Assembly: GCF_010727605.1 (NCBI RefSeq)
Contig: NZ_AP022568.1
Span: 2,976,001 to 3,040,000, forward strand
Source of the DNA: Mycobacterium simiae
GTDB taxonomy: Bacteria; Actinomycetota; Actinomycetes; Mycobacteriales; Mycobacteriaceae
Direction: 5' to 3'
Length of the DNA: 64,000 nucleotides
Shown here piece by piece: positions 1-64,000 of the stretch. A program made the position numbers and the translations under genes. Positions within the stretch are counted from its first letter, which is position 1; the number at the start of each line of letters is the position of its first letter. Below the pieces are notes generated by a model. It saw only the letters and a list, made by a program, of their open reading frames with translations. It was not told the origin of the DNA and ran no database searches.

Positions 1-2009
1 AGCGTGGTGCCCAGGCCGTGGCCGCGGTAGGCATGTTCGACGCAGTTGGTGCACGCCTCGTTGACGACCAGCACTATGTCGTCGATCAACTCGCGCGGCA
101 CGTCGGCGGCACGCAACCAGTCGGCCAGCCGGTGCCGGACCGTGGCCAATTCGTCTGCGATGGCGTGGGTTTCGATGCGCAGGGGCGCGTGCTGGTGCCG
201 GTAGATCACCATCGCCACATCGTCGTCATACCCGGCCGGCGGAGCCAGTCGGCGCAGCACGGCGTCTGCGACTGCATCCAGCGGCAGTGTTCTAGTCTCC
301 ACCAAAACCTCGGCGGCACGGGTGATTCCGTCGTCGATGGACTCGTGCTTGCGCTCAACCAACCCGTCGGTGAACACGAGCATGGTGGAGCCGGAGGATA
401 GCCGCCGGGAAATCTGCGGGCGCGGCCCGTCGCGGCGCACCGCGAGCGGGACGGAACGGGCATCGTTGAGCACCGAGGTGCCCGACGGTCCGGCGAGCAC
501 CGCGGGCATGTGACCGGCGTTGCTGTACTCCATAACCCCGGTATCGGTGTCTAGAATCGCCAGAAAAACGGTGGTGCAGTAGGCATTCGGAATCAGCGAG
601 GCCGCTAGGTCGAGCTGCTCGAGCAGCAACGCGGGTTGAGCGCCGTTGATTAATAGGGCCCGGGCCGAACTGCGCAACTGGCCCATGGTGGCGGCGGCGG
701 GCAGCCCTCGGCCCACACAGTCGCCGACGACGATGCCGATGCGGTGGGCGCCGATGGGCAACACGTCATACCAGTCGCCGCCGATCTCCAACGGCGGGAC
801 CGCCGGTTCGTAACGCATCGCGAATCCCGGCGGCGGTTGCATCGGCGGCAGTAGCGCACGCTGCAAGGTCAACGACGTCTCGCGCGCGCTCTCGAACTGC
901 CGGACATGCTGCATGGCAAGGCTGAGGTGACCGATCAGCACCGTCACCAGGAGTCGATCCTCCGCACTCACCCAGCGTGGCGCGCCCAGCTCCAGCCACA
1001 GGGCGAGGTCTCCCTTGCCGGACAGCACCGCGACCAATCCTTGTGCCTTACCGGGCTTGTTGGGGGGTTCGACCGTCTTCGCGGTCAACGGTAGTTGCTG
1101 GCGCGCGTCTTGAAAGGTGTTGCGCAGCCACGGTTCCAGGCCTCGCCACGTCGTTTCGACGGGTTCACCGGCCACCTGGACGGTGGGTTCACCGTCGCCG
1201 GCCGGCCAGGTGACCGCGATGACGCGCTGGACGCCGATGGCGCCGCGGCACTCGTCGAGGGTGATCGACAGTAATTCGGAGACGCTTTTGGCGACGGCGA
1301 CGGCGGTGGCCAACCGCAGCACGGCGCTTTCCCGTGCGGCGAACGCGCGTTCGGCGGTGACGTCGCGGATCGTGCCCACGTACATTTCGTGTTCGGCGCC
1401 GCTCTCCTTAACGATGTTGATGCTCACCATCACCCAGGCGAGGTGCCCGTCTCGATGCCGGACCGGTGTCTCGTACTGGGCCAGACCCTCGGCGCGCACC
1501 CGCGATTGTTGTTCTCGCGCAGTCTTTTTGTCGACGACCCAGGGGTGTGGCCAGCGATAGGGCAACCCCTCGTGCGAGTAGCCGAGGATTTCCTCGAAGG
1601 CGTGGTTGACCTCGATGATCGACCCTTCGTGGTCGGCGACGAAGAACCCCTCCTGCAACGAATTGACCAGTGCGGTGCGGAATTTATCCCGATGGGCGAG
1701 CACGTCGGCGCGGGCGCGCTGTTCGGCGTACCGCTTGGTGCCGTCGAGGAAGCCGCGCGTGGCGACGTCGAGCGGAGCCAGCGTCTGCAACAGGAACTCC
1801 AGTGCGATGGGTGCCTCGATCTGGATGTTCTGGGCGACGTGGAGAATCAGCCGGACGTGGTGCTCGACGATGTCGAGCATGCTGATCTGCTCCTGGAGCG
1901 CCCGGCGTCCAAGCTCGTGACCGACCGCGAGGGTGTCCTCGTCGCGTGCGGCCAAGTAGGCGCGCAGCGCCGCGTTGTACTGGGCGTGGAATTGGTCCGC
2001 AGCGGTCAT
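1..2009 (-). CDS. PAS / SpoIIE (PP2C) phosphatase / HATPase fusion, 3' end cut by window
   Basis: The frame is open from the ATG at 2009 to the window edge, about 669 codons, with no stop, so the C-terminus is missing. About 110 helical N-terminal residues come first, then a PAS domain (NSLQEGFFVADHEGSIIEVN), a GAF-like stretch, and a SpoIIE-type PP2C domain with its metal aspartates (IGGDWYDV, GDCVGRG, FTDGLVE, GYDDDVAM). The visible end carries a serine-kinase ATPase N-box (VVNEACTNCVEHAYRGH). It combines a phosphatase that would dephosphorylate an anti-anti-sigma factor with an anti-sigma-type kinase domain. Its ATG overlaps the upstream stop (ATGA), so it is the last visible gene of the rsb operon and takes the place RsbU has in Bacillus. 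The natural substrate is inferred, not shown; RsfB next door is the obvious candidate. Confidence 0.85.
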   Translation of the reverse strand, partial: MTAADQFHAQYNAALRAYLAARDEDTLAVGHELGRRALQEQISMLDIVEHHVRLILHVAQNIQIEAPIALEFLLQTLAPLDVATRGFLDGTKRYAEQRARADVLAHRDKFRTALVNSLQEGFFVADHEGSIIEVNHAFEEILGYSHEGLPYRWPHPWVVDKKTAREQQSRVRAEGLAQYETPVRHRDGHLAWVMVSINIVKESGAEHEMYVGTIRDVTAERAFAARESAVLRLATAVAVAKSVSELLSITLDECRGAIGVQRVIAVTWPAGDGEPTVQVAGEPVETTWRGLEPWLRNTFQDARQQLPLTAKTVEPPNKPGKAQGLVAVLSGKGDLALWLELGAPRWVSAEDRLLVTVLIGHLSLAMQHVRQFESARETSLTLQRALLPPMQPPPGFAMRYEPAVPPLEIGGDWYDVLPIGAHRIGIVVGDCVGRGLPAAATMGQLRSSARALLINGAQPALLLEQLDLAASLIPNAYCTTVFLAILDTDTGVMEYSNAGHMPAVLAGPSGTSVLNDARSVPLAVRRDGPRPQISRRLSSGSTMLVFTDGLVERKHESIDDGITRAAEVLVETRTLPLDAVADAVLRRLAPPAGYDDDVAMVIYRHQHAPLRIETHAIADELATVRHRLADWLRAADVPRELIDDIVLVVNEACTNCVEHAYRGHGLGTT

Positions 2010-2632
2010 GTCGGGGCCCCTCGGTGCCGCGCGGCGAGGACCATGGCGTCGTCGGTTTCCTTCGCGTGCTTTCCCAATATGTGGTCGGTGATCACCGTCG
2101 CAGGCGCGGCGAAGTCGATGCGCTCCAGGTGGTCCTCGGCGATGCCGTCGCTGGCGATCACGATCAGGTCGCCGATGCGCATCGAAACCACCTGAGCGGG
2201 ACGGATTTCCGGGATGCGGTAGCCGACGATTCCGGCGGCCAGACGCGCGCTGGACCGGATGTGCACCCCGGTTGCGTCCTTGGAGACGAGGTTGGCACTG
2301 ACGTTGCCCACCCCGGTCCAGGTCAGCGTGTTGGCCGCAAAGTCCACCCGTGCCAACGTCATTGCGACTCCCCTGGTCCCGCCCAGCACCCGGTGGCAGA
2401 GCTGGACCAAGACTTCGAGGCGCTCGTCGGCCGCCCGCTGCACCGCCTCGACGGCGCGCGTCGCGGCGGTCGCGGCGGCAGGCCCGTGGCCGAGGCCGTC
2501 GACCACACCGAACAGCGCGGCACTGCCGTCGATGCCGATCGCGATTTTCCGGTCGCCGCTGGTGTTTTCACCCGGGACCGGACGTCCGGCGTTCGCCCAC
2601 TCGATCGGGCCCAGTCGGCCGTTTTCACGCAC
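2006..2632 (-). CDS. rsbX: RsbX-like PP2C serine phosphatase
   Basis: This 208-residue protein has a compact PP2C/SpoIIE fold without sensor domains. Visible motifs are GVVDGLGHG near residue 45 (metal-binding aspartate), a GVGNVSANL strand, and DLIVIASDGIAEDH late in the protein. Size and architecture fit RsbX, the feedback phosphatase that resets RsbS and RsbR after a stressosome response. Its start overlaps the end of the RsbT-like gene by 8 bases and its stop overlaps the next start, so it is inside the operon. A general SpoIIE-family phosphatase is the alternative reading; the gene context favours RsbX. Confidence 0.75.
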   Translation of the reverse strand: MRENGRLGPIEWANAGRPVPGENTSGDRKIAIGIDGSAALFGVVDGLGHGPAAATAATRAVEAVQRAADERLEVLVQLCHRVLGGTRGVAMTLARVDFAANTLTWTGVGNVSANLVSKDATGVHIRSSARLAAGIVGYRIPEIRPAQVVSMRIGDLIVIASDGIAEDHLERIDFAAPATVITDHILGKHAKETDDAMVLAARHRGAPT

Positions 2633-3071
2633 TGCCGGGGACCCACTTCCACATTTCGATGACAGTTCCCTTGCCCAGCGCGGATTCGACGATCAACCGG
2701 TCCATCAGCCGGCGCGCGCCCGGCAGCCCCATGCCCAGGCCGCGCCCGGTCGAGTAGCCGTCCTCCATCGCGCGTTCCACGTCGGCGATCCCCGGCCCGT
2801 CGTCCTCGGCGCGGACCACCAGCGCCTCCCGGTTCTCCCGCTCGGCGACCATGACCCGCACGGCGCCGCGGCCGGCGTAGCTGGTGATGTTTCGTGCGAT
2901 TTCGGAGATCGCGGTCGCGATCATGGTGACGTCGGTCAGCGAAAAGCCGAGGTCCAGGGCGAGCTGATGACCGGCCTTGCGCGCGTCGACAATGTCGTCG
3001 GGATTGTTGATGGCGACGACCACAATGTCGGGGTCACACGCCACCGTCGCGCCCGATCGTTGATTTGCCAA
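2625..3071 (-). CDS. rsbT: RsbT-like serine/threonine switch kinase
   Basis: The 148-residue product is a single GHKL ATPase domain. The N-box reads AISEIARNITSYAGRG, the G1 box EDDGPGIADVE and the G2 box GLGMGLPGARRLMD, which closely parallel Bacillus RsbT. RsbT phosphorylates RsbR and RsbS, leaves the stressosome and activates the output phosphatase. The annotated start overlaps the RsbS-like gene by 38 bases; a GTG about 10 codons further in is a possible alternative because the first residues look non-conserved. It lies between RsbS and RsbX in the order found in classical rsb operons. Confidence 0.85.
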   Translation of the reverse strand: MANQRSGATVACDPDIVVVAINNPDDIVDARKAGHQLALDLGFSLTDVTMIATAISEIARNITSYAGRGAVRVMVAERENREALVVRAEDDGPGIADVERAMEDGYSTGRGLGMGLPGARRLMDRLIVESALGKGTVIEMWKWVPGSA

Positions 3072-3423
3072 CTGCGCGTTGGCGATTCAGGAGGGCGAGA
3101 CCCTCTTCGAGGTCTAGGGCGGTGTTCATGTCGTCGAAGGCCAGCCCCAGCTGGACCATCGCGAACGCGACCTCCGGCGACAGGCCGACGATGACTGTTT
3201 CGGCGCCGCGCAGCCGGGTCATATGCGCAATCGTGCGTAGTGAGCGCGCGGCGAACGAATCCATCACGTCGATGGCGGTGACGTCGACCACGATGCCCTG
3301 TGCCCGGAACCGGCTGACCCGTTCCATCAGATCTTCGCGCAGCTTTTCGGTGTCGGAGTCGGACAGGGCGGCCTGGACCGTGGCGATGAGGATCGAGCCC
3401 TGCTTCAGGATGGGGACTGGCAT
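3034..3423 (-). CDS. rsbS: RsbS-like stressosome STAS protein
   Basis: This 129-residue stand-alone STAS domain has the family segment DVTAIDVMDSFAARSL, with a serine at residue 56 that matches the RsbT-phosphorylated serine of Bacillus RsbS. The later motif RGAETVIVGLSPEVAFAMV matches the second conserved STAS loop. RsbS and RsbR together build the stressosome core that sequesters RsbT. The ORF begins with ATG just 22 bases after the end of the RsbR-like gene. It differs from RsfB (a RsbV-type substrate of an anti-sigma kinase) in this serine loop and in its partner genes. Confidence 0.85.
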   Translation of the reverse strand: MPVPILKQGSILIATVQAALSDSDTEKLREDLMERVSRFRAQGIVVDVTAIDVMDSFAARSLRTIAHMTRLRGAETVIVGLSPEVAFAMVQLGLAFDDMNTALDLEEGLALLNRQRAVGKSTIGRDGGV

Positions 3424-3445
3424 GTGGCGCCCGTGTCAGTCGTGT

Positions 3446-4327
3446 TCACCCGGGCTGCTCGCCGGTGCGCGTGACTTCGTAGCCGAGCAAACGTTCGGCC
3501 TCTTCAATACCACCCTGCAGGTCACCGACGGCGTTCATCTTCGACAGATCCAGACCGATCGTCACCAGCGTCAGCGCGATCTCCGAGGACAGGCCGGTGA
3601 TGATCACGCTGGCACCCATCAGGCCCGACGCATCGACCGTCTGCACAAGGTGATTCGCCACGGTGGAGTCGATGGTCGGCACACCGGTGATGTCGATGAC
3701 GACCACTTTCGCGCGGTTGGCCCGGATGGCGCGCAGCAGCTGCTCGGTGACCTGGCGGGCGCGCTGGCTGTCCAGCACCCCAATGATCGGCAGAATCAGC
3801 AGCTGCTCGCGCACCTGCAACACCGGTGTCGACAGCTCGCGGATGGCTTCCTGCTGTTGGCGGATGATGCGCTCACGTTCCTGCACGAAGCTGACGGCCA
3901 CGGTATTGGCGATGCGGTTGGCGGCCGGTTCGTAGGCGTCTAGGACGCGGTTGAGCATTTCGAAGTCGGTCTGATACTTCTCGAACAGCGAGCGCGCGAG
4001 CACGTCGCGCAGCAGCAGCACGATGCCGACGACTTCGTCGGTTTCCACTCCTCGGGGAATGATGCGCTCGGAGAGGTCGCGCGCGTAGGCTTGCAGCGCC
4101 TCGACGCTACCGGTTTCGAGCACCTCGACGTAATTGTCGTAGACAGCGGTCGCTTCGGAGAACAGCTCTTCGGGTGTCATCGCGGTGAGCAATTCGGCCT
4201 CGGTGATGCGGCGCGCCCACTCCTCACGCAGGACCGTGCGGTTCTGCCGCAAATGCTGCACTAGCTGCGGTAGCAGACCTTCGCTGGAGATGCTCACGGT
4301 GGTGCCGGTGCTGCTGGAATCTGACAT
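3446..4327 (-). CDS. rsbR: RsbR-like stressosome sensor/co-antagonist
   Basis: The protein has 293 residues: a helical N-terminal sensor half (residues about 15-155) and a C-terminal STAS domain (about 165-285). The linker-STAS junction IRELSTPVLQVREQLLILP is the classic RsbR signature, and DITGVPTIDSTVANHL plus VIITGLSSEIALT hold the positions where RsbR is phosphorylated by RsbT. The N-terminal half shows no haem or PAS motif I recognise, so the sensed signal is unknown. It is the first gene of the minus-strand operon, with an ATG start and a GGGAGG ribosome site just upstream, and is divergent from rsfB. Confidence 0.85.
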   Translation of the reverse strand: MSDSSSTGTTVSISSEGLLPQLVQHLRQNRTVLREEWARRITEAELLTAMTPEELFSEATAVYDNYVEVLETGSVEALQAYARDLSERIIPRGVETDEVVGIVLLLRDVLARSLFEKYQTDFEMLNRVLDAYEPAANRIANTVAVSFVQERERIIRQQQEAIRELSTPVLQVREQLLILPIIGVLDSQRARQVTEQLLRAIRANRAKVVVIDITGVPTIDSTVANHLVQTVDASGLMGASVIITGLSSEIALTLVTIGLDLSKMNAVGDLQGGIEEAERLLGYEVTRTGEQPG

Positions 4328-4486
4328 CTGGCCTCCCGAGTGCCGCGACGCGCTCCGCAGTGCGCAGGTTCTTTTGCGAGACTAGCCTGGTTTGACGCGA
4401 CAGAGGTGTTGAGGGCATCTTCTTCTCGCAGTTCGTACGGCAGGTTAGGCTTGCACCACAGTTAAGGCCCGGACGAAGGATCGCCA

Positions 4487-4855
4487 TTGTCAGCTCCTGA
4501 TTCGATTACCACGTTGATTGCGGACCACGATGGGGTGTCTGTGGTCAGTGTCAGCGGTGAGATCGATTTGGTCACCGCGCCCGCCCTGGAGCAAGCCATT
4601 AGTGCGGTTGTTGCTGAAGGGCCCACGGCGCTGGTCATCGATTTGTCCGCGGTGGAGTTCCTGGGTTCAGTGGGGCTGAAGATCCTGGCGGCGACCTACG
4701 AGAAGCTCGGCAAGTCCGCGGAGTTCGGCGTGGTCGCTCGGGGTCCGGCCACCCGGCGCCCGATTCATCTGACCGGTCTGGACAAGACGTTCCCGCTGTA
4801 TCCGACGCTGGACGACGCGTTGACGGGCGTGCGGGACGGCAAACTCAACCACTGA
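4487..4855 (+). CDS. rsfB: Anti-anti-sigma factor RsfB (RsbV-type STAS protein)
   Basis: This is a 122-residue STAS protein starting from TTG. The N-terminus MSAPDSIT and the core IDLSAVEFLGSVGLKILAAT match M. tuberculosis RsfB (Rv3687c), including serine 61, the phosphorylated position. RsfB binds the anti-sigma factor RsbW/UsfX when unphosphorylated and so releases SigF. It is transcribed away from the stressosome operon across a 159-base gap. Placing it next to a full RsbR-RsbS-RsbT-phosphatase set suggests that the set controls RsfB phosphorylation; that link is inferred. A TANNNT-type -10 (TAGGCT) lies about 35 bases upstream, but its -35 is poor. Confidence 0.93.
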   Translation: MSAPDSITTLIADHDGVSVVSVSGEIDLVTAPALEQAISAVVAEGPTALVIDLSAVEFLGSVGLKILAATYEKLGKSAEFGVVARGPATRRPIHLTGLDKTFPLYPTLDDALTGVRDGKLNH

Positions 4856-4857
4856 CG

Positions 4858-5868
4858 TCACCGCATCAGCGAAAGATTGCGCCAGAAGCTCACCAGGCTG
4901 TCGGTGCCGCCGAACAACGTGGTGAAGTTCGTGGAGTCGACCAGGACGATGTCGGCCGCGCGTTGGCCGTCGGGCGGCATCCAGATCAGCGCGTTGAATT
5001 CGGTGTTGCCCGCCGCGGTGAACGGGTGTGGACGGGTCGGATCGACGCGTTGACGGCCCAGCACGCGCAGCGTATCGCCCTCGGGCGCCCTCAGCTCATA
5101 GTGCGGCAGGTGCGGGTGGAAGTTGAGGGTCGTGACATTGTCGAGCAGTCCTAGCGGATCCAGGTCCCGGAACCCGGTGAGCGGAGCGATCTCGCTGCCC
5201 CCGGCGGTGACCGCCGGTCGCAACCCCCAGATGTTGTGGACGGGAACGTCGAGCGCCCGCATCAGGGAACGGGTGTACTGGCTGAATCGCTGCTGGCGCG
5301 GCACTAACGGGTCGCCGTGGTGGGAGTATTCGATTTGGCGTTGTCCCTGGTCATCGGTGAAGCCGACATCGTGATGCGGGGCTAGCAGCAGGCACGTGCC
5401 GTCGCGCTGTAGCCAGCTTTGGATCGCCGCGATTTCGGCTGGCCGCGCTTCGTCCTGCCCGATTACGTGGTCCAGCCCGAACACCATCAACGTGTCGGTG
5501 TCGGCGAGGACCCGTTCGTCGACGGGCAAAAAGTAGCCGGCCTGGTCGATGCGCTGGAACACCGCGACCGGGTGACCCGTCAGCTCGCCGGCCAGCTGCT
5601 GGAAGTGCAGTGTCGAGCGATGGAACAGCTCCAGGGTTCCGGCGATGCCTTGCAGGAAGTGCGCCTCGTCCCATTCCGGGGTCTCGTACTTGGGCCACGC
5701 GACCCGGCGGACCTCGGTCATCGTGGAGAACCGGTTATCGAGCGCGGCGATGTCTCGCTGTGCTTCCCACGGATAGCTCCAGGTCCAGTAGATGCTGATG
5801 CGACGGCGGCCCGGGGTATGCCGGCGCGGAACCTGCGCCTGGTTGTAGGTGCGTGCGGGCGTAGTCAT
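4858..5868 (-). CDS. Hypothetical protein, third gene of DyP operon
   Basis: I do not recognise the family of this 336-residue soluble protein. It has no signal peptide or membrane segment. A central region (about residues 125-175: DTDTLMVFGLDHVIGQ, then WLQRDGTCLLLAPHHDVGF) looks like a Rossmann-type or class-I-amidotransferase-like (ThuA-like) fold, with one cysteine and adjacent histidines but no clear catalytic triad. It starts 10 bases after the DyP peroxidase stop and ends 2 bases from the convergent rsfB stop. It is probably co-expressed with the peroxidase; a role in handling a peroxidase substrate or product is only a guess. Confidence 0.75.
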   Translation of the reverse strand: MTTPARTYNQAQVPRRHTPGRRRISIYWTWSYPWEAQRDIAALDNRFSTMTEVRRVAWPKYETPEWDEAHFLQGIAGTLELFHRSTLHFQQLAGELTGHPVAVFQRIDQAGYFLPVDERVLADTDTLMVFGLDHVIGQDEARPAEIAAIQSWLQRDGTCLLLAPHHDVGFTDDQGQRQIEYSHHGDPLVPRQQRFSQYTRSLMRALDVPVHNIWGLRPAVTAGGSEIAPLTGFRDLDPLGLLDNVTTLNFHPHLPHYELRAPEGDTLRVLGRQRVDPTRPHPFTAAGNTEFNALIWMPPDGQRAADIVLVDSTNFTTLFGGTDSLVSFWRNLSLMR

Positions 5869-5878
5869 GGTGTCTCCA

Positions 5879-7198
5879 CTAAGTCAGCGTGGCCAAATAT
5901 CGCAGGCCGTTGAGGCCCGGCAGAAAGAAGTAGGCGCCGCCGGTGAGGGTGGTAAAGGCGGGCAGACCCCGCAGCACCTTGCGGATCGGACGCTTAGGGA
6001 TTTTGAATTCCATTGTGCCGTCCTGCGTTCCGCAGATCGGATCGCGCTCGTTGCCCAGCTCGTGGAAGTTGTGATCGTTGATCCACACGTTCTGCGCGAA
6101 CTCGAACTGGCGCACCAGGCTGGCGCAGATGATGAATGCCGCGATGCCGCGGTCGGTGCCGTCGTCGTCCGCACCCTCCGGCAGCGCCTCGCCGTAGGTC
6201 GCCCCCCGCCGGATTATCCGGTGCCGGTTCATGTTTACTGCCGTGTCGCGGGGATTTAGCCGGCGGATATGGGCCCCCAGGGGTACCGCGTATCCGAAGG
6301 GGTCCATCTCCTTGTAGTTGAAGTCGTTGTTACGCAACGAGTCTGCGCCGAGCTCCGGATCGTCCTGCTCCGGGGCAAGCACCAGCGGCGCGCCACTTCG
6401 CCATCGGCCCATCAGCTTCGCCGCCAGTAGATCCTCATCGGCGGGTGTGCCCGCCTGCTCGCGCAGGTAGTTTCGGAACAGGCCGACATGTTCTTGCAGG
6501 CGGCGATAGGCCATGTAGCTGCCATTACGCGAGAGTTCCGGTGGCTGAGGGAGATTAGCGACGACGCCCTCTTCGTCTGGATAGCCGAGGATGAATTCTC
6601 CTGCCTTGAGCGCCCCGCCCGAGCCCGGCGTGGGCTCTTCCCCCGTGCCCTCGATTACCGGCTGGGACAAGCGGTCCCGGAAGCCGAAGTGATCGTGGGC
6701 GTGGTCGAAAGGCGGTGTGGCGTTCAAGTCGAGATGCGACAACACTCGCACCCCGGGGCATCGCTCGACCAACTTCCTGTGCACGGCGGTGCACCGGTGA
6801 TGCTCGGCATCGTTGCGGGCGAATAGGATTGCGATCGCATGCAGATCGTCGCCGGCCAGCCCGCCGCTCCAGCTGTCGGGGTGGTTTCGGCCGGTGTCGC
6901 CCAAGATGTCGGCCCGCGCCGCCATGCCCTCCCGAAACGCGTCCGGGAAACTGGCCAGCGAATCTTCCGGTACGCCCAGCGCCCGCAGGCCAGGCCAGGT
7001 GAACGCCAGGGTGATCCAGCGGTCTTGGCTGTCCATCGTTTTGCGGGCGTCCGACGCCGATTGGACCGTGTCGAGCAGTTCACTCAGCCATGCCTGGCCG
7101 CCGGCCGGATCGTCGAAAGACAGGAACTCGTAGCGTCCGGTCATCGCGGGCGTCCGCGTCACCAGGATGTGCTGGATGTTGTCGAGATCGAGCGTCAC
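5879..7198 (-). CDS. Dyp-type haem peroxidase
   Basis: The product has 439 residues, at the long end for the family. It shows HDHFGFRDRLSQPVIEG near residue 175, the position of the GxxDG distal-haem motif, in which the catalytic aspartate is kept but the final glycine is arginine. GAHIRRLNPRDTAVNMNRHR holds the proximal histidine and the conserved NPR. DyP enzymes use peroxide to oxidise dyes, phenolics or other substrates. There is no Tat or Sec signal, so it is probably cytosolic or encapsulated. Its start overlaps the stop of the upstream gene by 4 bases (ATGA). No encapsulin gene is present in this window. Confidence 0.88.
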   Translation of the reverse strand: MTLDLDNIQHILVTRTPAMTGRYEFLSFDDPAGGQAWLSELLDTVQSASDARKTMDSQDRWITLAFTWPGLRALGVPEDSLASFPDAFREGMAARADILGDTGRNHPDSWSGGLAGDDLHAIAILFARNDAEHHRCTAVHRKLVERCPGVRVLSHLDLNATPPFDHAHDHFGFRDRLSQPVIEGTGEEPTPGSGGALKAGEFILGYPDEEGVVANLPQPPELSRNGSYMAYRRLQEHVGLFRNYLREQAGTPADEDLLAAKLMGRWRSGAPLVLAPEQDDPELGADSLRNNDFNYKEMDPFGYAVPLGAHIRRLNPRDTAVNMNRHRIIRRGATYGEALPEGADDDGTDRGIAAFIICASLVRQFEFAQNVWINDHNFHELGNERDPICGTQDGTMEFKIPKRPIRKVLRGLPAFTTLTGGAYFFLPGLNGLRYLATLT

Positions 7199-7755
7199 TG
7201 CATCTGGTCGAGCATGTCGGAGAAAGCGGCTTTAAGCCGCAGCGCCTTCTTTATCTCGTCGGCGCTGACGTATGGGTACTCCCCGTACTCGAGGAAACTG
7301 GGGCATTGGTGCTCGCGGACGAACCTGATGAACGCTTCGGGGTTGGTCTGCCAATCCTCGGGAAAGCCTTCAAGATTGGTGAACACGGTGGTCACACCCG
7401 ACTGCGAGAACAGCTGAATCGCATCTTCGGTGTATTTGTCGAAATCGGTGTCGAAGATCCCCTGGTACTGGAAATGCAACCCCGAGCCGACGTCAAACAG
7501 TTGCCAGCGAAGATAGTGCAGGCGCAGCGGTGCGAGCAGATCCGGGTGCTCGGCGATGGCGGCCTCGATCACTTTTCCGTATTCGCGAATCGCGTCTTCG
7601 CGGCCGGGCTTGACCTTGGCGATGATCGAGAAGCCGTAGCATGCAGGCGTTCTCGGGAACACGGGTCCGTAGCGGCCGCGCTGAAGTTCGAAGTAGCCGT
7701 CGGCGGGAATCGCCATCGCCGCGGGCTTACTCCATTCGGGTTCGGTTGCCGACAT
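7195..7755 (-). CDS. Conserved hypothetical protein, first gene of DyP operon
   Basis: This 186-residue cytosolic protein begins with ATG behind a good ribosome site (GAGGAG). CYGFSIIAKVKPGREDAIREY suggests one half of a ferredoxin-like alpha/beta barrel, and LHFQYQGIFDTDFDKYTED a second similar unit, so it may be a dimeric ferredoxin-like fold like the half-domains of DyP and chlorite-dismutase proteins. I do not recognise a named family. It is translationally coupled to the DyP gene and most likely works with it. Confidence 0.75.
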   Translation of the reverse strand: MSATEPEWSKPAAMAIPADGYFELQRGRYGPVFPRTPACYGFSIIAKVKPGREDAIREYGKVIEAAIAEHPDLLAPLRLHYLRWQLFDVGSGLHFQYQGIFDTDFDKYTEDAIQLFSQSGVTTVFTNLEGFPEDWQTNPEAFIRFVREHQCPSFLEYGEYPYVSADEIKKALRLKAAFSDMLDQMQ

Positions 7756-7923
7756 CGAGTACTCCTCGGGTTAGGCGCGGCCTGGGCCACGGCCACATGT
7801 CATGAATGCGTGACGCGGACTGCCGCCATTGCGGGCAATCCCGCCCCTGCGAAGCCGGGGTGTCGGCGCACCGCGCGCGTGATCCACCTAAGTATCGTTG
7901 CACCGCCGGAGGGTTTCGGTGCG

Positions 7924-8436
7924 ATGATCAGCGACATGGATGTCGACCACCCGGAAGACGACCAGCGGTGGGATCGGGACACGCGCGGCGAGACCGAGAC
8001 CGAGCGGCTCGATCGCAACTGGAATAGCCTGCTGCAGGAGCTTCGCGTCGTGCAGACGGGCGTGCAACTGCTCACCGGGTTCTTGCTGACGCTGCCTTTT
8101 CAGCAGCGGTTCGATGTCCTCGATCAACCGATGCGGATCACCTATTTGGCGACGGTCGGTTGTTCGGTGGCCGCGACGGTGCTGCTGATTGCGCCGGTGG
8201 GTATCCACCGGCTGCTGTTCCGACGGCATCGCCTGCGGGTGCTGGTGTCGGCGGCGCACCGGTGCGCGTACGCCGGTCTGGCGCTGCTTGGGTTGGCACT
8301 GACCGGGGTGACGATCATCGTCTTCGTCGCGGTGGCCGGGACCACGGTGGGATTGATTGCCGGAGCGTGTGCCCTCATGATGTTCGGGTGTTTTTGGTGG
8401 CTGCTGCCGTTGGCGTTGCGCACCCGCGGCACCTGA
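7924..8436 (+). CDS. DUF6328-like four-helix membrane protein
   Basis: The protein has about 170 residues: an acidic N-terminus, a helix ending LLQELRVVQTGVQLLTGFLL, then four hydrophobic segments (about residues 42-58, 67-90, 108-130, 138-160) and a short basic tail. The family is a small actinobacterial membrane group of unknown function. An upstream purine-rich GGAGGG sits about 12 bases before the ATG at 7924; the ATG at 7936 is an alternative. It is divergent from the DyP operon across a gap of 168 bases that presumably holds both promoters. Confidence 0.75.
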   Translation: MISDMDVDHPEDDQRWDRDTRGETETERLDRNWNSLLQELRVVQTGVQLLTGFLLTLPFQQRFDVLDQPMRITYLATVGCSVAATVLLIAPVGIHRLLFRRHRLRVLVSAAHRCAYAGLALLGLALTGVTIIVFVAVAGTTVGLIAGACALMMFGCFWWLLPLALRTRGT

Positions 8437-8441
8437 TCTGA

Positions 8442-9116
8442 TCAGCCGCCGGGCGCCAGGCCGGCGATCGGAGTGGCGTTCAGCTGCGTGAGCAGATCCT
8501 GCGGATCGGCATAGACCGGCGAGGCTCCCGCTGCCGCTAATTCCTCGCGAGAGATGCCGCCGCTCAACACCCCGATGCAGGAGACGCCAGCGGCCCGAGC
8601 GGCGTGGGCATCCCAGACCGCATCGCCGACGAAGATCGCGTGGTCGGCGTCGACTCCGGCGCGGTCCAGGGCGACCTGCACGATGCCGGGCTCCGGCTTG
8701 GCGGTGTCGACGTCCCGCGACGACGTCGTCGCCGCGATCACGTCGTCGCAGTCCAGCACCTTGCGCAGCATCTGAAGTTCGTCGTCGGGTGCCGAGCTGG
8801 CCAGCACCACCTGCAGGCCCAGGTCCGCGACGCGGCGAAGCAACTCCTGGGCGCCCGGCAGCGGTGCCAGCAGCGGCGAGAGCTCGCGATAGTGCCGGCC
8901 GTGTCCCTCGCTCAGCCGGTCTTGAACCTCGTCGGGGGCGTTGTCGGAAAGGGTCCGGACCAGTGTCGAGCCGTCCATGCCGATGCACCGGTGGATGTGC
9001 CAGGCCGCCACCGAAATGTCTTCGGCGGCAAAGGCGCGTTGCCACGCATAGACGTGCAGGTAGTTGGAGTCGACTAGGGTTCCGTCGACGTCGAACAGCA
9101 CAGCGGGAGCATTCAT
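8442..9116 (-). CDS. HAD-superfamily hydrolase (phosphoglycolate-phosphatase-like)
   Basis: This 224-residue protein begins APAVLFDVDGTLVDSNYLH, giving the nucleophile and acid/base aspartates of HAD motif I at residues 9 and 11. A helical cap follows (residues about 16-85). Motif II is QVVLASSAPDDELQ, the motif III lysine is in DVDTAKPEPGIVQVAL, and motif IV is IFVGDAVWDAHAA. Length and cap type match the PGP/beta-phosphoglucomutase group, but the substrate cannot be read from sequence. It is convergent with the preceding membrane gene, 5 bases apart. Confidence 0.85.
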   Translation of the reverse strand: MNAPAVLFDVDGTLVDSNYLHVYAWQRAFAAEDISVAAWHIHRCIGMDGSTLVRTLSDNAPDEVQDRLSEGHGRHYRELSPLLAPLPGAQELLRRVADLGLQVVLASSAPDDELQMLRKVLDCDDVIAATTSSRDVDTAKPEPGIVQVALDRAGVDADHAIFVGDAVWDAHAARAAGVSCIGVLSGGISREELAAAGASPVYADPQDLLTQLNATPIAGLAPGG

Positions 9117-9141
9117 CGCTCCGGCATACCCGTCCCGCGGT

Positions 9142-9167
9142 CGTTTGACCCCTGTAGCCAGCGGGTA
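9142..9167 (+). promoter_or_regulatory. SigF-type promoter upstream of the UsfY paralogue
   Basis: CGTTT at 9142-9146 and GGGTA at 9163-9167 are separated by exactly 16 bases. This fits the mycobacterial SigF consensus (GGTTT, 15-17 bases, GGGTA) with one mismatch. It lies about 95 bases upstream of the UsfY-like start and reads toward it. The match is seen in the sequence; activity is inferred. Confidence 0.6.
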
Positions 9168-9262
9168 AGTGAAATAAGGGTCTGCTAAGCGCGCCCTCGA
9201 TAAGAGTGCCGACTAAACGCGAATAGGTCTGGCCGACAACATATTTCGCGAGGAGTCCGATT

Positions 9263-9562
9263 TTGAGTTACCCAGTTGATCATGAACGTACTACGCGGCG
9301 GCATGCCGGTGAGACGCTGAAGAACCCGGCGAACGCGCCCGGCGTGGCCGCGATCGTGCTCGCCGTCGCGGCCCTGACCTTCGGCCTGTACGAGTTCGCC
9401 GCCCGCCAAGTGAGCGTGGGTGTGGTCGCGGTTGTTCTCGCTGTCGCTTTGGGTGCGTTCGGCTCGGTCTGGCTGGCTCGCGCGCACCGCAAAGTGCGTG
9501 AGGCCGAGCGGCAGCTTTCTGCCTTGGCTTCGGACGAGCCGCCACCACCGCCCACCAGTTAA
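9263..9562 (+). CDS. usfY: UsfY-like small membrane protein
   Basis: The 99-residue product starts PVDHERTTRRHAGETL, closely matching the N-terminus of UsfY (Rv3288c), the product encoded beside usfX-sigF in M. tuberculosis. Two membrane helices follow (about residues 28-45 and 50-70), then a charged helix and a proline-rich end. The start is TTG, supported by AGGAG 7 bases upstream and by conservation from residue 4. It is a paralogue away from the sigF operon. Its SigF-like promoter and nearby rsb genes suggest stress induction. The molecular function of UsfY is unknown. Confidence 0.75.
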   Translation: MSYPVDHERTTRRHAGETLKNPANAPGVAAIVLAVAALTFGLYEFAARQVSVGVVAVVLAVALGAFGSVWLARAHRKVREAERQLSALASDEPPPPPTS

Positions 9563-9571
9563 GGACGGGTT

Positions 9572-9592
9572 CTCCCTCACCTGGTGAGGGGC
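9572..9592 (+). terminator. Hairpin after the UsfY-like gene
   Basis: CCCTCAC and GTGAGGG form a perfect 7-bp stem with a 3-base loop, 10 bases after the usfY-like stop. There is no U-tract, which is common for mycobacterial terminators. It may equally be a structured leader of the next gene. Confidence 0.4.
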
Positions 9593-9740
9593 CGGTGCGG
9601 TCGGCATACGCCTGAATTGTCGCGTCGGCAATTTTGTTGCATTCGATCCGTGTGGAGACCCCGCGAACGGGGTACCGACTGTGCCACGGGGGAGGACATC
9701 GACGTGCGTCGTCCCGCCACTGAGCCAGAGAGGTACGCCC

Positions 9741-10034
9741 ATGAAGACCGCAAGCGATTACGACGCGCGCCGCGTGACCGAGCCCCAAGAGCCGGCCGAG
9801 CTGCGTCAGCTAGATCCCACGTTAGGGCCGTCGGCGGCGGTGGTCGACGAGGACCCCAACGATGTGCAGTTCTTCGAGCTGCCGGACGCCGACCTGTCCG
9901 GTGAAGAATTGGCCGTGACGGTGATCCCCCAGCAAGCCGATGAGTTCACCTGTTCGAGCTGCTTCTTGGTGCAGCACCGGCACCGGATGCAGTTGTCCAG
10001 CGCCGGGCTCCCCGTTTGCACCGACTGCGCCTGA
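9741..10034 (+). CDS. DUF4193 zinc-ribbon-like protein
   Basis: This acidic 97-residue protein contains FELPDADLSGEELAVTVIPQ followed by DEFTCSSCFLVQHRHRMQL and a terminal CTDC. That is the DUF4193 pattern: two CxxC pairs likely to bind zinc, preceded by an acidic arm. Longer upstream in-frame starts exist, but the ATG at 9741 has an AGAGAGG ribosome site and fits the family length. The function is unknown; relatives are widespread in actinobacteria. Confidence 0.85.
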   Translation: MKTASDYDARRVTEPQEPAELRQLDPTLGPSAAVVDEDPNDVQFFELPDADLSGEELAVTVIPQQADEFTCSSCFLVQHRHRMQLSSAGLPVCTDCA

Positions 10035-10056
10035 GCGTCGGGCCTACACTCGAAGA

Positions 10057-10437
10057 ATGCGCGGCATATTGGTGTTCGACGGGCGGTGCGGCGTGTGCAC
10101 GCGGGCGGTCAACGCCTTGGCGCGGTGGGATCGCACGGGCATGCTGCGCATCGAGCCAATGCAGGCGCCGGGCATGGCCGAGCGGCTCGGTGTCACCGAC
10201 GACCGGATGCTGAAATCGGCATGGTGGGTCGATTCTTCGGGTGCGATCTACGACGGTGCGCATGCCATGAACGCCGCACTGGCCGCGGCGTTGGGCACTC
10301 GTATCCCGCTGCAGCTTTACCGGATCCCCGGCGTGAGCGCAGTGCAGGACGCCGTGTACCGCTGGATCTCAACACACCGCTATCGGTTCCCGGGTGCGGT
10401 GCCGCTCTGCGAGGCCCAGCCCGAGCGATGCGCGTAG
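10057..10437 (+). CDS. DCC-family thiol-disulfide oxidoreductase-like protein (DUF393)
   Basis: The 126-residue product begins RGILVFDGRCGVCTRAVNAL, the DxxCxxC signature that names the DCC family, followed by the typical WWVDSSGAIYDGAHAMNAAL segment. The two cysteines are at about residues 12 and 15. Members are thioredoxin-fold proteins of unknown substrate. It is 22 bases downstream of the DUF4193 gene and probably co-transcribed with it. Confidence 0.85.
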   Translation: MRGILVFDGRCGVCTRAVNALARWDRTGMLRIEPMQAPGMAERLGVTDDRMLKSAWWVDSSGAIYDGAHAMNAALAAALGTRIPLQLYRIPGVSAVQDAVYRWISTHRYRFPGAVPLCEAQPERCA

Positions 10438-10487
10438 CCGTTGTCCGACAACCACATTCGCGTTGACCTGCGCCCGGACCGGGTAGC

Positions 10488-11066
10488 TCAATGCTGGGCC
10501 CATTCCCGCCCGCAAACCCGGCACTGTCGGATGGCCGTCGACCAATCGGGCTCACCCTCGGTCGGTTTACGGACCCGATGGGTAGCTTGGTCGCCGCAGC
10601 CGGGGCAGGTGCACTTCGCGCGGTAAGGCTCGACGGGCTGCGCGTGCATGAGGTGCAGATTTTCGGCCCGGGAGTAGGGCACGATGGCCAGCGCCGTGGG
10701 GCAGGGGCCGGCGCGGGGGGTGTCGAACCACAGCAACCCGCAAACCACCATCACCACCGCACCGGAGATGGCCACGATCACCAGAGGGATGTTCCACGGC
10801 CAATTCGGGGGGATCGGGGTGATTGCGAGGAAAAGCATCACCGCCGAGATCAGGAAACTGGCAACGGTGACCGGCTTGACGAACCGGTAGCCGCCGACCT
10901 GAAGCGCTTCCCACACTTCGATTTCCTGCCGGCGCTGAGCAATTTCTAAAAGTGTTGGGTGGTAGGGGAATTCGCCCTCCAAAGCCACTGAATCGAGTGG
11001 TTTGGCGGTAGCCTTTTGCGACCAGCGAATCTTTCGCGGTCCTCGAATCGGTCCGACCGGCGCCAT
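10488..11066 (-). CDS. Membrane protein with C-terminal zinc-ribbon-like motif
   Basis: About 192 residues: a cytosolic N-terminus, two adjacent membrane helices (PVTVASFLISAVMLFLAI and IPLVIVAISGAVVMVVCGLL), then a tail with CTCPGCG and CRVCG, four cysteines in two pairs consistent with zinc binding. I chose ATG 11066 because the upstream extension would run into the RES gene stop at 11078. No family name recognised. It is downstream of the toxin-antitoxin pair on the same strand, 11 bases after it, so it may be co-transcribed. Confidence 0.65.
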   Translation of the reverse strand: MAPVGPIRGPRKIRWSQKATAKPLDSVALEGEFPYHPTLLEIAQRRQEIEVWEALQVGGYRFVKPVTVASFLISAVMLFLAITPIPPNWPWNIPLVIVAISGAVVMVVCGLLWFDTPRAGPCPTALAIVPYSRAENLHLMHAQPVEPYRAKCTCPGCGDQATHRVRKPTEGEPDWSTAIRQCRVCGREWAQH

Positions 11067-11077
11067 GCGAGCAAAGT

Positions 11078-11752
11078 TTAACGTCTGCGGCGCCGTGGCG
11101 GTGCGGCCTCCAAGGCCAGGTGCCACTCGCTCGCCACGGTCGACAGGGGGCTGGGCGCCGGGTCTGTCAGCGGTACGACTTCACCGGCTGGATGTGCCGC
11201 ACCGCGGCCTTCGAACAATGCGAGACACGGGTTGCCATCGAGGCTGGACGGGAACCTCACCGCCGCGACACCGGTATCGAACAGATCGCCCGCGATGGTC
11301 TGGGTGACGACGCGTCGGTCTGTCGTGATCTCATGTAGGTCAAGATGTTTCAGATCATAACTGACCAAGAGTTCCGCGTGCCGACGCTCGATCTGATGCC
11401 GGGTCCGGGCTTTGGTCAAATCGACCACGGGCCCGTCGAGTTCCAGGATCGCCCGCACCAACACGTTTTCCTGTCGCCATTTCGCGGTCACTGGTGCGGT
11501 GGCGAAGTCGGCGGCGGCCGCAGGCCCGTAGCGTTGGACATGGCGTTGCCGGGCGGCGAGGTTGGGCCGGAAGTCGGCGAGGACCTCGCGCAGGCAGGTC
11601 ACCTCCGATTCGGCCAAATACAAGGTCCGGAAACGGTGTTCGATGTCGTCGAACCGATGGCTGAACCCGTACAGATGCCAGGGTGCGAAGTCGAGGGCGC
11701 TGGCGTGGTAGCCGACTCGCCACAGGAAGTTTTCACCGGCGCCGGCGCTCAC
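11078..11752 (-). CDS. RES-domain toxin
   Basis: The 224-residue protein contains the RES fold: an N-terminal FLWRVGYHASALDFAPWHLY, the glutamate segment TLYLAESEVTCLREVLADF, and the C-terminal serine region GVAAVRFPSSLDGNPCLALF. RES toxins, including mycobacterial MbcT, degrade NAD+, so free toxin would drain the cell's NAD. It starts at GTG overlapping the antitoxin stop (GTGA), the standard antitoxin-first order. Length is somewhat above MbcT. Activity is inferred from the family. Confidence 0.85.
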   Translation of the reverse strand: MSAGAGENFLWRVGYHASALDFAPWHLYGFSHRFDDIEHRFRTLYLAESEVTCLREVLADFRPNLAARQRHVQRYGPAAAADFATAPVTAKWRQENVLVRAILELDGPVVDLTKARTRHQIERRHAELLVSYDLKHLDLHEITTDRRVVTQTIAGDLFDTGVAAVRFPSSLDGNPCLALFEGRGAAHPAGEVVPLTDPAPSPLSTVASEWHLALEAAPPRRRRR

Positions 11753-12144
11753 GCCTGAAAGCTAGCAACCTGCCGCGCCGCTTGCACCACCATCGTGAAG
11801 TGCTTCGTGTCGGTCGCGGCACCCAGAACTTCCACGGGGGCTTGGTCGTCCAAGCGGGTGTTCGTTCCGAACAGCCACGCCCGCGCCGTCTTGTCGTCAT
11901 AGGCGTCGACGAGCATCCGCACCACCTTGTATCCCTCGCGAAGGCGGCGTTCGGTCATCCCGTGCGGCTCCGGTCCGCCCGCGCGCGCGTAGCGGCCGAT
12001 CTGCCTGGCGTCGGCCAGCCCGGCGATCGCGGCGGCAACCCGCTGCCCCACCGTGCCTTGCAGGTATGCCGCGATTTCGCCGATCGGGCGCGACGCCGCC
12101 TCGATATCGAGCTGCTGCGCCACAGATACCGTCAGAACGGGCAT
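11749..12144 (-). CDS. Xre/MbcA/ParS-type (DUF2384) antitoxin
   Basis: This 131-residue protein has an N-terminal helical DNA-binding-like region (about residues 15-70) and the C-terminal toxin-binding motif DKTARAWLFGTNTRLDDQAP, the DUF2384 signature. Members neutralise RES toxins and repress their own operon. ATG 12144 is clear. The 205-base gap upstream, before the tRNA, presumably holds its promoter and operator. Confidence 0.85.
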   Translation of the reverse strand: MPVLTVSVAQQLDIEAASRPIGEIAAYLQGTVGQRVAAAIAGLADARQIGRYARAGGPEPHGMTERRLREGYKVVRMLVDAYDDKTARAWLFGTNTRLDDQAPVEVLGAATDTKHFTMVVQAARQVASFQA

Positions 12145-12321
12145 TGAGCGCCTCCACGGCTCGATCTACCGAAACATCTGTGCACAACTGTACCAGGAAA
12201 TCGCCTGGAAAATACACCTAAAACTACACCCGGGGCCGTCAAAAGCCGCCGACGGCACCTCAGCGGGAAACCGATTTGCGCACTCTGTCGGTGCGCCAGG
12301 CTCAGTCATCTGGCGCCCGCG

Positions 12322-12346
12322 AAACTGGTCTGATGGACCAGTTTTT
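12322..12346. terminator. Inverted repeat just downstream of tRNA-Pro
   Basis: AAACTGGTC and GACCAGTTT form a perfect 9-bp inverted repeat with a 5-base loop (TGATG), starting 4-8 bases beyond the tRNA-Pro 3' end. On the minus strand it can terminate the tRNA; on the plus strand it is followed by a T run (12343-12346). A GntR-type operator (TGGTC-N5-GACCA) is an alternative reading. Confidence 0.55.
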
Positions 12347-12349
12347 GAG

Positions 12350-12423
<74 letters not shown>

Positions 12424-12483
12424 CTTGAAGCCTCGACAGCCTATCGCACCGGCCCGCCAACTCGCCAAACCGCTGGCCGGAAG

Positions 12484-13590
12484 CTAGATCCAGTTGCAGT
12501 TGCGTTCGAATTCGGCCAGTGCCCCCGCGGGATCGGTCAGATCGAGCCCCTGCTCGGCGACCCATTCGTCACTGAAGTAGGTGTCGGCGTAGCGGTCGCC
12601 GCTGTCGGCGATCAGCGTGACCACCGAGCCGCTGCGGCCCGCGGCCACCATCTCGGCCAGCAGCCCGAACGCACCCCACAGATTGGTGCCCGTGGACGGC
12701 CCCACCCGTCGCCCGAGCACGGCGCTGACATGGCGTGCCGCGGCGACCGACGCCGAGTCGGGCACCGCGACCATGCGGTCGACCACGTCGGGCAGAAACG
12801 AGGGCTCGACCCGCGGCCGGCCGATGCCCTCGATCCGTGACGACGCCGACAGCACCAGGTCGTAGCGTTGCTCCGCGTAGGCCGGAAAGAACGCGGAGTT
12901 CTCCGGGTCGACGACGCACAGGCGGGTGGCGTGGCGCCGGTAGCGAAGGTAGCGGCCGATCGTGGCACTGGTTCCGCCGGTGCCCGCCCCGACCACGATC
13001 CATTCGGGGATGCAGTGTTGCTCGTCGCGCAGCTGGGCGAATATCGACTCGGCGATGTTGTTGTTGCCGCGCCAGTCGGTCGCGCGTTCGGCGTTGGTGA
13101 ACTGATCCATGTAATGGCCGCCGGTTTCGTCGGCCACACGCTGGGCCTGAGCGTAGACCTCGCTGGAGTTCTGCACGAAATGGCAACGGCCACCTTGTGA
13201 TTCGATCAGTGCGACCTTCGCCGAACTGGTGGCGGCGGGGACCACGGCGATGAACTGAAGGCCCAGCAGCGACGCGAAGTACGCCTCGGAGATCGCGGTC
13301 GAACCCGAGGACGCCTCCACGATCGTGGTGCTCTCGCCGATCCACCCGTTGCACAGGGCGTACAAAAACAGCGAGCGTGCCAGCCGGTGTTTGAGGCTGC
13401 CGGTGATGTGGGTGGACTCGTCTTTGAGGTACAACGCAATGTCGACGTTCGTCGACCACGCCGCGGGCAGCGGATACCGCAACAGGTGCGTGTCGGCGCT
13501 GCGACGGGCATCGGCCTCGATGAGCCGGATCGCGTTGTCCGCCCAGCTTCGCGAGGCGCTGCGGACCGCGATCTCGGTCCGAGCGTTCAA
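12484..13590 (-). CDS. cysM2: PLP-dependent cysteine synthase-family protein (CysM2, Rv3684-like)
   Basis: About 368 residues of a fold-type II PLP enzyme. The PLP lysine is in [16 protein letters not shown], the phosphate loop is [11 protein letters not shown], and [20 protein letters not shown] is the glycine-rich cofactor loop. Family members make cysteine, cystathionine or related amino acids; the exact donor is unknown. I place the start at TTG 13590, which overlaps the stop of the metallophosphoesterase gene (TTGA) and removes the shadow extension inside that gene. The M. tuberculosis protein is slightly shorter, so a later start cannot be excluded. Confidence 0.88.
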
Positions 13591-14603
13591 CGCAGCGATG
13601 CCGCGGGCTGGGAGCGGCCCCGGTCGCTGCGCGAATCCCGGCCTCCCATCGGGGCGGCGATCAACGTCAGCAGGGTCGCCTCCGGCCGACAGCAAAACCG
13701 CACTGGGGCGAACGGGGAAGTCCCTAGCCCCGCGGAGACGTGCAGTTGCATGTTCGCGCCCCACCGCGACGGCCCCTTGGCCCGGGTGCGGTCCAGGCCG
13801 CAGTTGGTGACCAGCGCACCGTAGAACGGCAGGCACAGCTGGCCGCCGTGCGTGTGCCCGGCCATCACCAGCTGGTAGCCATCCGCGGCGAATCGATCCA
13901 GTACCCGCGGTTCCGGCGAATGCACCAGTCCCAGGCGAAGATTCACGGCCGGGCTGGCCGGGCCCGCGATCGTCTCGTAGCGGTCGCGGTCGATGTGCGG
14001 GTCGTCCACCCCGGCCGCGGCGATGTGCAGGCCGGCCACCTCGAACTCGCGCCGCGTGTGGGTGAGGTCGAGCCAACCCCGCTCGGTGAAGGCCGCGCGC
14101 AAATCCTGCCAGGGTAGCGGCTCACCCTTCACCCGGTGCGACGGATTGATCACGTAGTTCAGCGGGTTTTTCAGCCGCGGACCGAAGTAGTCGTTGCTGC
14201 CGAAGACGAACACCCCGGGGCGGGACAGCAGATCCCCGAGGGCCTGAATAACGGCGGGAACCGCTTTGGGGTGGGCCAAGTTGTCCCCGGTGTTGACGAC
14301 CAGGTCGGGCTCCCAGCCGGTGAGCTCCCGCAGCCAGGCCTGTTTGCGGCGTTGGTTGGGCAGCATGTGTAGATCGCTGATGTGCAGTACCCGCAGCGGG
14401 GTGGAGCCCGGGGACAGGACGGGCATGGTTATCTCGCGCAGGACGAACGCATTGCGCTCGACCACCGCGGCATAACCGATGCCGGCGACGGCCGAACCGA
14501 GCGTGACGGCGCCGGTGCGAATGAGGGTGGGCAATGCCCCGCGACGATGCGGTCCGCGCAGCGGACCGCCGAAGACGGGGGCCATTGAGCTTGCATCAGC
14601 CAT
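13587..14603 (-). CDS. Calcineurin-like metallophosphoesterase (Rv3683-like)
   Basis: The 338-residue protein has an N-terminal hydrophobic anchor (about residues 28-48) and a metallophosphoesterase domain. Metal ligands are visible in [33 protein letters not shown] and the paired histidine motif [11 protein letters not shown]. YaeI-type enzymes of this group are membrane-associated and can act on lipid-linked substrates. It lies 54 bases downstream of ponA2 on the same strand, so a role at the envelope is plausible. ATG 14585 is a possible shorter start. Confidence 0.88.
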
Positions 14604-14657
14604 GCGGGCAGTTTACTGCCGGTTGCGGTCCGGAGCGCCTGTCGCGCCGTAGCGCGG

Positions 14658-17084
14658 CTACGGAGGCGGTTGGCCCGGCGGCGGAGGCGGGGCGAGCAAC
14701 GGAATGGTGATCGGTGGCAGGCCCGGGATCTCGACCACCTGCGAACCGACCGGCAGCGGCGCGCCGTCCGGCGGTGGCGGCGGCGCCGGCGGAATGCCGT
14801 TGCTGACCTGGATCGTGATCACCGACCCGGGGATCGTATTGCCCGACGGTGACGTCCCGACCACCTCGCCCAACTTCGCGCTGCTGTTGACGGAGTTGGT
14901 CTGGTCGGCCACCTGGAAGCCCGCATCTTTGAGACGGGTGCGGGCCGCATCCACGTCCATGCCCGCGACGCTGGGCACGCGTGAGCCCGGTGAGCCCTCG
15001 ACGTACCGGGGATCGGTGGGCGGCAGTTTGACGTCACCGAAGTTCAGCGCGATCGGCTTCATCGCAGTGAACCAGGTGCGTGCTGGCTCGTTGCCGCCGT
15101 ATAAGTCGCCCTCACCGCAATGCCGCAACGGCGACGAACACAGATCCGTCGGGTTGGGGGAGTCGTCATAGATATAGTTTGCGGCCGCGTAGTGGCTGGT
15201 GAAGCCGACGAAACCGGACGAGCGGTGCGCCTCGGTGGTACCGGTCTTACCGGACACCGGCAGGTCCCAACCTGCGGCACCGGCCGAGCCGGCCGCCGTG
15301 CCGCCGCCGGTAGCGTCCTTGCTCATCGCGTTGGCCAGCGTGTTCGCCAACCCCTCGGGCACCACCTGGTCACAGGTTTCGGTGGTGACGGCGACCTCAT
15401 TGCCGTTGCGGTCGATCAGCTTGTCGATCGGGTTCGGCGGGCACCACACCCCGCCGGAGGCCAGCGTGGCCGCGACGTTCGACAGCTCCAACGCATTGAC
15501 CTCGATCGGGCCGAGCGTGAACGACCCGATGTTCTGCCGCTTGACGAAGTCGGCGAGGCTTTCGTTGCTGTCCGGGTTGTAATCACGCGCCGTGCCGGGA
15601 TCGGCGTAGGAGCGCAGCCCGAGCTTGATCGCCATGTCGACCGTGCGGGTCACGCCCACCTGCGAGATCAGCTTGGCGAACGCCGTGTTGGGCGAGGTCG
15701 CCAACGCCTCGGTCACATTCATCGAGCCGCGGTAATTACCGGCGTTGACCACACACCAGGTGTCCTTGGGGCAGCCCTTGGCTCCACCGCTACCCAAGCC
15801 CTTGGCCTGGAATCGGGGCGGTACGTCGAGGGTGGCGTTGATGCCCATCCCCATGTCCAGCGCCGCGGCGGTGGTGAAGATCTTGAACACCGACCCCGCA
15901 CCGTCGCCGACGAGCGAGAACGGTTGCGGCCGCATGGTTTGGCCGGCGTCGACGTCCAGACCGTAGGTGCGGTTGCTGGCCATGGCCATCACCTTGTGCG
16001 ACGTCTTGCCCGGCTGGATCACGCTCATCACGCTCGAGATCCCCGGCAACGTCGGGCTGGCGAACTTGTCGATGGCGGCCTTGACCGGGTTTTGCACGTC
16101 CGGATCCAGCGTGGTGCGAATCAGGTAGCCGCCCCGCGCCACCTGTTCCTTACTGATGCCGGCGCGGGAGAGGTATTCCTGGACGTAATCGCAGAAGTAG
16201 GCACGGTCGCCGGCGGCGATGCAGCCGCGCGGCAGCTGGTTGGGCTGCGGCAACACCCCCAGCGGGGTGGCCTTGGCGGCGCGCAACGCGTCAGCCTCCT
16301 GTGGGATGTTCTCGATCATCGTGTCGAGGACGAGGTTCCGCCGCGCCAGCGCGCCCTCGGGATTGGTGTAGGGGTTGAGCGCACTGGTGGATTGCACCAT
16401 GCCCGCCAGCAGCGCCGCCTGCTGCCAGTTCAAATCCAAAGCGTTGATGCCGAAGTAGGTCTGGGCCGCATCCTGGACGCCGAACGAGCCGTTCCCGAAC
16501 GAGACGAGGTTGAGGTAACGGGTCAGGATCTCCGGCTTGGTGAACGTCTTGTCGAGTGTGAGCGCCATCCGGATCTCGCGCAGCTTGCGCGCCGGGGTGG
16601 TCTCGACGGCCGCGCGCTTCTCCGCATCGGTCTTTGCGGTCACCAGGAGTTGGTAGTTCTTTACATACTGCTGCTCGATCGTGGACCCGCCGCGAGTGTC
16701 GACATCGCCGGAGGCATAGCCGGCCAGCCCGGTCAGCGTGCCCTTCCAGTCGACGCCGTTGTGTTCGGCGAACCGCTTGTCCTCGATCGAGACGATGGCG
16801 AGCTTCATCGTGTTGGCGATCTTGTCGGTCGGCACCTCGAAACGACGTTGCTCATACAGCCAGGCGATGGTGTTACCCTTCGCGTCGACCATCGTCGAGA
16901 CGGCGGGTACCTGTCCCTCGAGGAGCTGGGCCGAGCCGTTGGCGACAACCTCGGAGGCCCGGTTGGACATCAGTCCCAGTCCACCAGCCATCGGGAACAT
17001 CAGTGCGGTGGCGACGATACTGGCCAGCAGACAGCACCCGGCCAGCTTGAGAATAGTGAGTGCTGCCGGTGGCCGGTCTGACAT
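14658..17084 (-). CDS. ponA2: Bifunctional penicillin-binding protein PonA2
   Basis: 808 residues, close to M. tuberculosis PonA2. A membrane anchor lies at about residues 10-36. The GT51 transglycosylase has the catalytic EDKRFAEHNGVDWKG and STIEQQYVKNY. The transpeptidase has SVFK (serine about residue 398), SPN in ATSPNTAFAKL, and KTGT (about 613). A single PASTA domain (VPSVAGMDVDAARTRLKDAG) and a proline-rich tail end the protein. It polymerises and cross-links peptidoglycan outside the membrane. It starts ATG and is divergent from whiB4. Confidence 0.97.
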   Translation of the reverse strand: MSDRPPAALTILKLAGCCLLASIVATALMFPMAGGLGLMSNRASEVVANGSAQLLEGQVPAVSTMVDAKGNTIAWLYEQRRFEVPTDKIANTMKLAIVSIEDKRFAEHNGVDWKGTLTGLAGYASGDVDTRGGSTIEQQYVKNYQLLVTAKTDAEKRAAVETTPARKLREIRMALTLDKTFTKPEILTRYLNLVSFGNGSFGVQDAAQTYFGINALDLNWQQAALLAGMVQSTSALNPYTNPEGALARRNLVLDTMIENIPQEADALRAAKATPLGVLPQPNQLPRGCIAAGDRAYFCDYVQEYLSRAGISKEQVARGGYLIRTTLDPDVQNPVKAAIDKFASPTLPGISSVMSVIQPGKTSHKVMAMASNRTYGLDVDAGQTMRPQPFSLVGDGAGSVFKIFTTAAALDMGMGINATLDVPPRFQAKGLGSGGAKGCPKDTWCVVNAGNYRGSMNVTEALATSPNTAFAKLISQVGVTRTVDMAIKLGLRSYADPGTARDYNPDSNESLADFVKRQNIGSFTLGPIEVNALELSNVAATLASGGVWCPPNPIDKLIDRNGNEVAVTTETCDQVVPEGLANTLANAMSKDATGGGTAAGSAGAAGWDLPVSGKTGTTEAHRSSGFVGFTSHYAAANYIYDDSPNPTDLCSSPLRHCGEGDLYGGNEPARTWFTAMKPIALNFGDVKLPPTDPRYVEGSPGSRVPSVAGMDVDAARTRLKDAGFQVADQTNSVNSSAKLGEVVGTSPSGNTIPGSVITIQVSNGIPPAPPPPPDGAPLPVGSQVVEIPGLPPITIPLLAPPPPPGQPPP

Positions 17085-17443
17085 GCGTACAGGGTAACTG
17101 CCAGTTCATACCCCCTGCGCTTCGAATCCGCTGTGCGGACCAACAAGCCTTGAGCAGCGTCTTTGCCGCCGGCAGCAACCTGGCCTTGCAATCGATTCAC
17201 ATATCGGCTACTCAAATCGGGTACCCAAAGACATGGCGCGACTTACGCTGGACGACAAGACGGCACGCCCGTCCCAAAAAAACCGTTATCGGACTGTTGC
17301 GCAATTGGCCCCTGACCACCTAACTTATACAGACGGTGAGATTCAGGTAACACCGAGCAGCACCATGTGGCGTAGATCGCAACGACGGTCTGCCAACCGA
17401 GGAGGGCGGTCGCACACCGCGACCGGGAGGAAGGGAACAGCTC
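17085..17443. other. Divergent intergenic region ponA2 / whiB4
   Basis: This 359-base gap contains no convincing gene; its open frames are short and lack ribosome sites. It must hold both promoters. A TTGGCC at 17305 with TTATAC/TATACA at about 17325-17331 reads toward whiB4 but has a short 14-15-base spacer, so I rate it weak. An AGGAAGGGAA ribosome site precedes the whiB4 GTG. Confidence 0.5.
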
Positions 17444-17794
17444 GTGTCAGGAACACGACCGGCAGCACGCCGAACCAACATTGCGGCAGCACAGGGGGTA
17501 CTGCACAGTGTGGATGCTGAAGAACGCATTGCCTGGGTGTCCAAAGCGCTGTGTAGGACCACTGATCCCGACGAACTCTTCGTCCGCGGCGCCGCCCAAC
17601 GTAAGGCCGCCGTTATTTGCCGGCACTGCCCGGTAATGCAGGAGTGTGGGGCGGACGCGTTGGACAACAAGGTCGAGTTCGGCGTCTGGGGCGGCATGAC
17701 CGAGCGGCAGCGCCGGGCCTTGCTCAAGCAGCATCCCGAGGTCGTTTCCTGGTCCGATTTCTTCGACAAGCGCCGGAACCGCGGCGTCAGCTGA
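17444..17794 (+). CDS. whiB4: Iron-sulfur redox regulator WhiB4
   Basis: 116 residues from GTG. Four iron-sulfur cysteines are seen as WVSKALCR, then ICRHCPVMQECG (C-x2-C-x5-C), followed by the Wbl signature VEFGVWGGMTERQRR and a basic C-terminal tail for DNA contact. WhiB4 is an oxygen- and nitric-oxide-responsive regulator whose apo form condenses DNA and controls antioxidant genes in M. tuberculosis. Position beside ponA2 and the ArsA-like ATPases is conserved. Confidence 0.96.
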   Translation: MSGTRPAARRTNIAAAQGVLHSVDAEERIAWVSKALCRTTDPDELFVRGAAQRKAAVICRHCPVMQECGADALDNKVEFGVWGGMTERQRRALLKQHPEVVSWSDFFDKRRNRGVS

Positions 17795-18076
17795 CGGGCA
17801 TCCCGCCCACTCTCCGGGCTTCGTGACGCACTGATAGGCCCAACCTCGGTATTACGTTTTCGTTACAGCATCCGCCTTGTTGAGTGCGTGTCGATCAGCT
17901 CCGCAAATACGAAGTACGTTGTGCGCGTGCATAATTCAGGCTCATAACTTGGCTTGTGTCCAATACCGCACACTTCGCAACGGCCAGCAACCCGCCGTCA
18001 CGAATTGCTAATGCCGTTTTGGCGCCCGCTCAGCGATCCGGTGAGCGGCTCCGGTTGACGCCGACGTAAAAGCAGG

Positions 18077-19219
18077 TCAGCGGGCCGCATCGGCCCCCAC
18101 GGCGGTGATCTGATCGGCCAGCGCCCGCAGGGCTTCCAGATCGGACACGTCGAACGGCAGCGACGGAACACCCACCACGGGCACGTGCGGATTGGCGCCG
18201 GTGAAACGCGACAGCAGCCGGATCTCGCGCTTGGCCGTCTGGCCCCGATCGGCGTGGATCTGCAGCACCGCGGTGGTCAGGGTCGCGTTGGCGTCGTCCA
18301 CGGACTTCAGCGACTCGATGCCGTCGATGGCCCGCTCCACCGGCAGCGAGCACAACAGCGGATGCGTGCGGTTCAAGATGAGGCCTGCCAGCGGCATGCT
18401 CTCCTGCGACAGCCGGTCGACGAAAAACGAGGCCTCGCGCAGCGCGTCGGGCTCGGCCGCCGACACCACGACGAACTGGGTACCGCGTCGCTTGAGCAAC
18501 GCGTAGGTACGGTCCGCCTTCTCGCGGAAACCGCCGAACGTGGCATCCAGCGACTGCACAAACGCTGCCGCGTCGGCCAACATCTGCGACCCGAGGATCG
18601 TCGACATCGCTTTCATCGCCAAACCCATTGCGCCGGTGACCAATCGGCCGATACCACGGCCGGGCGCCAGCAACAGCCGCCACAACCGGCTATCCATGAA
18701 ACTGCCCAGCCGCTTCGGTGCATCTAGGAAGTCGAGCGCATTTCGTGACGGGGGAGTGTCCACCACCACCAGGTCCCAGCGATCCTCGCCGAGTAGCTGG
18801 CCGAGCTTCTCCATCGCCATGTACTCCTGCGTACCGGCAAGCGATGTGGCGACCGTCTGGTAGAACTGGTTGTCCAAAATCGCCTGGGCCCGAGCGGTTC
18901 CGGAGTACTGAATCACCATCTCGTCGAACGTGCGGCGCATGTCGAGCATCATCGCGTGCAGCTCGCCGCTGACTTCGGGCGCCAGCGGGACCCGCTGCGG
19001 AGTGTTGCCGAGATCATTGACACCCAGCGCTTGGGCCAGCCGCTTAGCCGGGTCGATGGTCAAAACGCAGACATTGCGCCCATATTCGGCTGCACGTAAT
19101 GCCATGGCCGCAGCTGTGGTGGTCTTGCCTACCCCGCCGGCGCCGCAACACACCACGACCCGATTCGAGCGGTCGGCCAGGATCGAAGCCAGATCAAGAG
19201 CTTTCGGGACCGTACTCAT
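18077..19219 (-). CDS. ArsA/GET3-like ATPase (Rv3680-like)
   Basis: The 380-residue protein has a deviant Walker A motif [20 protein letters not shown] near residue 22, a switch [15 protein letters not shown] and the late strand [17 protein letters not shown]. It belongs to the ArsA/TRC40 group of membrane-associated ATPases. The ATG overlaps the stop of the partner gene (ATGA), so the two probably form a hetero-complex. No arsenite-binding cysteines typical of ArsA are visible, so anion transport is unlikely to be its real role. It converges on whiB4 across a 282-base gap without a gene. Confidence 0.92.
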
Positions 19220-20241
19220 CGAACTCCCTGCTGTGCAAGCGATTCCGACAATTCGTACAGGCTTCCGAGGTCGATGCCGTCGGAGATGGCCGGCAACTCC
19301 AGCCGCGGCACCTGCAAGGCGTCGAGCTGCTGCGCAGTCTCGGCGCGCGCGCTGATCCGGGTCGCATGCTGGATGGTCTCGGTCAGTAATCCGGCAAAGT
19401 CGTTGTCGCCCAGCTCGATTCCCGCCGCCTTCAAGCCGGCGCGCACGGCGTCCGCGTCGACATCGCCCTCCGCGGCCTTGGCGAGATCGCCGGGTTCGAG
19501 ATAGGCGGGAATGTTGCGGTTGACGATCACGCTGCCGATCGGCAGCTTCATTTCGGCCAGCTCCTCGATGGCCTCCAACGTTTCCTGCACCGGAAGCGCT
19601 TCCAGTAACGTGACCAGGTGGATGGCCGTCTGGTCGGAGTGCAGCAGCCGGACCACCCCCTCGCTTTGCGAATGCACCGGGCCGCCCTTGGCCAGATCCG
19701 AGACCGCCTTGGTCACGTCCAGAAAACGTGCGATCCGCCCGGTCGGCGGGGCGTCGACGACGATTGCGTCGTAAACCGGGGTCCGAGTCCCCTTGTTGAC
19801 GCGCACCACGGTCTCCTTGATCTTGCCGGTGAGCAGCACGTCGCGCAGGCCGGGCGCGATCGTCGTCGCGAACTCGATGGCCCCGATGCGGCGCATCGCC
19901 CGCCCGGCGATCCCGAGGTTGTAGAACATGTCCAGGTATTCCAGGAACGCGGCCTCGATGTCGATCGCGAGTGCGTTGACCTGGCCGCCGCGCTCGGCGG
20001 TGGCGATCTTGAGCTCTTGATAAGGCAACGGCGGGACGTCGAACAGCTGCGCAATCCCTTGGCGGCCCTCGACTTCGACCAATAGCACTTTGCGACCGCC
20101 CGCCGCCAGCGTCAACGCCAGCGCCGCCGCGATCGTCGACTTACCCGTTCCGCCTTTGCCGGTGACGAAGTGCAGGCGGGCTTTCGAGAGGCGTGCGGGC
20201 CAGCCCACGGCAGCGCTGCCGCTAGATGTGGTTGCCACCAC
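19216..20241 (-). CDS. ArsA/GET3-like ATPase partner (Rv3679-like)
   Basis: 341 residues with Walker [21 protein letters not shown] near residue 25 and a [14 protein letters not shown] switch region. The GKGGTGKS loop carries the signature lysine of the MinD/ArsA class. It is the first gene of the pair and starts ATG just before a divergent gene set. Known orthologues in M. tuberculosis form an ATPase pair that dimerises; the cargo is uncertain. Confidence 0.92.
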
Positions 20242-20281
20242 AGCATGCTAGCCGCTGGGATTTGGCCGATAAGCTCGCGGC

Positions 20282-20443
20282 ATGACTTCACCCACCACAT
20301 GGGAATACGCGACGGTTCCGCTCCTCACCCACGCCACCAAACAGATCCTCGACCAATGGGGTGCCGATGGCTGGGAGCTGGTCTCGGTGTTGCCGGGGCC
20401 CACCGGTGAGCAGCACGTCGCCTATCTGAAACGCCCCAAGTAA
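20282..20443 (+). CDS. Small DUF4177-like protein (Rv3678A-like)
   Basis: A 53-residue ORF, MTSPTTWEYATVPLLTHA to AYLKRPK. The segment QILDQWGADGWELVSVLPGP is the DUF4177 pattern, a small beta-alpha-beta protein of unknown function. ATG 20282 is 40 bases from the divergent ATPase start and 12 bases separate its stop from the next gene, so it opens the rightward operon with ridA-like and metallo-beta-lactamase-like genes. Confidence 0.85.
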   Translation: MTSPTTWEYATVPLLTHATKQILDQWGADGWELVSVLPGPTGEQHVAYLKRPK

Positions 20444-20455
20444 GGGGGCAGGTAG

Positions 20456-20911
20456 ATGAGTGCGAAGGCTCGCCTCCAGCAGCTCGGCATCGCGCTTCCG
20501 GAGGTGGCCGCGCCGTTGGCCGCGTACGTGCCGGCGGTGCGTAGCGGCAACCTCGTCTACACCGCCGGGCAGCTGCCGTTCGAGGCCGGCAAGTTGACGC
20601 ACACCGGCAAGGTTGGTGCGGACGTCACCCCCGAACAAGGCAAAGCGCTGGCGCGGATCTGCGCGCTCAACGCGTTGGCTGCGGTGGATTCGCTGGTGGG
20701 CCTGGATTCGGTGACCCTGGTCGTGAAAGTCGTCGGCTTCGTCGCCTCCGCCCCCGGATTCCACGGACAACCGGGCGTCATCAACGGCGCATCGAACTTG
20801 CTCGCCGAGGTGTTCGGCGATAGCGGCGCACACGCCCGCTCGGCGGTAGGAGTCGCCGAGCTCCCATTGGATGCGCCGGTAGAGGTCGAGTTGATCGTCG
20901 AGGTCGGTTAA
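20456..20911 (+). CDS. RidA/YjgF-family protein (Rv3678c-like)
   Basis: 151 residues of the chorismate-mutase-like RidA fold, with NLVYTAGQLPFEAGKLTHTG and the C-terminal ARSAVGVAELPLDAPVEVEL. The arginine in HARSAVG matches the position that binds carboxylate ligands. RidA proteins hydrolyse reactive enamine/imine intermediates from PLP enzymes. It resembles the longer YjgF subgroup, so imine deaminase activity is likely but not certain. A GGGGGCAGG ribosome site precedes the ATG. Confidence 0.92.
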   Translation: MSAKARLQQLGIALPEVAAPLAAYVPAVRSGNLVYTAGQLPFEAGKLTHTGKVGADVTPEQGKALARICALNALAAVDSLVGLDSVTLVVKVVGFVASAPGFHGQPGVINGASNLLAEVFGDSGAHARSAVGVAELPLDAPVEVELIVEVG

Positions 20912-20916
20912 CGGCG

Positions 20917-21708
20917 GTGGCCAAGGCAGTCGAGACGCCGACGCATCCCGCCTACGGCCAGCTGCGGGCGGTGACGGACACCGCGTCGGTCCTGCTCGCC
21001 GACAATCCTGGGCTGATGACGTTGGAAGGCACCAACACCTGGGTATTACGGGGGGCGCGCAGCGACGAGTTGGTGATCGTGGACCCCGGGCCGGACGACG
21101 ACGAACACATCGCGCGGGTCGCGGCGCTGGGCCGCATCACCTTGGTGTTGATCAGTCACCGGCATCCCGACCACACTGACGGCATCGACAAGCTGGTCGA
21201 GCTGACGGGGGCCACCGTGCGCTCGGCAGGCAGCGGGTTCCTGCGTGGATTCGGTGGCCATCTGCTCGACGGTGAAGTCATTGACGCCGCCGGCCTGAAG
21301 ATCAAGGTGATGGCTACCCCCGGCCATACCGCCGACTCGCTGAGCTTCCTGCTCGACGACGCGGTGCTGACTGCCGACACGGTGCTGGGTCGCGGCACCA
21401 CCGTCATGGACAAGGAAGACGGCAACCTCAGCGACTACCTGGAATCACTGCAGCGCCTGCGCGGGCTGGGGCGGCGGACCGTGTTACCGGGGCACGGGCC
21501 CGACCTCGGTGACCTGGAAAGCGTCGCCCAGGGATACCTGGTGCACCGGCAGGAGCGGCTGGAGCAGGTGCGCGCCGCGCTGCGGGAGCTCGGTGAGGAT
21601 GCGGACGCCCGGCAGATCGTCGAACACGTCTACACCGACGTCGACGAGAAGCTCTGGGATGCCGCCGAATGGTCAGTACAGGTGCAACTGGATTATCTGC
21701 GCGACTAG
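20917..21708 (+). CDS. Metallo-beta-lactamase-fold hydrolase (Rv3677c-like)
   Basis: 263 residues from GTG, 5 bases after the RidA-like stop. The metal motif is LISHRHPDHTDGIDKL (H-x-H-x-D-H variant), with the further ligands in ATPGHTADSLSF, TADTVLGRGT and LPGHGPDLGD. A C-terminal helical segment (about residues 205-263) matches the LACTB2-like winged-helix extension. Human LACTB2 relatives are endoribonucleases, while others are glyoxalase-II-like; the substrate here is open. Confidence 0.93.
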   Translation: MAKAVETPTHPAYGQLRAVTDTASVLLADNPGLMTLEGTNTWVLRGARSDELVIVDPGPDDDEHIARVAALGRITLVLISHRHPDHTDGIDKLVELTGATVRSAGSGFLRGFGGHLLDGEVIDAAGLKIKVMATPGHTADSLSFLLDDAVLTADTVLGRGTTVMDKEDGNLSDYLESLQRLRGLGRRTVLPGHGPDLGDLESVAQGYLVHRQERLEQVRAALRELGEDADARQIVEHVYTDVDEKLWDAAEWSVQVQLDYLRD

Positions 21709-21826
21709 CGGCCACTACCTGGCACTGCTCTTCCCGGAAAGCGTTGCGCCACAGGCATATCCACAACAACTCGAAGCCGGGACGTTCAGCCGGCCGACGG
21801 AACGCAAGAGCCCGAACAATAAACCG

Positions 21827-22450
21827 TTAGGTGCGCATCGGGGTGTCCGCTGGGCCCCGATCCTTCGCCCGTCTGTGCAGCCACCGGATTACTTCGATGC
21901 TCCCGGCCAACGCCAGCGCCACGACGAACGACACCGCGAACGCCAGCAGCGGTCGGCCCTCGAAGGCGTGCCCGCCGACAAAGCCGATCAGCGTGTTGAC
22001 GGTCGCCCACAACACGGCGCCGGTCGCGTCGTACATCACGAACTGCCGATACGGGAATTCCAGCACGCCACAAGCGATGGTGGTCGCCGTGCGGCCGCCT
22101 GGCAGGAACCTCGCGACGATCACCACGGGGCCGCCGTGTCGCTCCAATTGCCGCTGGGCCCAGTCCAGCCCGCGCTGACCTCGCTCCCCTCGGGTGATCC
22201 AGCGCCGGGCCCACCCCTCGGCCGAGTGGCCGATGCGGTAGGCGATGTTGTCGCCGGCGAATCCGCCGAAAGCACCCATCGCGATCACCCCGGCCAGGAT
22301 CATCGAGTGGTCGGCCGCCAGAATGCCGCCGGTGAGCAGGACCGTTTCGCTCGGCAGCATCGGCAGAATGGCGTCGAGCGTGCACAAGCCGAAGATCAGC
22401 GGGTAGGCCCACCAAGAGTGGCCGAGCGCGTCGAGCAACGAGTCAAACAC
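21827..22450 (-). CDS. DedA-family membrane protein
   Basis: 207 residues with an N-terminal re-entrant region and four to five membrane helices. The family motifs are LPSETVLLTGG, FAGDNIAYRIGHSAE and the signature ARFLPGGRTATTIACGVLEF. DedA proteins are undecaprenyl-phosphate or phospholipid flippase-type transporters needed for envelope homeostasis. It is not found at this place in M. tuberculosis, where Rv3677c is followed by crp. It is 15 bases downstream of the TerC gene, on the same strand. Confidence 0.9.
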   Translation of the reverse strand: MFDSLLDALGHSWWAYPLIFGLCTLDAILPMLPSETVLLTGGILAADHSMILAGVIAMGAFGGFAGDNIAYRIGHSAEGWARRWITRGERGQRGLDWAQRQLERHGGPVVIVARFLPGGRTATTIACGVLEFPYRQFVMYDATGAVLWATVNTLIGFVGGHAFEGRPLLAFAVSFVVALALAGSIEVIRWLHRRAKDRGPADTPMRT

Positions 22451-22465
22451 CGCGCATCACCGCGC

Positions 22466-23692
22466 TCACGAGATGAACCCCTTGCGGGTGAACTGCTCGG
22501 CCTCGCCGCGGTCTACGGCCTGGTCGTGGCTGGCGGCCGCGCGCTCGAGTAAATCGATCAGGGCCGGCTCGCCGCGGACCCGCTGCTGATACTTCTTGCC
22601 GAGCGCCATGATCTGGTCGCGTTCGGCGAGCAGTTTCTTGAAGATGCGCTCGCGTTCCTCGGGGTCGTGGGTGTACTCGGAGTCCAGATAGGCCGTTGCG
22701 TGCCGCCGGGCGTTGGCGATCGCCGTCTCGGCCTTGCCACGCTTGCTGAGCAGCGACGCGACGAGCGTCACCAGCAGCACACCGAGGATCACCACCAGCG
22801 AGAGCGCCGTGCTGATCTCGGCCACTCGCACCGGCTCGCCGTCGTTGACGAAAGGGACGTTGTTCTCGTGCAGGGCATGCAGGATCAGCTTTACCCCGAT
22901 GAAGCCGAGGATGGTCGCGAGCCCATAGGACAGGTAGACCAGCCGGTCCAGCAGCCCGTCGATCAGGAAGTACAGCTGCCGCAGGCCCAGCAGTGAGAAG
23001 GCCGTGGCAGTGAAAACGATGTAGACGTGCTGGGTGAGGCCGAAGATCGCTGGAATCGAGTCGAGCGCGAACAGGATGTCCGTGCCGCCCAGGGCGACCA
23101 CCACCAGCAGCATCGGTGTCATCACACGCTTGCCGGCCACGGTGGTGAACAACTTGTCCCCGTCGTAGTGCTCGGTGGTGCGCATGACCTTCTTCGCCGC
23201 CCGGATCACGAAGTTGTCGGCTTTGCGCGAATCGTCGTCGTCCGGCTTGAGAATGCTCCCGGCGGTGAGCAACAGAACCAATCCGAACAAATAGAAGATC
23301 CAGGCGAAGGCATTGATCAGCGCGGCGCCCACAAAGATGAAGCCGGTGCGGGCACTCAGGGCGAAGACGATCCCAAACAGCAGCACCTTCTGCTGGTCCT
23401 CGCGGGGCACTCGAAAGCTGGTGATGATCATGAGGAAGACGAACAGGTTGTCGACCGACAACGCTTTTTCGGTCACGTATCCGGCGAAGTACTCCGAGCC
23501 GACGTCGCTGCCGGCGAACACAAACACGCCGACCCCGAACAGCACCGCGATTCCGACGTAGAGCGCCGACCAGACGGCGGCTTCCCGTAGTTGCGGGACG
23601 TGCGCCTTACGGACATGGAAGAAGAAGTCGAACGCCAGCAGGCCCGCGATGGCGAGCACGGTCAAAGCCCAAACCCAGGTGGGGACATTCAT
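22466..23692 (-). CDS. TerC/Alx-family integral membrane protein
   Basis: 408 residues with about nine membrane helices. The family's acidic helix motifs are EKALSVDNLFVFLMIITSF and GGTDILFALDSIPAIFGLTQ, followed by a cytosolic tail of about 75 residues rich in charged residues. TerC/Alx proteins export manganese or other divalent metals, partly coupled to protein secretion. It starts ATG 23692. Together with the DedA gene it forms a two-gene insertion next to crp. I looked for a yybP-ykoY manganese riboswitch upstream and did not see a convincing one. Confidence 0.92.
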   Translation of the reverse strand: MNVPTWVWALTVLAIAGLLAFDFFFHVRKAHVPQLREAAVWSALYVGIAVLFGVGVFVFAGSDVGSEYFAGYVTEKALSVDNLFVFLMIITSFRVPREDQQKVLLFGIVFALSARTGFIFVGAALINAFAWIFYLFGLVLLLTAGSILKPDDDDSRKADNFVIRAAKKVMRTTEHYDGDKLFTTVAGKRVMTPMLLVVVALGGTDILFALDSIPAIFGLTQHVYIVFTATAFSLLGLRQLYFLIDGLLDRLVYLSYGLATILGFIGVKLILHALHENNVPFVNDGEPVRVAEISTALSLVVILGVLLVTLVASLLSKRGKAETAIANARRHATAYLDSEYTHDPEERERIFKKLLAERDQIMALGKKYQQRVRGEPALIDLLERAAASHDQAVDRGEAEQFTRKGFIS

Positions 23693-23899
23693 TTGCTACG
23701 TAACCCACCTTCTGTGCAGCTGCCTTCGCGGTCGTCACCTGTCGGTACCCGCTCTGCAGCCACACTAGGCGTGGCTTCGGCAAACTCAGATGTTAGAAGG
23801 GCGGGCGCTTCGGCCTGATTGTCCGGCTCCTCCTCGGCCCGCCGCGCGGGCCGCATCGTCGTCGAACTACCTCGCTCGGGGTCTGAGGCTCGCTCGGTT

Positions 23900-23920
23900 G
23901 CGCCCCCGCTTCGCGGGCGC
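23900..23920 (-). terminator. GC hairpin directly after crp
   Basis: GCGCC at 23900-23904 pairs with GGCGC at 23916-23920, and the inner CGC/GCG arms close a TTC loop. It begins immediately after the crp stop on the minus strand and lacks a U-tract. The remaining 207 bases up to the TerC start hold no gene that I can support. Confidence 0.4.
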
Positions 23921-24595
23921 TTACCTCGCTCGGCGCGCCAGGCGTTCGGAGTCCGAGATCAGCACGCTCTTGCCCTCTAGACGGATCCACCCGCGGTGCG
24001 CGAAGTCGGCCAGCGCCTTATTCACCGTCTCGCGGGAAGCTCCGACCAGCTGGGCGATTTCCTCTTGCGTCAGGTCGTGGGTGACCCGCATCGCGCCACC
24101 CTCCTGGGTGCCGAACCGCTGAGCCAGCTGCAATAGCTGCTTGGCCACCCGGCCCGGCACGTCGGTGAAGATGAGGTCGGCCAGATTGTTGTTCGTGCGG
24201 CGCAGCCGTCGGGCCAGCACCCGCAGCAGTTGCTCCGCGATCTCCGGACGATCTGCAATCCAGGCCCGCAGCGCGTCGCGGTCCATCGACACCGCGCGAA
24301 CCTCGGTGATCGTGGTGGCGCTCGAAGTCCGTGGCCCCGGGTCGAAGATCGACAACTCGCCAAACATGTCCGACGGGCCCATGATCGTCAGCAGGTTCTC
24401 CCGGCCGTCCGGTGACCGCCGGCCGATCTTCACCTTCCCCGAGACGATGATGTAGAGCCGATCGCCCGGTTCACCTTCCGCGAAAACGGTGTGTCCCCGC
24501 GGGAAGTCGACGGGTTGTAACTGCTTGGTCAGTGCGGCGACTGCGCCGGGTTCAACCCCTTGGAAGATTCCTGCCCTTGCCAGGATCTCGTCCAC
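23921..24595 (-). CDS. crp: cAMP receptor protein (Crp/Cmr-family, Rv3676-like)
   Basis: 224 residues, exactly the length of M. tuberculosis CRP. The cyclic-nucleotide pocket ([20 protein letters not shown], then [18 protein letters not shown]) supplies the glutamate, arginine and serine that hold cAMP. A dimer helix follows, then the winged helix with [20 protein letters not shown]. It is a global regulator of metabolism and persistence genes. The Rv3645-type adenylate cyclase in this window could supply its ligand, though mycobacteria have many cyclases. Confidence 0.97.
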
Positions 24596-24680
24596 TTTGC
24601 CTCTTCAGCTTTCAACGAAGTGATATAGGTGCCCACCACCTTGCCCGTGACGAGTCTAGAGGTAGGCCAACGTGCCAACG

Positions 24681-25082
24681 CTACACACGATTGACGTGTC
24701 TAGTCGCCCCAAATTCTGGATTAGCGGCCGAATGGGCATGTATCCGCATCGGTAATGCGCGGCCAGATGGGTCGGTGAGGTCCCCGATCGCGAGGGACTC
24801 GGCGCGGTGGCGGCCGATGCGGGGGGTGGGCGGTGTCGGCAGCGCCAACTGCTGGGCTTGTCGCCGATGGAGGTATTCCAGCGCCTCCGGCATCCCTTCC
24901 CTGGCGAGCGTGTGCATGTCCATCGGCTGCGCCTGGTCAAGGAACTCGTCGACGTCGGTCGCGGTGATCGACTCGCGCCCGAGTTCCCTTTCGAGTCGCC
25001 CGAGGCCAAGCGCCGCGAGCATCAGCAGCCCAGGTACGCAGGCCACCAGCAACCACAACACAAGGAGAGTAAACATGCCCAA
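24681..25082 (-). CDS. Single-helix membrane protein (Rv3675-like)
   Basis: 133 residues: an N-terminal hydrophobic helix (FTLLVLWLLVACVPGLLML, about residues 4-26) followed by a charged cytosolic part with ERELGRESITATDVDEFLDQ and a proline-rich middle. No catalytic motif seen. It is divergent from nth and 85 bases upstream of crp on the same strand. Position and architecture match Rv3675 of M. tuberculosis, whose function is unknown. Confidence 0.75.
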   Translation of the reverse strand: MGMFTLLVLWLLVACVPGLLMLAALGLGRLERELGRESITATDVDEFLDQAQPMDMHTLAREGMPEALEYLHRRQAQQLALPTPPTPRIGRHRAESLAIGDLTDPSGRALPMRIHAHSAANPEFGATRHVNRV

Positions 25083-25120
25083 GGTCTCAGCGAGGTTACG
25101 AAATCAGTACTCTGTCGTAG

Positions 25121-25930
25121 GTGACCGTGGCGCGGCCGTCTGGGCGTTCGAAATCGAAACCGGTCGTGTCCGACGCCAAGCCTGATTCGGCACTCGCGCG
25201 CCGCTGGGCCTCCGAAACCCGCGCCGCATTGGTACGGCGCGCTCGTCGAATGAATCGCACTCTGGCGCAAGCCTTTCCGGAGGCGCATTGCGAGCTGGAT
25301 TTCACGACGCCGTTGGAGCTCACGGTGGCCACCATCCTGTCCGCGCAGAGCACCGATAAACGGGTGAATCTGACGACCCCAGCGCTGTTCCGGCGATACA
25401 GGTCGGCCGTGGATTATGCGCAGGCTGACCGCGACGAGCTGGAAAACCTCATCCGCCCCACTGGTTTCTTCCGTAACAAGGCCAGCTCGTTGATCGGCCT
25501 CGGCCAGGCGCTCGTCGAGCGCTTCGACGGCGAGGTGCCCTCAACTATGGAAGAACTGGTGACCCTGCCCGGCGTCGGACGCAAAACCGCCAACGTCATC
25601 CTCGGGAATGCCTTCGACATCCCCGGGATCACCGTGGACACCCATTTCCAGCGGCTGGTGGCGCGCTGGCGGTGGACCGCGGAAAAGGACCCGGTCAAGA
25701 TCGAACACGCCGTCGGCGAGCTGGTCGAACGCCGCGAATGGACCATGCTCAGCCACCGCGTCATCTTTCACGGCCGACGCGTGTGTCACGCCCGCAAGCC
25801 GGCGTGCGGCGTCTGCGTGCTCGCCAAAGACTGCCCGTCGTACGGTCTCGGCCCCACCGAGCCGGCCCTGGCCGCACCCCTGGTACAGGGTCCGGAAGCC
25901 GAACATCTGCTCTCGCTGGTCGGTCTGTAA
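25121..25930 (+). CDS. nth: Endonuclease III (DNA glycosylase/AP lyase)
   Basis: 269 residues from GTG 25121; homology to M. tuberculosis Nth starts only around residue 27, so a GTG about 16 codons later may be the true start. It has [14 protein letters not shown], the helix-hairpin-helix [15 protein letters not shown] with the catalytic lysine, the catalytic aspartate in [10 protein letters not shown], and a [4Fe-4S] cluster [17 protein letters not shown] (C-x6-C-x2-C-x5-C). It removes oxidised pyrimidines from DNA. The gene is divergent from the Rv3675-like gene and followed by the thioredoxin-like gene. Confidence 0.95.
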
Positions 25931-25948
25931 CACGGCCTTCGGCCGCCT

Positions 25949-26593
25949 ATGACGACGTTGACCAGACGAACTCGCTGGACCATCGCCGTCTTGGCGGTCG
26001 TCGCGGCGCTGGTCGTCGCGCTGGTCGCACGACTGCGTGACGACGTGCCGCCCTTCTCGGCGCCCGCGCCCTCACCCAATCGCGAACACCGGGATGCCGA
26101 CACACCGGCTGCGTTGGCCGGCCCCCGGCAGCGGGCCGGCCTGCCGCCTTGCCCGGCGCCCGGTACCGGTCCCGGCCCGGCAGCACTGAGCGGTGTGCGG
26201 GTCGAATGCGCGGCCGACGGATCCACCGTCGATGTCGCCCGTGCGTTGGCCGGCCGGCGGGTGGTACTCAACCTGTGGGCGTACTGGTGCGCGCCGTGTG
26301 CCGCCGAACTGCCCGCGATGGCCGAATATCAGCGGCGGGTCGGGGCCGACGTCATGGTGGTGACCGTGCATCAGGACGAGAACGAAGCCGCCGCGTTGGC
26401 GCGGCTGGCGGAGCTGGGCGTTCGGCTGCCGACCCTGCAAGACGGGCGGCGGCTGATCGCCGTGGCGCTCAAGGTTGCAAATGTGGTGCCCGCGACGGTG
26501 GTGCTGCGACCGGACGGTAGCGTTGCGCAAACGCTGCTGCGGGACTTCGCGAGTGCCGACGAGATCGCGGCCGCGGTCGGAAGCGACGCATGA
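25949..26593 (+). CDS. Membrane-anchored thioredoxin-like protein (Rv3673c-like)
   Basis: 214 residues: an N-terminal anchor (IAVLAVVAALVVALVARL), a proline-rich spacer to about residue 75, then a thioredoxin fold with active site WAYWCAPCAAELPAMAEY and the cis-proline region VANVVPATVVLRPDG. It resembles TlpA/ResA/CcdX-type extracytoplasmic thiol oxidoreductases that reduce disulfides on client proteins. Followed by the CoA pyrophosphatase and marP genes, as in M. tuberculosis. Confidence 0.92.
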   Translation: MTTLTRRTRWTIAVLAVVAALVVALVARLRDDVPPFSAPAPSPNREHRDADTPAALAGPRQRAGLPPCPAPGTGPGPAALSGVRVECAADGSTVDVARALAGRRVVLNLWAYWCAPCAAELPAMAEYQRRVGADVMVVTVHQDENEAAALARLAELGVRLPTLQDGRRLIAVALKVANVVPATVVLRPDGSVAQTLLRDFASADEIAAAVGSDA

Positions 26594-26648
26594 CCAAGCT
26601 CCACCGCTCTAAACAGCCTGGGCAGGTGGACCCGACGAGGAGGCGCCG

Positions 26649-27434
26649 GTGAGTGCTGGGGGTGCCGCCCGCGCGCAGGGGACGGTTCCCCTGGTACCCG
26701 ACGCCTGCCCGTCCTGGTTGCGGCCGCTGATGGACAACGTCGATCAGATCCCCGATGCCTACCGGCGCCGGCTGCCGCCGGACGTGCTGGCAATGGTGAC
26801 CGCGGCCAGGGCGGCGGCGTCCGCACAGCGTGACGAGCGCGAGGCCGCGGTATTGGTGCTGTTCTCGGGCCCCGAGTCCGGACCGGCCGACGGGGGTGTG
26901 CCCGACGACGCCGACTTGCTGCTCACCGTGCGCGCCTCGTCGTTACGGCATCACGCGGGCCAGGCGGCATTTCCGGGCGGCGCCTCCGACCCCGACGACA
27001 GCGGACCGGTCGCCACCGCGCTGCGGGAAGCCAACGAGGAGACCGGCATCGACGTCACTCGGTTGCACCCGCTGGCCACACTGGAGAAGACCTTCATCGC
27101 GCCGTCGCAGTTCCACGTCGTTCCGGTGCTGGCCTATTCGCCGGATCCCGGACCGGTCGCCGTGGTCAACGAAGCCGAGACCGCGATCGTGTCGCGGGTT
27201 CCGGTGCGGGCGTTCATCAACCCGCAGAATCGCCTGATGGTGTACCGGGGCGACCTTGGCAACCGCTGGGCAGGGCCGGCGTTCTTGTTGAACCAGATGC
27301 TGGTTTGGGGATTCACTGGCCAGGTGATTTCTGCGGTACTCGACGTCGCGGGCTGGGCGAAGCCTTGGGACAGCAACGACGTCCGCGAACTCGACGACGT
27401 CATGAGGTTGGTCGGCGGGCAGGGCGGCCGATGA
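26649..27434 (+). CDS. NUDIX CoA pyrophosphatase (Rv3672c-like)
   Basis: 261 residues from GTG behind GGAGG. LRHHAGQAAFPGGASDPDDS, then TALREANEETGIDVTRLHP, combines the CoA-pyrophosphatase (UPF0035) motif with the Nudix metal box REANEETG. The enzyme would split CoA into 4'-phosphopantetheine and 3',5'-ADP, trimming the CoA pool. An N-terminal extension of about 60 residues precedes the Nudix fold. Its stop overlaps the marP start (ATGA). Confidence 0.92.
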   Translation: MSAGGAARAQGTVPLVPDACPSWLRPLMDNVDQIPDAYRRRLPPDVLAMVTAARAAASAQRDEREAAVLVLFSGPESGPADGGVPDDADLLLTVRASSLRHHAGQAAFPGGASDPDDSGPVATALREANEETGIDVTRLHPLATLEKTFIAPSQFHVVPVLAYSPDPGPVAVVNEAETAIVSRVPVRAFINPQNRLMVYRGDLGNRWAGPAFLLNQMLVWGFTGQVISAVLDVAGWAKPWDSNDVRELDDVMRLVGGQGGR

Positions 27435-28633
27435 ACTCGATGACCCCGTCGCAGTGGCTGGATGTCGCCGTGTTGGCCGTGGCCTTCATCGCCGCGATCT
27501 CGGGCTGGCGGTCCGGCGCGGTGGGATCGCTGTTCTCCTTCGTCGGCGTGCTGCTGGGCGCGATCGCCGGGGTGCTGCTGGCGCCGCACATCGTCAGCCA
27601 CATCGCCGCGCCGCGCGCCAAGCTATTCGCCGCGCTGTTCCTGATTCTCGCGCTCGTCGTCGTCGGTGAGGTCGCCGGCGTGGTGCTGGGGCGGGCGGTG
27701 CGCGGCGCGATTCACAGCCGCACCATCCGAACGGCCGACTCCGTCATCGGGGTGGGTGTGCAACTCGTCGTGGTGCTCACCGCGGCGTGGCTGCTGGCGA
27801 CGCCGCTGACCCAGTCGAAAGACCAGCCCGAGCTGGCGGCCGCGGTCCGCGGTTCGCGCGTGCTGGCGGAGGTCAACGACATCGCGCCGCCGTGGCTGAA
27901 GACGGTGCCCAAACGCCTTTCGGCGCTGCTGAACACCTCCGGTTTGCCGGCGGTGTTGGAGCCGTTCAGCCGCACCCCGGTGATCCCGGTCGAATCACCG
28001 GATCCCGCGTTGGCCAACAATCCCGTGGTGAAGGCCGCCGCGCCCAGTGTCGTCAAGGTACGCAGCCTGGCGCCGAGTTGTCAGAAAGTGTTGGAGGGCA
28101 GTGGTTTTGTCATCGCTCCCGACCGGGTGATGACCAACGCGCACGTGGTGGCGGGTTCCAGCAGCGTCCAGATCTACGCCAGCGGCAATCCGCTGGACGC
28201 CACCGTGGTGTCCTATGACCCGTCAGTCGACATCGCGATCCTGTCCATCCCGAACCTGCCGCCGCCTCCGCTGGCGTTCAGTGACACCGAGGCGAAAACG
28301 GGCACCAGCGTGGTGGTGCTGGGATATCCCGGCGGCGGCAACTTCACCGCGACCCCGGCCAGGATCCGGGAGGCGATCAAGCTCAGCGGCCCGGACATCT
28401 ATCGGGACCCCGCGCCGGTGACTCGCGACGTCTACACCATCAGAGCCAATGTGGAACAAGGGAATTCGGGCGGACCGTTGATCGACCTCAGCGGCCACGT
28501 GCTGGGTGTGGTGTTCGGCGCCGCCGTCGACGATCCCGACACCGGATTCGTGTTGACGGCCGGTGAGGTCGCCAGCCAGCTGTCGCGCATCGGCGACACG
28601 CAGCAGGTAGGCACCGGCAACTGCGTCAGCTGA
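27431..28633 (+). CDS. marP: Membrane-anchored periplasmic serine protease MarP
   Basis: 400 residues. Four membrane helices (about residues 10-130, CvpA-like) are followed by a chymotrypsin/HtrA-type domain with histidine 238 (MTNAHVVAGSS), aspartate 267 (DPSVDIAILS) and serine 346 (EQGNSGGPLID). These are offset by 3 from the M. tuberculosis triad (H235, D264, S343). MarP protects against acid and cleaves the peptidoglycan hydrolase RipA. The four-base ATGA overlap couples it to the Nudix gene, and its last 8 bases overlap ephE convergently. Confidence 0.96.
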   Translation: MNSMTPSQWLDVAVLAVAFIAAISGWRSGAVGSLFSFVGVLLGAIAGVLLAPHIVSHIAAPRAKLFAALFLILALVVVGEVAGVVLGRAVRGAIHSRTIRTADSVIGVGVQLVVVLTAAWLLATPLTQSKDQPELAAAVRGSRVLAEVNDIAPPWLKTVPKRLSALLNTSGLPAVLEPFSRTPVIPVESPDPALANNPVVKAAAPSVVKVRSLAPSCQKVLEGSGFVIAPDRVMTNAHVVAGSSSVQIYASGNPLDATVVSYDPSVDIAILSIPNLPPPPLAFSDTEAKTGTSVVVLGYPGGGNFTATPARIREAIKLSGPDIYRDPAPVTRDVYTIRANVEQGNSGGPLIDLSGHVLGVVFGAAVDDPDTGFVLTAGEVASQLSRIGDTQQVGTGNCVS

Positions 28634-29591
28634 TCGCGGGTCCGTGCACCTGCTCGAAGAACCTCGTCAGATGCTTGTTCACTTCTTCGGGCGCCTCTTC
28701 GTGACTGTAATGTCCGGCGTCGGCGACGGATACGTAGCGGCCCTGCGTCGTGAAGCGTTGGCTGCGGTTGATCGGGTCGGCCAGCACGTAGGGATCGACG
28801 TCGCCGCGCAGGTGTAGCAGGGGCACACCCAGCTGGCGGGACACCGATTTCATGAATCGTCGTCCCTCGCTGCGCAGCTGGCTGCGCACCGCCCAGCGCT
28901 GGTACTCCAGCGCGCAGTGCGCCGCGCCGGGAATTTGAATGGCTGTGCGCAAGTGACCGATGGTCTGTGAAAAGTCCTCGGAGGCAACCCATTTCCCGGA
29001 GCTGCGGCTGCTGACCATTCGCTCGATCTCGGCTCCGTCGTCGCGGGTCAGCAGTCGCTCGGGCCATACGGGCAACTGATAGCGCAACAGCGTCGACAGC
29101 AGTGCGGAACCCTGGTCGCGGCGTGTCAACGCCGAGCGCCGCAACGCGACGGGGTGGGGCGAGCTGATCAGCGCGATGCCGCGCACCAGCCGTGAATGCA
29201 ATAGTGCAGTGGTCCAGCACGCCAGGCCGCCGTCGGCATGCCCGACCAGCGTCGCCGACGAATGCCCAAGCGCGCGAACGAGTCCGGCCGTATCACCGGC
29301 CAAGGTCCAGCCGTCGTAACCTCTCGGCGGCTTGTCGCTGCCGCCGTAGCCACGAAGGTCCACCGCGACGACACGCGCACCGGTCAATCCGCGCAGCTGG
29401 TGACGCCAGGACCACCAGAAGGAACCGAAACCATGCAGCAGCATCACCAGCGGCCGCGTCGCCGCTGCGCCGCGCGCCTCGTTGCCGTTCGGGAGCGCTT
29501 CGACGACATGGAAGCGAATGCCGTTGGCGTGCACGTCCAGATGCCGCCACGGGCCGTCGATGCGTACCACCGACGGAGCTGGTGCTGCCAT
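28626..29591 (-). CDS. ephE: Epoxide hydrolase EphE (alpha/beta hydrolase)
   Basis: 321 residues. The oxyanion motif is LLHGFGSFWWSWRHQLRG; the nucleophile is the aspartate in ATLVGHADGGLACW, as expected for epoxide hydrolases; the catalytic histidine lies in DAGHYSHEEAPEEV. The acid residue sits in the YVLADP region. It would open epoxide rings of lipids or xenobiotics. It starts ATG one base after the Rv3669-like stop, so the two are an operon. Confidence 0.9.
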   Translation of the reverse strand: MAAPAPSVVRIDGPWRHLDVHANGIRFHVVEALPNGNEARGAAATRPLVMLLHGFGSFWWSWRHQLRGLTGARVVAVDLRGYGGSDKPPRGYDGWTLAGDTAGLVRALGHSSATLVGHADGGLACWTTALLHSRLVRGIALISSPHPVALRRSALTRRDQGSALLSTLLRYQLPVWPERLLTRDDGAEIERMVSSRSSGKWVASEDFSQTIGHLRTAIQIPGAAHCALEYQRWAVRSQLRSEGRRFMKSVSRQLGVPLLHLRGDVDPYVLADPINRSQRFTTQGRYVSVADAGHYSHEEAPEEVNKHLTRFFEQVHGPAIS

Positions 29592-30134
29592 CTACCAACC
29601 CGACGGATCGGACGGGCTGTCGTTGCCCGGCCTCGCGTGCCGTCCGGTGGCCTCGGTGAGCTCCTTGCTCTCCGAAGCGGCTTTGTCGTGGCCGGGGGCG
29701 AGTGCGGTACGAGTCTCCTTGACCGACTCGATCGTTTCCTGCGGTCCCCGGATCCGGCGCACCTTCAGCCATCCCAGCAGCGCCAGCACGGCACCGGCCA
29801 CCACCATGAGCGCGAACACGATCAGGAACGCCGCCCAGCGCCACAACCAGTTGTCGAGCAGCTCGGCGAGAAAGAAGAAGAAAAAGAAGGTGGAGTAGAA
29901 CAGCACCACCAGGGCGGCGATGAAAAAGACGCTGCCGGTGAGCCCTTTCTTGATGTCACGGGTGATCTCGGCGCGGGCGAGCTCAACCTCGGCGCGTACC
30001 AAGGTGGACGCCTGTGTCGTCGCCTCTTTGATCAGGTCACCGATCGACGGCTCGCCGTTGCGGGCATGCGGATCCGCTAACGGAATCGTGGTCAGGGTGC
30101 TCGGCACACCATTTTTGCGATCGACTTTGCTCAC
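29592..30134 (-). CDS. Phage holin-family (DUF1469) membrane protein (Rv3669-like)
   Basis: 180 residues. A helix with TTQASTLVRAEVELARAEI leads into two membrane helices (VFFIAALVVLFYSTFFFFFF and AAFLIVFALMVVAGAVLALL), the DUF1469 holin-3 pattern, then a charged tail. Actual lysis activity is unlikely; chromosomal members are of unknown function and often envelope-linked. Upstream, 267 bases without a gene separate it from the divergent secreted protease. Confidence 0.85.
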   Translation of the reverse strand: MSKVDRKNGVPSTLTTIPLADPHARNGEPSIGDLIKEATTQASTLVRAEVELARAEITRDIKKGLTGSVFFIAALVVLFYSTFFFFFFLAELLDNWLWRWAAFLIVFALMVVAGAVLALLGWLKVRRIRGPQETIESVKETRTALAPGHDKAASESKELTEATGRHARPGNDSPSDPSGW

Positions 30135-30401
30135 AGACGGTCCTCTCCGCTCAACTGCCCCGGCCGGTCATCGAGCCGTTGCACGGCCCGCATCGTCGCC
30201 GAGCCCGTTCGCTTCGTCGCGGTTTATGTTGCCATGTGCTGCGATGCCAGACGAGGCCAGCCGAGCACGGGCGGCCCGGCGCCACGCGGCTCCGGTCGAC
30301 TCCTCGCCGGCGCGCATTCGTACAGCAAGAGGGCCGCCCGGGTGATCATCTAGACTGGCGCAGCTATTCTCCGACGTCCGGGCACCGATGGGGGTTACGC
30401 A

Positions 30402-31100
30402 TTGCAGAGAGCACATCGGTGCGTGGTGGCGTTGCTGGTGACGGTGCTCGTATCTCAGCCCGGTTTGCCTGCAAACGTCGCGTCCGCTGACGACCGGGTG
30501 CCGATGGGTGGGGGTGCCGGCATCGTCATCAATGGGGACACCATGTGCACCCTGACGACGATCGGCACCGACACCGCGGGCGACCTGATCGGTTTCACCT
30601 CCGCGCACTGCGGTGGCCCGGGCGCGCAGATCGCCGCCGAGGCGGCCGAAGGCCGCGGGGTGCTCGGCAAGATGGTTGCGGGCAACGACGCTCTCGATTA
30701 CGCGGTGATCAAGTTCGATCCGGCCAAGGTGGCGCCGGTGGCCAACTACAACGGCTTCGTGATCAACGGGATCGGTCCGGAACCCGTGTTCGGTCAGGTC
30801 GCCTGCAAGCAGGGCCGAACCACTGGCAACTCGTGCGGTGTGACGTGGGGCCCGGGGCAAGATCCGGGCACCATTGTCATGCAGGTGTGCGGCCGGCCGG
30901 GCGACTCCGGCGGACCGGTGACCGTCGACAGCATGTTGGTTGGGATGATCCACGGCGCGTTCAGCGACAGTCTGCCTACCTGTGTCATCAAGTACATTCC
31001 ACTGCACACCCCGGCCGTGGTGGTCTCGTTCAACGCGGTCCTGGCCGACGTCACCGCCAAGCATCGGCCGGGCGCCGGATTCGTCCCGGTGCCGGCCTGA
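30402..31100 (+). CDS. Secreted chymotrypsin-like serine protease (Rv3668c-like)
   Basis: 232 residues from TTG. A signal peptide (basic QRAHR, hydrophobic VVALLVTVLVSQ, cleavage near ANVASA-DD) precedes a trypsin-like domain: histidine in GFTSAHCGGPGA, aspartate in DALDYAVIKFDP-type segment NDALDYAVIKFD, serine in GRPGDSGGPVTVD. Six cysteines would form disulfides outside the cell. The TTG start is supported by alignment with the M. tuberculosis protein. It faces acs convergently with 9 bases between them. Confidence 0.92.
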   Translation: MQRAHRCVVALLVTVLVSQPGLPANVASADDRVPMGGGAGIVINGDTMCTLTTIGTDTAGDLIGFTSAHCGGPGAQIAAEAAEGRGVLGKMVAGNDALDYAVIKFDPAKVAPVANYNGFVINGIGPEPVFGQVACKQGRTTGNSCGVTWGPGQDPGTIVMQVCGRPGDSGGPVTVDSMLVGMIHGAFSDSLPTCVIKYIPLHTPAVVVSFNAVLADVTAKHRPGAGFVPVPA

Positions 31101-31109
31101 GCGCCGCGG

Positions 31110-33071
31110 TTACTTGGCCGACCTGATCGCGTCGAACACGCCCGGATCGAGCAGCGTCGAGGTGTCGCCGAGGTCGCGATTCTCGGCGATATCGCGCAAC
31201 AGCCGGCGCATGATCTTGCCGCTGCGGGTCTTCGGCAGCTCCGGCACCACGTGAATCTCGCGCGGCTTGGCAATCGGCGAGATTTCCTTGGCCACCTGGG
31301 TGCGTAGCTCGTTGATCGTGTCCTCGTGCGCGTCGTAGCCGGCACACAAGACGACGAACGCGGAGATGGCCTGACCGGTGGTCTCGTCGGTGACGCCGAC
31401 CACCGCGGCCTCGGCCACCCCGGAGTGGCCGACGAGCGCTGACTCCACCTCGGCGGTGGAGATCCGGTGCCCGGACACGTTCATCACGTCGTCGATGCGG
31501 CCCAGCACCCAGATCGCGCCGTCGGGATCGAAACGCGCGCCGTCGCCGGCGAAGTAGTAGCCTTTGTCGGCGAATTTTGACCAGTAGGTGTCCCGGTAGC
31601 GGTCCGGGTCACCCCAAATACCCCGCAGCATCGACGGCCACGGTTGATCGAGGACCAGGTAGCCGGTGACGTTCTTGTCGCTGTCGGGGTCGGGCTGCAG
31701 CGGATCCCCGTGGTCGTCGACGATCTTCGCCGAGATTCCGGGCAGCGGCGCCATCGCCGAACCCGGTTTGGTCACAGCGATCCCCGGCAGCGGCGAGATC
31801 ATCGCCGAACCAGTCTCGGTCTGCCACCAGGTATCCACCACCGGAACGGCGTTGGCGCCGATGACTTCCCGGTACCAGCGCCACGCCTCCGGATTGATCG
31901 GCTCACCGACAGATCCGATCAGTCGCAGGCTGGACAAGTCATGGGCGTCGGGAACCTCGCGTCCCCACTTCATAAACGTCCGAATCATCGTCGGCGCGGT
32001 GTAATAGATTGTCACGCCGTATTTTTCGATGATCTGGAAATGGCGGCTGCGGTCCGGCGTGTCCGGCGTGCCCTCGTAGAGGATCTCGGTGATGCCATTG
32101 GACAGCGGGCCGTAGACGCCGTAGGTGTGCCCGGTGACCCAGCCGATGTCGGCGGTGCACCAAAACACATCGCTTTCCGGCTTGACATCGAAGATGGTGT
32201 GGACTGTGTAGCAGGACTGCGTCAGGTAGCCGCCGCTGGTGTGCACTATCCCCTTGGGCTTGCCGGTGGTTCCCGAGGTGTACAGCAGGAACAGCGGGTG
32301 CTCGGCGTCGAAAGCCTGCGGCGTGTGTTCCGGCGAGGCCGAGCCCACCACGTCGTGCCACCAGACGTCACGGTCGTCATTCCAGGCCACGTCAATTCCG
32401 GTGCGCCGCACCACCAGAACCTTCTCGATGGGGCTTTCGCCGTCCGGCCCGGATGCGACCGCTTCGTCGGCGTTGTCTTTCAGCGGTGCCGGCTTGCCGC
32501 GCCGGAACTGCCCGTCGCTGGTGATCAGCACCTTGGCCTGAGCGTCGGCGATGCGGGCCCGCAGCGCCTTGGCGGTGAAGCCCCCGAACACCACGCTGTG
32601 CATGACGCCCAGCCGCGCGCACGCCAACATCGCGATCACCGCCTCCGGGATCAGCGGCAGATAGATGGCGACTCGGTCACCGGCGAGCAGACCGAGATCG
32701 GTCAACGCGTTGGCGGCTTTGCACACCTCGGCCTGCAGCTCGGCGTAGGTCAGGCTGCGGCTGTCGTCGACCGGCTCGCCCACCCAGTGAATGGCGACCC
32801 GGTCGCCCAGCCCGGCCTCGACGTGCCGGTCCACGCAGTTGTAGGCGACGTTGAGCTTGCCGTCAGCAAACCACTTCGCGAACGGCGGCTCCGACCAGTC
32901 CAACACCTCGGTGAACGGCGTCGCCCACGACAGCCGGTTGGCCTGCTTGGCCCAGAAGGCCAATCTGTCCTGCTCGGCCTCGTGGTAGAGGTCTTCACGG
33001 GCGTTGGCCTGCTCGACGAAGTGCGCCGGGGGCGGGTACGACGACGGCCCATCGATGGGTGTGGCGGTCAC
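31110..33071 (-). CDS. acs: Acetyl-CoA synthetase
   Basis: 653 residues from GTG 33071, with AGGAGT 6 bases upstream; the longer ATG form adds only 11 odd residues. The adenylate-forming motifs are LLYTSGTTGKPKGIVHTSGG, VDTWWQTETGS, YYFAGDGARFDPDG and the C-terminal TRSGKIMRR, whose lysine (about 619) is the catalytic and acetylation-regulated residue (K617 in M. tuberculosis, acetylated by the cAMP-dependent Pat enzyme). It activates acetate to acetyl-CoA. CRP, a cyclase and Acs in one window fit this cAMP-controlled circuit. Confidence 0.97.
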   Translation of the reverse strand: MTATPIDGPSSYPPPAHFVEQANAREDLYHEAEQDRLAFWAKQANRLSWATPFTEVLDWSEPPFAKWFADGKLNVAYNCVDRHVEAGLGDRVAIHWVGEPVDDSRSLTYAELQAEVCKAANALTDLGLLAGDRVAIYLPLIPEAVIAMLACARLGVMHSVVFGGFTAKALRARIADAQAKVLITSDGQFRRGKPAPLKDNADEAVASGPDGESPIEKVLVVRRTGIDVAWNDDRDVWWHDVVGSASPEHTPQAFDAEHPLFLLYTSGTTGKPKGIVHTSGGYLTQSCYTVHTIFDVKPESDVFWCTADIGWVTGHTYGVYGPLSNGITEILYEGTPDTPDRSRHFQIIEKYGVTIYYTAPTMIRTFMKWGREVPDAHDLSSLRLIGSVGEPINPEAWRWYREVIGANAVPVVDTWWQTETGSAMISPLPGIAVTKPGSAMAPLPGISAKIVDDHGDPLQPDPDSDKNVTGYLVLDQPWPSMLRGIWGDPDRYRDTYWSKFADKGYYFAGDGARFDPDGAIWVLGRIDDVMNVSGHRISTAEVESALVGHSGVAEAAVVGVTDETTGQAISAFVVLCAGYDAHEDTINELRTQVAKEISPIAKPREIHVVPELPKTRSGKIMRRLLRDIAENRDLGDTSTLLDPGVFDAIRSAK

Positions 33072-33198
33072 TGCTTTACTCCTAATTCGAAGACCGGGGT
33101 TCAAGCTGGTCAGCCCTCTGCGAGCCTAGTCTTGCCGGTGGAATCCGCGCGCTTCAATTCGATGGCAAAGCCTGTAGTCATAACGGATAATCGCCGAT

Positions 33199-33753
33199 GT
33201 GCGGGAATTGCGTGGGCCGGACGCGCGTCGGCCGAGCGTCCTCTTTGCTGCTGTGGCAACGAGTTACGCGCTGGGCACCGGGATCGGGACGCCGGCTCAC
33301 GCGATGCCGATCGAAAGCGGCGATCAGGCCGAGCCGTGCCGTTCCGAGCAGGTCACCGCGACGGCCTCGCCGACTCAGGGCGCCGTCGGCCACCGTGCGG
33401 TAACCCTGACCTTCAGTCTTGCCGGCGGCGCCGAGCCATGCACCCTGACCGGCTACCCCGCGGTGGAGATGGGCGACCAGTGGCCGGAAGTCCATGCCAC
33501 GCCCACGCCGCGCGGTTATATGGGCGGGCTGCCTCCCGGCGTCGACGGGCCGCCGACGGTGACGTTGTCGCTGGCCGGGCAGGGGCAGGCGATCGTTGAA
33601 GGGATGGCTGTCGACCGCCGCGGCGACCCGTGTCCTACCTACACCGAGCTACAGGTCAACCCGCCGAACACGGTGGTCGTGCTCCCCGTGCCGGTCACCA
33701 TCGACGCCTGCGACGCGCAGGTGCATCCGGTGACCGCCATTCAGGGAGGGTGA
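33199..33753 (+). CDS. Secreted DUF4232 protein
   Basis: 184 residues from GTG. A signal peptide (RRPSVLFAAVATSYALG, ending AHA) precedes a DUF4232 beta-sandwich with four cysteines (EPCRSEQ, EPCTLTGYP, DPCPTYTEL, DACDAQ) likely paired as disulfides. FSLAGGAEPCTLTGYPAVEM is the family core. Function is unknown; relatives are exported antigens or lipoproteins. Converges with the next gene, one base apart. Confidence 0.82.
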   Translation: MRELRGPDARRPSVLFAAVATSYALGTGIGTPAHAMPIESGDQAEPCRSEQVTATASPTQGAVGHRAVTLTFSLAGGAEPCTLTGYPAVEMGDQWPEVHATPTPRGYMGGLPPGVDGPPTVTLSLAGQGQAIVEGMAVDRRGDPCPTYTELQVNPPNTVVVLPVPVTIDACDAQVHPVTAIQGG

Positions 33754-33754
33754 G

Positions 33755-34546
33755 TTAGGGCTCGCGCGCCAGGCAGTAGACGACTGCGGGGCTGGGATAG
33801 CCGACGCCCTTGGCTCCCGCCGGACACCCAGACTCGTCGGTGCTGCCGTCAATGCGCGCGACGACTCGGACTTGCCTGGACGCGGTGGTAGAGCAGTTGC
33901 TCAACGTGATGGTGGGGTGGCTGGTGTCGGAGCCGAACTCATAACACTGACCCTGTTTGAGGTTCAGTGCGAAACACAGGATGGTGGAGCTGTCGGTGTA
34001 GCGGTCGTAGTAAGAGCCCTCGCGCCTTCCGTCGGGGCACGTGGCCGACGATCCGCCTTTGAAGGCGAGCTGGTATGTGTTCATCGGATTGGCGCAGTCG
34101 TTGTTGGTACTCGAACTGAACGACTCTGAGCGATAAGACGTTTGGGTGATGCATTCGCCGACCCGCATCGACGTGCGCTGCTGGTGCCTGGCGAGCCCGG
34201 TCGCGGCGTTGGCGACGTCGCCCAGAATTCCCAAGGTCAGCACGACGCTGCCGATCGTGATCAGGGTGGTGGACGATTTGCTGGCACGGCGCGGCGGCGG
34301 GACGTGCGGGCGCGGCGGCGGGACGTGCGGTGGATAACCCGGATACGCCGGCCCCGGGTACGGGTACGGGTACCCCATCGCCGGCGGGTACGGGTAGCCG
34401 GGACTCGGCTGTCGACGACTCCGTGAGCGCTCCCACAGGCCGATCACCAGAAGGGTCAATCCGACCAGCGGAAGGCCCAGCGCAAACGTCAGGCGGCCCG
34501 CCAACGCGGCGACGGTGTAGTCCGCAGCAACAACAGTGACCCCCAT
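33755..34546 (-). CDS. Mycobacterial membrane protein with Pro/Tyr-rich linker
   Basis: 263 residues: membrane helix at about 12-37, a PYPYPGPAYPGYPPHVPPP-type linker (about 48-88), a second helix (about 92-113), then an extracytoplasmic domain of about 150 residues with eight cysteines (CITQTSY, NDCANP, TCPDGR, LCFALN, CYEFG, NCSTT, GCPAG, YCLA). Such LppU/DUF-type sensors are common in mycobacteria. It has no enzymatic motif. The proline-rich stretch resembles those in mycobacterial kinase and secretion-associated proteins. Confidence 0.75.
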   Translation of the reverse strand: MGVTVVAADYTVAALAGRLTFALGLPLVGLTLLVIGLWERSRSRRQPSPGYPYPPAMGYPYPYPGPAYPGYPPHVPPPRPHVPPPRRASKSSTTLITIGSVVLTLGILGDVANAATGLARHQQRTSMRVGECITQTSYRSESFSSSTNNDCANPMNTYQLAFKGGSSATCPDGRREGSYYDRYTDSSTILCFALNLKQGQCYEFGSDTSHPTITLSNCSTTASRQVRVVARIDGSTDESGCPAGAKGVGYPSPAVVYCLAREP

Positions 34547-34635
34547 GGCGAGATCCTAGGTTGTCGAGATCAGATGACGCACTTCACCAGCGGTCCTGCG
34601 CGGTCGGCGCTGGCGCAGGCCCTAGGGTCACAGTC

Positions 34636-36267
34636 ATGCATGGGATGCGGGGCAGGCCGGCCTGGCCGGCTGCCGCCGCCGTGGTTCTGCTGGTGGCCGG
34701 GTGCTTATCCGGTTGTGGGGGCGGTGCGCTGAGTCCCGAATTGGTGGTGGTCAACGGCGGCGAACCGCCCAACCCGCTGATCCCGACCGGCACCAACGAC
34801 AGCCTCGGTGGGCGGATCCTGGACCGGCTGTTCGCCGGCTTGGTGTCCTACGATGCCGCGGGCAGGCCGGCGCCCGAGGTGGCGCAGTCGATCGAGACCA
34901 CCGACAACATCAACTACCGCATCGTTCTCAAATCGGGCTGGGAATTCACCGATGGCTCACCGGTGACGGCCCATTCCTTCGTCGATGCCTGGAATTACGG
35001 CGCGTTGAGCGCCAATGCCCAACTGCAGCAGGATTTTTTCCGTCCGATCGCCGGATTCGAAGATGTGGCCGGCCCGCCGGGCGACGGCAAACCGACCACG
35101 ATGTCCGGGTTGCATGTCGTCAACGATTCGGAGTTCACGGTGCGGCTCAAGGCGCCGACCGTAGACTTCATGCTTCGGTTGGGGCATAGTGCATTCTATC
35201 CATTGCCGGACAAGGCTTTTCGGGACATGACAGAGTTCGGCCGGCATCCGGTCGGCAACGGCCCGTACCAGTTGGCGGACAGTCCCGATGGGCCAGCCTG
35301 GGAGCACAATGTGAAGATCGACTTGAAACCCAATCCCCGCTATCACGGCAACCGCAAGCCCCACAACAAAGGTTTGCGGTTCGAGTTCTACGGCAACCTC
35401 GACACCGCCTACGCCGACTTGTTGTCCGGCAATCTCGATGTCCTGGATACCATTCCGTCCAGCGCTCTGACGATCTATCGGCGTGACCTGAGTGGCAACT
35501 GGGCCAGTGGACCCGTCGCCGTCAGCCAGTCGCTCGACACGCCATTGCGGTTGCCGCACTTCGGCGGCGAGGAGGGGCGGCTGCGCCGGCTGGCGCTGTC
35601 GGCGGCGATCAACCGGCCGCAGATCTGTCAGCAAATCTTCAACGGCACCCGCAGCCCGGCCCGCGATTTCACCGCCAGCTCCCTGCCGGGATACGACCCG
35701 CATATCCCGGGCAACAACACGTTGGACTTCAACCCCGAACGGGCCCGCCAACTTTGGGCTCAAGCCAACGCGATGTCGCCGTGGAGTGGACGGTACGCCA
35801 TCGCCTACAACGCCGACAGTGGCCATCAGGAATGGGTGGACGCGGTGGCCAACAGCATCAAGAACGTGCTGGGCATCGATGCCGTCGGTGTGCCGCATCC
35901 CACCTTCGCGGGATTTCGTACCGAGATCACCAACCGCACCATCGACACAGCGTTTCGTGCCGGCTGGATCGGCGACTACCCGTCGATGATCGAGTTCCTT
36001 GCCCCGCTGTACGCGACCGGCGCAGGGTCCAACGACGTCGGGTACTCCAACCCGGAATTCGACGCCGCCCTGGCGACAGCCGAGGCCGCGCCCGACCTGC
36101 GTGCAGCCGATGTGTTGGTCAACGTCGCCCAGCGAATCCTGTTGCGCGACATGCCCACCGTGCCGCTGTGGTACTACATTGCGGTGATCGGGTGGTCACC
36201 ACAGGTCAGCGGCGTCACGGTCACCTGGAACGGGCTGCCCGACTACGAGAACGTCGTCAAGGCGTAG
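34636..36267 (+). CDS. dppA: Dipeptide ABC transporter substrate-binding lipoprotein DppA
   Basis: 543 residues from ATG 34636. Lipobox LLVAGCLSGCG near residue 25 marks lipid attachment. The mature protein is an SBP_bac_5 (OppA/DppA) binding domain with INYRIVLKSGWEFTDGSPVT and FGRHPVGNGPYQLADSPDGP. It is the first gene of a four-gene operon for peptide import; in M. tuberculosis the Dpp system also carries tetrapeptides and haem. The next gene begins 2 bases after its stop. Confidence 0.95.
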   Translation: MHGMRGRPAWPAAAAVVLLVAGCLSGCGGGALSPELVVVNGGEPPNPLIPTGTNDSLGGRILDRLFAGLVSYDAAGRPAPEVAQSIETTDNINYRIVLKSGWEFTDGSPVTAHSFVDAWNYGALSANAQLQQDFFRPIAGFEDVAGPPGDGKPTTMSGLHVVNDSEFTVRLKAPTVDFMLRLGHSAFYPLPDKAFRDMTEFGRHPVGNGPYQLADSPDGPAWEHNVKIDLKPNPRYHGNRKPHNKGLRFEFYGNLDTAYADLLSGNLDVLDTIPSSALTIYRRDLSGNWASGPVAVSQSLDTPLRLPHFGGEEGRLRRLALSAAINRPQICQQIFNGTRSPARDFTASSLPGYDPHIPGNNTLDFNPERARQLWAQANAMSPWSGRYAIAYNADSGHQEWVDAVANSIKNVLGIDAVGVPHPTFAGFRTEITNRTIDTAFRAGWIGDYPSMIEFLAPLYATGAGSNDVGYSNPEFDAALATAEAAPDLRAADVLVNVAQRILLRDMPTVPLWYYIAVIGWSPQVSGVTVTWNGLPDYENVVKA

Positions 36268-36269
36268 CC

Positions 36270-37196
36270 ATGGGGTGGTATCTCGCGCGCCGGATCGCCG
36301 TGCTGGTGCCCGTCTTCTTGGGCGCCACGTTGCTGATTTACGGCATGGTCTTTCTGCTTCCCGGCGATCCATTGGCCGCGATCGCGGGGGACCGGCCGCT
36401 GACGCCGGCCGTGGCCGCGCAGTTGCGGGCCCGCTACCACCTCGACGATCCGTTCCTGGTGCAGTACCTGCGCTACGTCGGCGGCGTCCTGCACGGCGAC
36501 TTGGGCCGCGCCTACTCCGGGTTGCCGGTCAGTTCCGTTATGGCGCATGCCTTTCCGGTCACTATCCGGCTGGCGCTGATCGCACTCGTGGTCGAGGCAG
36601 TGCTGGGCGTCGGGTTCGGCGTGGTATCCGGCCTGCGGCGGGGCGGGCTGTTCGACGCCACGGTGCTGATCACCGGCCTGGTGATCATCGCGATCCCGAT
36701 TTTCGTGCTCGGCTTCCTGGCTCAGTTCCTGTTCGGGGTCAAGCTCGGCATCGCGCCGGTCACCGTCGGCGAACGGGCGACGTTCGTGCGCCTGCTGCTA
36801 CCCGGCATCGTCTTGGGCTCAGTCTCGTTCGCCTACGTGGTGCGGCTGACCCGATCGGCGGTGGCCGCCAACGCGGACGCCGACTACGTCCGCACCGCGA
36901 CGGCCAAAGGACTGTCGCGGCCGCGGGTGGTGACTGTACACATCCTGCGCAACTCGCTGATCCCGGTCGTGACGTTCTTGGGCGCCGACCTGGGGGCGCT
37001 GATGGGTGGGGCGATGGTCACCGAAGGCATCTTCAATATTCACGGCGTCGGTGGCGTGCTCTACCAAGCCGTCACGCGGCAAGAGGCGCCGACTGTCGTG
37101 TCGATCGTGACGGTGTTGGTGCTCATCTATCTGATCACCAACCTGCTGGTGGATCTGCTCTACGCGGCGCTGGACCCACGGATCCGCTATGGCTGA
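36270..37196 (+). CDS. dppB: Dipeptide ABC transporter permease DppB
   Basis: 308 residues, the same as M. tuberculosis DppB, with six membrane helices. MGWYLARRIAVLVPVFLGAT is the typical N-terminal helix, and DYVRTATAKGLSRPRVVTVH is the EAA-like loop that contacts the ATPase. It forms the membrane channel with DppC. Starts ATG and overlaps the dppC start by 8 bases. Confidence 0.95.
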   Translation: MGWYLARRIAVLVPVFLGATLLIYGMVFLLPGDPLAAIAGDRPLTPAVAAQLRARYHLDDPFLVQYLRYVGGVLHGDLGRAYSGLPVSSVMAHAFPVTIRLALIALVVEAVLGVGFGVVSGLRRGGLFDATVLITGLVIIAIPIFVLGFLAQFLFGVKLGIAPVTVGERATFVRLLLPGIVLGSVSFAYVVRLTRSAVAANADADYVRTATAKGLSRPRVVTVHILRNSLIPVVTFLGADLGALMGGAMVTEGIFNIHGVGGVLYQAVTRQEAPTVVSIVTVLVLIYLITNLLVDLLYAALDPRIRYG

Positions 37197-38052
37197 ACAT
37201 TCCGGTTTCTGGCGTGAAACCTGGCGAAAGCTGCACCGCCGCCCCAAGTTCGTCGTCGCGAGCGTGCTGATTGTGCTGATTCTGGCGGTCGCGCTGTTTC
37301 CGACGTTGTTCACCCACGCCGACCCCAGCTATGCCGATCCCAGCCAGAGCCTGCGCAGCCCGTCGGCGGCGCACTGGTTCGGCACGGACCTGCAGGGCCA
37401 CGACATCTACGCGCGCACCATCTACGGGGCGCGGGCGTCGGTGACGGTCGGACTGGGCGCCACCCTGCTGGTGTTCGTCCTGGGCGGGGCGCTCGGTGCG
37501 TTGGCTGGGTTCTACGGCGGCTGGATCGACGCCGTCGTCTCGCGCGTCACCGACATCTTCTTCGGGCTGCCGCTGCTGTTGGCCGCGATCGTGCTGATGC
37601 AGGTCTTGCACCACCGCACGGTGTGGACGGTGATCGCCATCCTGGCATTGTTCGGCTGGCCGCAGATCGCGCGCATCGCCCGGGGCGCGGTACTGCAGGT
37701 GCGGGCCAGCGACTACGTGTTGGCGGCTAAAGCATTGGGGTTGAGCAGGTTTCAAACGCTGCTACGGCACGCAGTGCCGAATGCCGTAGGACCGGTGATC
37801 GCGATGGCTACGATCGCGCTGGGAGTCTTCATCGTCACCGAGGCCACCCTGTCCTACCTGGGCGTCGGCCTGCCGACCTCGGTGGTGTCCTGGGGCGGCG
37901 ATATCAACCTCGCGCAGACACGGTTGCGGGCGGGTTCGCCGATCCTGTTCTACCCGGCCGGTGCGCTGGCGGTCACGGTGCTGGCGTTCATGATGATGGG
38001 CGATGCGCTGCGCGACGCCTTGGATCCCGCGTCGCGAGCGAGGCGCGCATGA
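37189..38052 (+). CDS. dppC: Dipeptide ABC transporter permease DppC
   Basis: 287 residues with an N-terminal OppC-type segment (WRKLHRRPKFVVASVLIVLI), FGTDLQGHDIYARTIYGARA, and the EAA loop DYVLAAKALGLSRFQTLLRH. Slightly longer than the M. tuberculosis annotation, probably from start choice. Its stop overlaps the dppD ATG (ATGA). Confidence 0.95.
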   Translation: MAEHSGFWRETWRKLHRRPKFVVASVLIVLILAVALFPTLFTHADPSYADPSQSLRSPSAAHWFGTDLQGHDIYARTIYGARASVTVGLGATLLVFVLGGALGALAGFYGGWIDAVVSRVTDIFFGLPLLLAAIVLMQVLHHRTVWTVIAILALFGWPQIARIARGAVLQVRASDYVLAAKALGLSRFQTLLRHAVPNAVGPVIAMATIALGVFIVTEATLSYLGVGLPTSVVSWGGDINLAQTRLRAGSPILFYPAGALAVTVLAFMMMGDALRDALDPASRARRA

Positions 38053-39662
38053 ACACCTCGCAGTCGCCGCTGCTGACCGTCGAGGGCCTGAAGGTCAGTT
38101 TCGGTGATCATGCCCCCGCGGTGCGCGGCGTGGATCTGGGCGTCTTGCGCGGTCAGACCGTCGCCGTGGTAGGCGAGTCGGGCTCGGGAAAGTCCACCAC
38201 GGCCGCCGCGATCCTCGGGCTCCTACCGCCCGGCGGTCGAATCACGGGTGGCCGCATCATGTTTGACGGGATCGACATCACCTCGGCGGATCGCCGCGTG
38301 CTGCGCTCCATCCGGGGGCGTCGCATCGGCTACGTTCCGCAAGATCCGATGACCAACCTCAACCCGGTCTGGAAGGTCGGCTTCCAGGTCCGGGAGGCGC
38401 TGCGGGCCAACACCGATGGTCGTCAGGCCCGCCGGCGGGCGGTGGAGCTGTTGGCTCAGGCCGGGATGGCCGAGCCGGTGAAACAAGCCGCCAAGTATCC
38501 GCACCAGCTCTCCGGCGGCATGTGCCAACGAGCCTTGATCGCCATCGGCCTCGCGGGGCACCCGCAGCTGTTGATCGCCGACGAGCCGACATCCGCGCTC
38601 GACGTCACCGTGCAGCGCCAAGTGCTCGACCATCTGCAACACCTGACCCATGAACTCGGCACCGCGCTGTTGCTGATCACCCACGACCTGGCGTTGGCCG
38701 CCGAACGGGCCGAGCGGGTCGTCGTCATGCACCGCGGGGTAGTGGTGGAAACCGGTGCTGCGCAATCCATCCTGCGCGAACCGCACCATGAGTACACGCG
38801 GCGACTGGTGGCCGCTGCCCCGTCGCTCACGGTTCGCAGCCGGACGTCGGCGTTGACCCAGGCGGACGACATCCTAGTCGGCACCGGGCTCACCAAGGTC
38901 TACCGGGAATCGCACGGTGCACCGTGGCGGCGTGCCGAGATTCGCGCTGTTGACGCGGTGTCGTTCCGGCTGCGTCGGGCCCAAACCCTGGCCATTGTCG
39001 GCGAATCGGGTTCGGGCAAGTCCACGGTGGCCCGGATGGCGCTCGGCTTGCTCGAACCGACCTCAGGCACCGTGATGTTCGACGGCACCCGCATCTCGGG
39101 CACGTCGAGCCGCGCGGTGATGATGGCCTTTCGCCGACGCGTGCAGCCGGTGTTCCAGAACCCGTACAGCAGCCTGGACCCGATGTATTCGGTGTTTCGA
39201 GCCATCGAAGAACCGTTGCGCATCCACCGCCTCGGCGACCGCCGGCAGCGCGAGCGGGCCGTGCGAGAGCTCCTCGACCAGGTGGCGCTGCCGTCGTCGG
39301 TGCTGGGCAGGTTGCCGCGCGAGTTGTCCGGCGGTCAACGCCAGCGGGTCGCGATCGCGCGGGCCTTGGCGCTGCGGCCTGATGTGCTGATCTGCGACGA
39401 GGCGGTGTCGGCGCTCGACGTGCTGGTGCAGGCGCAGATCCAGGAGCTGCTGAGTTCGTTGCAGGCCGACCTCGGTCTCGCCTACCTGTTCATCAGTCAC
39501 GACTTGGCGGTGGTCCGGCAGATCGCCGACGAAGTGCTGGTGATGCGCGCCGGGAGAATCGTCGAGCAGGCCGCCACCGCGGAGCTGTTCACCCGGCCCA
39601 ACCACAAGTACACCCGGCAATTGCTGGAGGCCATTCCCGGGGCATCCACCCCGTCCCGCTAG
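38049..39662 (+). CDS. dppD: Dipeptide ABC transporter ATPase DppD (two fused ABC domains)
   Basis: 537 residues with two complete nucleotide-binding domains. Each has a Walker A GESGSGKST; signatures are LSGGMCQRALIA and LSGGQRQRVAIA; Walker B is LLIADEPTSALD and LICDEAVSALD. The oligopeptide-transporter C-terminal extension (EYTRRLVAAAPSL, KYTRQLLEAIPG) follows each. It powers the DppBC channel; one fused protein replaces separate DppD and DppF. Confidence 0.96.
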   Translation: MNTSQSPLLTVEGLKVSFGDHAPAVRGVDLGVLRGQTVAVVGESGSGKSTTAAAILGLLPPGGRITGGRIMFDGIDITSADRRVLRSIRGRRIGYVPQDPMTNLNPVWKVGFQVREALRANTDGRQARRRAVELLAQAGMAEPVKQAAKYPHQLSGGMCQRALIAIGLAGHPQLLIADEPTSALDVTVQRQVLDHLQHLTHELGTALLLITHDLALAAERAERVVVMHRGVVVETGAAQSILREPHHEYTRRLVAAAPSLTVRSRTSALTQADDILVGTGLTKVYRESHGAPWRRAEIRAVDAVSFRLRRAQTLAIVGESGSGKSTVARMALGLLEPTSGTVMFDGTRISGTSSRAVMMAFRRRVQPVFQNPYSSLDPMYSVFRAIEEPLRIHRLGDRRQRERAVRELLDQVALPSSVLGRLPRELSGGQRQRVAIARALALRPDVLICDEAVSALDVLVQAQIQELLSSLQADLGLAYLFISHDLAVVRQIADEVLVMRAGRIVEQAATAELFTRPNHKYTRQLLEAIPGASTPSR

Positions 39663-39673
39663 GTTGGCAAGCT

Positions 39674-40435
39674 GTGACGGCAGACCCGCTGGCCCCGCTG
39701 ATGGAGCTGCCCGGCGTCGCCGAGGCGAGCGATCGGGCTCGCGAGGCGCTGGGCCGCGCCCACCGGCATCGGGCGAACCTGCGCGGCTGGCCGGTCACTG
39801 CCGCTGAAGCCTCGTTACGTGCGGCCCGCGCCTCCTCGGTGCTCGACGGCGGCCCGGTGCGGTTTGAAGACTTGGCGGATCAGGCCGGGGTCAGCGACCC
39901 GGTGTTCGGTGGCGCACTGCGGGTGGCCCAGGAGCTGGAGGGCGGCGGCGGTCTGGTGGTCAGGACATGGCAGCGGGCTCCGCTGCAGGCCTTGGCGCGC
40001 CTGCACATGCTGGCCGCCGCGGACTTGGCCGACGATGATCACCTGGGTCGGCCCCGGGCCGACTCCGAGGTGGGCCCGCGGCTGGCGCTGCTGGCCGACA
40101 TCGTCAGCGGCCGCAGCCAAGTGCCGGCGCCGGTGATGGCCGCGGTCGCGCACGGAGAATTGCTGACCCTCAAGCCCTTTGGCAGCGCCGACGGTGTGGT
40201 GGCGCGCGCGGCCTCGCGACTGGTGACCATCGCCAGCGGGCTCGACCCGCACGGTCTGGGCGTGCCTGAGGTCAGCTGGATGCGCAAACCGGGCGACTAT
40301 CGCTCTGCCGCAAGCGGATTCGCCGAGGGCACGCCGCGGGGGGTGGGCGCTTGGTTGGTGCTGTGTTGCCGGGCGCTGCAAGCCGGCGCGCAGGAGGCCT
40401 TGTCGATCGCGGAGTCTTTGCCGGGGAAGAAATAG
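39674..40435 (+). CDS. Fic-like protein with degenerate active site (Rv3662c-like)
   Basis: 253 residues from GTG, 11 bases after dppD. The order looks like Fic: an N-terminal ARASSVLDGG resembling the (S/T)SxIEG inhibitory helix, and VMAAVAHGELLTLKPFGSAD followed by GVVAR at residues 155-178. Against the Fic motif HPFxxGNGRxxR, the catalytic histidine is lysine (167), PF is kept, asparagine is aspartate and the first arginine is valine. If the reading is right it cannot AMPylate by the usual mechanism. Databases may list it only as a mycobacterial hypothetical. Probably transcribed with dpp. Confidence 0.75.
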   Translation: MTADPLAPLMELPGVAEASDRAREALGRAHRHRANLRGWPVTAAEASLRAARASSVLDGGPVRFEDLADQAGVSDPVFGGALRVAQELEGGGGLVVRTWQRAPLQALARLHMLAAADLADDDHLGRPRADSEVGPRLALLADIVSGRSQVPAPVMAAVAHGELLTLKPFGSADGVVARAASRLVTIASGLDPHGLGVPEVSWMRKPGDYRSAASGFAEGTPRGVGAWLVLCCRALQAGAQEALSIAESLPGKK

Positions 40436-40464
40436 CCCGGGCGAAAAAAGACTTGAACATGCAG

Positions 40465-40503
40465 AGCGGGCGACGCTCCGAAGTATTCGGTCCGCCGCCC
40501 GCT
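40465..40503. terminator. Large hairpin downstream of the Fic-like gene
   Basis: AGCGGGCG (40465-40472) and CGCCCGCT (40496-40503) are perfect complements, and inside them CCGAA/TTCGG forms a second stem with a 3-base loop. It lies 30 bases after the stop. On the minus strand it is followed by a TTTTTT run (40445-40450), so it could terminate transcripts from either side. Confidence 0.5.
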
Positions 40504-40872
40504 AGCACGGAACCCGGTTACCATGCGTGCACTTTTGGGCTGCGTGGGTGGCCTCGGCGATCTTGCGACGCTTCGAGCCTCAACCCCACCCAAAGGGTCG
40601 TCCAAGCTCTTCTGCTTTTTCGCAATTACGCAGGCCCGCAACACTTCTGCCATTATCGCGGCTATGACTCCGCGTGGGTGCCGGGTACCGTGCTGGGCGC
40701 CCGGGTTGGGAGATCGAACCTTCTCTTCCGGATCGACCTTGGCCGCACCGGGCTTCCGTGGTTCCTTTGTACTACTAGACCCTTAGCACAGCAAGGGTCA
40801 ATTCTGTAAACATTGCGAATTCGCCGGCGATCGTATTTGCCGGCCGACGGTGTTCGGCGAGTCGCGCCGACG
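40504..40872. other. Gene-free convergent intergenic region
   Basis: About 370 bases between two convergent genes. Base composition is lower in GC than the flanks, and the short open frames have no ribosome sites or family resemblance. I see no tRNA, repeat or clear promoter here. Unusual for such a compact stretch. Confidence 0.5.
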
Positions 40873-41730
40873 CTACAACGCGAAGCGGCGCAACAGTGAA
40901 TAGGTGACCGCACCGGCGGCCAGCGCCGTGATGCTCACTGCCGCCGTGGTGGCGATCGCGGCGCCCGACGGCGCCGGGATCCGGTCGCGAAGCGACACCG
41001 GCCGGGAGAAGCTCAGCACCGGCCAACCACGTTCGGTCGCTTCCTTGCGCAGGGCGCGGTCGGGGTTGACGACACTCGGATGGCCGACGGCCTCGAGCAT
41101 CGGCAGGTCGGTGATCGAGTCGGAGTAGGCGTAGCAGTGTTCCAGCGGATAGCCCTCGCGTGCGGCCAGCTCGCGGATGGCTTGCACCTTGCCTTCGCCG
41201 TAGCAGTAGAACGCGACCTCGCCGGTGTACTTGCCGTCCTCGACGACCATCCGCGTCGCCATCGCGTGCGTGGCACCAAGCGCACGGGCAATCGGCGCCA
41301 CGATCTCCTCGCCGGACGCCGAGACCACGACGACGTCGCGGCCGCACAGCTTGTGCGCGGCGATCAGGTCCGCGGCTTCGGCGAACACCAGCGGGGTCAC
41401 GATGTCGTGCAGCGTTTCGTTGACGATCGACTTGACCTGAGCGACGTCCCAGCCGGTGCACATGTTGGCCAGGTGGGTACGCATGCGGTCCATCTGGTCA
41501 TGATCGGCACCCGAGAGCAGGAATATGAATTGGGCGTAGCTGGACTTCAGCACGGCACGTCGGTTGAGCAGTCCTTGGTTGAAGAACGGTTTGCTGAACG
41601 CCAGGGTGCTGGACTTGGCGATGATCGTTTTGTCGAGGTCGAAGAAGGCCGCGGTGCGGGCGTGCGAGAGCTCGGGTGCGGCGGTCTGGACGGAAGTTTG
41701 CTGGGGTGCGTCCGAGTCGGAGACGGTCAC
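40873..41730 (-). CDS. HAD-IB phosphatase with C-terminal membrane anchor (Rv3661-like)
   Basis: 285 residues from GTG 41730; upstream in-frame residues look non-conserved. Motif I is AAFFDLDKTIIAKSSTLAF (nucleophile and acid aspartates), motif II VVVVSASGEEIVAPI, then GEGKVQAIRELA with the lysine and AYSDSITDLPMLEAVGHP with motif IV. A single C-terminal helix (TTAAVSITALAAGAVTYSLL) would hold it at the membrane. Relatives are annotated as SerB-type phosphoserine phosphatases or lysophosphatidate phosphatases; the substrate is unknown. Confidence 0.9.
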   Translation of the reverse strand: MTVSDSDAPQQTSVQTAAPELSHARTAAFFDLDKTIIAKSSTLAFSKPFFNQGLLNRRAVLKSSYAQFIFLLSGADHDQMDRMRTHLANMCTGWDVAQVKSIVNETLHDIVTPLVFAEAADLIAAHKLCGRDVVVVSASGEEIVAPIARALGATHAMATRMVVEDGKYTGEVAFYCYGEGKVQAIRELAAREGYPLEHCYAYSDSITDLPMLEAVGHPSVVNPDRALRKEATERGWPVLSFSRPVSLRDRIPAPSGAAIATTAAVSITALAAGAVTYSLLRRFAL

Positions 41731-41883
41731 GACCTCAGCATAGGTGGATTGGCCTCGCCGTCCGCGTGCTTGTCGGTACAAGCCGCTGAACAGGGTGAAA
41801 CGCACGAGGCCAACGGGGTTTTTGCGGCGAAAAGGGCCGCTCGGCAAAAAACCGCTATTGCGTCAATACGCACTGTCGTGTGT

Positions 41884-41889
41884 ATAGTA
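41884..41889 (+). promoter_or_regulatory. Possible -10 element reading toward ssd
   Basis: TATAGT fits the mycobacterial TANNNT -10; a TTGCGT about 19 bases upstream is a weak -35. It would start a transcript at about 41896 that runs into three hairpins and then the ssd-tad operon. The reverse strand of the same site reads TACTAT, so it could also serve the opposite direction. Confidence 0.3.
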
Positions 41890-41896
41890 AGCATTA

Positions 41897-41984
41897 CTCG
41901 GCCTACGCCGAGGGTGTATCAGCCCGACCCCCCGGGGCTGATGCACGACGACCTCCGCCTCCTCCCCCCCTGGCGGGGGTCGTC
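41897..41984. repeat. Three consecutive hairpins
   Basis: Stem 1: CTCGGC/GCCGAG at 41897-41912. Stem 2: ATCAGCCC/GGGCTGAT at 41918-41942. Stem 3: GACGACC/GGTCGTC at 41947-41984 with an inner C-run/G-run stem, followed on the plus strand by CCTTTT. All three are perfect. They suggest a structured RNA or a leader/attenuator. Confidence 0.6.
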
Positions 41985-42089
41985 CCTTTTCTGGGGTATT
42001 TTTCCCGGCATTCGAACCATCGCAATCTGCCCTCTGCGCGTTGCGGGCACACTGTTATCCATAGCACCGGCAGACACTCGCGGCACGTC

Positions 42090-42119
42090 TTTGTGCACAC
42101 TGGCGTCTCTCTGCACAAA
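42090..42119. repeat. 8-bp inverted repeat upstream of ssd
   Basis: TTTGTGCA at 42090-42097 and TGCACAAA at 42112-42119 are perfect complements, 14 bases apart, 51 bases before the ssd start. It may be an operator for a dimeric regulator of the tad operon or a hairpin. It does not match the CRP consensus TGTGA-N6-TCACA. Confidence 0.5.
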
Positions 42120-42169
42120 TCCGGGTTTGGGACTGGTGTCCCATCCTGGCCTGCTTGCACCGTGGTGGG

Positions 42170-43264
42170 GTGACGGTCAGCACGGGCCCGGAGGCGAGAC
42201 GTTCCGCCGGCGTTTTGGCGGTCCTGACCGACGCGAACCTGCGTGATGAGCTGGACCGGGTGGCCGCCGCAGTCGGTGTGCGAGTGGTGCACGCCGGCGG
42301 GTCGTCCATCGGTCGGAAAACCTGGTCGGCGGCCGCCGCGGTGGTGCTCGACGAGGCCGCGGCGCGACGTTGCGCCGATCTGCCCCGCCGGGCCCATGTG
42401 AGTGTGTTGAGCGCCGCCACACCCGCCTCGTCGACCTGGGCGGCGGCGGTCGCGGTCGGCGCCCAAGACGTCCTGACCCTGCCCGAGCGGGAACACGAAC
42501 TCATCCGCGAACTCGCTGAGGCGGCCGAATCGGTCCGGGACGACCGATCGCGCGGCGAAGTTGTCGCGGTGATTGGCGGCTGTGGCGGGGCCGGCGCCTC
42601 GCTGTTCGCTGCCGCCCTGGCGCGCGTCGCGCCCGAGGCGCTGCTGATCGATCTTGATCCCTGGTGCGGCGGCGCCGATTTGCTGCTCGGCGCCGAGGCG
42701 ACGCCGGGAGTGCGGTGGCCGGACCTGGCCTTGCAAGCCGGACGCCTCAACTGGTCGGCCGTGCGTGATGCGTTGCCGCGGCTCGGTCGCATGAGCCTGC
42801 TGTCCGGCACGCGGCACAGTTACGAGTTGGACGCCGGGCCGGTGCAGGCGGTGGTCGACGCGGGCAGCCGCGGCGGGGTCAGCGTGGTGTGCGATCTGCC
42901 GCGCCGGCTGACTGATGCCGCCCACGCCGCGCTGGATGCCGCCGACCTGGTCGTGGTCGTCAGTCCCTGTGACGTGCGCGCGTGCGCGGCGACGGCGGCG
43001 ATCACCCCGGTGCTGGCCGCGACCAATCCGAACCTCGGGTTGGTGGCCCGCGGGCCGTCGCCGGGCGGCTTGCGGGCCGCCGAACTCGCCGACATCACCG
43101 GGCTGCCGCTGTTGGCGTCAATGCGGGCCGAACCGCACCTGGTCGAACGGCTCGAGCATGGCGGCCTGCGACTGGGACGGCGGTCCGCGCTGGCGGCCGC
43201 GGCGCGGCGCGTGCTGGGCATGCTGCCCCAAGCGCGGTCGGCGGCGAAAGGCCGGGCGGCGTGA
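42170..43264 (+). CDS. ssd: Septum-site-determining/CpaE-like P-loop protein Ssd (Rv3660c-like)
   Basis: 364 residues from GTG 42170; the M. tuberculosis annotation starts about 14 residues later. An N-terminal receiver-like segment (about 10-115) precedes a MinD/CpaE-type domain starting VVAVIGGCGGAGASLFAAAL. The loop lacks the lysine of the normal GKGGxGKT motif, so nucleotide binding may be weak or altered. Switch residues LLIDLDPWCGGADLLLG and VVCDLPRRL are recognisable. In tad loci CpaE positions the pilus machine; in M. tuberculosis Ssd overproduction blocks septation. Stop overlaps the next GTG (GTGA). Confidence 0.9.
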   Translation: MTVSTGPEARRSAGVLAVLTDANLRDELDRVAAAVGVRVVHAGGSSIGRKTWSAAAAVVLDEAAARRCADLPRRAHVSVLSAATPASSTWAAAVAVGAQDVLTLPEREHELIRELAEAAESVRDDRSRGEVVAVIGGCGGAGASLFAAALARVAPEALLIDLDPWCGGADLLLGAEATPGVRWPDLALQAGRLNWSAVRDALPRLGRMSLLSGTRHSYELDAGPVQAVVDAGSRGGVSVVCDLPRRLTDAAHAALDAADLVVVVSPCDVRACAATAAITPVLAATNPNLGLVARGPSPGGLRAAELADITGLPLLASMRAEPHLVERLEHGGLRLGRRSALAAAARRVLGMLPQARSAAKGRAA

Positions 43265-44433
43265 GTGAGCCATTGATCGAGCGAGTCCGCGAGCGGCTCG
43301 CCGCAGAGTCCGCGCCGCTGGGTTCGTCGCTGCGCCCCAACGTGGTGGCCGCGGCGATCCGGGCCGAGGCCGGCGGGATGCTCGGCGATACCGAGGTGCT
43401 GGCCAATCTTCGGGTGTTACAAACCGAGTTGACCGGCGCCGGCATCCTGCAACCGCTGCTGTGCGCCGACGGCACCACCGACGTCCTGGTCACCGCGCCG
43501 GACGCGGTGTGGGTCGACGACGGAAACGGCCTGCGCCGCAGTCACATCCGATTTGCCGACGAGGCGGCAGTGCGGCGGTTGGCGCAGCGGCTCGCCCTGG
43601 CCGCGGGCCGACGCCTCGACGATGCCCAGCCGTGGGTTGACGGTCAGCTCACCGGGATCGGGTCCGGCGGGTTTGCGGTCCGGTTGCACGCGGTGCTGCC
43701 CCCGGCAGCGGCCGCGGGCACGTGTTTGTCGCTGCGGGTGTTGCGGCCGGCTACACAGGATCTGTCGGCACTGGCCGCGGCGGGTGCGATCCCACCGGAG
43801 GCGGCCGCGCTGGTCGCCGACATCATCGCGGCGCGGTTGGCATTCCTGGTCTGCGGCGGCACCGGCGCCGGCAAGACAACCCTGCTGGCCGCCATGTTGG
43901 GCGCCGTGCCGACATCCGAGCGGATCGTGTGTGTCGAGGATGCCGCGGAGTTGGCGCCGCCGCACCCGCACTTGGTGAAGCTGGTTGCGCGATGCGCCAA
44001 TGTCGAAGGCGTGGGCGAGGTTTCGGTGCGTCAACTGGTTCGGCAGGCCTTGCGCATGCGGCCCGATCGCATCGTGGTCGGCGAGGTTCGGGGCGCCGAG
44101 GTGGTGGACCTGCTGGCCGCGTTGAACACCGGCCATGACGGCGGGGCGGGCACCGTGCATGCGAACAGTCCGGGTGAGGTCCCGGCGCGATTGGAGGCGC
44201 TGGGCGCCCTCGGCGGCCTGGACCGTGCCGCGTTGCACAGTCAGTTGGCCGCCGCCGTGCAGGTGCTGCTCCACGTCGCCCGGGACCGAACGGGCCGACG
44301 CCGGCTCACCGAGATCGCGGTGCTGCGCCACGTCGACGGGCGGGTCCACGCGGTGACGGCGTGGCACGCGGAGCAGGGGATGACCCACGATGCCGGTGCA
44401 CTGCATCGCTTGTTGGAAAGCAGACTGCCGTGA
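43261..44433 (+). CDS. tadA: Tad/type II-IV secretion ATPase (TadA/CpaF-like, Rv3659c)
   Basis: 390 residues from GTG. Walker A CGGTGAGKTTLLAAML near residue 200, aspartate box VCVEDAAELAPPHPH, Walker B MRPDRIVVGEVRGAEVVDLL and histidine box GTVHANSP are all present. It is the hexameric motor for Flp pilus assembly at the inner face of the membrane. GTGA overlaps join it to ssd before and the TadB-like gene after. Confidence 0.95.
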   Translation: MSEPLIERVRERLAAESAPLGSSLRPNVVAAAIRAEAGGMLGDTEVLANLRVLQTELTGAGILQPLLCADGTTDVLVTAPDAVWVDDGNGLRRSHIRFADEAAVRRLAQRLALAAGRRLDDAQPWVDGQLTGIGSGGFAVRLHAVLPPAAAAGTCLSLRVLRPATQDLSALAAAGAIPPEAAALVADIIAARLAFLVCGGTGAGKTTLLAAMLGAVPTSERIVCVEDAAELAPPHPHLVKLVARCANVEGVGEVSVRQLVRQALRMRPDRIVVGEVRGAEVVDLLAALNTGHDGGAGTVHANSPGEVPARLEALGALGGLDRAALHSQLAAAVQVLLHVARDRTGRRRLTEIAVLRHVDGRVHAVTAWHAEQGMTHDAGALHRLLESRLP

Positions 44434-45236
44434 GCGCAGTGTCGGCTGCAATGCTGTGCTTGGCGTTGGCGCTCTTGGTCTTCCCGGCGTCACGCGGGCG
44501 TCGGCTGGGCAGGGCGCGGCCGACGCGCCGACCGCTTGTCGTCTCGATCCGCGCGGCGGGCTGGGTGCCGGGGTGCGGCATCGTCGCGGCCGCGGTGGTG
44601 CTCCCGGTGGCGGTGGTGCTCGCCGGCGCGGTGGTGGTGGCCACGGCGGGCTTGCGCCTGCACCGCAGTCGCCGGCTGCGGCGGGCGACCGAAGAGGCCC
44701 GCACGCTGGAAGCCGCGCTCGACGTGTTGGTCGGCGAGCTGCGCGTCGGGTCGCATCCGGTGCGCGCCTTCACGGTGGCCGCCGACGAAACCGCCGGCCC
44801 GGTTGCCGTGGCACTGCGCGGGGTCGCGGCCCGGGCACGATTGGGTGCCGATGTCGCGGCAGGACTGCGCGCGGCGGCGCGGTCGTCGGCCCAGCCCGCG
44901 CATTGGCATCGACTGGCGGTGTGCTGGCAGCTGGCCAGCGAGCACGGGTTGGCGATCGCCATCCTGATGCGCACCGGGCAGCGCGATATCATTGAGCGGC
45001 AACGGTTTTCGGATCGAGTCAGCTCGGGCATGGCCGGGGCGCGCGCCACCGCGGTGATTTTGGCGGGCCTGCCGGCCCTCGGCGTCGTGCTGGGTCAGGC
45101 CATTGGGGCCCGCCCGTTGAGTTTCTTGCTCGGCGGGCACGTCGGCGGGTGGTTGCTGCTGGCCGGGGCGGTGCTCGGGTGCGGTGGTCTGCTGTGGTCG
45201 GATCGGATCATCCAGCGCGCGGGAGCCGGGACATGA
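44430..45236 (+). CDS. tadB: TadB-like pilus platform protein (Rv3658c)
   Basis: 268 residues from GTG 44430. Paired N-terminal membrane helices, a cytosolic T2SSF domain (EARTLEAALDVLVGELRVGS, RFSDRVSSGMAGARATAVIL) and C-terminal helices. It forms the inner-membrane platform with the TadC-like protein. The start overlaps the ATPase stop, and its stop overlaps the tadC ATG (ATGA). Confidence 0.92.
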   Translation: MSAVSAAMLCLALALLVFPASRGRRLGRARPTRRPLVVSIRAAGWVPGCGIVAAAVVLPVAVVLAGAVVVATAGLRLHRSRRLRRATEEARTLEAALDVLVGELRVGSHPVRAFTVAADETAGPVAVALRGVAARARLGADVAAGLRAAARSSAQPAHWHRLAVCWQLASEHGLAIAILMRTGQRDIIERQRFSDRVSSGMAGARATAVILAGLPALGVVLGQAIGARPLSFLLGGHVGGWLLLAGAVLGCGGLLWSDRIIQRAGAGT

Positions 45237-45829
45237 GTACCGCGGCGATGCTCCTGTCGATGGCGTTGCTGCTGGTGCCCGGACCGTCGCTGGTACGCGC
45301 ACGCGCTGGTGCGGCGCTGCCTACGCCACGACTTCGGCCGCCGAACGCGTCGGTGCGCGGACCGGACCCGCTGGCCGTTGCGTCCAGTTTGGACGTGCTC
45401 GCGGTGTGCCTGGAGGCCGGAATGGCGGTGTCGACCGCCGCGGCGGCGACGGCCGGGTCCGCGCCGCCCGAGCTCGGCAGAGTGTTGCGCCGAGCCGCTG
45501 ATCTGCTGGCGCTGGGCGCGGACCCGGCTGTGGCATGGTCGATTTCGCCGGACGCGGCGAGGACGGCGGAGCACGGACAGATCCAGGCTCTGTTGCGGCT
45601 GGCCCGCCGTTCGGCGTCCTCCGGTTCGGCGCTGGCCGGCGGCGTCGCTGAACTGGCCGAACAGTCGCGCCACGATGCCACGCACGCCGCCGCCGCGGCT
45701 GCCGAGCGTGCCGGGGTGCTGATTGCCGGGCCGCTGGGACTGTGCTTTCTGCCGGCATTCGTCTGCCTGGGCATTGTGCCCGTCGTGGCTGGGCTGGCCG
45801 GGGATGTCCTGCAGTCGGGCGTGCTGTGA
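45233..45829 (+). CDS. tadC: TadC-like pilus platform protein (Rv3657c)
   Basis: 198 residues with an N-terminal helix, a compact T2SSF domain (DVLAVCLEAGMAVSTAAAAT, ARRSASSGSALAGGVAELAE) and two C-terminal helices. Shorter than TadC of proteobacteria, as usual in mycobacteria. Ends 36 bases before the pilin gene. Confidence 0.9.
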   Translation: MSTAAMLLSMALLLVPGPSLVRARAGAALPTPRLRPPNASVRGPDPLAVASSLDVLAVCLEAGMAVSTAAAATAGSAPPELGRVLRRAADLLALGADPAVAWSISPDAARTAEHGQIQALLRLARRSASSGSALAGGVAELAEQSRHDATHAAAAAAERAGVLIAGPLGLCFLPAFVCLGIVPVVAGLAGDVLQSGVL

Positions 45830-45865
45830 ACGAGCAATACCCACCAAAGCGAAGGAGAAGTATTG

Positions 45866-46066
45866 GTGATCAACATGTTCCGTGTGGTCGCGGCGCGCCT
45901 GGCGGTGCTGGCGACCGACGAGTCCGGAATGTCCACGGTCGAGTACGCGATCGGCACCATCGCCGCCGCCGCCTTCGGTGCGATCCTCTACACCGTCGTC
46001 ACCGGCGACTCGATCGTGTCGGCGTTGACGAACATCATCGGGCGCGCGCTCAACACCAAGGTCTAG
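45866..46066 (+). CDS. flp: Flp-type pilin subunit (Rv3656c)
   Basis: About 66 residues. The prepilin motif G-MSTVEYAIGTIAAAAFG shows a glycine before the cleavage site, glutamate at +5 and tyrosine at +6, then one long hydrophobic helix. A GGAG lies 8 bases before GTG 45866; TTG 45863 is the alternative start. It is the structural pilin of the Tad locus. No prepilin peptidase is in this window, so processing depends on one elsewhere. Confidence 0.9.
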   Translation: MINMFRVVAARLAVLATDESGMSTVEYAIGTIAAAAFGAILYTVVTGDSIVSALTNIIGRALNTKV

Positions 46067-46089
46067 TCGGGTGTTCCGGTGCCAGCACC

Positions 46090-46392
46090 GTGGAGGCGGC
46101 CTTGGCGATTGCCGCGTTGGTCGTGGTGCTGGTGCTGTGCCTGGCCGGCATCACAGCGGTGTCGATGCAGGTTCGTTGTGTCGACGCGGCACGTGAGGCG
46201 GCCCGACTGGCGGCGCGCGGTGATGACCGTGCGGCGGTGGACGTCGCGCGCCGGATTGCCCCCGGTGGCGCGCGCGTCCAGGTCCGCCGCGACGGCGACT
46301 TTCTGGTGGCGACTGTCGTCATACATTCGAATCTGTTGCCCGCCTTGGATATCAGCGCTCGGGCCGTCGCCGCGGCGGAGCCGTCGCAATGA
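46090..46392 (+). CDS. TadE-like pseudopilin (Rv3655c)
   Basis: The frame reads GASTVEAALAIAALVVVLVL, a TadE-type prepilin motif with one membrane helix, then CVDAAREAARLAARGDD and a small extracytoplasmic domain. The only standard start in frame downstream of the pilin is GTG 46090, inside the conserved motif (the V of STVE), which would remove the cleavage glycine. No ATG, GTG or TTG lies between the pilin stop and there. The real start may be non-canonical or the pilin frame may be joined by frameshifting. The extent is therefore a minimum. Confidence 0.65.
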   Translation: MEAALAIAALVVVLVLCLAGITAVSMQVRCVDAAREAARLAARGDDRAAVDVARRIAPGGARVQVRRDGDFLVATVVIHSNLLPALDISARAVAAAEPSQ

Positions 46393-46408
46393 CCGGGGTG
46401 CGGCGACG

Positions 46409-46738
46409 GTGCTTGCGGCAGCGATGGTCTTGGTGCTGCTGTGTGTCGCGGGCGCGTGCGCCTACGTCGGGGCAGTGGTGGTGGCACGCCATCGTGCGCA
46501 GTCGGCTGCCGATCTGGCCGCGCTGGCCGCCGCGGCGGCACTGCCCGCCGGCGCGGAGGCGGCCTGCGCCCGGGCGAGCACGGTTGCGCGCTCACTACGG
46601 GTCGACGACTTCGGCTGCCGGGTAGACGATCTGGACGTCGTCGTGACATTAGGGGTGGCAGTACGGTACGCCGGGGTGGCGCGGGCCGCCGCCCGGGCGG
46701 GACCGGTGGAGGCGAGCGAATCAGTCGCCGGCGGCTGA
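46409..46738 (+). CDS. TadG-like Tad-locus protein (Rv3654c)
   Basis: The frame reads DRGAATVLAAAMVLVLLCVA, one membrane helix with AQSAADLAALAAAAALPAGA after it, the TadG helical pattern. An ATG at 46389 overlaps the previous stop (ATGA) as expected, but it is in another frame. Adding one base just after it would give M-x-RGAATV and join the frames. The first in-frame standard start is GTG 46409. Either the gene starts there or the window carries a one-base deletion. Its end overlaps the Rv3651-like gene by 18 bases, convergently. Confidence 0.65.
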   Translation: MLAAAMVLVLLCVAGACAYVGAVVVARHRAQSAADLAALAAAAALPAGAEAACARASTVARSLRVDDFGCRVDDLDVVVTLGVAVRYAGVARAAARAGPVEASESVAGG

Positions 46739-47758
46739 GCCTTCCGTCAACCCGGCCGCAGCAAGCTCCTCCTCGCTGGGCAACCGCAGCGAGACCAGCC
46801 CGACGAACGTATCCGGTTCCAGCTCCACTTGATTCGCGGTGACATGCACCGGAACCCAATCGCCGTCGAGCCCGCGCATTCGCAACACCCGGCTGGTCGT
46901 GCCCTTACTGAACTCCCTTGTCATGGCAGATATTTGGGGAACATCGTCGGGGTGCACCTTCGGCCGGTCCTTGCCGGCGCCACGCCAGTCATAGAAGGTG
47001 CAGGGTTCGTCGAGCCATTTCAATAACGTCCAGTTGTTGAGGTCGACTAGTGCCCGGTGCACGCCGGCCTGCCGCAAACCGTTGAGGATTCGCAACGCCA
47101 GGTCGTCGGTGGAGATCACCGGGCCCTTGAGCTCGGCCCGCCAGTTCATCGCCCGTGCGACCAAATGGTCCCGGCCGTCGGGCCCGGGCTCCATCGCACT
47201 GCGCCCCACGAAACCGATTCGGATAGGCTGCCCTTGCCAGTCAGTGAGATCCCAAGTGCTGCAAAGAGTTAGTCCCGGCTCGGCCTTGACGGCCATGGCC
47301 AACACCTTGGTTTCGTTCGGGTTGAGCTCCCGCGTTGGCAGATCTTCGGCAAACGCCCGGCCGAACGTGACTTCCACTTCCGGGTTCTTACCGCTAATCG
47401 CCAACGACTCCCGGGTATCGGTGGCCACACCCATTGTCAGATCCCACTTTAGCGGGCCGACAGTGGGCCGCTCGGGTGGTTCGATGTCGGCTGGCCCGGT
47501 CCACACCTGCACACCGTGGATGAAATTGTCGGACATCACCACCGGCTCGGTGCGAATTACTCGGTCGCGCTTGGGTGTGATGCTAGTCAGTCCCTGGCCC
47601 GTGCGCATCGACTCCGCGATCGCGGTGCGCACAGCGGCGAGGTGAGGACTGCGGCGAAGGAAGGTTGTGATCGGGACAAGGTTCTTGAGCTGCCGTCCTT
47701 GTGCTACTACGGCGGGCTCGTCCCCCAGTGTCTCCACGAGCAACCAGTCGTGGGCCAT
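46721..47758 (-). CDS. PAS-like multi-domain protein (Rv3651-like)
   Basis: 345 residues, identical in length to Rv3651. It begins MAHDWLLVETLGDEPAVVAQ and has a C-terminal PAS-like stretch (SRVLRMRGLDGDWVPVHVTA). No kinase, DNA-binding or membrane segment is seen, so it is probably a cytosolic sensor or scaffold. Mycobacteria-specific. It is monocistronic; the gap upstream is 309 bases. Confidence 0.85.
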   Translation of the reverse strand: MAHDWLLVETLGDEPAVVAQGRQLKNLVPITTFLRRSPHLAAVRTAIAESMRTGQGLTSITPKRDRVIRTEPVVMSDNFIHGVQVWTGPADIEPPERPTVGPLKWDLTMGVATDTRESLAISGKNPEVEVTFGRAFAEDLPTRELNPNETKVLAMAVKAEPGLTLCSTWDLTDWQGQPIRIGFVGRSAMEPGPDGRDHLVARAMNWRAELKGPVISTDDLALRILNGLRQAGVHRALVDLNNWTLLKWLDEPCTFYDWRGAGKDRPKVHPDDVPQISAMTREFSKGTTSRVLRMRGLDGDWVPVHVTANQVELEPDTFVGLVSLRLPSEEELAAAGLTEGSAAGD

Positions 47759-48067
47759 GGCGTCAATTTTAATGCGCCGCGTGGACTACACGCCCGACCG
47801 GGCGGGCACAGGGTGCGCCAGCAAACCCGTCAGCAAACGCCGGTCGATGAAGCGAATCGCCTTCGCTACCGTCACGTTACTGATAAGTTTGCAAACGAGA
47901 TCACAGCCTTGGTAGGTTTTCTGCTCCGGCCGTTGATCGCGCTTTGAGATAGCACGCTGGCGTTTCTTCAACAAAGAGGGACCGCACTCGGCGGCTGTTA
48001 TATGCAGATCCATGGAGGTCGGCCGTCGAGGGGTCGGTCGCCGTCCGTGGATGGCTCAGCGCGATCG
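47759..48067. other. Gene-free region between helicase and Rv3651-like gene
   Basis: In M. tuberculosis a PE gene (PE33, Rv3650) lies between these two neighbours. I see no PE-type N-terminus here on either strand, nor any other supported gene. It presumably contains the promoter of the Rv3651-like gene and the end of the helicase transcript. Confidence 0.5.
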
Positions 48068-50452
48068 CTACGGCAACTCCGCAAGCACAAGTCGCAGGAC
48101 CAGCACCGCTCCCGACTTGTCCAACGGGTCGTTGCCGTTGCCGCACTTAGGCGATTGCACACACGACGGGCAGCCCGTCGGGCATTCGCACGCTTCGATT
48201 GCCGCCGCGGTCGCGCTCAGCCAGGTGCGAGCCTGCTGGAAGCCGCGTTCGGCGAATCCCGCCCCGCCCGGATATCCGTCATAGACGAAAACACTCGGCA
48301 GGCCAAGCGGGCCGAGCGCGGTGGACAAGCCGCCAATGTCGCCGCGGTCGCAGCTGGCCACCAGTGGCAGCAGGCCGATCGCGGCGTGCTCGGCGGCATG
48401 CAATGAGCCCGGAATCCGGGGCGCATCGATCCCTTTGTGCGCCAATGCCTCCGGCGTGATTGTGTACATGACGGCGGTGGTGTCGAGGACCTGTTCGGGC
48501 ATGTCCAGCTCGATGAAGTCGATGACCTCGCCGGAAAGGTACCGGCGCAGGTAACCGACCACTTGGTGGGTGACCCGGACCGGCACCACGCCCAACGTCA
48601 CCGGGCCGTAGGTCCGTCGCTCGCCGCTGCCGGTGACCTGAATGTCGACGATCTCGCGGGCGAAGGTGGCATACCCGGGATCCTCGGCGTGCACGAACGC
48701 GATTTGGCCATCGAGGTCCAGCGAATCGACCACATAACTGTCACCTTGATGCAGGTAGACCGCGCCGGGATGGATGGACGCCGGGGCCTGGCCCACCCCG
48801 GTGCTGCCCAGCAGACGCCCGGTGTCGGCCTCGACGATCACGATCTGGCCGCCCGCCGAACCCCGGATGTCAACCGCACCATGCGGTTCCACGCCCGGGG
48901 CCGGAAAATACATTCCGCCGCGCCGGCGCAGCAGCCCGTCGTCGACGAGTCCCTGCGCTACCTCGGTGCCGCCGAGGTTTCGGACCTCGGCCTCGTCGAG
49001 TGGCAATTCCGTTGCCGCACATAGTAATTGGGGACCCAGCAGGTATGGATTGGTGGGGTCGATCACCACCCGCTCCACCGGCTTGTCCAGCAGCGCCGCC
49101 GGATTGTGCACCAGATAGGTGTCCAGTGGGTCATCGCGGGCGATCAGCACCACCAAGGCGCCCTGGCCACGGCGGCCCGAGCGGCCGGCCTGCTGCCAGA
49201 ACGACGCCACCGTCCCGGGAAAACCGGCCAGCACCACCGCGTCCAACCCGGCGATGTCGACACCGAGCTCGAGCGCATTCGTCGTGGCCAGCCCGCGCAA
49301 CTTCCCCTCGGCCAGGGCACGCTCCAGCGCGTTGCGGTCCTCGGCGAGATAACCGGCACGGTAGGACGCCACGGTGTGCGACAACTCCGGTGCGATGTCG
49401 TCGAGCCGGGCCTGGGCGCCCAGCGCGGTGAGCTCCGCAGCGCGCCGGGAACGCACGAAGGTCAGGGTCTGCGCGCCCTCGGCGACCAGGTCGGCCATCA
49501 CCCGCGCCGCCTCCCCGCCGGCGGACCGACGCACCGGGGCGCCGTGTTCTCCGGTGACGTCGGTGCGCAGCGCGGGCTCCCACAGTGCCACGGTGCGTGC
49601 ACCTTGCGGCGACCCGTCGTCGACGACCTCCTCGACGGGCAGGCCGATGAGTTCGGAGGCCGTTATGCCCGGCGAATCCGTCGTGGCGCTGGCGAAGATC
49701 ACCGTCGGCATCCGTCCCGGCTCGGGGGCGTAACGCGCGCACAACCGCAACAGGCGACGCAGCACCATCGCCACGTTCGAGCCAAAAACTCCGCGATAGT
49801 AATGGCATTCGTCGACGATCACGAACCGCAGCCCGCGCAGCAACACAGCCCAGCGCGGGTGGTTTCGCAAAATGGACAAATGAATCATGTCGGGATTGGA
49901 GAACAGCCAACGCGAGCGCTCGCGCGCAAAACGACGTACCTCGGCCGGGCTGTCACCGTCGTAGGCGGTCGGAGCGACCGCGAAACCGGGTTGATTCAGC
50001 CGCGCCACCGCCGACGTCAGCGCGTGGGCGGCGCGCAGCTGGTCGTGCCCCAAGGCTTTTGTCGGGGACAGATACAGCACCCGAGCCAACGGATCCGTGC
50101 TCAACTCGTGCAGAACCGGGAGCTGATAGGCCAGCGACTTGCCGGACGCGGTTCCCGTACTGATCACGACATGGCGGCCCGCGTGGGCCAATTCGGCGGC
50201 CTGGGCCTGGTGTGACCAGGGCTCGCGGATGCCGCGGCCGGTGAAGGCCGCGACGACATCAGGATCGGCCCACCGCGGCCATCGATCGGGCCGTCCGCTG
50301 CGCGCTGGCAGCTCCGCGACGTGGCGCACCGGGTTTTCGTCCGGCGCGACCCCGGCGAGAGCGACGGCGAGCAGATCGCTGCCGAAACTCGGCACCTCGT
50401 ACCCTCCAAAAATCCGTCCGTGGCGCAACTCTGTCGCCAAGACGTTGAACAT
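48068..50452 (-). CDS. MrfA/YprA-type DEAD-box helicase (Rv3649-like)
   Basis: 794 residues. Helicase motifs: Q-region and Walker A VVISTGTASGKSLAYQLPVL, Walker B FVIVDECHYYRGVFGS, motif III IFASATTDSP, motif VI QQAGRSGRRGQGA. The C-terminal DUF1998-type domain ends with a zinc ligand set CECPTGCPSCVQSPKCG. This is the MrfA family, DNA helicases acting in mitomycin and other DNA-damage repair in Bacillus. It starts ATG and is divergent from cspA. Confidence 0.92.
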   Translation of the reverse strand: MFNVLATELRHGRIFGGYEVPSFGSDLLAVALAGVAPDENPVRHVAELPARSGRPDRWPRWADPDVVAAFTGRGIREPWSHQAQAAELAHAGRHVVISTGTASGKSLAYQLPVLHELSTDPLARVLYLSPTKALGHDQLRAAHALTSAVARLNQPGFAVAPTAYDGDSPAEVRRFARERSRWLFSNPDMIHLSILRNHPRWAVLLRGLRFVIVDECHYYRGVFGSNVAMVLRRLLRLCARYAPEPGRMPTVIFASATTDSPGITASELIGLPVEEVVDDGSPQGARTVALWEPALRTDVTGEHGAPVRRSAGGEAARVMADLVAEGAQTLTFVRSRRAAELTALGAQARLDDIAPELSHTVASYRAGYLAEDRNALERALAEGKLRGLATTNALELGVDIAGLDAVVLAGFPGTVASFWQQAGRSGRRGQGALVVLIARDDPLDTYLVHNPAALLDKPVERVVIDPTNPYLLGPQLLCAATELPLDEAEVRNLGGTEVAQGLVDDGLLRRRGGMYFPAPGVEPHGAVDIRGSAGGQIVIVEADTGRLLGSTGVGQAPASIHPGAVYLHQGDSYVVDSLDLDGQIAFVHAEDPGYATFAREIVDIQVTGSGERRTYGPVTLGVVPVRVTHQVVGYLRRYLSGEVIDFIELDMPEQVLDTTAVMYTITPEALAHKGIDAPRIPGSLHAAEHAAIGLLPLVASCDRGDIGGLSTALGPLGLPSVFVYDGYPGGAGFAERGFQQARTWLSATAAAIEACECPTGCPSCVQSPKCGNGNDPLDKSGAVLVLRLVLAELP

Positions 50453-50643
50453 GGTTGACTGTTTGCGGTCGTAGCTTCTGTGTTCGTGTCAAAACTTCGC
50501 AGGATCGACGTTGCGACCCGCGGTTCCTGCGAGGTTAACGTTCGGGTGACGTTCCGACGACTCCGCGAGGTATGGCGGCGACAACGGGCCCGGGGCACCG
50601 AAAGGCGGTGCTCCGAACCTTGAAGAAAAGGAAAGATCGAGAA

Positions 50644-50847
50644 ATGCCACAGGGAACTGTGAAGTGGTTCAACGCGGAGAAGGGGTTCGGTTTCATCGCC
50701 CCTGAAGATGGTTCCGCGGATGTTTTTGTCCACTACACGGAGATCCAGGGTTCGGGCTTCCGCACCCTTGAAGAAAACCAGAAGGTCGAGTTTGAGATCG
50801 GCCATAGCCCTAAGGGCCCCCAGGCCACCGGAGTCCGCTCCGTCTAA
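50644..50847 (+). CDS. cspA: Cold-shock protein CspA
   Basis: 67 residues, one cold-shock domain with the RNA-binding motifs [11 protein letters not shown] and [11 protein letters not shown]. It binds single-stranded RNA or DNA as a chaperone. The 191-base upstream region, long for this genome, may contain a structured leader; an AAGGAAAGATCGAGAA purine stretch provides the ribosome site. A strong terminator follows. Confidence 0.97.
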
Positions 50848-50865
50848 AACGAGCAGATTCTGACG

Positions 50866-50912
50866 AAAACCCCCCGTGCAATCCGCTCAGCGGATTTCGC
50901 CGGGGGGTTTTC
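50866..50912. terminator. Strong bidirectional hairpin terminator after cspA
   Basis: AAAACCCCCCG (50866-50876) pairs with CGGGGGGTTTT (50901-50911); inside, AATCCGC/GCGGATT forms a second stem. It ends in TTTT and lies 18 bases after the cspA stop. This is the best intrinsic terminator in the window. Confidence 0.85.
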
Positions 50913-50945
50913 ACTATCTATTCACGTTGTCACTATCTATTCACG
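50911..50945. repeat. Two 16-bp direct repeats separated by 3 bases
   Basis: TCACTATCTATTCACG occurs at 50911-50926 and again at 50930-50945, perfectly. The unit is AT-rich compared with the surroundings. It lies between the cspA terminator and the Rv3647c-like gene, so it may be a slippage duplication or a pair of protein-binding sites. Confidence 0.9.
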
Positions 50946-51031
50946 GGCATGCAATCCGCCCCGCCGCCCGACCGGGCGCCGCGCCGAAAACTTGACGGCA
51001 CGGATCGGGCTCCTGGCTTACTGTCGGTGAG

Positions 51032-51622
51032 GTGAGCCAGCTTTCCTTCTTCACAGCAGAGGCGGTGCCCCCCGCGGTCGCCGACCTGTGCGGGGTGCTG
51101 GCAGCCTCGGGGCAGATCGTGACGGTGGGAGCGCCGGAATCTCGCGGCGCCCGACTTTCGGTGGTGGTGGACCAGCTGTGGCGCGCCTCGGCCCTGGCCG
51201 AGATGATCGAGCAGGCCGGCCTGGTGCCCGAGATCAGCCGCACCGACGAGGACACACCGCTGGTGCGGACGGCGATCGACCCGGCGCTGACCGCGATCGC
51301 GGCCGAATGGATCCGCGGCGCGGTCAAGACGGTGCCCCCGCGCTGGCTGCCGGGCCCGCGCGAGCTGCGCGCGTGGACCATCGCCGCAGGTACCCCGGAA
51401 GGCGATCACTATCAGCTCGGGCTGGACCCACACGCCCCGGACACCCATTCGCCGCTGGCGTCGGCCTTGATGCGGGTCGGCATCGCCCCGACCCTGATCG
51501 GCACCCGCGGCGGCCGTCCAGCCCTGCGTATCAGCGGTAGACGCAGGCTATCGAGGCTGGTAGAGAACGTCGGGGAACCCCCCGAGGGCGCCGAAGCGTT
51601 GGCGCAATGGCCCCGGGTTTAG
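51032..51622 (+). CDS. Conserved hypothetical protein (Rv3647c-like)
   Basis: 196 residues from GTG. It begins SQLSFFTAEAVPPAVADLCG and has RWLPGPRELRAWTIAAG and RRRLSRLVENVGEPP. No recognised catalytic motif or membrane helix. The fold and function are unknown; it keeps its place immediately upstream of topA in mycobacteria, 190 bases before it. Confidence 0.88.
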   Translation: MSQLSFFTAEAVPPAVADLCGVLAASGQIVTVGAPESRGARLSVVVDQLWRASALAEMIEQAGLVPEISRTDEDTPLVRTAIDPALTAIAAEWIRGAVKTVPPRWLPGPRELRAWTIAAGTPEGDHYQLGLDPHAPDTHSPLASALMRVGIAPTLIGTRGGRPALRISGRRRLSRLVENVGEPPEGAEALAQWPRV

Positions 51623-51812
51623 TCAGGCTGTTCGGGGAGTCGGTTTGCGTCCGCCCGCCTCAGGGTGCGAAATTGTCAGGTGCCCACACGGGAAGGAACG
51701 TTGGCGTCGCTGACCGGGGTCCGAATTCAGCGGAATTTCAGACGTGTGCCTGTCATTCTTCCTGCAGGCGGTCTCGAACGGAGACCGGGAAAGATATGGA
51801 GCGTAACCGTAG

Positions 51813-54626
<2,814 letters not shown>

Positions 54627-54637
54627 GCCGCGCGCGG

Positions 54638-56254
54638 TCACATGATTTCGCTGGACACTTCCTCGGCCGCATAGTCCGGTTTCGAAACCGAGTCGGGCGC
54701 AGCCAAATTCAGCGGCCGGGCCAGTTGAGTGGGTGCCGTGCGGCCACGCAATTCGACGACCTCGCCCACGTCCCAGCACAGCGCTTCGGCGTCCAGGGCG
54801 CCGCTGACGGCGATCGCCGACGCCAACACGTGCCCGGCCTCGAGTTTGGCCAGCTCGGTCAGCCGCGCCGCCTCGTTGACCGGATCTCCGATCACGGTGT
54901 ATTCGAAGCGCGCCTGCGCGCCGATGTGGCCGGCGATGGCCCGGCCCGACGACACCCCGATGCCGAACTCGGCGGCGCCGATCACCGGCAGTAATTCGTC
55001 GTGCAGTTCGCGCGCGGCGGCCAGCGCACCGCCGGAGGCGTCGGGGTGCTCGATGGGCGCGCCGAAGATCGCCAGCGCCGCATCACCCTGGAACTTGTTG
55101 ACGAAGCCGCCGTGGCGGCCGACAGTGTCGACCACCACCCGGAAGAACTCGTTGAGCAGGTGCACCACCTCGGCGGGCGGCCGGGTCGCGGCCAGCTGGG
55201 TGGAGCCGACCAGGTCGACGAAGAGCACCGCGACGTCGCGCTCCTGGCCGCCCAGCTCGGTACCCCGCTCGAGCGCGCGGCGCGCCACGTCTTCGCCGAC
55301 GTAGCGCCCGAACAGGTCGCGCAGCCGTTGCCGCTCGGACAGGTCGCGGACCATGTCGTTGAATCCTGCTTGCAACAGACCCAATTCACTGGCGTCGTAG
55401 ATCTGCATGTGCGCGTTGTAATTGCCGCGCTGAACCTCCGACAGGGCCCAGCGCAGCTGGCGCAGCGGGTCGGCGATCGACATGGCCACCAGCAGGGTGC
55501 TGATCAGCCCGACACCCAGCGCGGTCAGGGCCAGCAGCAGGATCGGGTTGAACAGGCTCTCCGGCGCCGCATGCAGCAGCGAGGCCTTATCGGCCACCAC
55601 CGCGAGCACGATCGCCAGCAGCGGCACCGCGGTGGAAAGCATCCACGTCAAGATCTGGCGCAGGATGACGCCGGGTGCCTTGACGTTCTCCGGCACCCCG
55701 CTGCGCAAAGCCGCCACCGCCACCGGCCGCAATACCCGCTCGGACTGCAGGTAGCCGATGATCGCGGTGGCCGCCGCTCCCAGCGCGGTGGCCACCGTGA
55801 CGACGGGGGCGGCGAACTTGGCCACCGACCAGCTGGCGACGACGAACACCACGCCGCCGATGCACCAGTACACGACGGTGCTCAGGGTGCGGTAGTACGG
55901 CATGCGCAGGGCCCGGCTGCGGGCGAGTTCGGTAGCGGCCGGGTCGGTTTCGGCGAGCATGTTGTCGCGCCGCTGCCAGCGAAAGACCGGCATCAGTAGC
56001 TTGAGGTTGACCACGACGCCAACCAGGAACAGCACGACCAGTGAGCTCGCGAAGATCGCCAGGTTGAGAGTCGGGAGATCCTGCAGTTGAATACGATCCT
56101 CGGGGGGAAGACCGTAGCGCAGGAAACCAAGCACGAAGAGCGCGCCGATGATGTCGGCCTGCAGCATGCTCAGCGAAAACAGCGGCCACGGAGTGCGCAC
56201 CACCCAACGGACGAATGCGCTGATTCGCCCCGGTAGTGCACCTGCCGTTGCCAC
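54638..56254 (-). CDS. Membrane adenylate cyclase, class III (Rv3645-like)
   Basis: About 538 residues from GTG 56254; the longer ATG form reaches into the opposing gene and lacks homology. Six membrane helices (to about residue 265), a HAMP segment (MSIADPLRQLRWALSEVQRG) and a class III cyclase domain. Metal aspartates are in LFVDLVGSTQLAATRP and KFQGDAALAIFGAP, with the purine-lysine in NKF, and the transition-state asparagine/arginine in GDPVNEAARLTELAK, so it should be active. It makes cAMP, the ligand of CRP. In M. tuberculosis Rv3645 is linked to fatty-acid toxicity and cholesterol-type growth control. Confidence 0.93.
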   Translation of the reverse strand: MATAGALPGRISAFVRWVVRTPWPLFSLSMLQADIIGALFVLGFLRYGLPPEDRIQLQDLPTLNLAIFASSLVVLFLVGVVVNLKLLMPVFRWQRRDNMLAETDPAATELARSRALRMPYYRTLSTVVYWCIGGVVFVVASWSVAKFAAPVVTVATALGAAATAIIGYLQSERVLRPVAVAALRSGVPENVKAPGVILRQILTWMLSTAVPLLAIVLAVVADKASLLHAAPESLFNPILLLALTALGVGLISTLLVAMSIADPLRQLRWALSEVQRGNYNAHMQIYDASELGLLQAGFNDMVRDLSERQRLRDLFGRYVGEDVARRALERGTELGGQERDVAVLFVDLVGSTQLAATRPPAEVVHLLNEFFRVVVDTVGRHGGFVNKFQGDAALAIFGAPIEHPDASGGALAAARELHDELLPVIGAAEFGIGVSSGRAIAGHIGAQARFEYTVIGDPVNEAARLTELAKLEAGHVLASAIAVSGALDAEALCWDVGEVVELRGRTAPTQLARPLNLAAPDSVSKPDYAAEEVSSEIM

Positions 56255-56409
56255 CAACCCACCGTATCGGTCAGTGGGGACTAGTCGGTAACCCCAAAAT
56301 GCTTCGGCAAGTCGCCGGATCCTGGCAAAACACCGCCAGAGATCACGAAATCGTCGCGATCTGGTATCCGCACGATAGCCGTCGGTCCGTCTCACTAGTG
56401 TTGCCGATG

Positions 56410-57627
56410 ATGTCCGGAGTGTTTACGCGGCTGGTAGGCCAGGAAGCGGTCGAAGCGGAGTTGTTCGCGGCGGCCCGCGCCGCGCGCCGTGATCCGGCTC
56501 ACAGTGACGCTGATCGCGGGACTATGACACATGCATGGCTCATCACCGGTCCTCCCGGTTCGGGCCGCTCGATCGCGGCGCTGTGCTTCGCTGCGGCGTT
56601 GCAATGCACCGCTGCCACCGAGGACGGCGGTCCCGGGTGCGGTCGGTGTCGGGCCTGCTCGACAACGATGGCAGGCACCCACGCCGATGTCCGGCGGGTG
56701 ATTCCCGAGGGACTGTCGATCGGTGTCGACGAGATGCGCGGCATCGTGCAGATCGCGTCGCGCCGCCCGACGACCGGGCACTGGCAGATCGTGGTGATCG
56801 AAGATGCCGACCGGTTGACCGAGGGCGCCGCCAACGCGTTGCTGAAGGTCGTCGAGGAGCCGCCGCCCTCGACGGTGTTCCTGTTGTGTGCGCCGTCGGT
56901 GGACCCCGAGGACATCGCGGTCACGCTGCGTTCTCGGTGTCGGCACGTCGCGCTGGTGACGCCGTCCACCGAGTCGATCGCCCGGGTGCTGATCGACAGC
57001 GACGGCCTGCCCGCCGACACGGCCGCCTGGGCCGCGTCGGTCAGCGGCGGTCACGTCGGTCGGGCGCGGCGGCTGGCGACCGACCCGGAAGCCCGCGAGC
57101 GGCGCGAGCGGGCGCTGGGGTTGGTGCGCGACGCCGCGACACCCTCACGGGCCTACGCCGCCGCCGAAGAGTTGGTGGCCGCAGCCGAAACCGAGGCCGT
57201 CGTGTTGACCGCCGATCGGGCTGAGGCCGAGACCGAAGAACTGCGCACCGCGTTGGGAGCCGGGGGTACCGGCAAGGGCACCGCGGGGGCGATGCGCGGT
57301 GCCACCGGCGCCATCAAGGACCTGGAGCGACGTCAGAAGTCGCGGCAGACCCGGGCCTCCCGCGATGCGCTGGACCGGGCCCTGATCGATCTGGCGACGT
57401 ATTTCCGTGACGCGCTGGTGGTCTCGGCGCACGCCGACGGGGTTCGGGCCAACCATCCGGACATGACCGACCGGGTGGCCGCGCTGGCCTCGCACGCCGC
57501 ACCGGAGCGGCTGTTGCGATGCATTGAAGCGGTGCTGCAGTGCCGTGATGCGTTGGCGGTCAACGTCAAGCCCAAGTTCGCCGTCGACGCGATGGTCGCC
57601 ACCATCGGGCAGGAACTGCGGGATTGA
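56410..57627 (+). CDS. holB: DNA polymerase III delta-prime subunit (clamp loader)
   Basis: 405 residues from ATG 56410 (56407 is also possible). MSGVFTRLVGQEAVEAEL starts the AAA+ module; Walker A is deviant (ITGPPGSGRSIAALCFAAAL, lysine to arginine), as in delta-prime subunits that do not hydrolyse ATP. A zinc site CGRCRACSTT and the SRC arginine-finger motif (TLRSRCRHVALV) follow. It loads the sliding clamp. It converges on no gene and is followed by tRNA-Thr. Confidence 0.93.
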   Translation: MSGVFTRLVGQEAVEAELFAAARAARRDPAHSDADRGTMTHAWLITGPPGSGRSIAALCFAAALQCTAATEDGGPGCGRCRACSTTMAGTHADVRRVIPEGLSIGVDEMRGIVQIASRRPTTGHWQIVVIEDADRLTEGAANALLKVVEEPPPSTVFLLCAPSVDPEDIAVTLRSRCRHVALVTPSTESIARVLIDSDGLPADTAAWAASVSGGHVGRARRLATDPEARERRERALGLVRDAATPSRAYAAAEELVAAAETEAVVLTADRAEAETEELRTALGAGGTGKGTAGAMRGATGAIKDLERRQKSRQTRASRDALDRALIDLATYFRDALVVSAHADGVRANHPDMTDRVAALASHAAPERLLRCIEAVLQCRDALAVNVKPKFAVDAMVATIGQELRD

Positions 57628-57738
57628 CCGCCCGCCGGCGATGCGAGCCGCGCGGCCGGGTGCACGGCGGCCGGGCGATCCGAAGTTGGGGGCGCGCCCT
57701 CGCCTGCCGTAGACTCGTGCCGCCCGGCGCGAGGGGAT

Positions 57739-57814
57739 GCCGCCTTAGCTCAGTCGGTAGAGCGATTCACTCGTAATGAATAGGTCGGGGGTTCGATTCC
57801 CCCAGGCGGCTCCA
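57739..57814 (+). tRNA. tRNA-Thr (anticodon CGT)
   Basis: 76 bases with CCA encoded. Acceptor GCCGCCT pairs with AGGCGGC; the D-arm is GCTCAGTCGGTAGAGC; anticodon stem ATTCA/TGAAT encloses CTCGTAA (anticodon CGT, reading ACG); the T-arm is GGGGGTTCGATTCCCCC. It is in the same place as a tRNA-Thr in M. tuberculosis. Confidence 0.97.
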
Positions 57815-57934
57815 AATTCGGTGTGCCTCGCGGTGACTTCGGTCACCGTGGGCCCGTTCCGGGCAGCGTTTCCGGGTGTGTCGCGTTGCAGCCTGCGTCA
57901 CCGCTTGGGTGACTCGACTGTGAGCGAGGCTGAC

Positions 57935-58147
57935 ATGGACAAGCTAATCCGCTTTCCGATCGGGGAGGCTATCTGGATCGCCGCGGGCATCGTCCTGATG
58001 TTTGCCTTCGGTGATGCGTTCGTACTGTCGGCTCTCGCGATGGCGACCGCGACCATGGTCGCCGCGTGGTGGGCGTACCGGAAGGTCGAGCACGAGCCCA
58101 AACGGGCCACCGCGCCGGCGGCCTGGCGCGGGCCTGGCGCCGGGTAG
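57935..58147 (+). CDS. Small two-helix membrane protein
   Basis: 70 residues from ATG 57935 (GTG 57920 is an alternative): IRFPIGEAIWIAAGIVLMFA and VLSALAMATATMVAAWWAYR form two helices, then a basic and proline-rich tail. No known family. The reading frame continues upstream into the tRNA but those residues are not credible. Confidence 0.55.
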   Translation: MDKLIRFPIGEAIWIAAGIVLMFAFGDAFVLSALAMATATMVAAWWAYRKVEHEPKRATAPAAWRGPGAG

Positions 58148-58199
58148 TCACAGCGTGGCGGGTGGTTTCCGTCGTCGCTGCCCCGGGTAGGCCACCCCG

Positions 58200-58309
58200 G
58201 TGACCACCGCCGAACAGCCGCCACCAGAGGGCGACGACCAGCCCCCGCAGGTCTCCGAGGACCAGGACGAACAATCCGGTGAGCACGGCGAAGATGACGG
58301 CGCTCCCGA

Positions 58310-58313
<4 letters not shown>
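58200..58313 (+). CDS. Possible acidic mini-protein
   Basis: 37 residues from GTG: TTAEQPPPEGDDQPPQVSED and a similar end, strongly acidic and proline-rich, possibly disordered. It is 52 bases downstream of the two-helix gene and its last 4 bases overlap the stop of the opposite gene. No homologue is recognised and there is no clear ribosome site, so it could be chance. Confidence 0.3.
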
Positions 58314-61415
<3,102 letters not shown>

Positions 61416-61428
61416 CGTTGAGTCCTTC

Positions 61429-62130
61429 TCATCTCGGAATCCTGCCGCGCAGGAACCCGTCGAAAATGATGTTGACGCCGTTGAGCAGTGGCTGGCCCTT
61501 GGACCGCGAGTATTCGGTGTACAACACCTCGACCGGTTGTTCGGCCACCCGCCAATGGTTTTCGGCGACGAGCATGACGAATTCGTTGGCGTGACTCATG
61601 CCGCTCATGGTGATGTCGAGGCCGTCGGCCACCGTCTTGTTGAACACCCGTAGCCCATTGTTGGTGTCGGTCAGGCCCAGCCGGCGGCCGCGCCGGCTCA
61701 ATCGCGCGGCGGTCTGCAGCACGAGCCGCTTCAGCAACGGCGGACGGGTGGTCTCTTGCCCGCCGAACCGGGTGCCGATGATGATGTCGACGTCTTCGGT
61801 AGTGAGCCGATCGATCATCGTGGCCACGTCCTTGACGCGGTGTTGACCGTCGGCGTCGAAGGTCGCGAACATCTGCGCCCCAGGCTGCTTGCGGGCGTAC
61901 TCGACGCCGGTCTGGATGGCCGCTCCTTGACCGAGGTTGACCGGGTGGCGCACCAGATGCGCCCCGGCCCGGCGGGCCAGTTCGCCGGTGTCGTCGGTGC
62001 TGCCGTCGTCGACGCACACCACGTTGTCGAAGACCGAGCGCACGTCGGCGATCACCTCGCCGATGACGGTGGCTTCGTTGAAGGCGGGAATGACGATCCA
62101 GACGCCGGGGTAATGCGTTTCGATGCTCAC
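61429..62130 (-). CDS. ppgS: PpgS-like polyprenyl-phosphate glycosyltransferase (Rv3631)
   Basis: 233 residues from GTG 62130, near the 241-residue M. tuberculosis protein. GT-A fold: VWIVIPAFNEATVIGEVIAD, CVDDGSTDDTGELARR, ATFDADGQHRVKDVA (DxD-like) and IIGTRFGGQETTRP. It lacks the C-terminal helices of larger DPM1 relatives, so it needs the membrane partner Rv3632-like. In M. tuberculosis it makes polyprenyl-phospho-N-acetylgalactosamine for arabinan modification. Confidence 0.92.
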   Translation of the reverse strand: MSIETHYPGVWIVIPAFNEATVIGEVIADVRSVFDNVVCVDDGSTDDTGELARRAGAHLVRHPVNLGQGAAIQTGVEYARKQPGAQMFATFDADGQHRVKDVATMIDRLTTEDVDIIIGTRFGGQETTRPPLLKRLVLQTAARLSRRGRRLGLTDTNNGLRVFNKTVADGLDITMSGMSHANEFVMLVAENHWRVAEQPVEVLYTEYSRSKGQPLLNGVNIIFDGFLRGRIPR

Positions 62131-62144
62131 CAGGTTAGCCAGGA

Positions 62145-63446
62145 TCAGCCGGTTGGGCGCTCGGCACGCGCCAGGGCGAACAGGTGTACCGCGATTCCCA
62201 CCAGCGGGCCGCAGCACAGGGCGACCACGGTGCGGGTCTGCAGCGGCAGCGGCAGGAGCAGCAACACCCCCGACGCCACCGTCGCGCCCACCCAGCCGAG
62301 TGCGTACCCGCGGTGCAGCGCGGCGGCTACCGTGGCGGCGCCGGTCAGGGTCAGCATCGCGATCGACACCGCCGCAGCGGTCAGCCATGCCAGCAGGGCG
62401 CCGCTGGCGTCGTACTGAGACCCGAAGGCGACCCGCAGCAGCCACGGTCCGAGCAGCCCGGCGGCTACCACCCCGGCCGCGCCGATGGCAGCGATGAGCA
62501 TCGCGGGGGTCAGTAGCGCCCGCAGCCGGTTGCGACGCTCGTCGACGAAGTGTGCGATCAGGTTGCCCTGCATGGCGGTCAGCGGCACCAGCAGCGGTGC
62601 CCGGGTGAGCGTCACCGCGAGAATGATCACCCCGCCTTGTGCCCCAAGCTCATTCGACGTCAGCTTGAGCAGCACCGGGAATCCCATCACCAGGATCGCG
62701 CTGGCCCCGGCGGCGGTGATGGAATGCGCGGTGCCGCGCAGGAACGTCGCGGTGTCGCCCGGGGTGAGCAGCCGGGCCGCCGCGCGAGCGCCGGGCGCGG
62801 CCAGCAGGATGATCGCCCAGGCAACGGCGCCGGCGACGGTCGCCCACAGGTAACCGGTCAGATCCCAGCCCAGCACGAACGTCGTGGTCGCGATCGTCAC
62901 CCGCATGACCGCGTCGGTCACCATCAACGCGCCGTACTGGGTCCATCGGTCGGTGCCGGCCAACATGCCCAGCAGCGTGGCGTGCACACAGAAACCGGCC
63001 AGCCCGATGGCCAGCAGGGCCACCGACAACCACCGCTCCTGGATGAACACCCGCCCGCTCCACAACGGCGAGCTGCCCGCGATGATCATGGCCGCGGCGA
63101 CGCCGACCAGGGCCGCCACCCGCAGCGGGTGGTTGCGCGGTTCGCCCGGACATGGTGCCCCCGGGTGGGGGAACCGGGTGGCCCGGACCTCCCGCGTCGT
63201 CTCCTGCAGCAGTCCGAAGGCCGCCCCGGTGGCCAGGCCGAACGCCCCCCAGAACACGCCGAACACCGAGAAGCCGCTCGGAGCCAGGTCGCGAGCGGCC
63301 AGATAGATGACGGCGTAGCCGCACACCGCGGTGAGCGCCGTCGCGACACCTACCCGGGCCACACTGCCTCGTGCGATCGGTCCCTGGGGCGCTCCCGCGG
63401 CCGGGGCAGCACCCAGGGGCGCCGCCGCGCCGCCGATTTCGGTCAC
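62145..63446 (-). CDS. MATE/polysaccharide-flippase-like membrane protein (Rv3630-like)
   Basis: 433 residues with about twelve helices. ATALTAVCGYAVIYLAARDL and ATGAAFGLLQETTREVRATR resemble the MOP flippase superfamily (MurJ/Wzx/MATE). Likely substrate is a lipid-linked sugar for the envelope, perhaps the polyprenyl-phosphate sugar made by the neighbouring PpgS. First gene of a three-gene operon with the PpgS and DUF2304 genes. Confidence 0.85.
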   Translation of the reverse strand: MTEIGGAAAPLGAAPAAGAPQGPIARGSVARVGVATALTAVCGYAVIYLAARDLAPSGFSVFGVFWGAFGLATGAAFGLLQETTREVRATRFPHPGAPCPGEPRNHPLRVAALVGVAAAMIIAGSSPLWSGRVFIQERWLSVALLAIGLAGFCVHATLLGMLAGTDRWTQYGALMVTDAVMRVTIATTTFVLGWDLTGYLWATVAGAVAWAIILLAAPGARAAARLLTPGDTATFLRGTAHSITAAGASAILVMGFPVLLKLTSNELGAQGGVIILAVTLTRAPLLVPLTAMQGNLIAHFVDERRNRLRALLTPAMLIAAIGAAGVVAAGLLGPWLLRVAFGSQYDASGALLAWLTAAAVSIAMLTLTGAATVAAALHRGYALGWVGATVASGVLLLLPLPLQTRTVVALCCGPLVGIAVHLFALARAERPTG

Positions 63447-63582
63447 CGAGGCGGCGCCTTCGGCCGATCGCCCCTACCCGCCGCCACTATCGCCACAATC
63501 TGAAAATAATAAGTGCGCGACAGTAGTGTCTGGCAGCGACGACCAGCTTCGCCCTGGGGTGGGCGGCTGTCGGGAAGGATCC

Positions 63583-64000
63583 ATGGCGGCGGCGCGCATC
63601 TTCGGGATTTCGCTAATCGTCACCGTGGCGGCCCTGGTACTCGGGTTCCTGCACGGCGGGCTCGACGCCCTGTATCTGTTGGTCGCCCTCGGCGTTCTCG
63701 AGGTATCGCTGTCCTTCGACAACGCGGTGATCAACGCGGCCGTGCTGAAGCGAATGAGCCCGTTCTGGCGGCGGATGTTCCTGACGATCGGGATCCTGAT
63801 CGCCGTCTTCGGCATGCGACTGCTGTTCCCGTTGCTCATCGTGTGGGCCACCGCCGGAGTCGACCCCGTGCGCGCGCTGGAGCTGGCGGCCGCGCCGCCC
63901 CCGCACGACGCGCTGGAGTTTCCCGACGGGTCGCCCAGCTACGAGAAGCTGGTCACCTCCGCCCACCCGCAGATCGCCGCATTCGGCGGGCTGTTCTTGC
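63583..64000 (+). CDS. DUF475/TerC-like membrane protein (Rv3629c-like), 3' end cut
   Basis: 139 residues are visible from ATG 63583 and the frame continues past the window end. LYLLVALGVLEVSLSFDNAVINAAVLK is a helix pair with the family acidic motif SFDNAVIN, similar to TerC/Alx metal exporters. Helices: about residues 5-22, 28-47 and 66-88. It is the second TerC-superfamily gene in this window. Confidence 0.88.
   Translation, partial: MAAARIFGISLIVTVAALVLGFLHGGLDALYLLVALGVLEVSLSFDNAVINAAVLKRMSPFWRRMFLTIGILIAVFGMRLLFPLLIVWATAGVDPVRALELAAAPPPHDALEFPDGSPSYEKLVTSAHPQIAAFGGLFL

What the first reader, a model, noticed from the sequence alone, without database searches (positions are those of the whole stretch)
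1..4855. Complete stressosome-type module (RsbR-RsbS-RsbT-RsbX-output phosphatase) beside rsfB
Four minus-strand genes overlap into one operon with the phosphatase gene and carry RsbR, RsbS (serine 56), RsbT and RsbX signatures. Divergent from them is RsfB, the M. tuberculosis regulator of SigF. M. tuberculosis has rsfB but, to my knowledge, no RsbRST set. Some other mycobacteria have stressosomes. The arrangement suggests that RsbT activates the PAS-SpoIIE protein, which dephosphorylates RsfB and frees SigF.
Basis: partly seen in the sequence, partly recalled or inferred. Interest (0 to 1): 0.75.

Follow-up and report, generated by a model that had tools for sequence, protein, structure and literature searches.

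The report
Mycobacterial stressosome operon beside rsfB
This is a known stress-sensing gene set of environmental mycobacteria, intact here as far as the window shows; comparing it across the genus shows that its sensor part has been lost repeatedly, and that one lineage of its phosphatase has lost the docking domain where the docking partner is gone.

Summary
Window 1-4855 carries rsbR-rsbS-rsbT-rsbX-rsbUW on the minus strand, with rsfB divergent. rsbUW is cut by the window start.

The module is not new: it is the published mycobacterial RsbRST/RsbX/RsbUW locus (M. marinum rsbR is MMAR_5182), reported in most slow growers and absent from the M. tuberculosis complex (PMC8115616).

In 396 genomes of the genus, rsbR, rsbS and rsbX are lost together (rsbS and rsbX: 8 of 8 independent pairs). 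Seven genomes keep rsbT-rsbUW with no rsbS found anywhere. All 137 RsbUW loci with rsbT keep RsbU_N; of 27 without rsbT, 16 (one clade) lack RsbU_N, apparently by in-frame excision, and in the other 11 it tends to evolve faster. This supports the RsbT-to-RsbUW link, but by comparison, not biochemistry, and with few independent events. That RsbUW acts on RsfB is inferred from position, motifs and published M. smegmatis work.

Nearest relative found: M. sherrisii (92% DNA identity).

The parts
3..2009 (-). rsbUW, cut by the window start: RsbU_N, PAS, a middle part without Pfam match, SpoIIE phosphatase, start of HATPase
   Evidence: full length 745 aa in L001
1761..1982 (-). RsbU_N domain of rsbUW (residues 10-83), presumed RsbT dock
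   Evidence: PF08673, 67.7 bits
195..746 (-). SpoIIE phosphatase domain of rsbUW (residues 422-605)
   Evidence: PF07228, 131.3 bits; Asp residues invariant in 81 of 81 aligned proteins
3..158 (-). start of the HATPase (RsbW-like) domain of rsbUW, from residue 618
   Evidence: PF13581, 47.6 bits
2006..2632 (-). rsbX, SpoIIE-type phosphatase
   Evidence: PF07228 1.7e-13; PDB 3zt9 6e-18 and RsbX 3w40 4.5e-7
2625..3071 (-). rsbT, GHKL-type switch kinase (TTG start listed; internal GTG possible)
   Evidence: HATPase 1.7e-10; ATP-site residues E57, N61, D90 and G-box glycines
3034..3423 (-). rsbS, STAS antagonist with Ser56
   Evidence: Listeria RsbS 3e-25
3446..4327 (-). rsbR, helical N-domain plus STAS domain with Ser187 and Ser221 at the phosphosite positions
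4328..4486 (.). intergenic region with -10-like hexamers TAGGCT (4446, +) and TAGTCT (4384, -); no SigF-type motif
   Evidence: hexamers are short; conservation judged by eye in a 20-row alignment
4487..4855 (+). rsfB, anti-anti-sigma STAS protein with Ser61

Best explanation
It is a stressosome (RsbR-RsbS shell, RsbT kinase, RsbX reset phosphatase) wired to RsbUW, a fused phosphatase-kinase that sets the phosphorylation of RsfB. At rest RsbT is held on the RsbR/RsbS shell and the HATPase domain of RsbUW keeps RsfB phosphorylated on Ser61 and inactive. A signal at the globin-like domain of RsbR lets RsbT phosphorylate RsbR and RsbS and leave. Free RsbT docks on RsbU_N of RsbUW, the SpoIIE domain removes the phosphate from RsfB, and RsfB takes the anti-sigma factor UsfX off SigF. 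RsbX resets the shell. Shown here: the parts, their key residues, their order, and a loss pattern that ties RsbX to RsbR/RsbS and, more weakly, RsbT to RsbU_N. Inferred: shell assembly, direction of phosphoryl flow, RsfB as substrate of both RsbUW activities, SigF as output.
For: Families and key residues of each part. Globin-like N-domain of RsbR. rsbR, rsbS, rsbT, rsbX and divergent rsfB in 80 of 80 named loci, rsbUW in 78 (loci chosen by RsbR similarity; the two without rsbUW end shortly after rsbX). RsbU_N in 137 of 137 RsbUW loci with rsbT, 11 of 27 without. RsbU_N lost in 16 loci of one clade, all without rsbT, with the protein start running in frame into the linker in the 15 printed. 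Retained RsbU_N evolves faster without rsbT: dN ratio to core, median 2.43 in 5 pairs against 1.21 in 43 full-module pairs, one-sided p 0.0018. RsbX lost with RsbS in 8 of 8 independent pairs, p 0.0078. rsfB divergent from rsbUW in 33 of 33 reduced loci listed. The presumed UsfX of M. sherrisii has Arg for the N-box Asn and no DxG box, both kept in RsbUW, so UsfX is unlikely to be the RsfB kinase. In M. smegmatis that kinase is RsbW2 (PMC7693655, passages). RsbT activates RsbU through its N-domain and linker in B. subtilis (PMC12143880, passages).
Against: No assay links RsbUW to RsfB. PAS and about 200 further residues stand between dock and phosphatase, so the B. subtilis linker mechanism cannot simply be copied. 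RsbU_N loss needs one change on the tree, so co-loss with rsbT cannot be tested as independent events (pairs: 1 same way, 0 opposite, 4 no difference). Eleven loci without rsbT still have RsbU_N. Some full-module pairs reach the same dN ratios (range 0 to 4.9), and T-only against full pairs are also high (median 2.63, 3 pairs, p 0.12), L114 among them (RsbU_N omega 0.58). The RsbUW kinase domain is by BLAST nearer to other RsbW-like domains (42% and 39%) than to RsbW2 (34%). M. sherrisii has other HATPase and STAS proteins that could act on the same sigma factor.
Confidence: 0.7

Rival explanations
1. The stressosome and the RsbT-RsbUW link are real, but RsbUW acts mainly on another STAS protein, such as RsfA or the STAS domain of a multidomain protein, and rsfB is only a neighbour.
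For: M. sherrisii has seven RsfB-like STAS stretches and eight HATPase_c_2 matches. The HATPase domain of RsbUW is not closest to RsbW2.
Against: rsfB stays divergent and adjacent in 80 of 80 named loci and 33 of 33 reduced loci. In L100, which lacks rsbUW at this place, an RsbW2-like kinase gene follows rsfB and RsfS/RsfR-like genes stand beside it (by eye), the arrangement known to act on RsfB in M. smegmatis (PMC10950880, passages).
Confidence: 0.15
2. The HATPase domain of RsbUW is itself an anti-sigma factor that binds SigF or a second SigF-like sigma, and RsbT or RsfB controls that binding.
For: Rv1364c, a related multidomain protein, was reported to bind SigF in vitro (PMC10950880 and PMC7693655, passages). 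M. sherrisii has two SigBFG-type sigma factors over the cut-off.
Against: The domain keeps the ATP-site residues of a working kinase in 81 of 81 aligned proteins and is fused to a phosphatase, which fits an enzyme pair on RsfB. No sigma gene lies in the listed ORFs of window 1-9000.
Confidence: 0.1
3. RsbU_N loss and fast evolution have nothing to do with RsbT; they reflect chance in a few clades.
For: RsbU_N loss has one origin; rates come from few lineages.
Against: No RsbUW locus with rsbT (0 of 137) lacks RsbU_N; faster rates appear in two separate parts of the tree (L105/L106 and the L094-L117 group).
Confidence: 0.1

Closest known systems
Mycobacterium marinum RsbRST/RsbX/RsbUW (MMAR_5182 rsbR, MMAR_5183 rsbS; PMC8115616, abstract, passages and sections 5, 10, 23 seen; Pettersson 2013 seen only in its reference list)
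   Same: Same gene set in the same species group. The paper reports these genes in most slow growers and their absence in the M. tuberculosis complex.
   Different: Another species, nearest to M. sherrisii. The paper infers that the genes came after most slow growers split from fast growers; rsbR or rsbS remnants in 4 of 7 T-only loci and a full module in Mycolicibacterium tusciae (L066) suggest older presence and repeated loss.
Bacillus subtilis / Listeria stressosome and RsbU (PMC12143880 passages; PDB entries)
   Same: RsbS phosphosite, RsbR STAS domain and globin-like N-domain, RsbT ATP site, RsbX, RsbU_N on the output phosphatase.
   Different: Ser in place of Thr at both RsbR sites; PAS and HATPase domains fused to the phosphatase; no sigma gene in the operon; RsbX between RsbT and the output.
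R-S-T-X modules of other phyla (PMC9237108, passages)
   Same: Gene order R-S-T-X followed by a protein with RsbU_N.
   Different: Here the output is a phosphatase-kinase fusion beside an anti-anti-sigma gene.
M. smegmatis rsfB-rsbW2 with RsfSR (PMC10950880, PMC7693655, passages)
   Same: A kinase and a phosphatase for RsfB encoded at the rsfB locus.
   Different: There kinase and phosphatase are separate proteins under a two-component system; here they are presumed fused in RsbUW under RsbT.

Membership tests
Stressosome (RsbR/RsbS/RsbT) | RsbS: single-STAS protein with the phosphorylated Ser | tested here: met
   3e-25 to Listeria RsbS, Ser56 aligned
Stressosome (RsbR/RsbS/RsbT) | RsbR: globin-like N-domain plus STAS domain | tested here: met
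Stressosome (RsbR/RsbS/RsbT) | Phosphorylatable residues at both RsbR STAS positions | tested here: met
   Ser187 and Ser221 in place of Thr; Ser in 40 of 40; in the 24-row alignment Ser221 is invariant, Ser187 only 90% or more
Stressosome (RsbR/RsbS/RsbT) | RsbT with intact ATP site | tested here: met
   PDB hits are SpoIIAB-type only
Stressosome (RsbR/RsbS/RsbT) | Assembly of a large RsbR-RsbS-RsbT complex | not testable with these tools
   Interactions and co-localisation reported for M. marinum (PMC8115616)
RsbX | Single-domain SpoIIE/PP2C phosphatase in the R-S-T-X order | tested here: met
   activity on RsbR/RsbS not testable
RsbU | RsbU_N dock plus SpoIIE phosphatase | tested here: met
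   67.7 and 131.3 bits; sequence match to solved RsbU_N 2j6z weak, E 0.063
RsbU | Dock, linker and phosphatase only, as in B. subtilis | tested here: not met
   PAS and HATPase also present: RsbUW in the naming of PMC8115616
RsfB | STAS anti-anti-sigma orthologue with Ser61 | tested here: met
   8ih8 1.2e-53; Ser61
SigF partner-switching cascade | usfX-sigF in the same genome | tested here: inconclusive
   No genome held for the window; present in M. sherrisii
SigF partner-switching cascade | RsbUW acts on RsfB | not testable with these tools
   inferred from position, motifs and published work on M. smegmatis

The most novel reading that the evidence does not exclude
In several mycobacterial lineages the stressosome shell (RsbR, RsbS and the reset phosphatase RsbX) has been deleted while RsbT and RsbUW stay intact, under purifying selection and with RsbT's ATP site unchanged (7 of 7). 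These would be shell-free RsbT-RsbUW switches on RsfB, in which RsbT works without its known antagonists and must have another substrate or controller. When RsbT also goes, its dock RsbU_N decays and in one clade was cut out in frame, leaving a PAS-bearing phosphatase-kinase.
Probability: 0.5. Interest if true: 0.55.

Novelty: already known. Interest (0 to 1): 0.38.

Why it matters
The intact locus is the published mycobacterial stressosome. The graded series of reduced loci is the useful part: natural deletions show which proteins belong together, and they make an open point testable, namely what phosphorylates and dephosphorylates RsfB in mycobacteria other than M. smegmatis. If RsbUW is that enzyme, its reported absence from the M. 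tuberculosis complex would fit the statement that no RsfB kinase is known there (PMC7693655, passages).

Tried and rejected
A SigF-type promoter between rsbR and rsfB (autoregulation): strict motif in 0 of 89 intergenic regions on either strand, loose motif in 3 (plus) and 5 (minus). Only literal consensus patterns, recalled by me, were scanned.

The RsbUW kinase domain as a fused RsbW2: BLAST puts it nearer to two other RsbW-like domains of M. sherrisii, so only position supports the idea.

Scars of rsbR/rsbS in all seven T-only loci: my first reading by eye said so, and note 3 still says it. The shuffle test supports 4 of 7 (L096, L098, L099, L114) and not L086, L112, L113.

rsbT against RsbU_N loss as independent events: too few events. 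The Fisher p of 2e-15 ignores kinship. In one search the 5 no-T pairs come from few lineages, and the omega comparison gave no p value.

Rows dropped. From the 164-locus count: G295 (contig end), G034/L097 (broken frame), G009 (rsbS and rsbT near a contig end, rsbUW not listed). From the tree: two of every three named loci (M. sherrisii L002 among them), L081-L084, L097, L122, L126. From the pair test: L081, L115, L122, L126, L153, L157 by name, and L086 and L097 by the filters.

The 19 loci of the conservation comparison were picked by me among full modules with low RsbUW identity (55-68%), so the RsbUW figure is low by choice.

Supplements of that paper were not available.
Full report
WHAT IS THERE. 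Pfam gives RsbU_N, PAS, SpoIIE and the start of a HATPase domain for the gene that runs off the window; SpoIIE for rsbX; HATPase for rsbT; STAS for rsbS, rsbR and rsfB. RsbUW is 745 aa in M. sp. 1100029.7 (L001), with a full HATPase domain at 619-728. By DNA the block is 92% identical to M. sherrisii (L002) over 4853 bases and 87% to L001; RsbUW protein is 94% and 89%. RsbS, RsbR, RsbX and RsfB hit solved counterparts by sequence. RsbT hits only SpoIIAB-type kinases in the PDB, but it has the full ATP site and the expected neighbours.

IT IS KNOWN. PMC8115616 (abstract, passages and sections 5, 10 and 23 seen) describes rsbR, rsbS, rsbT, rsbX, rsbUW and rsbV in most slow growers among 244 genomes, absent from the M. 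tuberculosis complex and most fast growers, with interaction data for M. marinum. Its rsbV is presumably the gene called rsfB here (my inference; the word RsfB does not occur in its main text). PMC9237108 (passages) describes R-S-T-X modules with RsbU_N-bearing outputs in other phyla. The arrangement in this window is that known system in another species.

GENUS SURVEY. One scan of named genomes kept the 80 loci most like the window's RsbR: all 80 hold rsbR, rsbS, rsbT, rsbX and divergent rsfB, and 78 hold rsbUW. RsbUW matches were listed for 160 rows only; six more genomes were searched singly and nine were read from fetched rsfB loci. Of 156 RsbUW loci with coordinates, 128 have rsbT and rsbS beside them, 2 have them on another contig, 7 have rsbT but no rsbS found in the genome, and 19 lack both. 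G394, scored there as lacking RsbU_N, has it when its DNA is read.

ORDERED DISMANTLING. Fetched loci show four states beside rsfB: full module, rsbT-rsbUW only (7), rsbUW alone with RsbU_N (11), rsbUW alone without RsbU_N (16). Further genomes have rsfB without rsbUW beside it (L085, L100, L101, L119, L120). On a quick tree of 81 RsbUW cores built without the RsbU_N columns, the T-only state needs 5 changes, RsbUW alone with RsbU_N 5 (at least 4), and loss of RsbU_N 1 (16 rows, support 99). rsbX goes with rsbS in 8 of 8 independent pairs (p 0.0078); rsbT goes with rsbS in about 4 of 8. rsbS is never found without rsbT. This fits RsbX acting on RsbR/RsbS, and RsbT acting on RsbUW.

SCARS. Between rsfB and rsbT, 4 of 7 T-only loci keep significant pieces of rsbR or rsbS (0 of 200 shuffles as good): L096 (RsbS start), L098 (RsbR residues 48-85), L099 (RsbR 238-255), L114 (RsbR end and RsbS start). 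L086, L112 and L113 do not. Pieces like rsbX lie between rsbT and rsbUW in L098, L114 and L096 (0, 1 and 2 of 200 shuffles), not in L086 or L099; L112 and L113 have gaps too short to test. So at least these four are losses, which argues against late acquisition as inferred in PMC8115616 for those lineages.

RsbU_N AND RsbT. With rsbT, 137 of 137 RsbUW loci have RsbU_N; without, 11 of 27. In the clade without it, 16 loci lack it. In the 15 printed a start resembling that of RsbU_N (by eye) runs in frame into the linker, so the domain looks excised. Where RsbU_N is kept without rsbT it evolves faster relative to the core: dN ratio median 2.43 (5 pairs) against 1.21 in full modules (43 pairs, range 0 to 4.9; one-sided p 0.0018); no-T against full pairs 2.26 (5 pairs, p 0.017). 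T-only pairs give 1.40 (2 pairs, p 0.47) and T-only against full 2.63 (3 pairs, p 0.12). RsbU_N bit scores in the six proteins scanned: 64.5 (full), 55.4 (T-only), 48.2, 38.6 and 37.4 (no rsbT), none (excised).

WHAT STAYS. RsbT keeps its ATP-site residues in 102 of 102 other rows and 7 of 7 T-only rows, and the phosphatase and kinase residues of RsbUW checked are invariant in 81 of 81. dN/dS of RsbT is 0.07-0.23 in six pairs with a T-only member and 0.06-0.18 in five full pairs. RsbT without its shell still looks like a used protein.

CONSERVATION GRADIENT. Against the window, over 19 full-module loci that I picked for low RsbUW identity, median identity is RsbR 93% (STAS 99%, linker 100%), RsbS 86%, RsbT 77%, RsbUW 58%, RsbX 57%, RsfB 53%. 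The shell is nearly frozen while the output side drifts, as a tightly packed shell would predict (inference).

KINASE OF RsfB. In M. sherrisii usfX (named by position before sigF) and sigF sit on another contig. That UsfX has Arg in place of the N-box Asn and no DxG box, while RsbUW and the RsbW2-like protein of L100 keep both; the HATPase_c_2 search did not list it. In M. smegmatis RsbW2 is the sole kinase of RsfB (PMC7693655, passages) and RsfR dephosphorylates it (PMC10950880, passages). L100 shows that arrangement at the rsfB locus (by eye). I therefore think RsbUW provides both activities in module-bearing species; no assay shows it.

LITERATURE CHECK. Searches for RsbUW, for RsbT with RsbX, actinobacteri, stressosome and phylogen, and for phrases on rsbT without rsbR/rsbS gave no title or abstract start that reports shell-free rsbT-rsbUW or the RsbU_N excision. 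Only listings were seen, and the library holds open-licence papers only, so this does not prove absence.

Noticed in passing
window 4858-7755 (-): Three-gene block (336 aa without Pfam match; 439 aa DyP-type peroxidase just under the TIGR01413 cut-off; 186 aa without match) next to rsfB. Missing at this place in M. sherrisii L002, beside rsfB in L028, L036, L043 and L044, some kb away in L008, L016, L023, L024, L026 and L029: perhaps a movable cassette.
   Followed up: partly
L159 and L160 (M. sherrisii genome): Two SigBFG-type sigma factors over the family cut-off: sigF behind usfX, and a second one on another contig.
   Followed up: partly
window 40458-40759 (-) and 41913-41988 (+): Ms1 small RNA and 6C RNA matches over Rfam thresholds.
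   Followed up: no
L094, L095, L107, L108, L109, L117: In one group without rsbT, further SpoIIE-domain stretches flank rsfB and rsbUW on both sides; perhaps other phosphatases have taken over.
   Followed up: no
L086 (G186): A diverged rsbT-rsbUW pair on a long branch, grouped with L137 (support 80), without detectable rsbR/rsbS remnant.
   Followed up: no
G161, G280, G335: Distant RsbS (37-42%) and RsbT (38-41%) neighbours, with no RsbUW match at E <= 1e-120: maybe a second kind of stressosome module in the genus.
   Followed up: no
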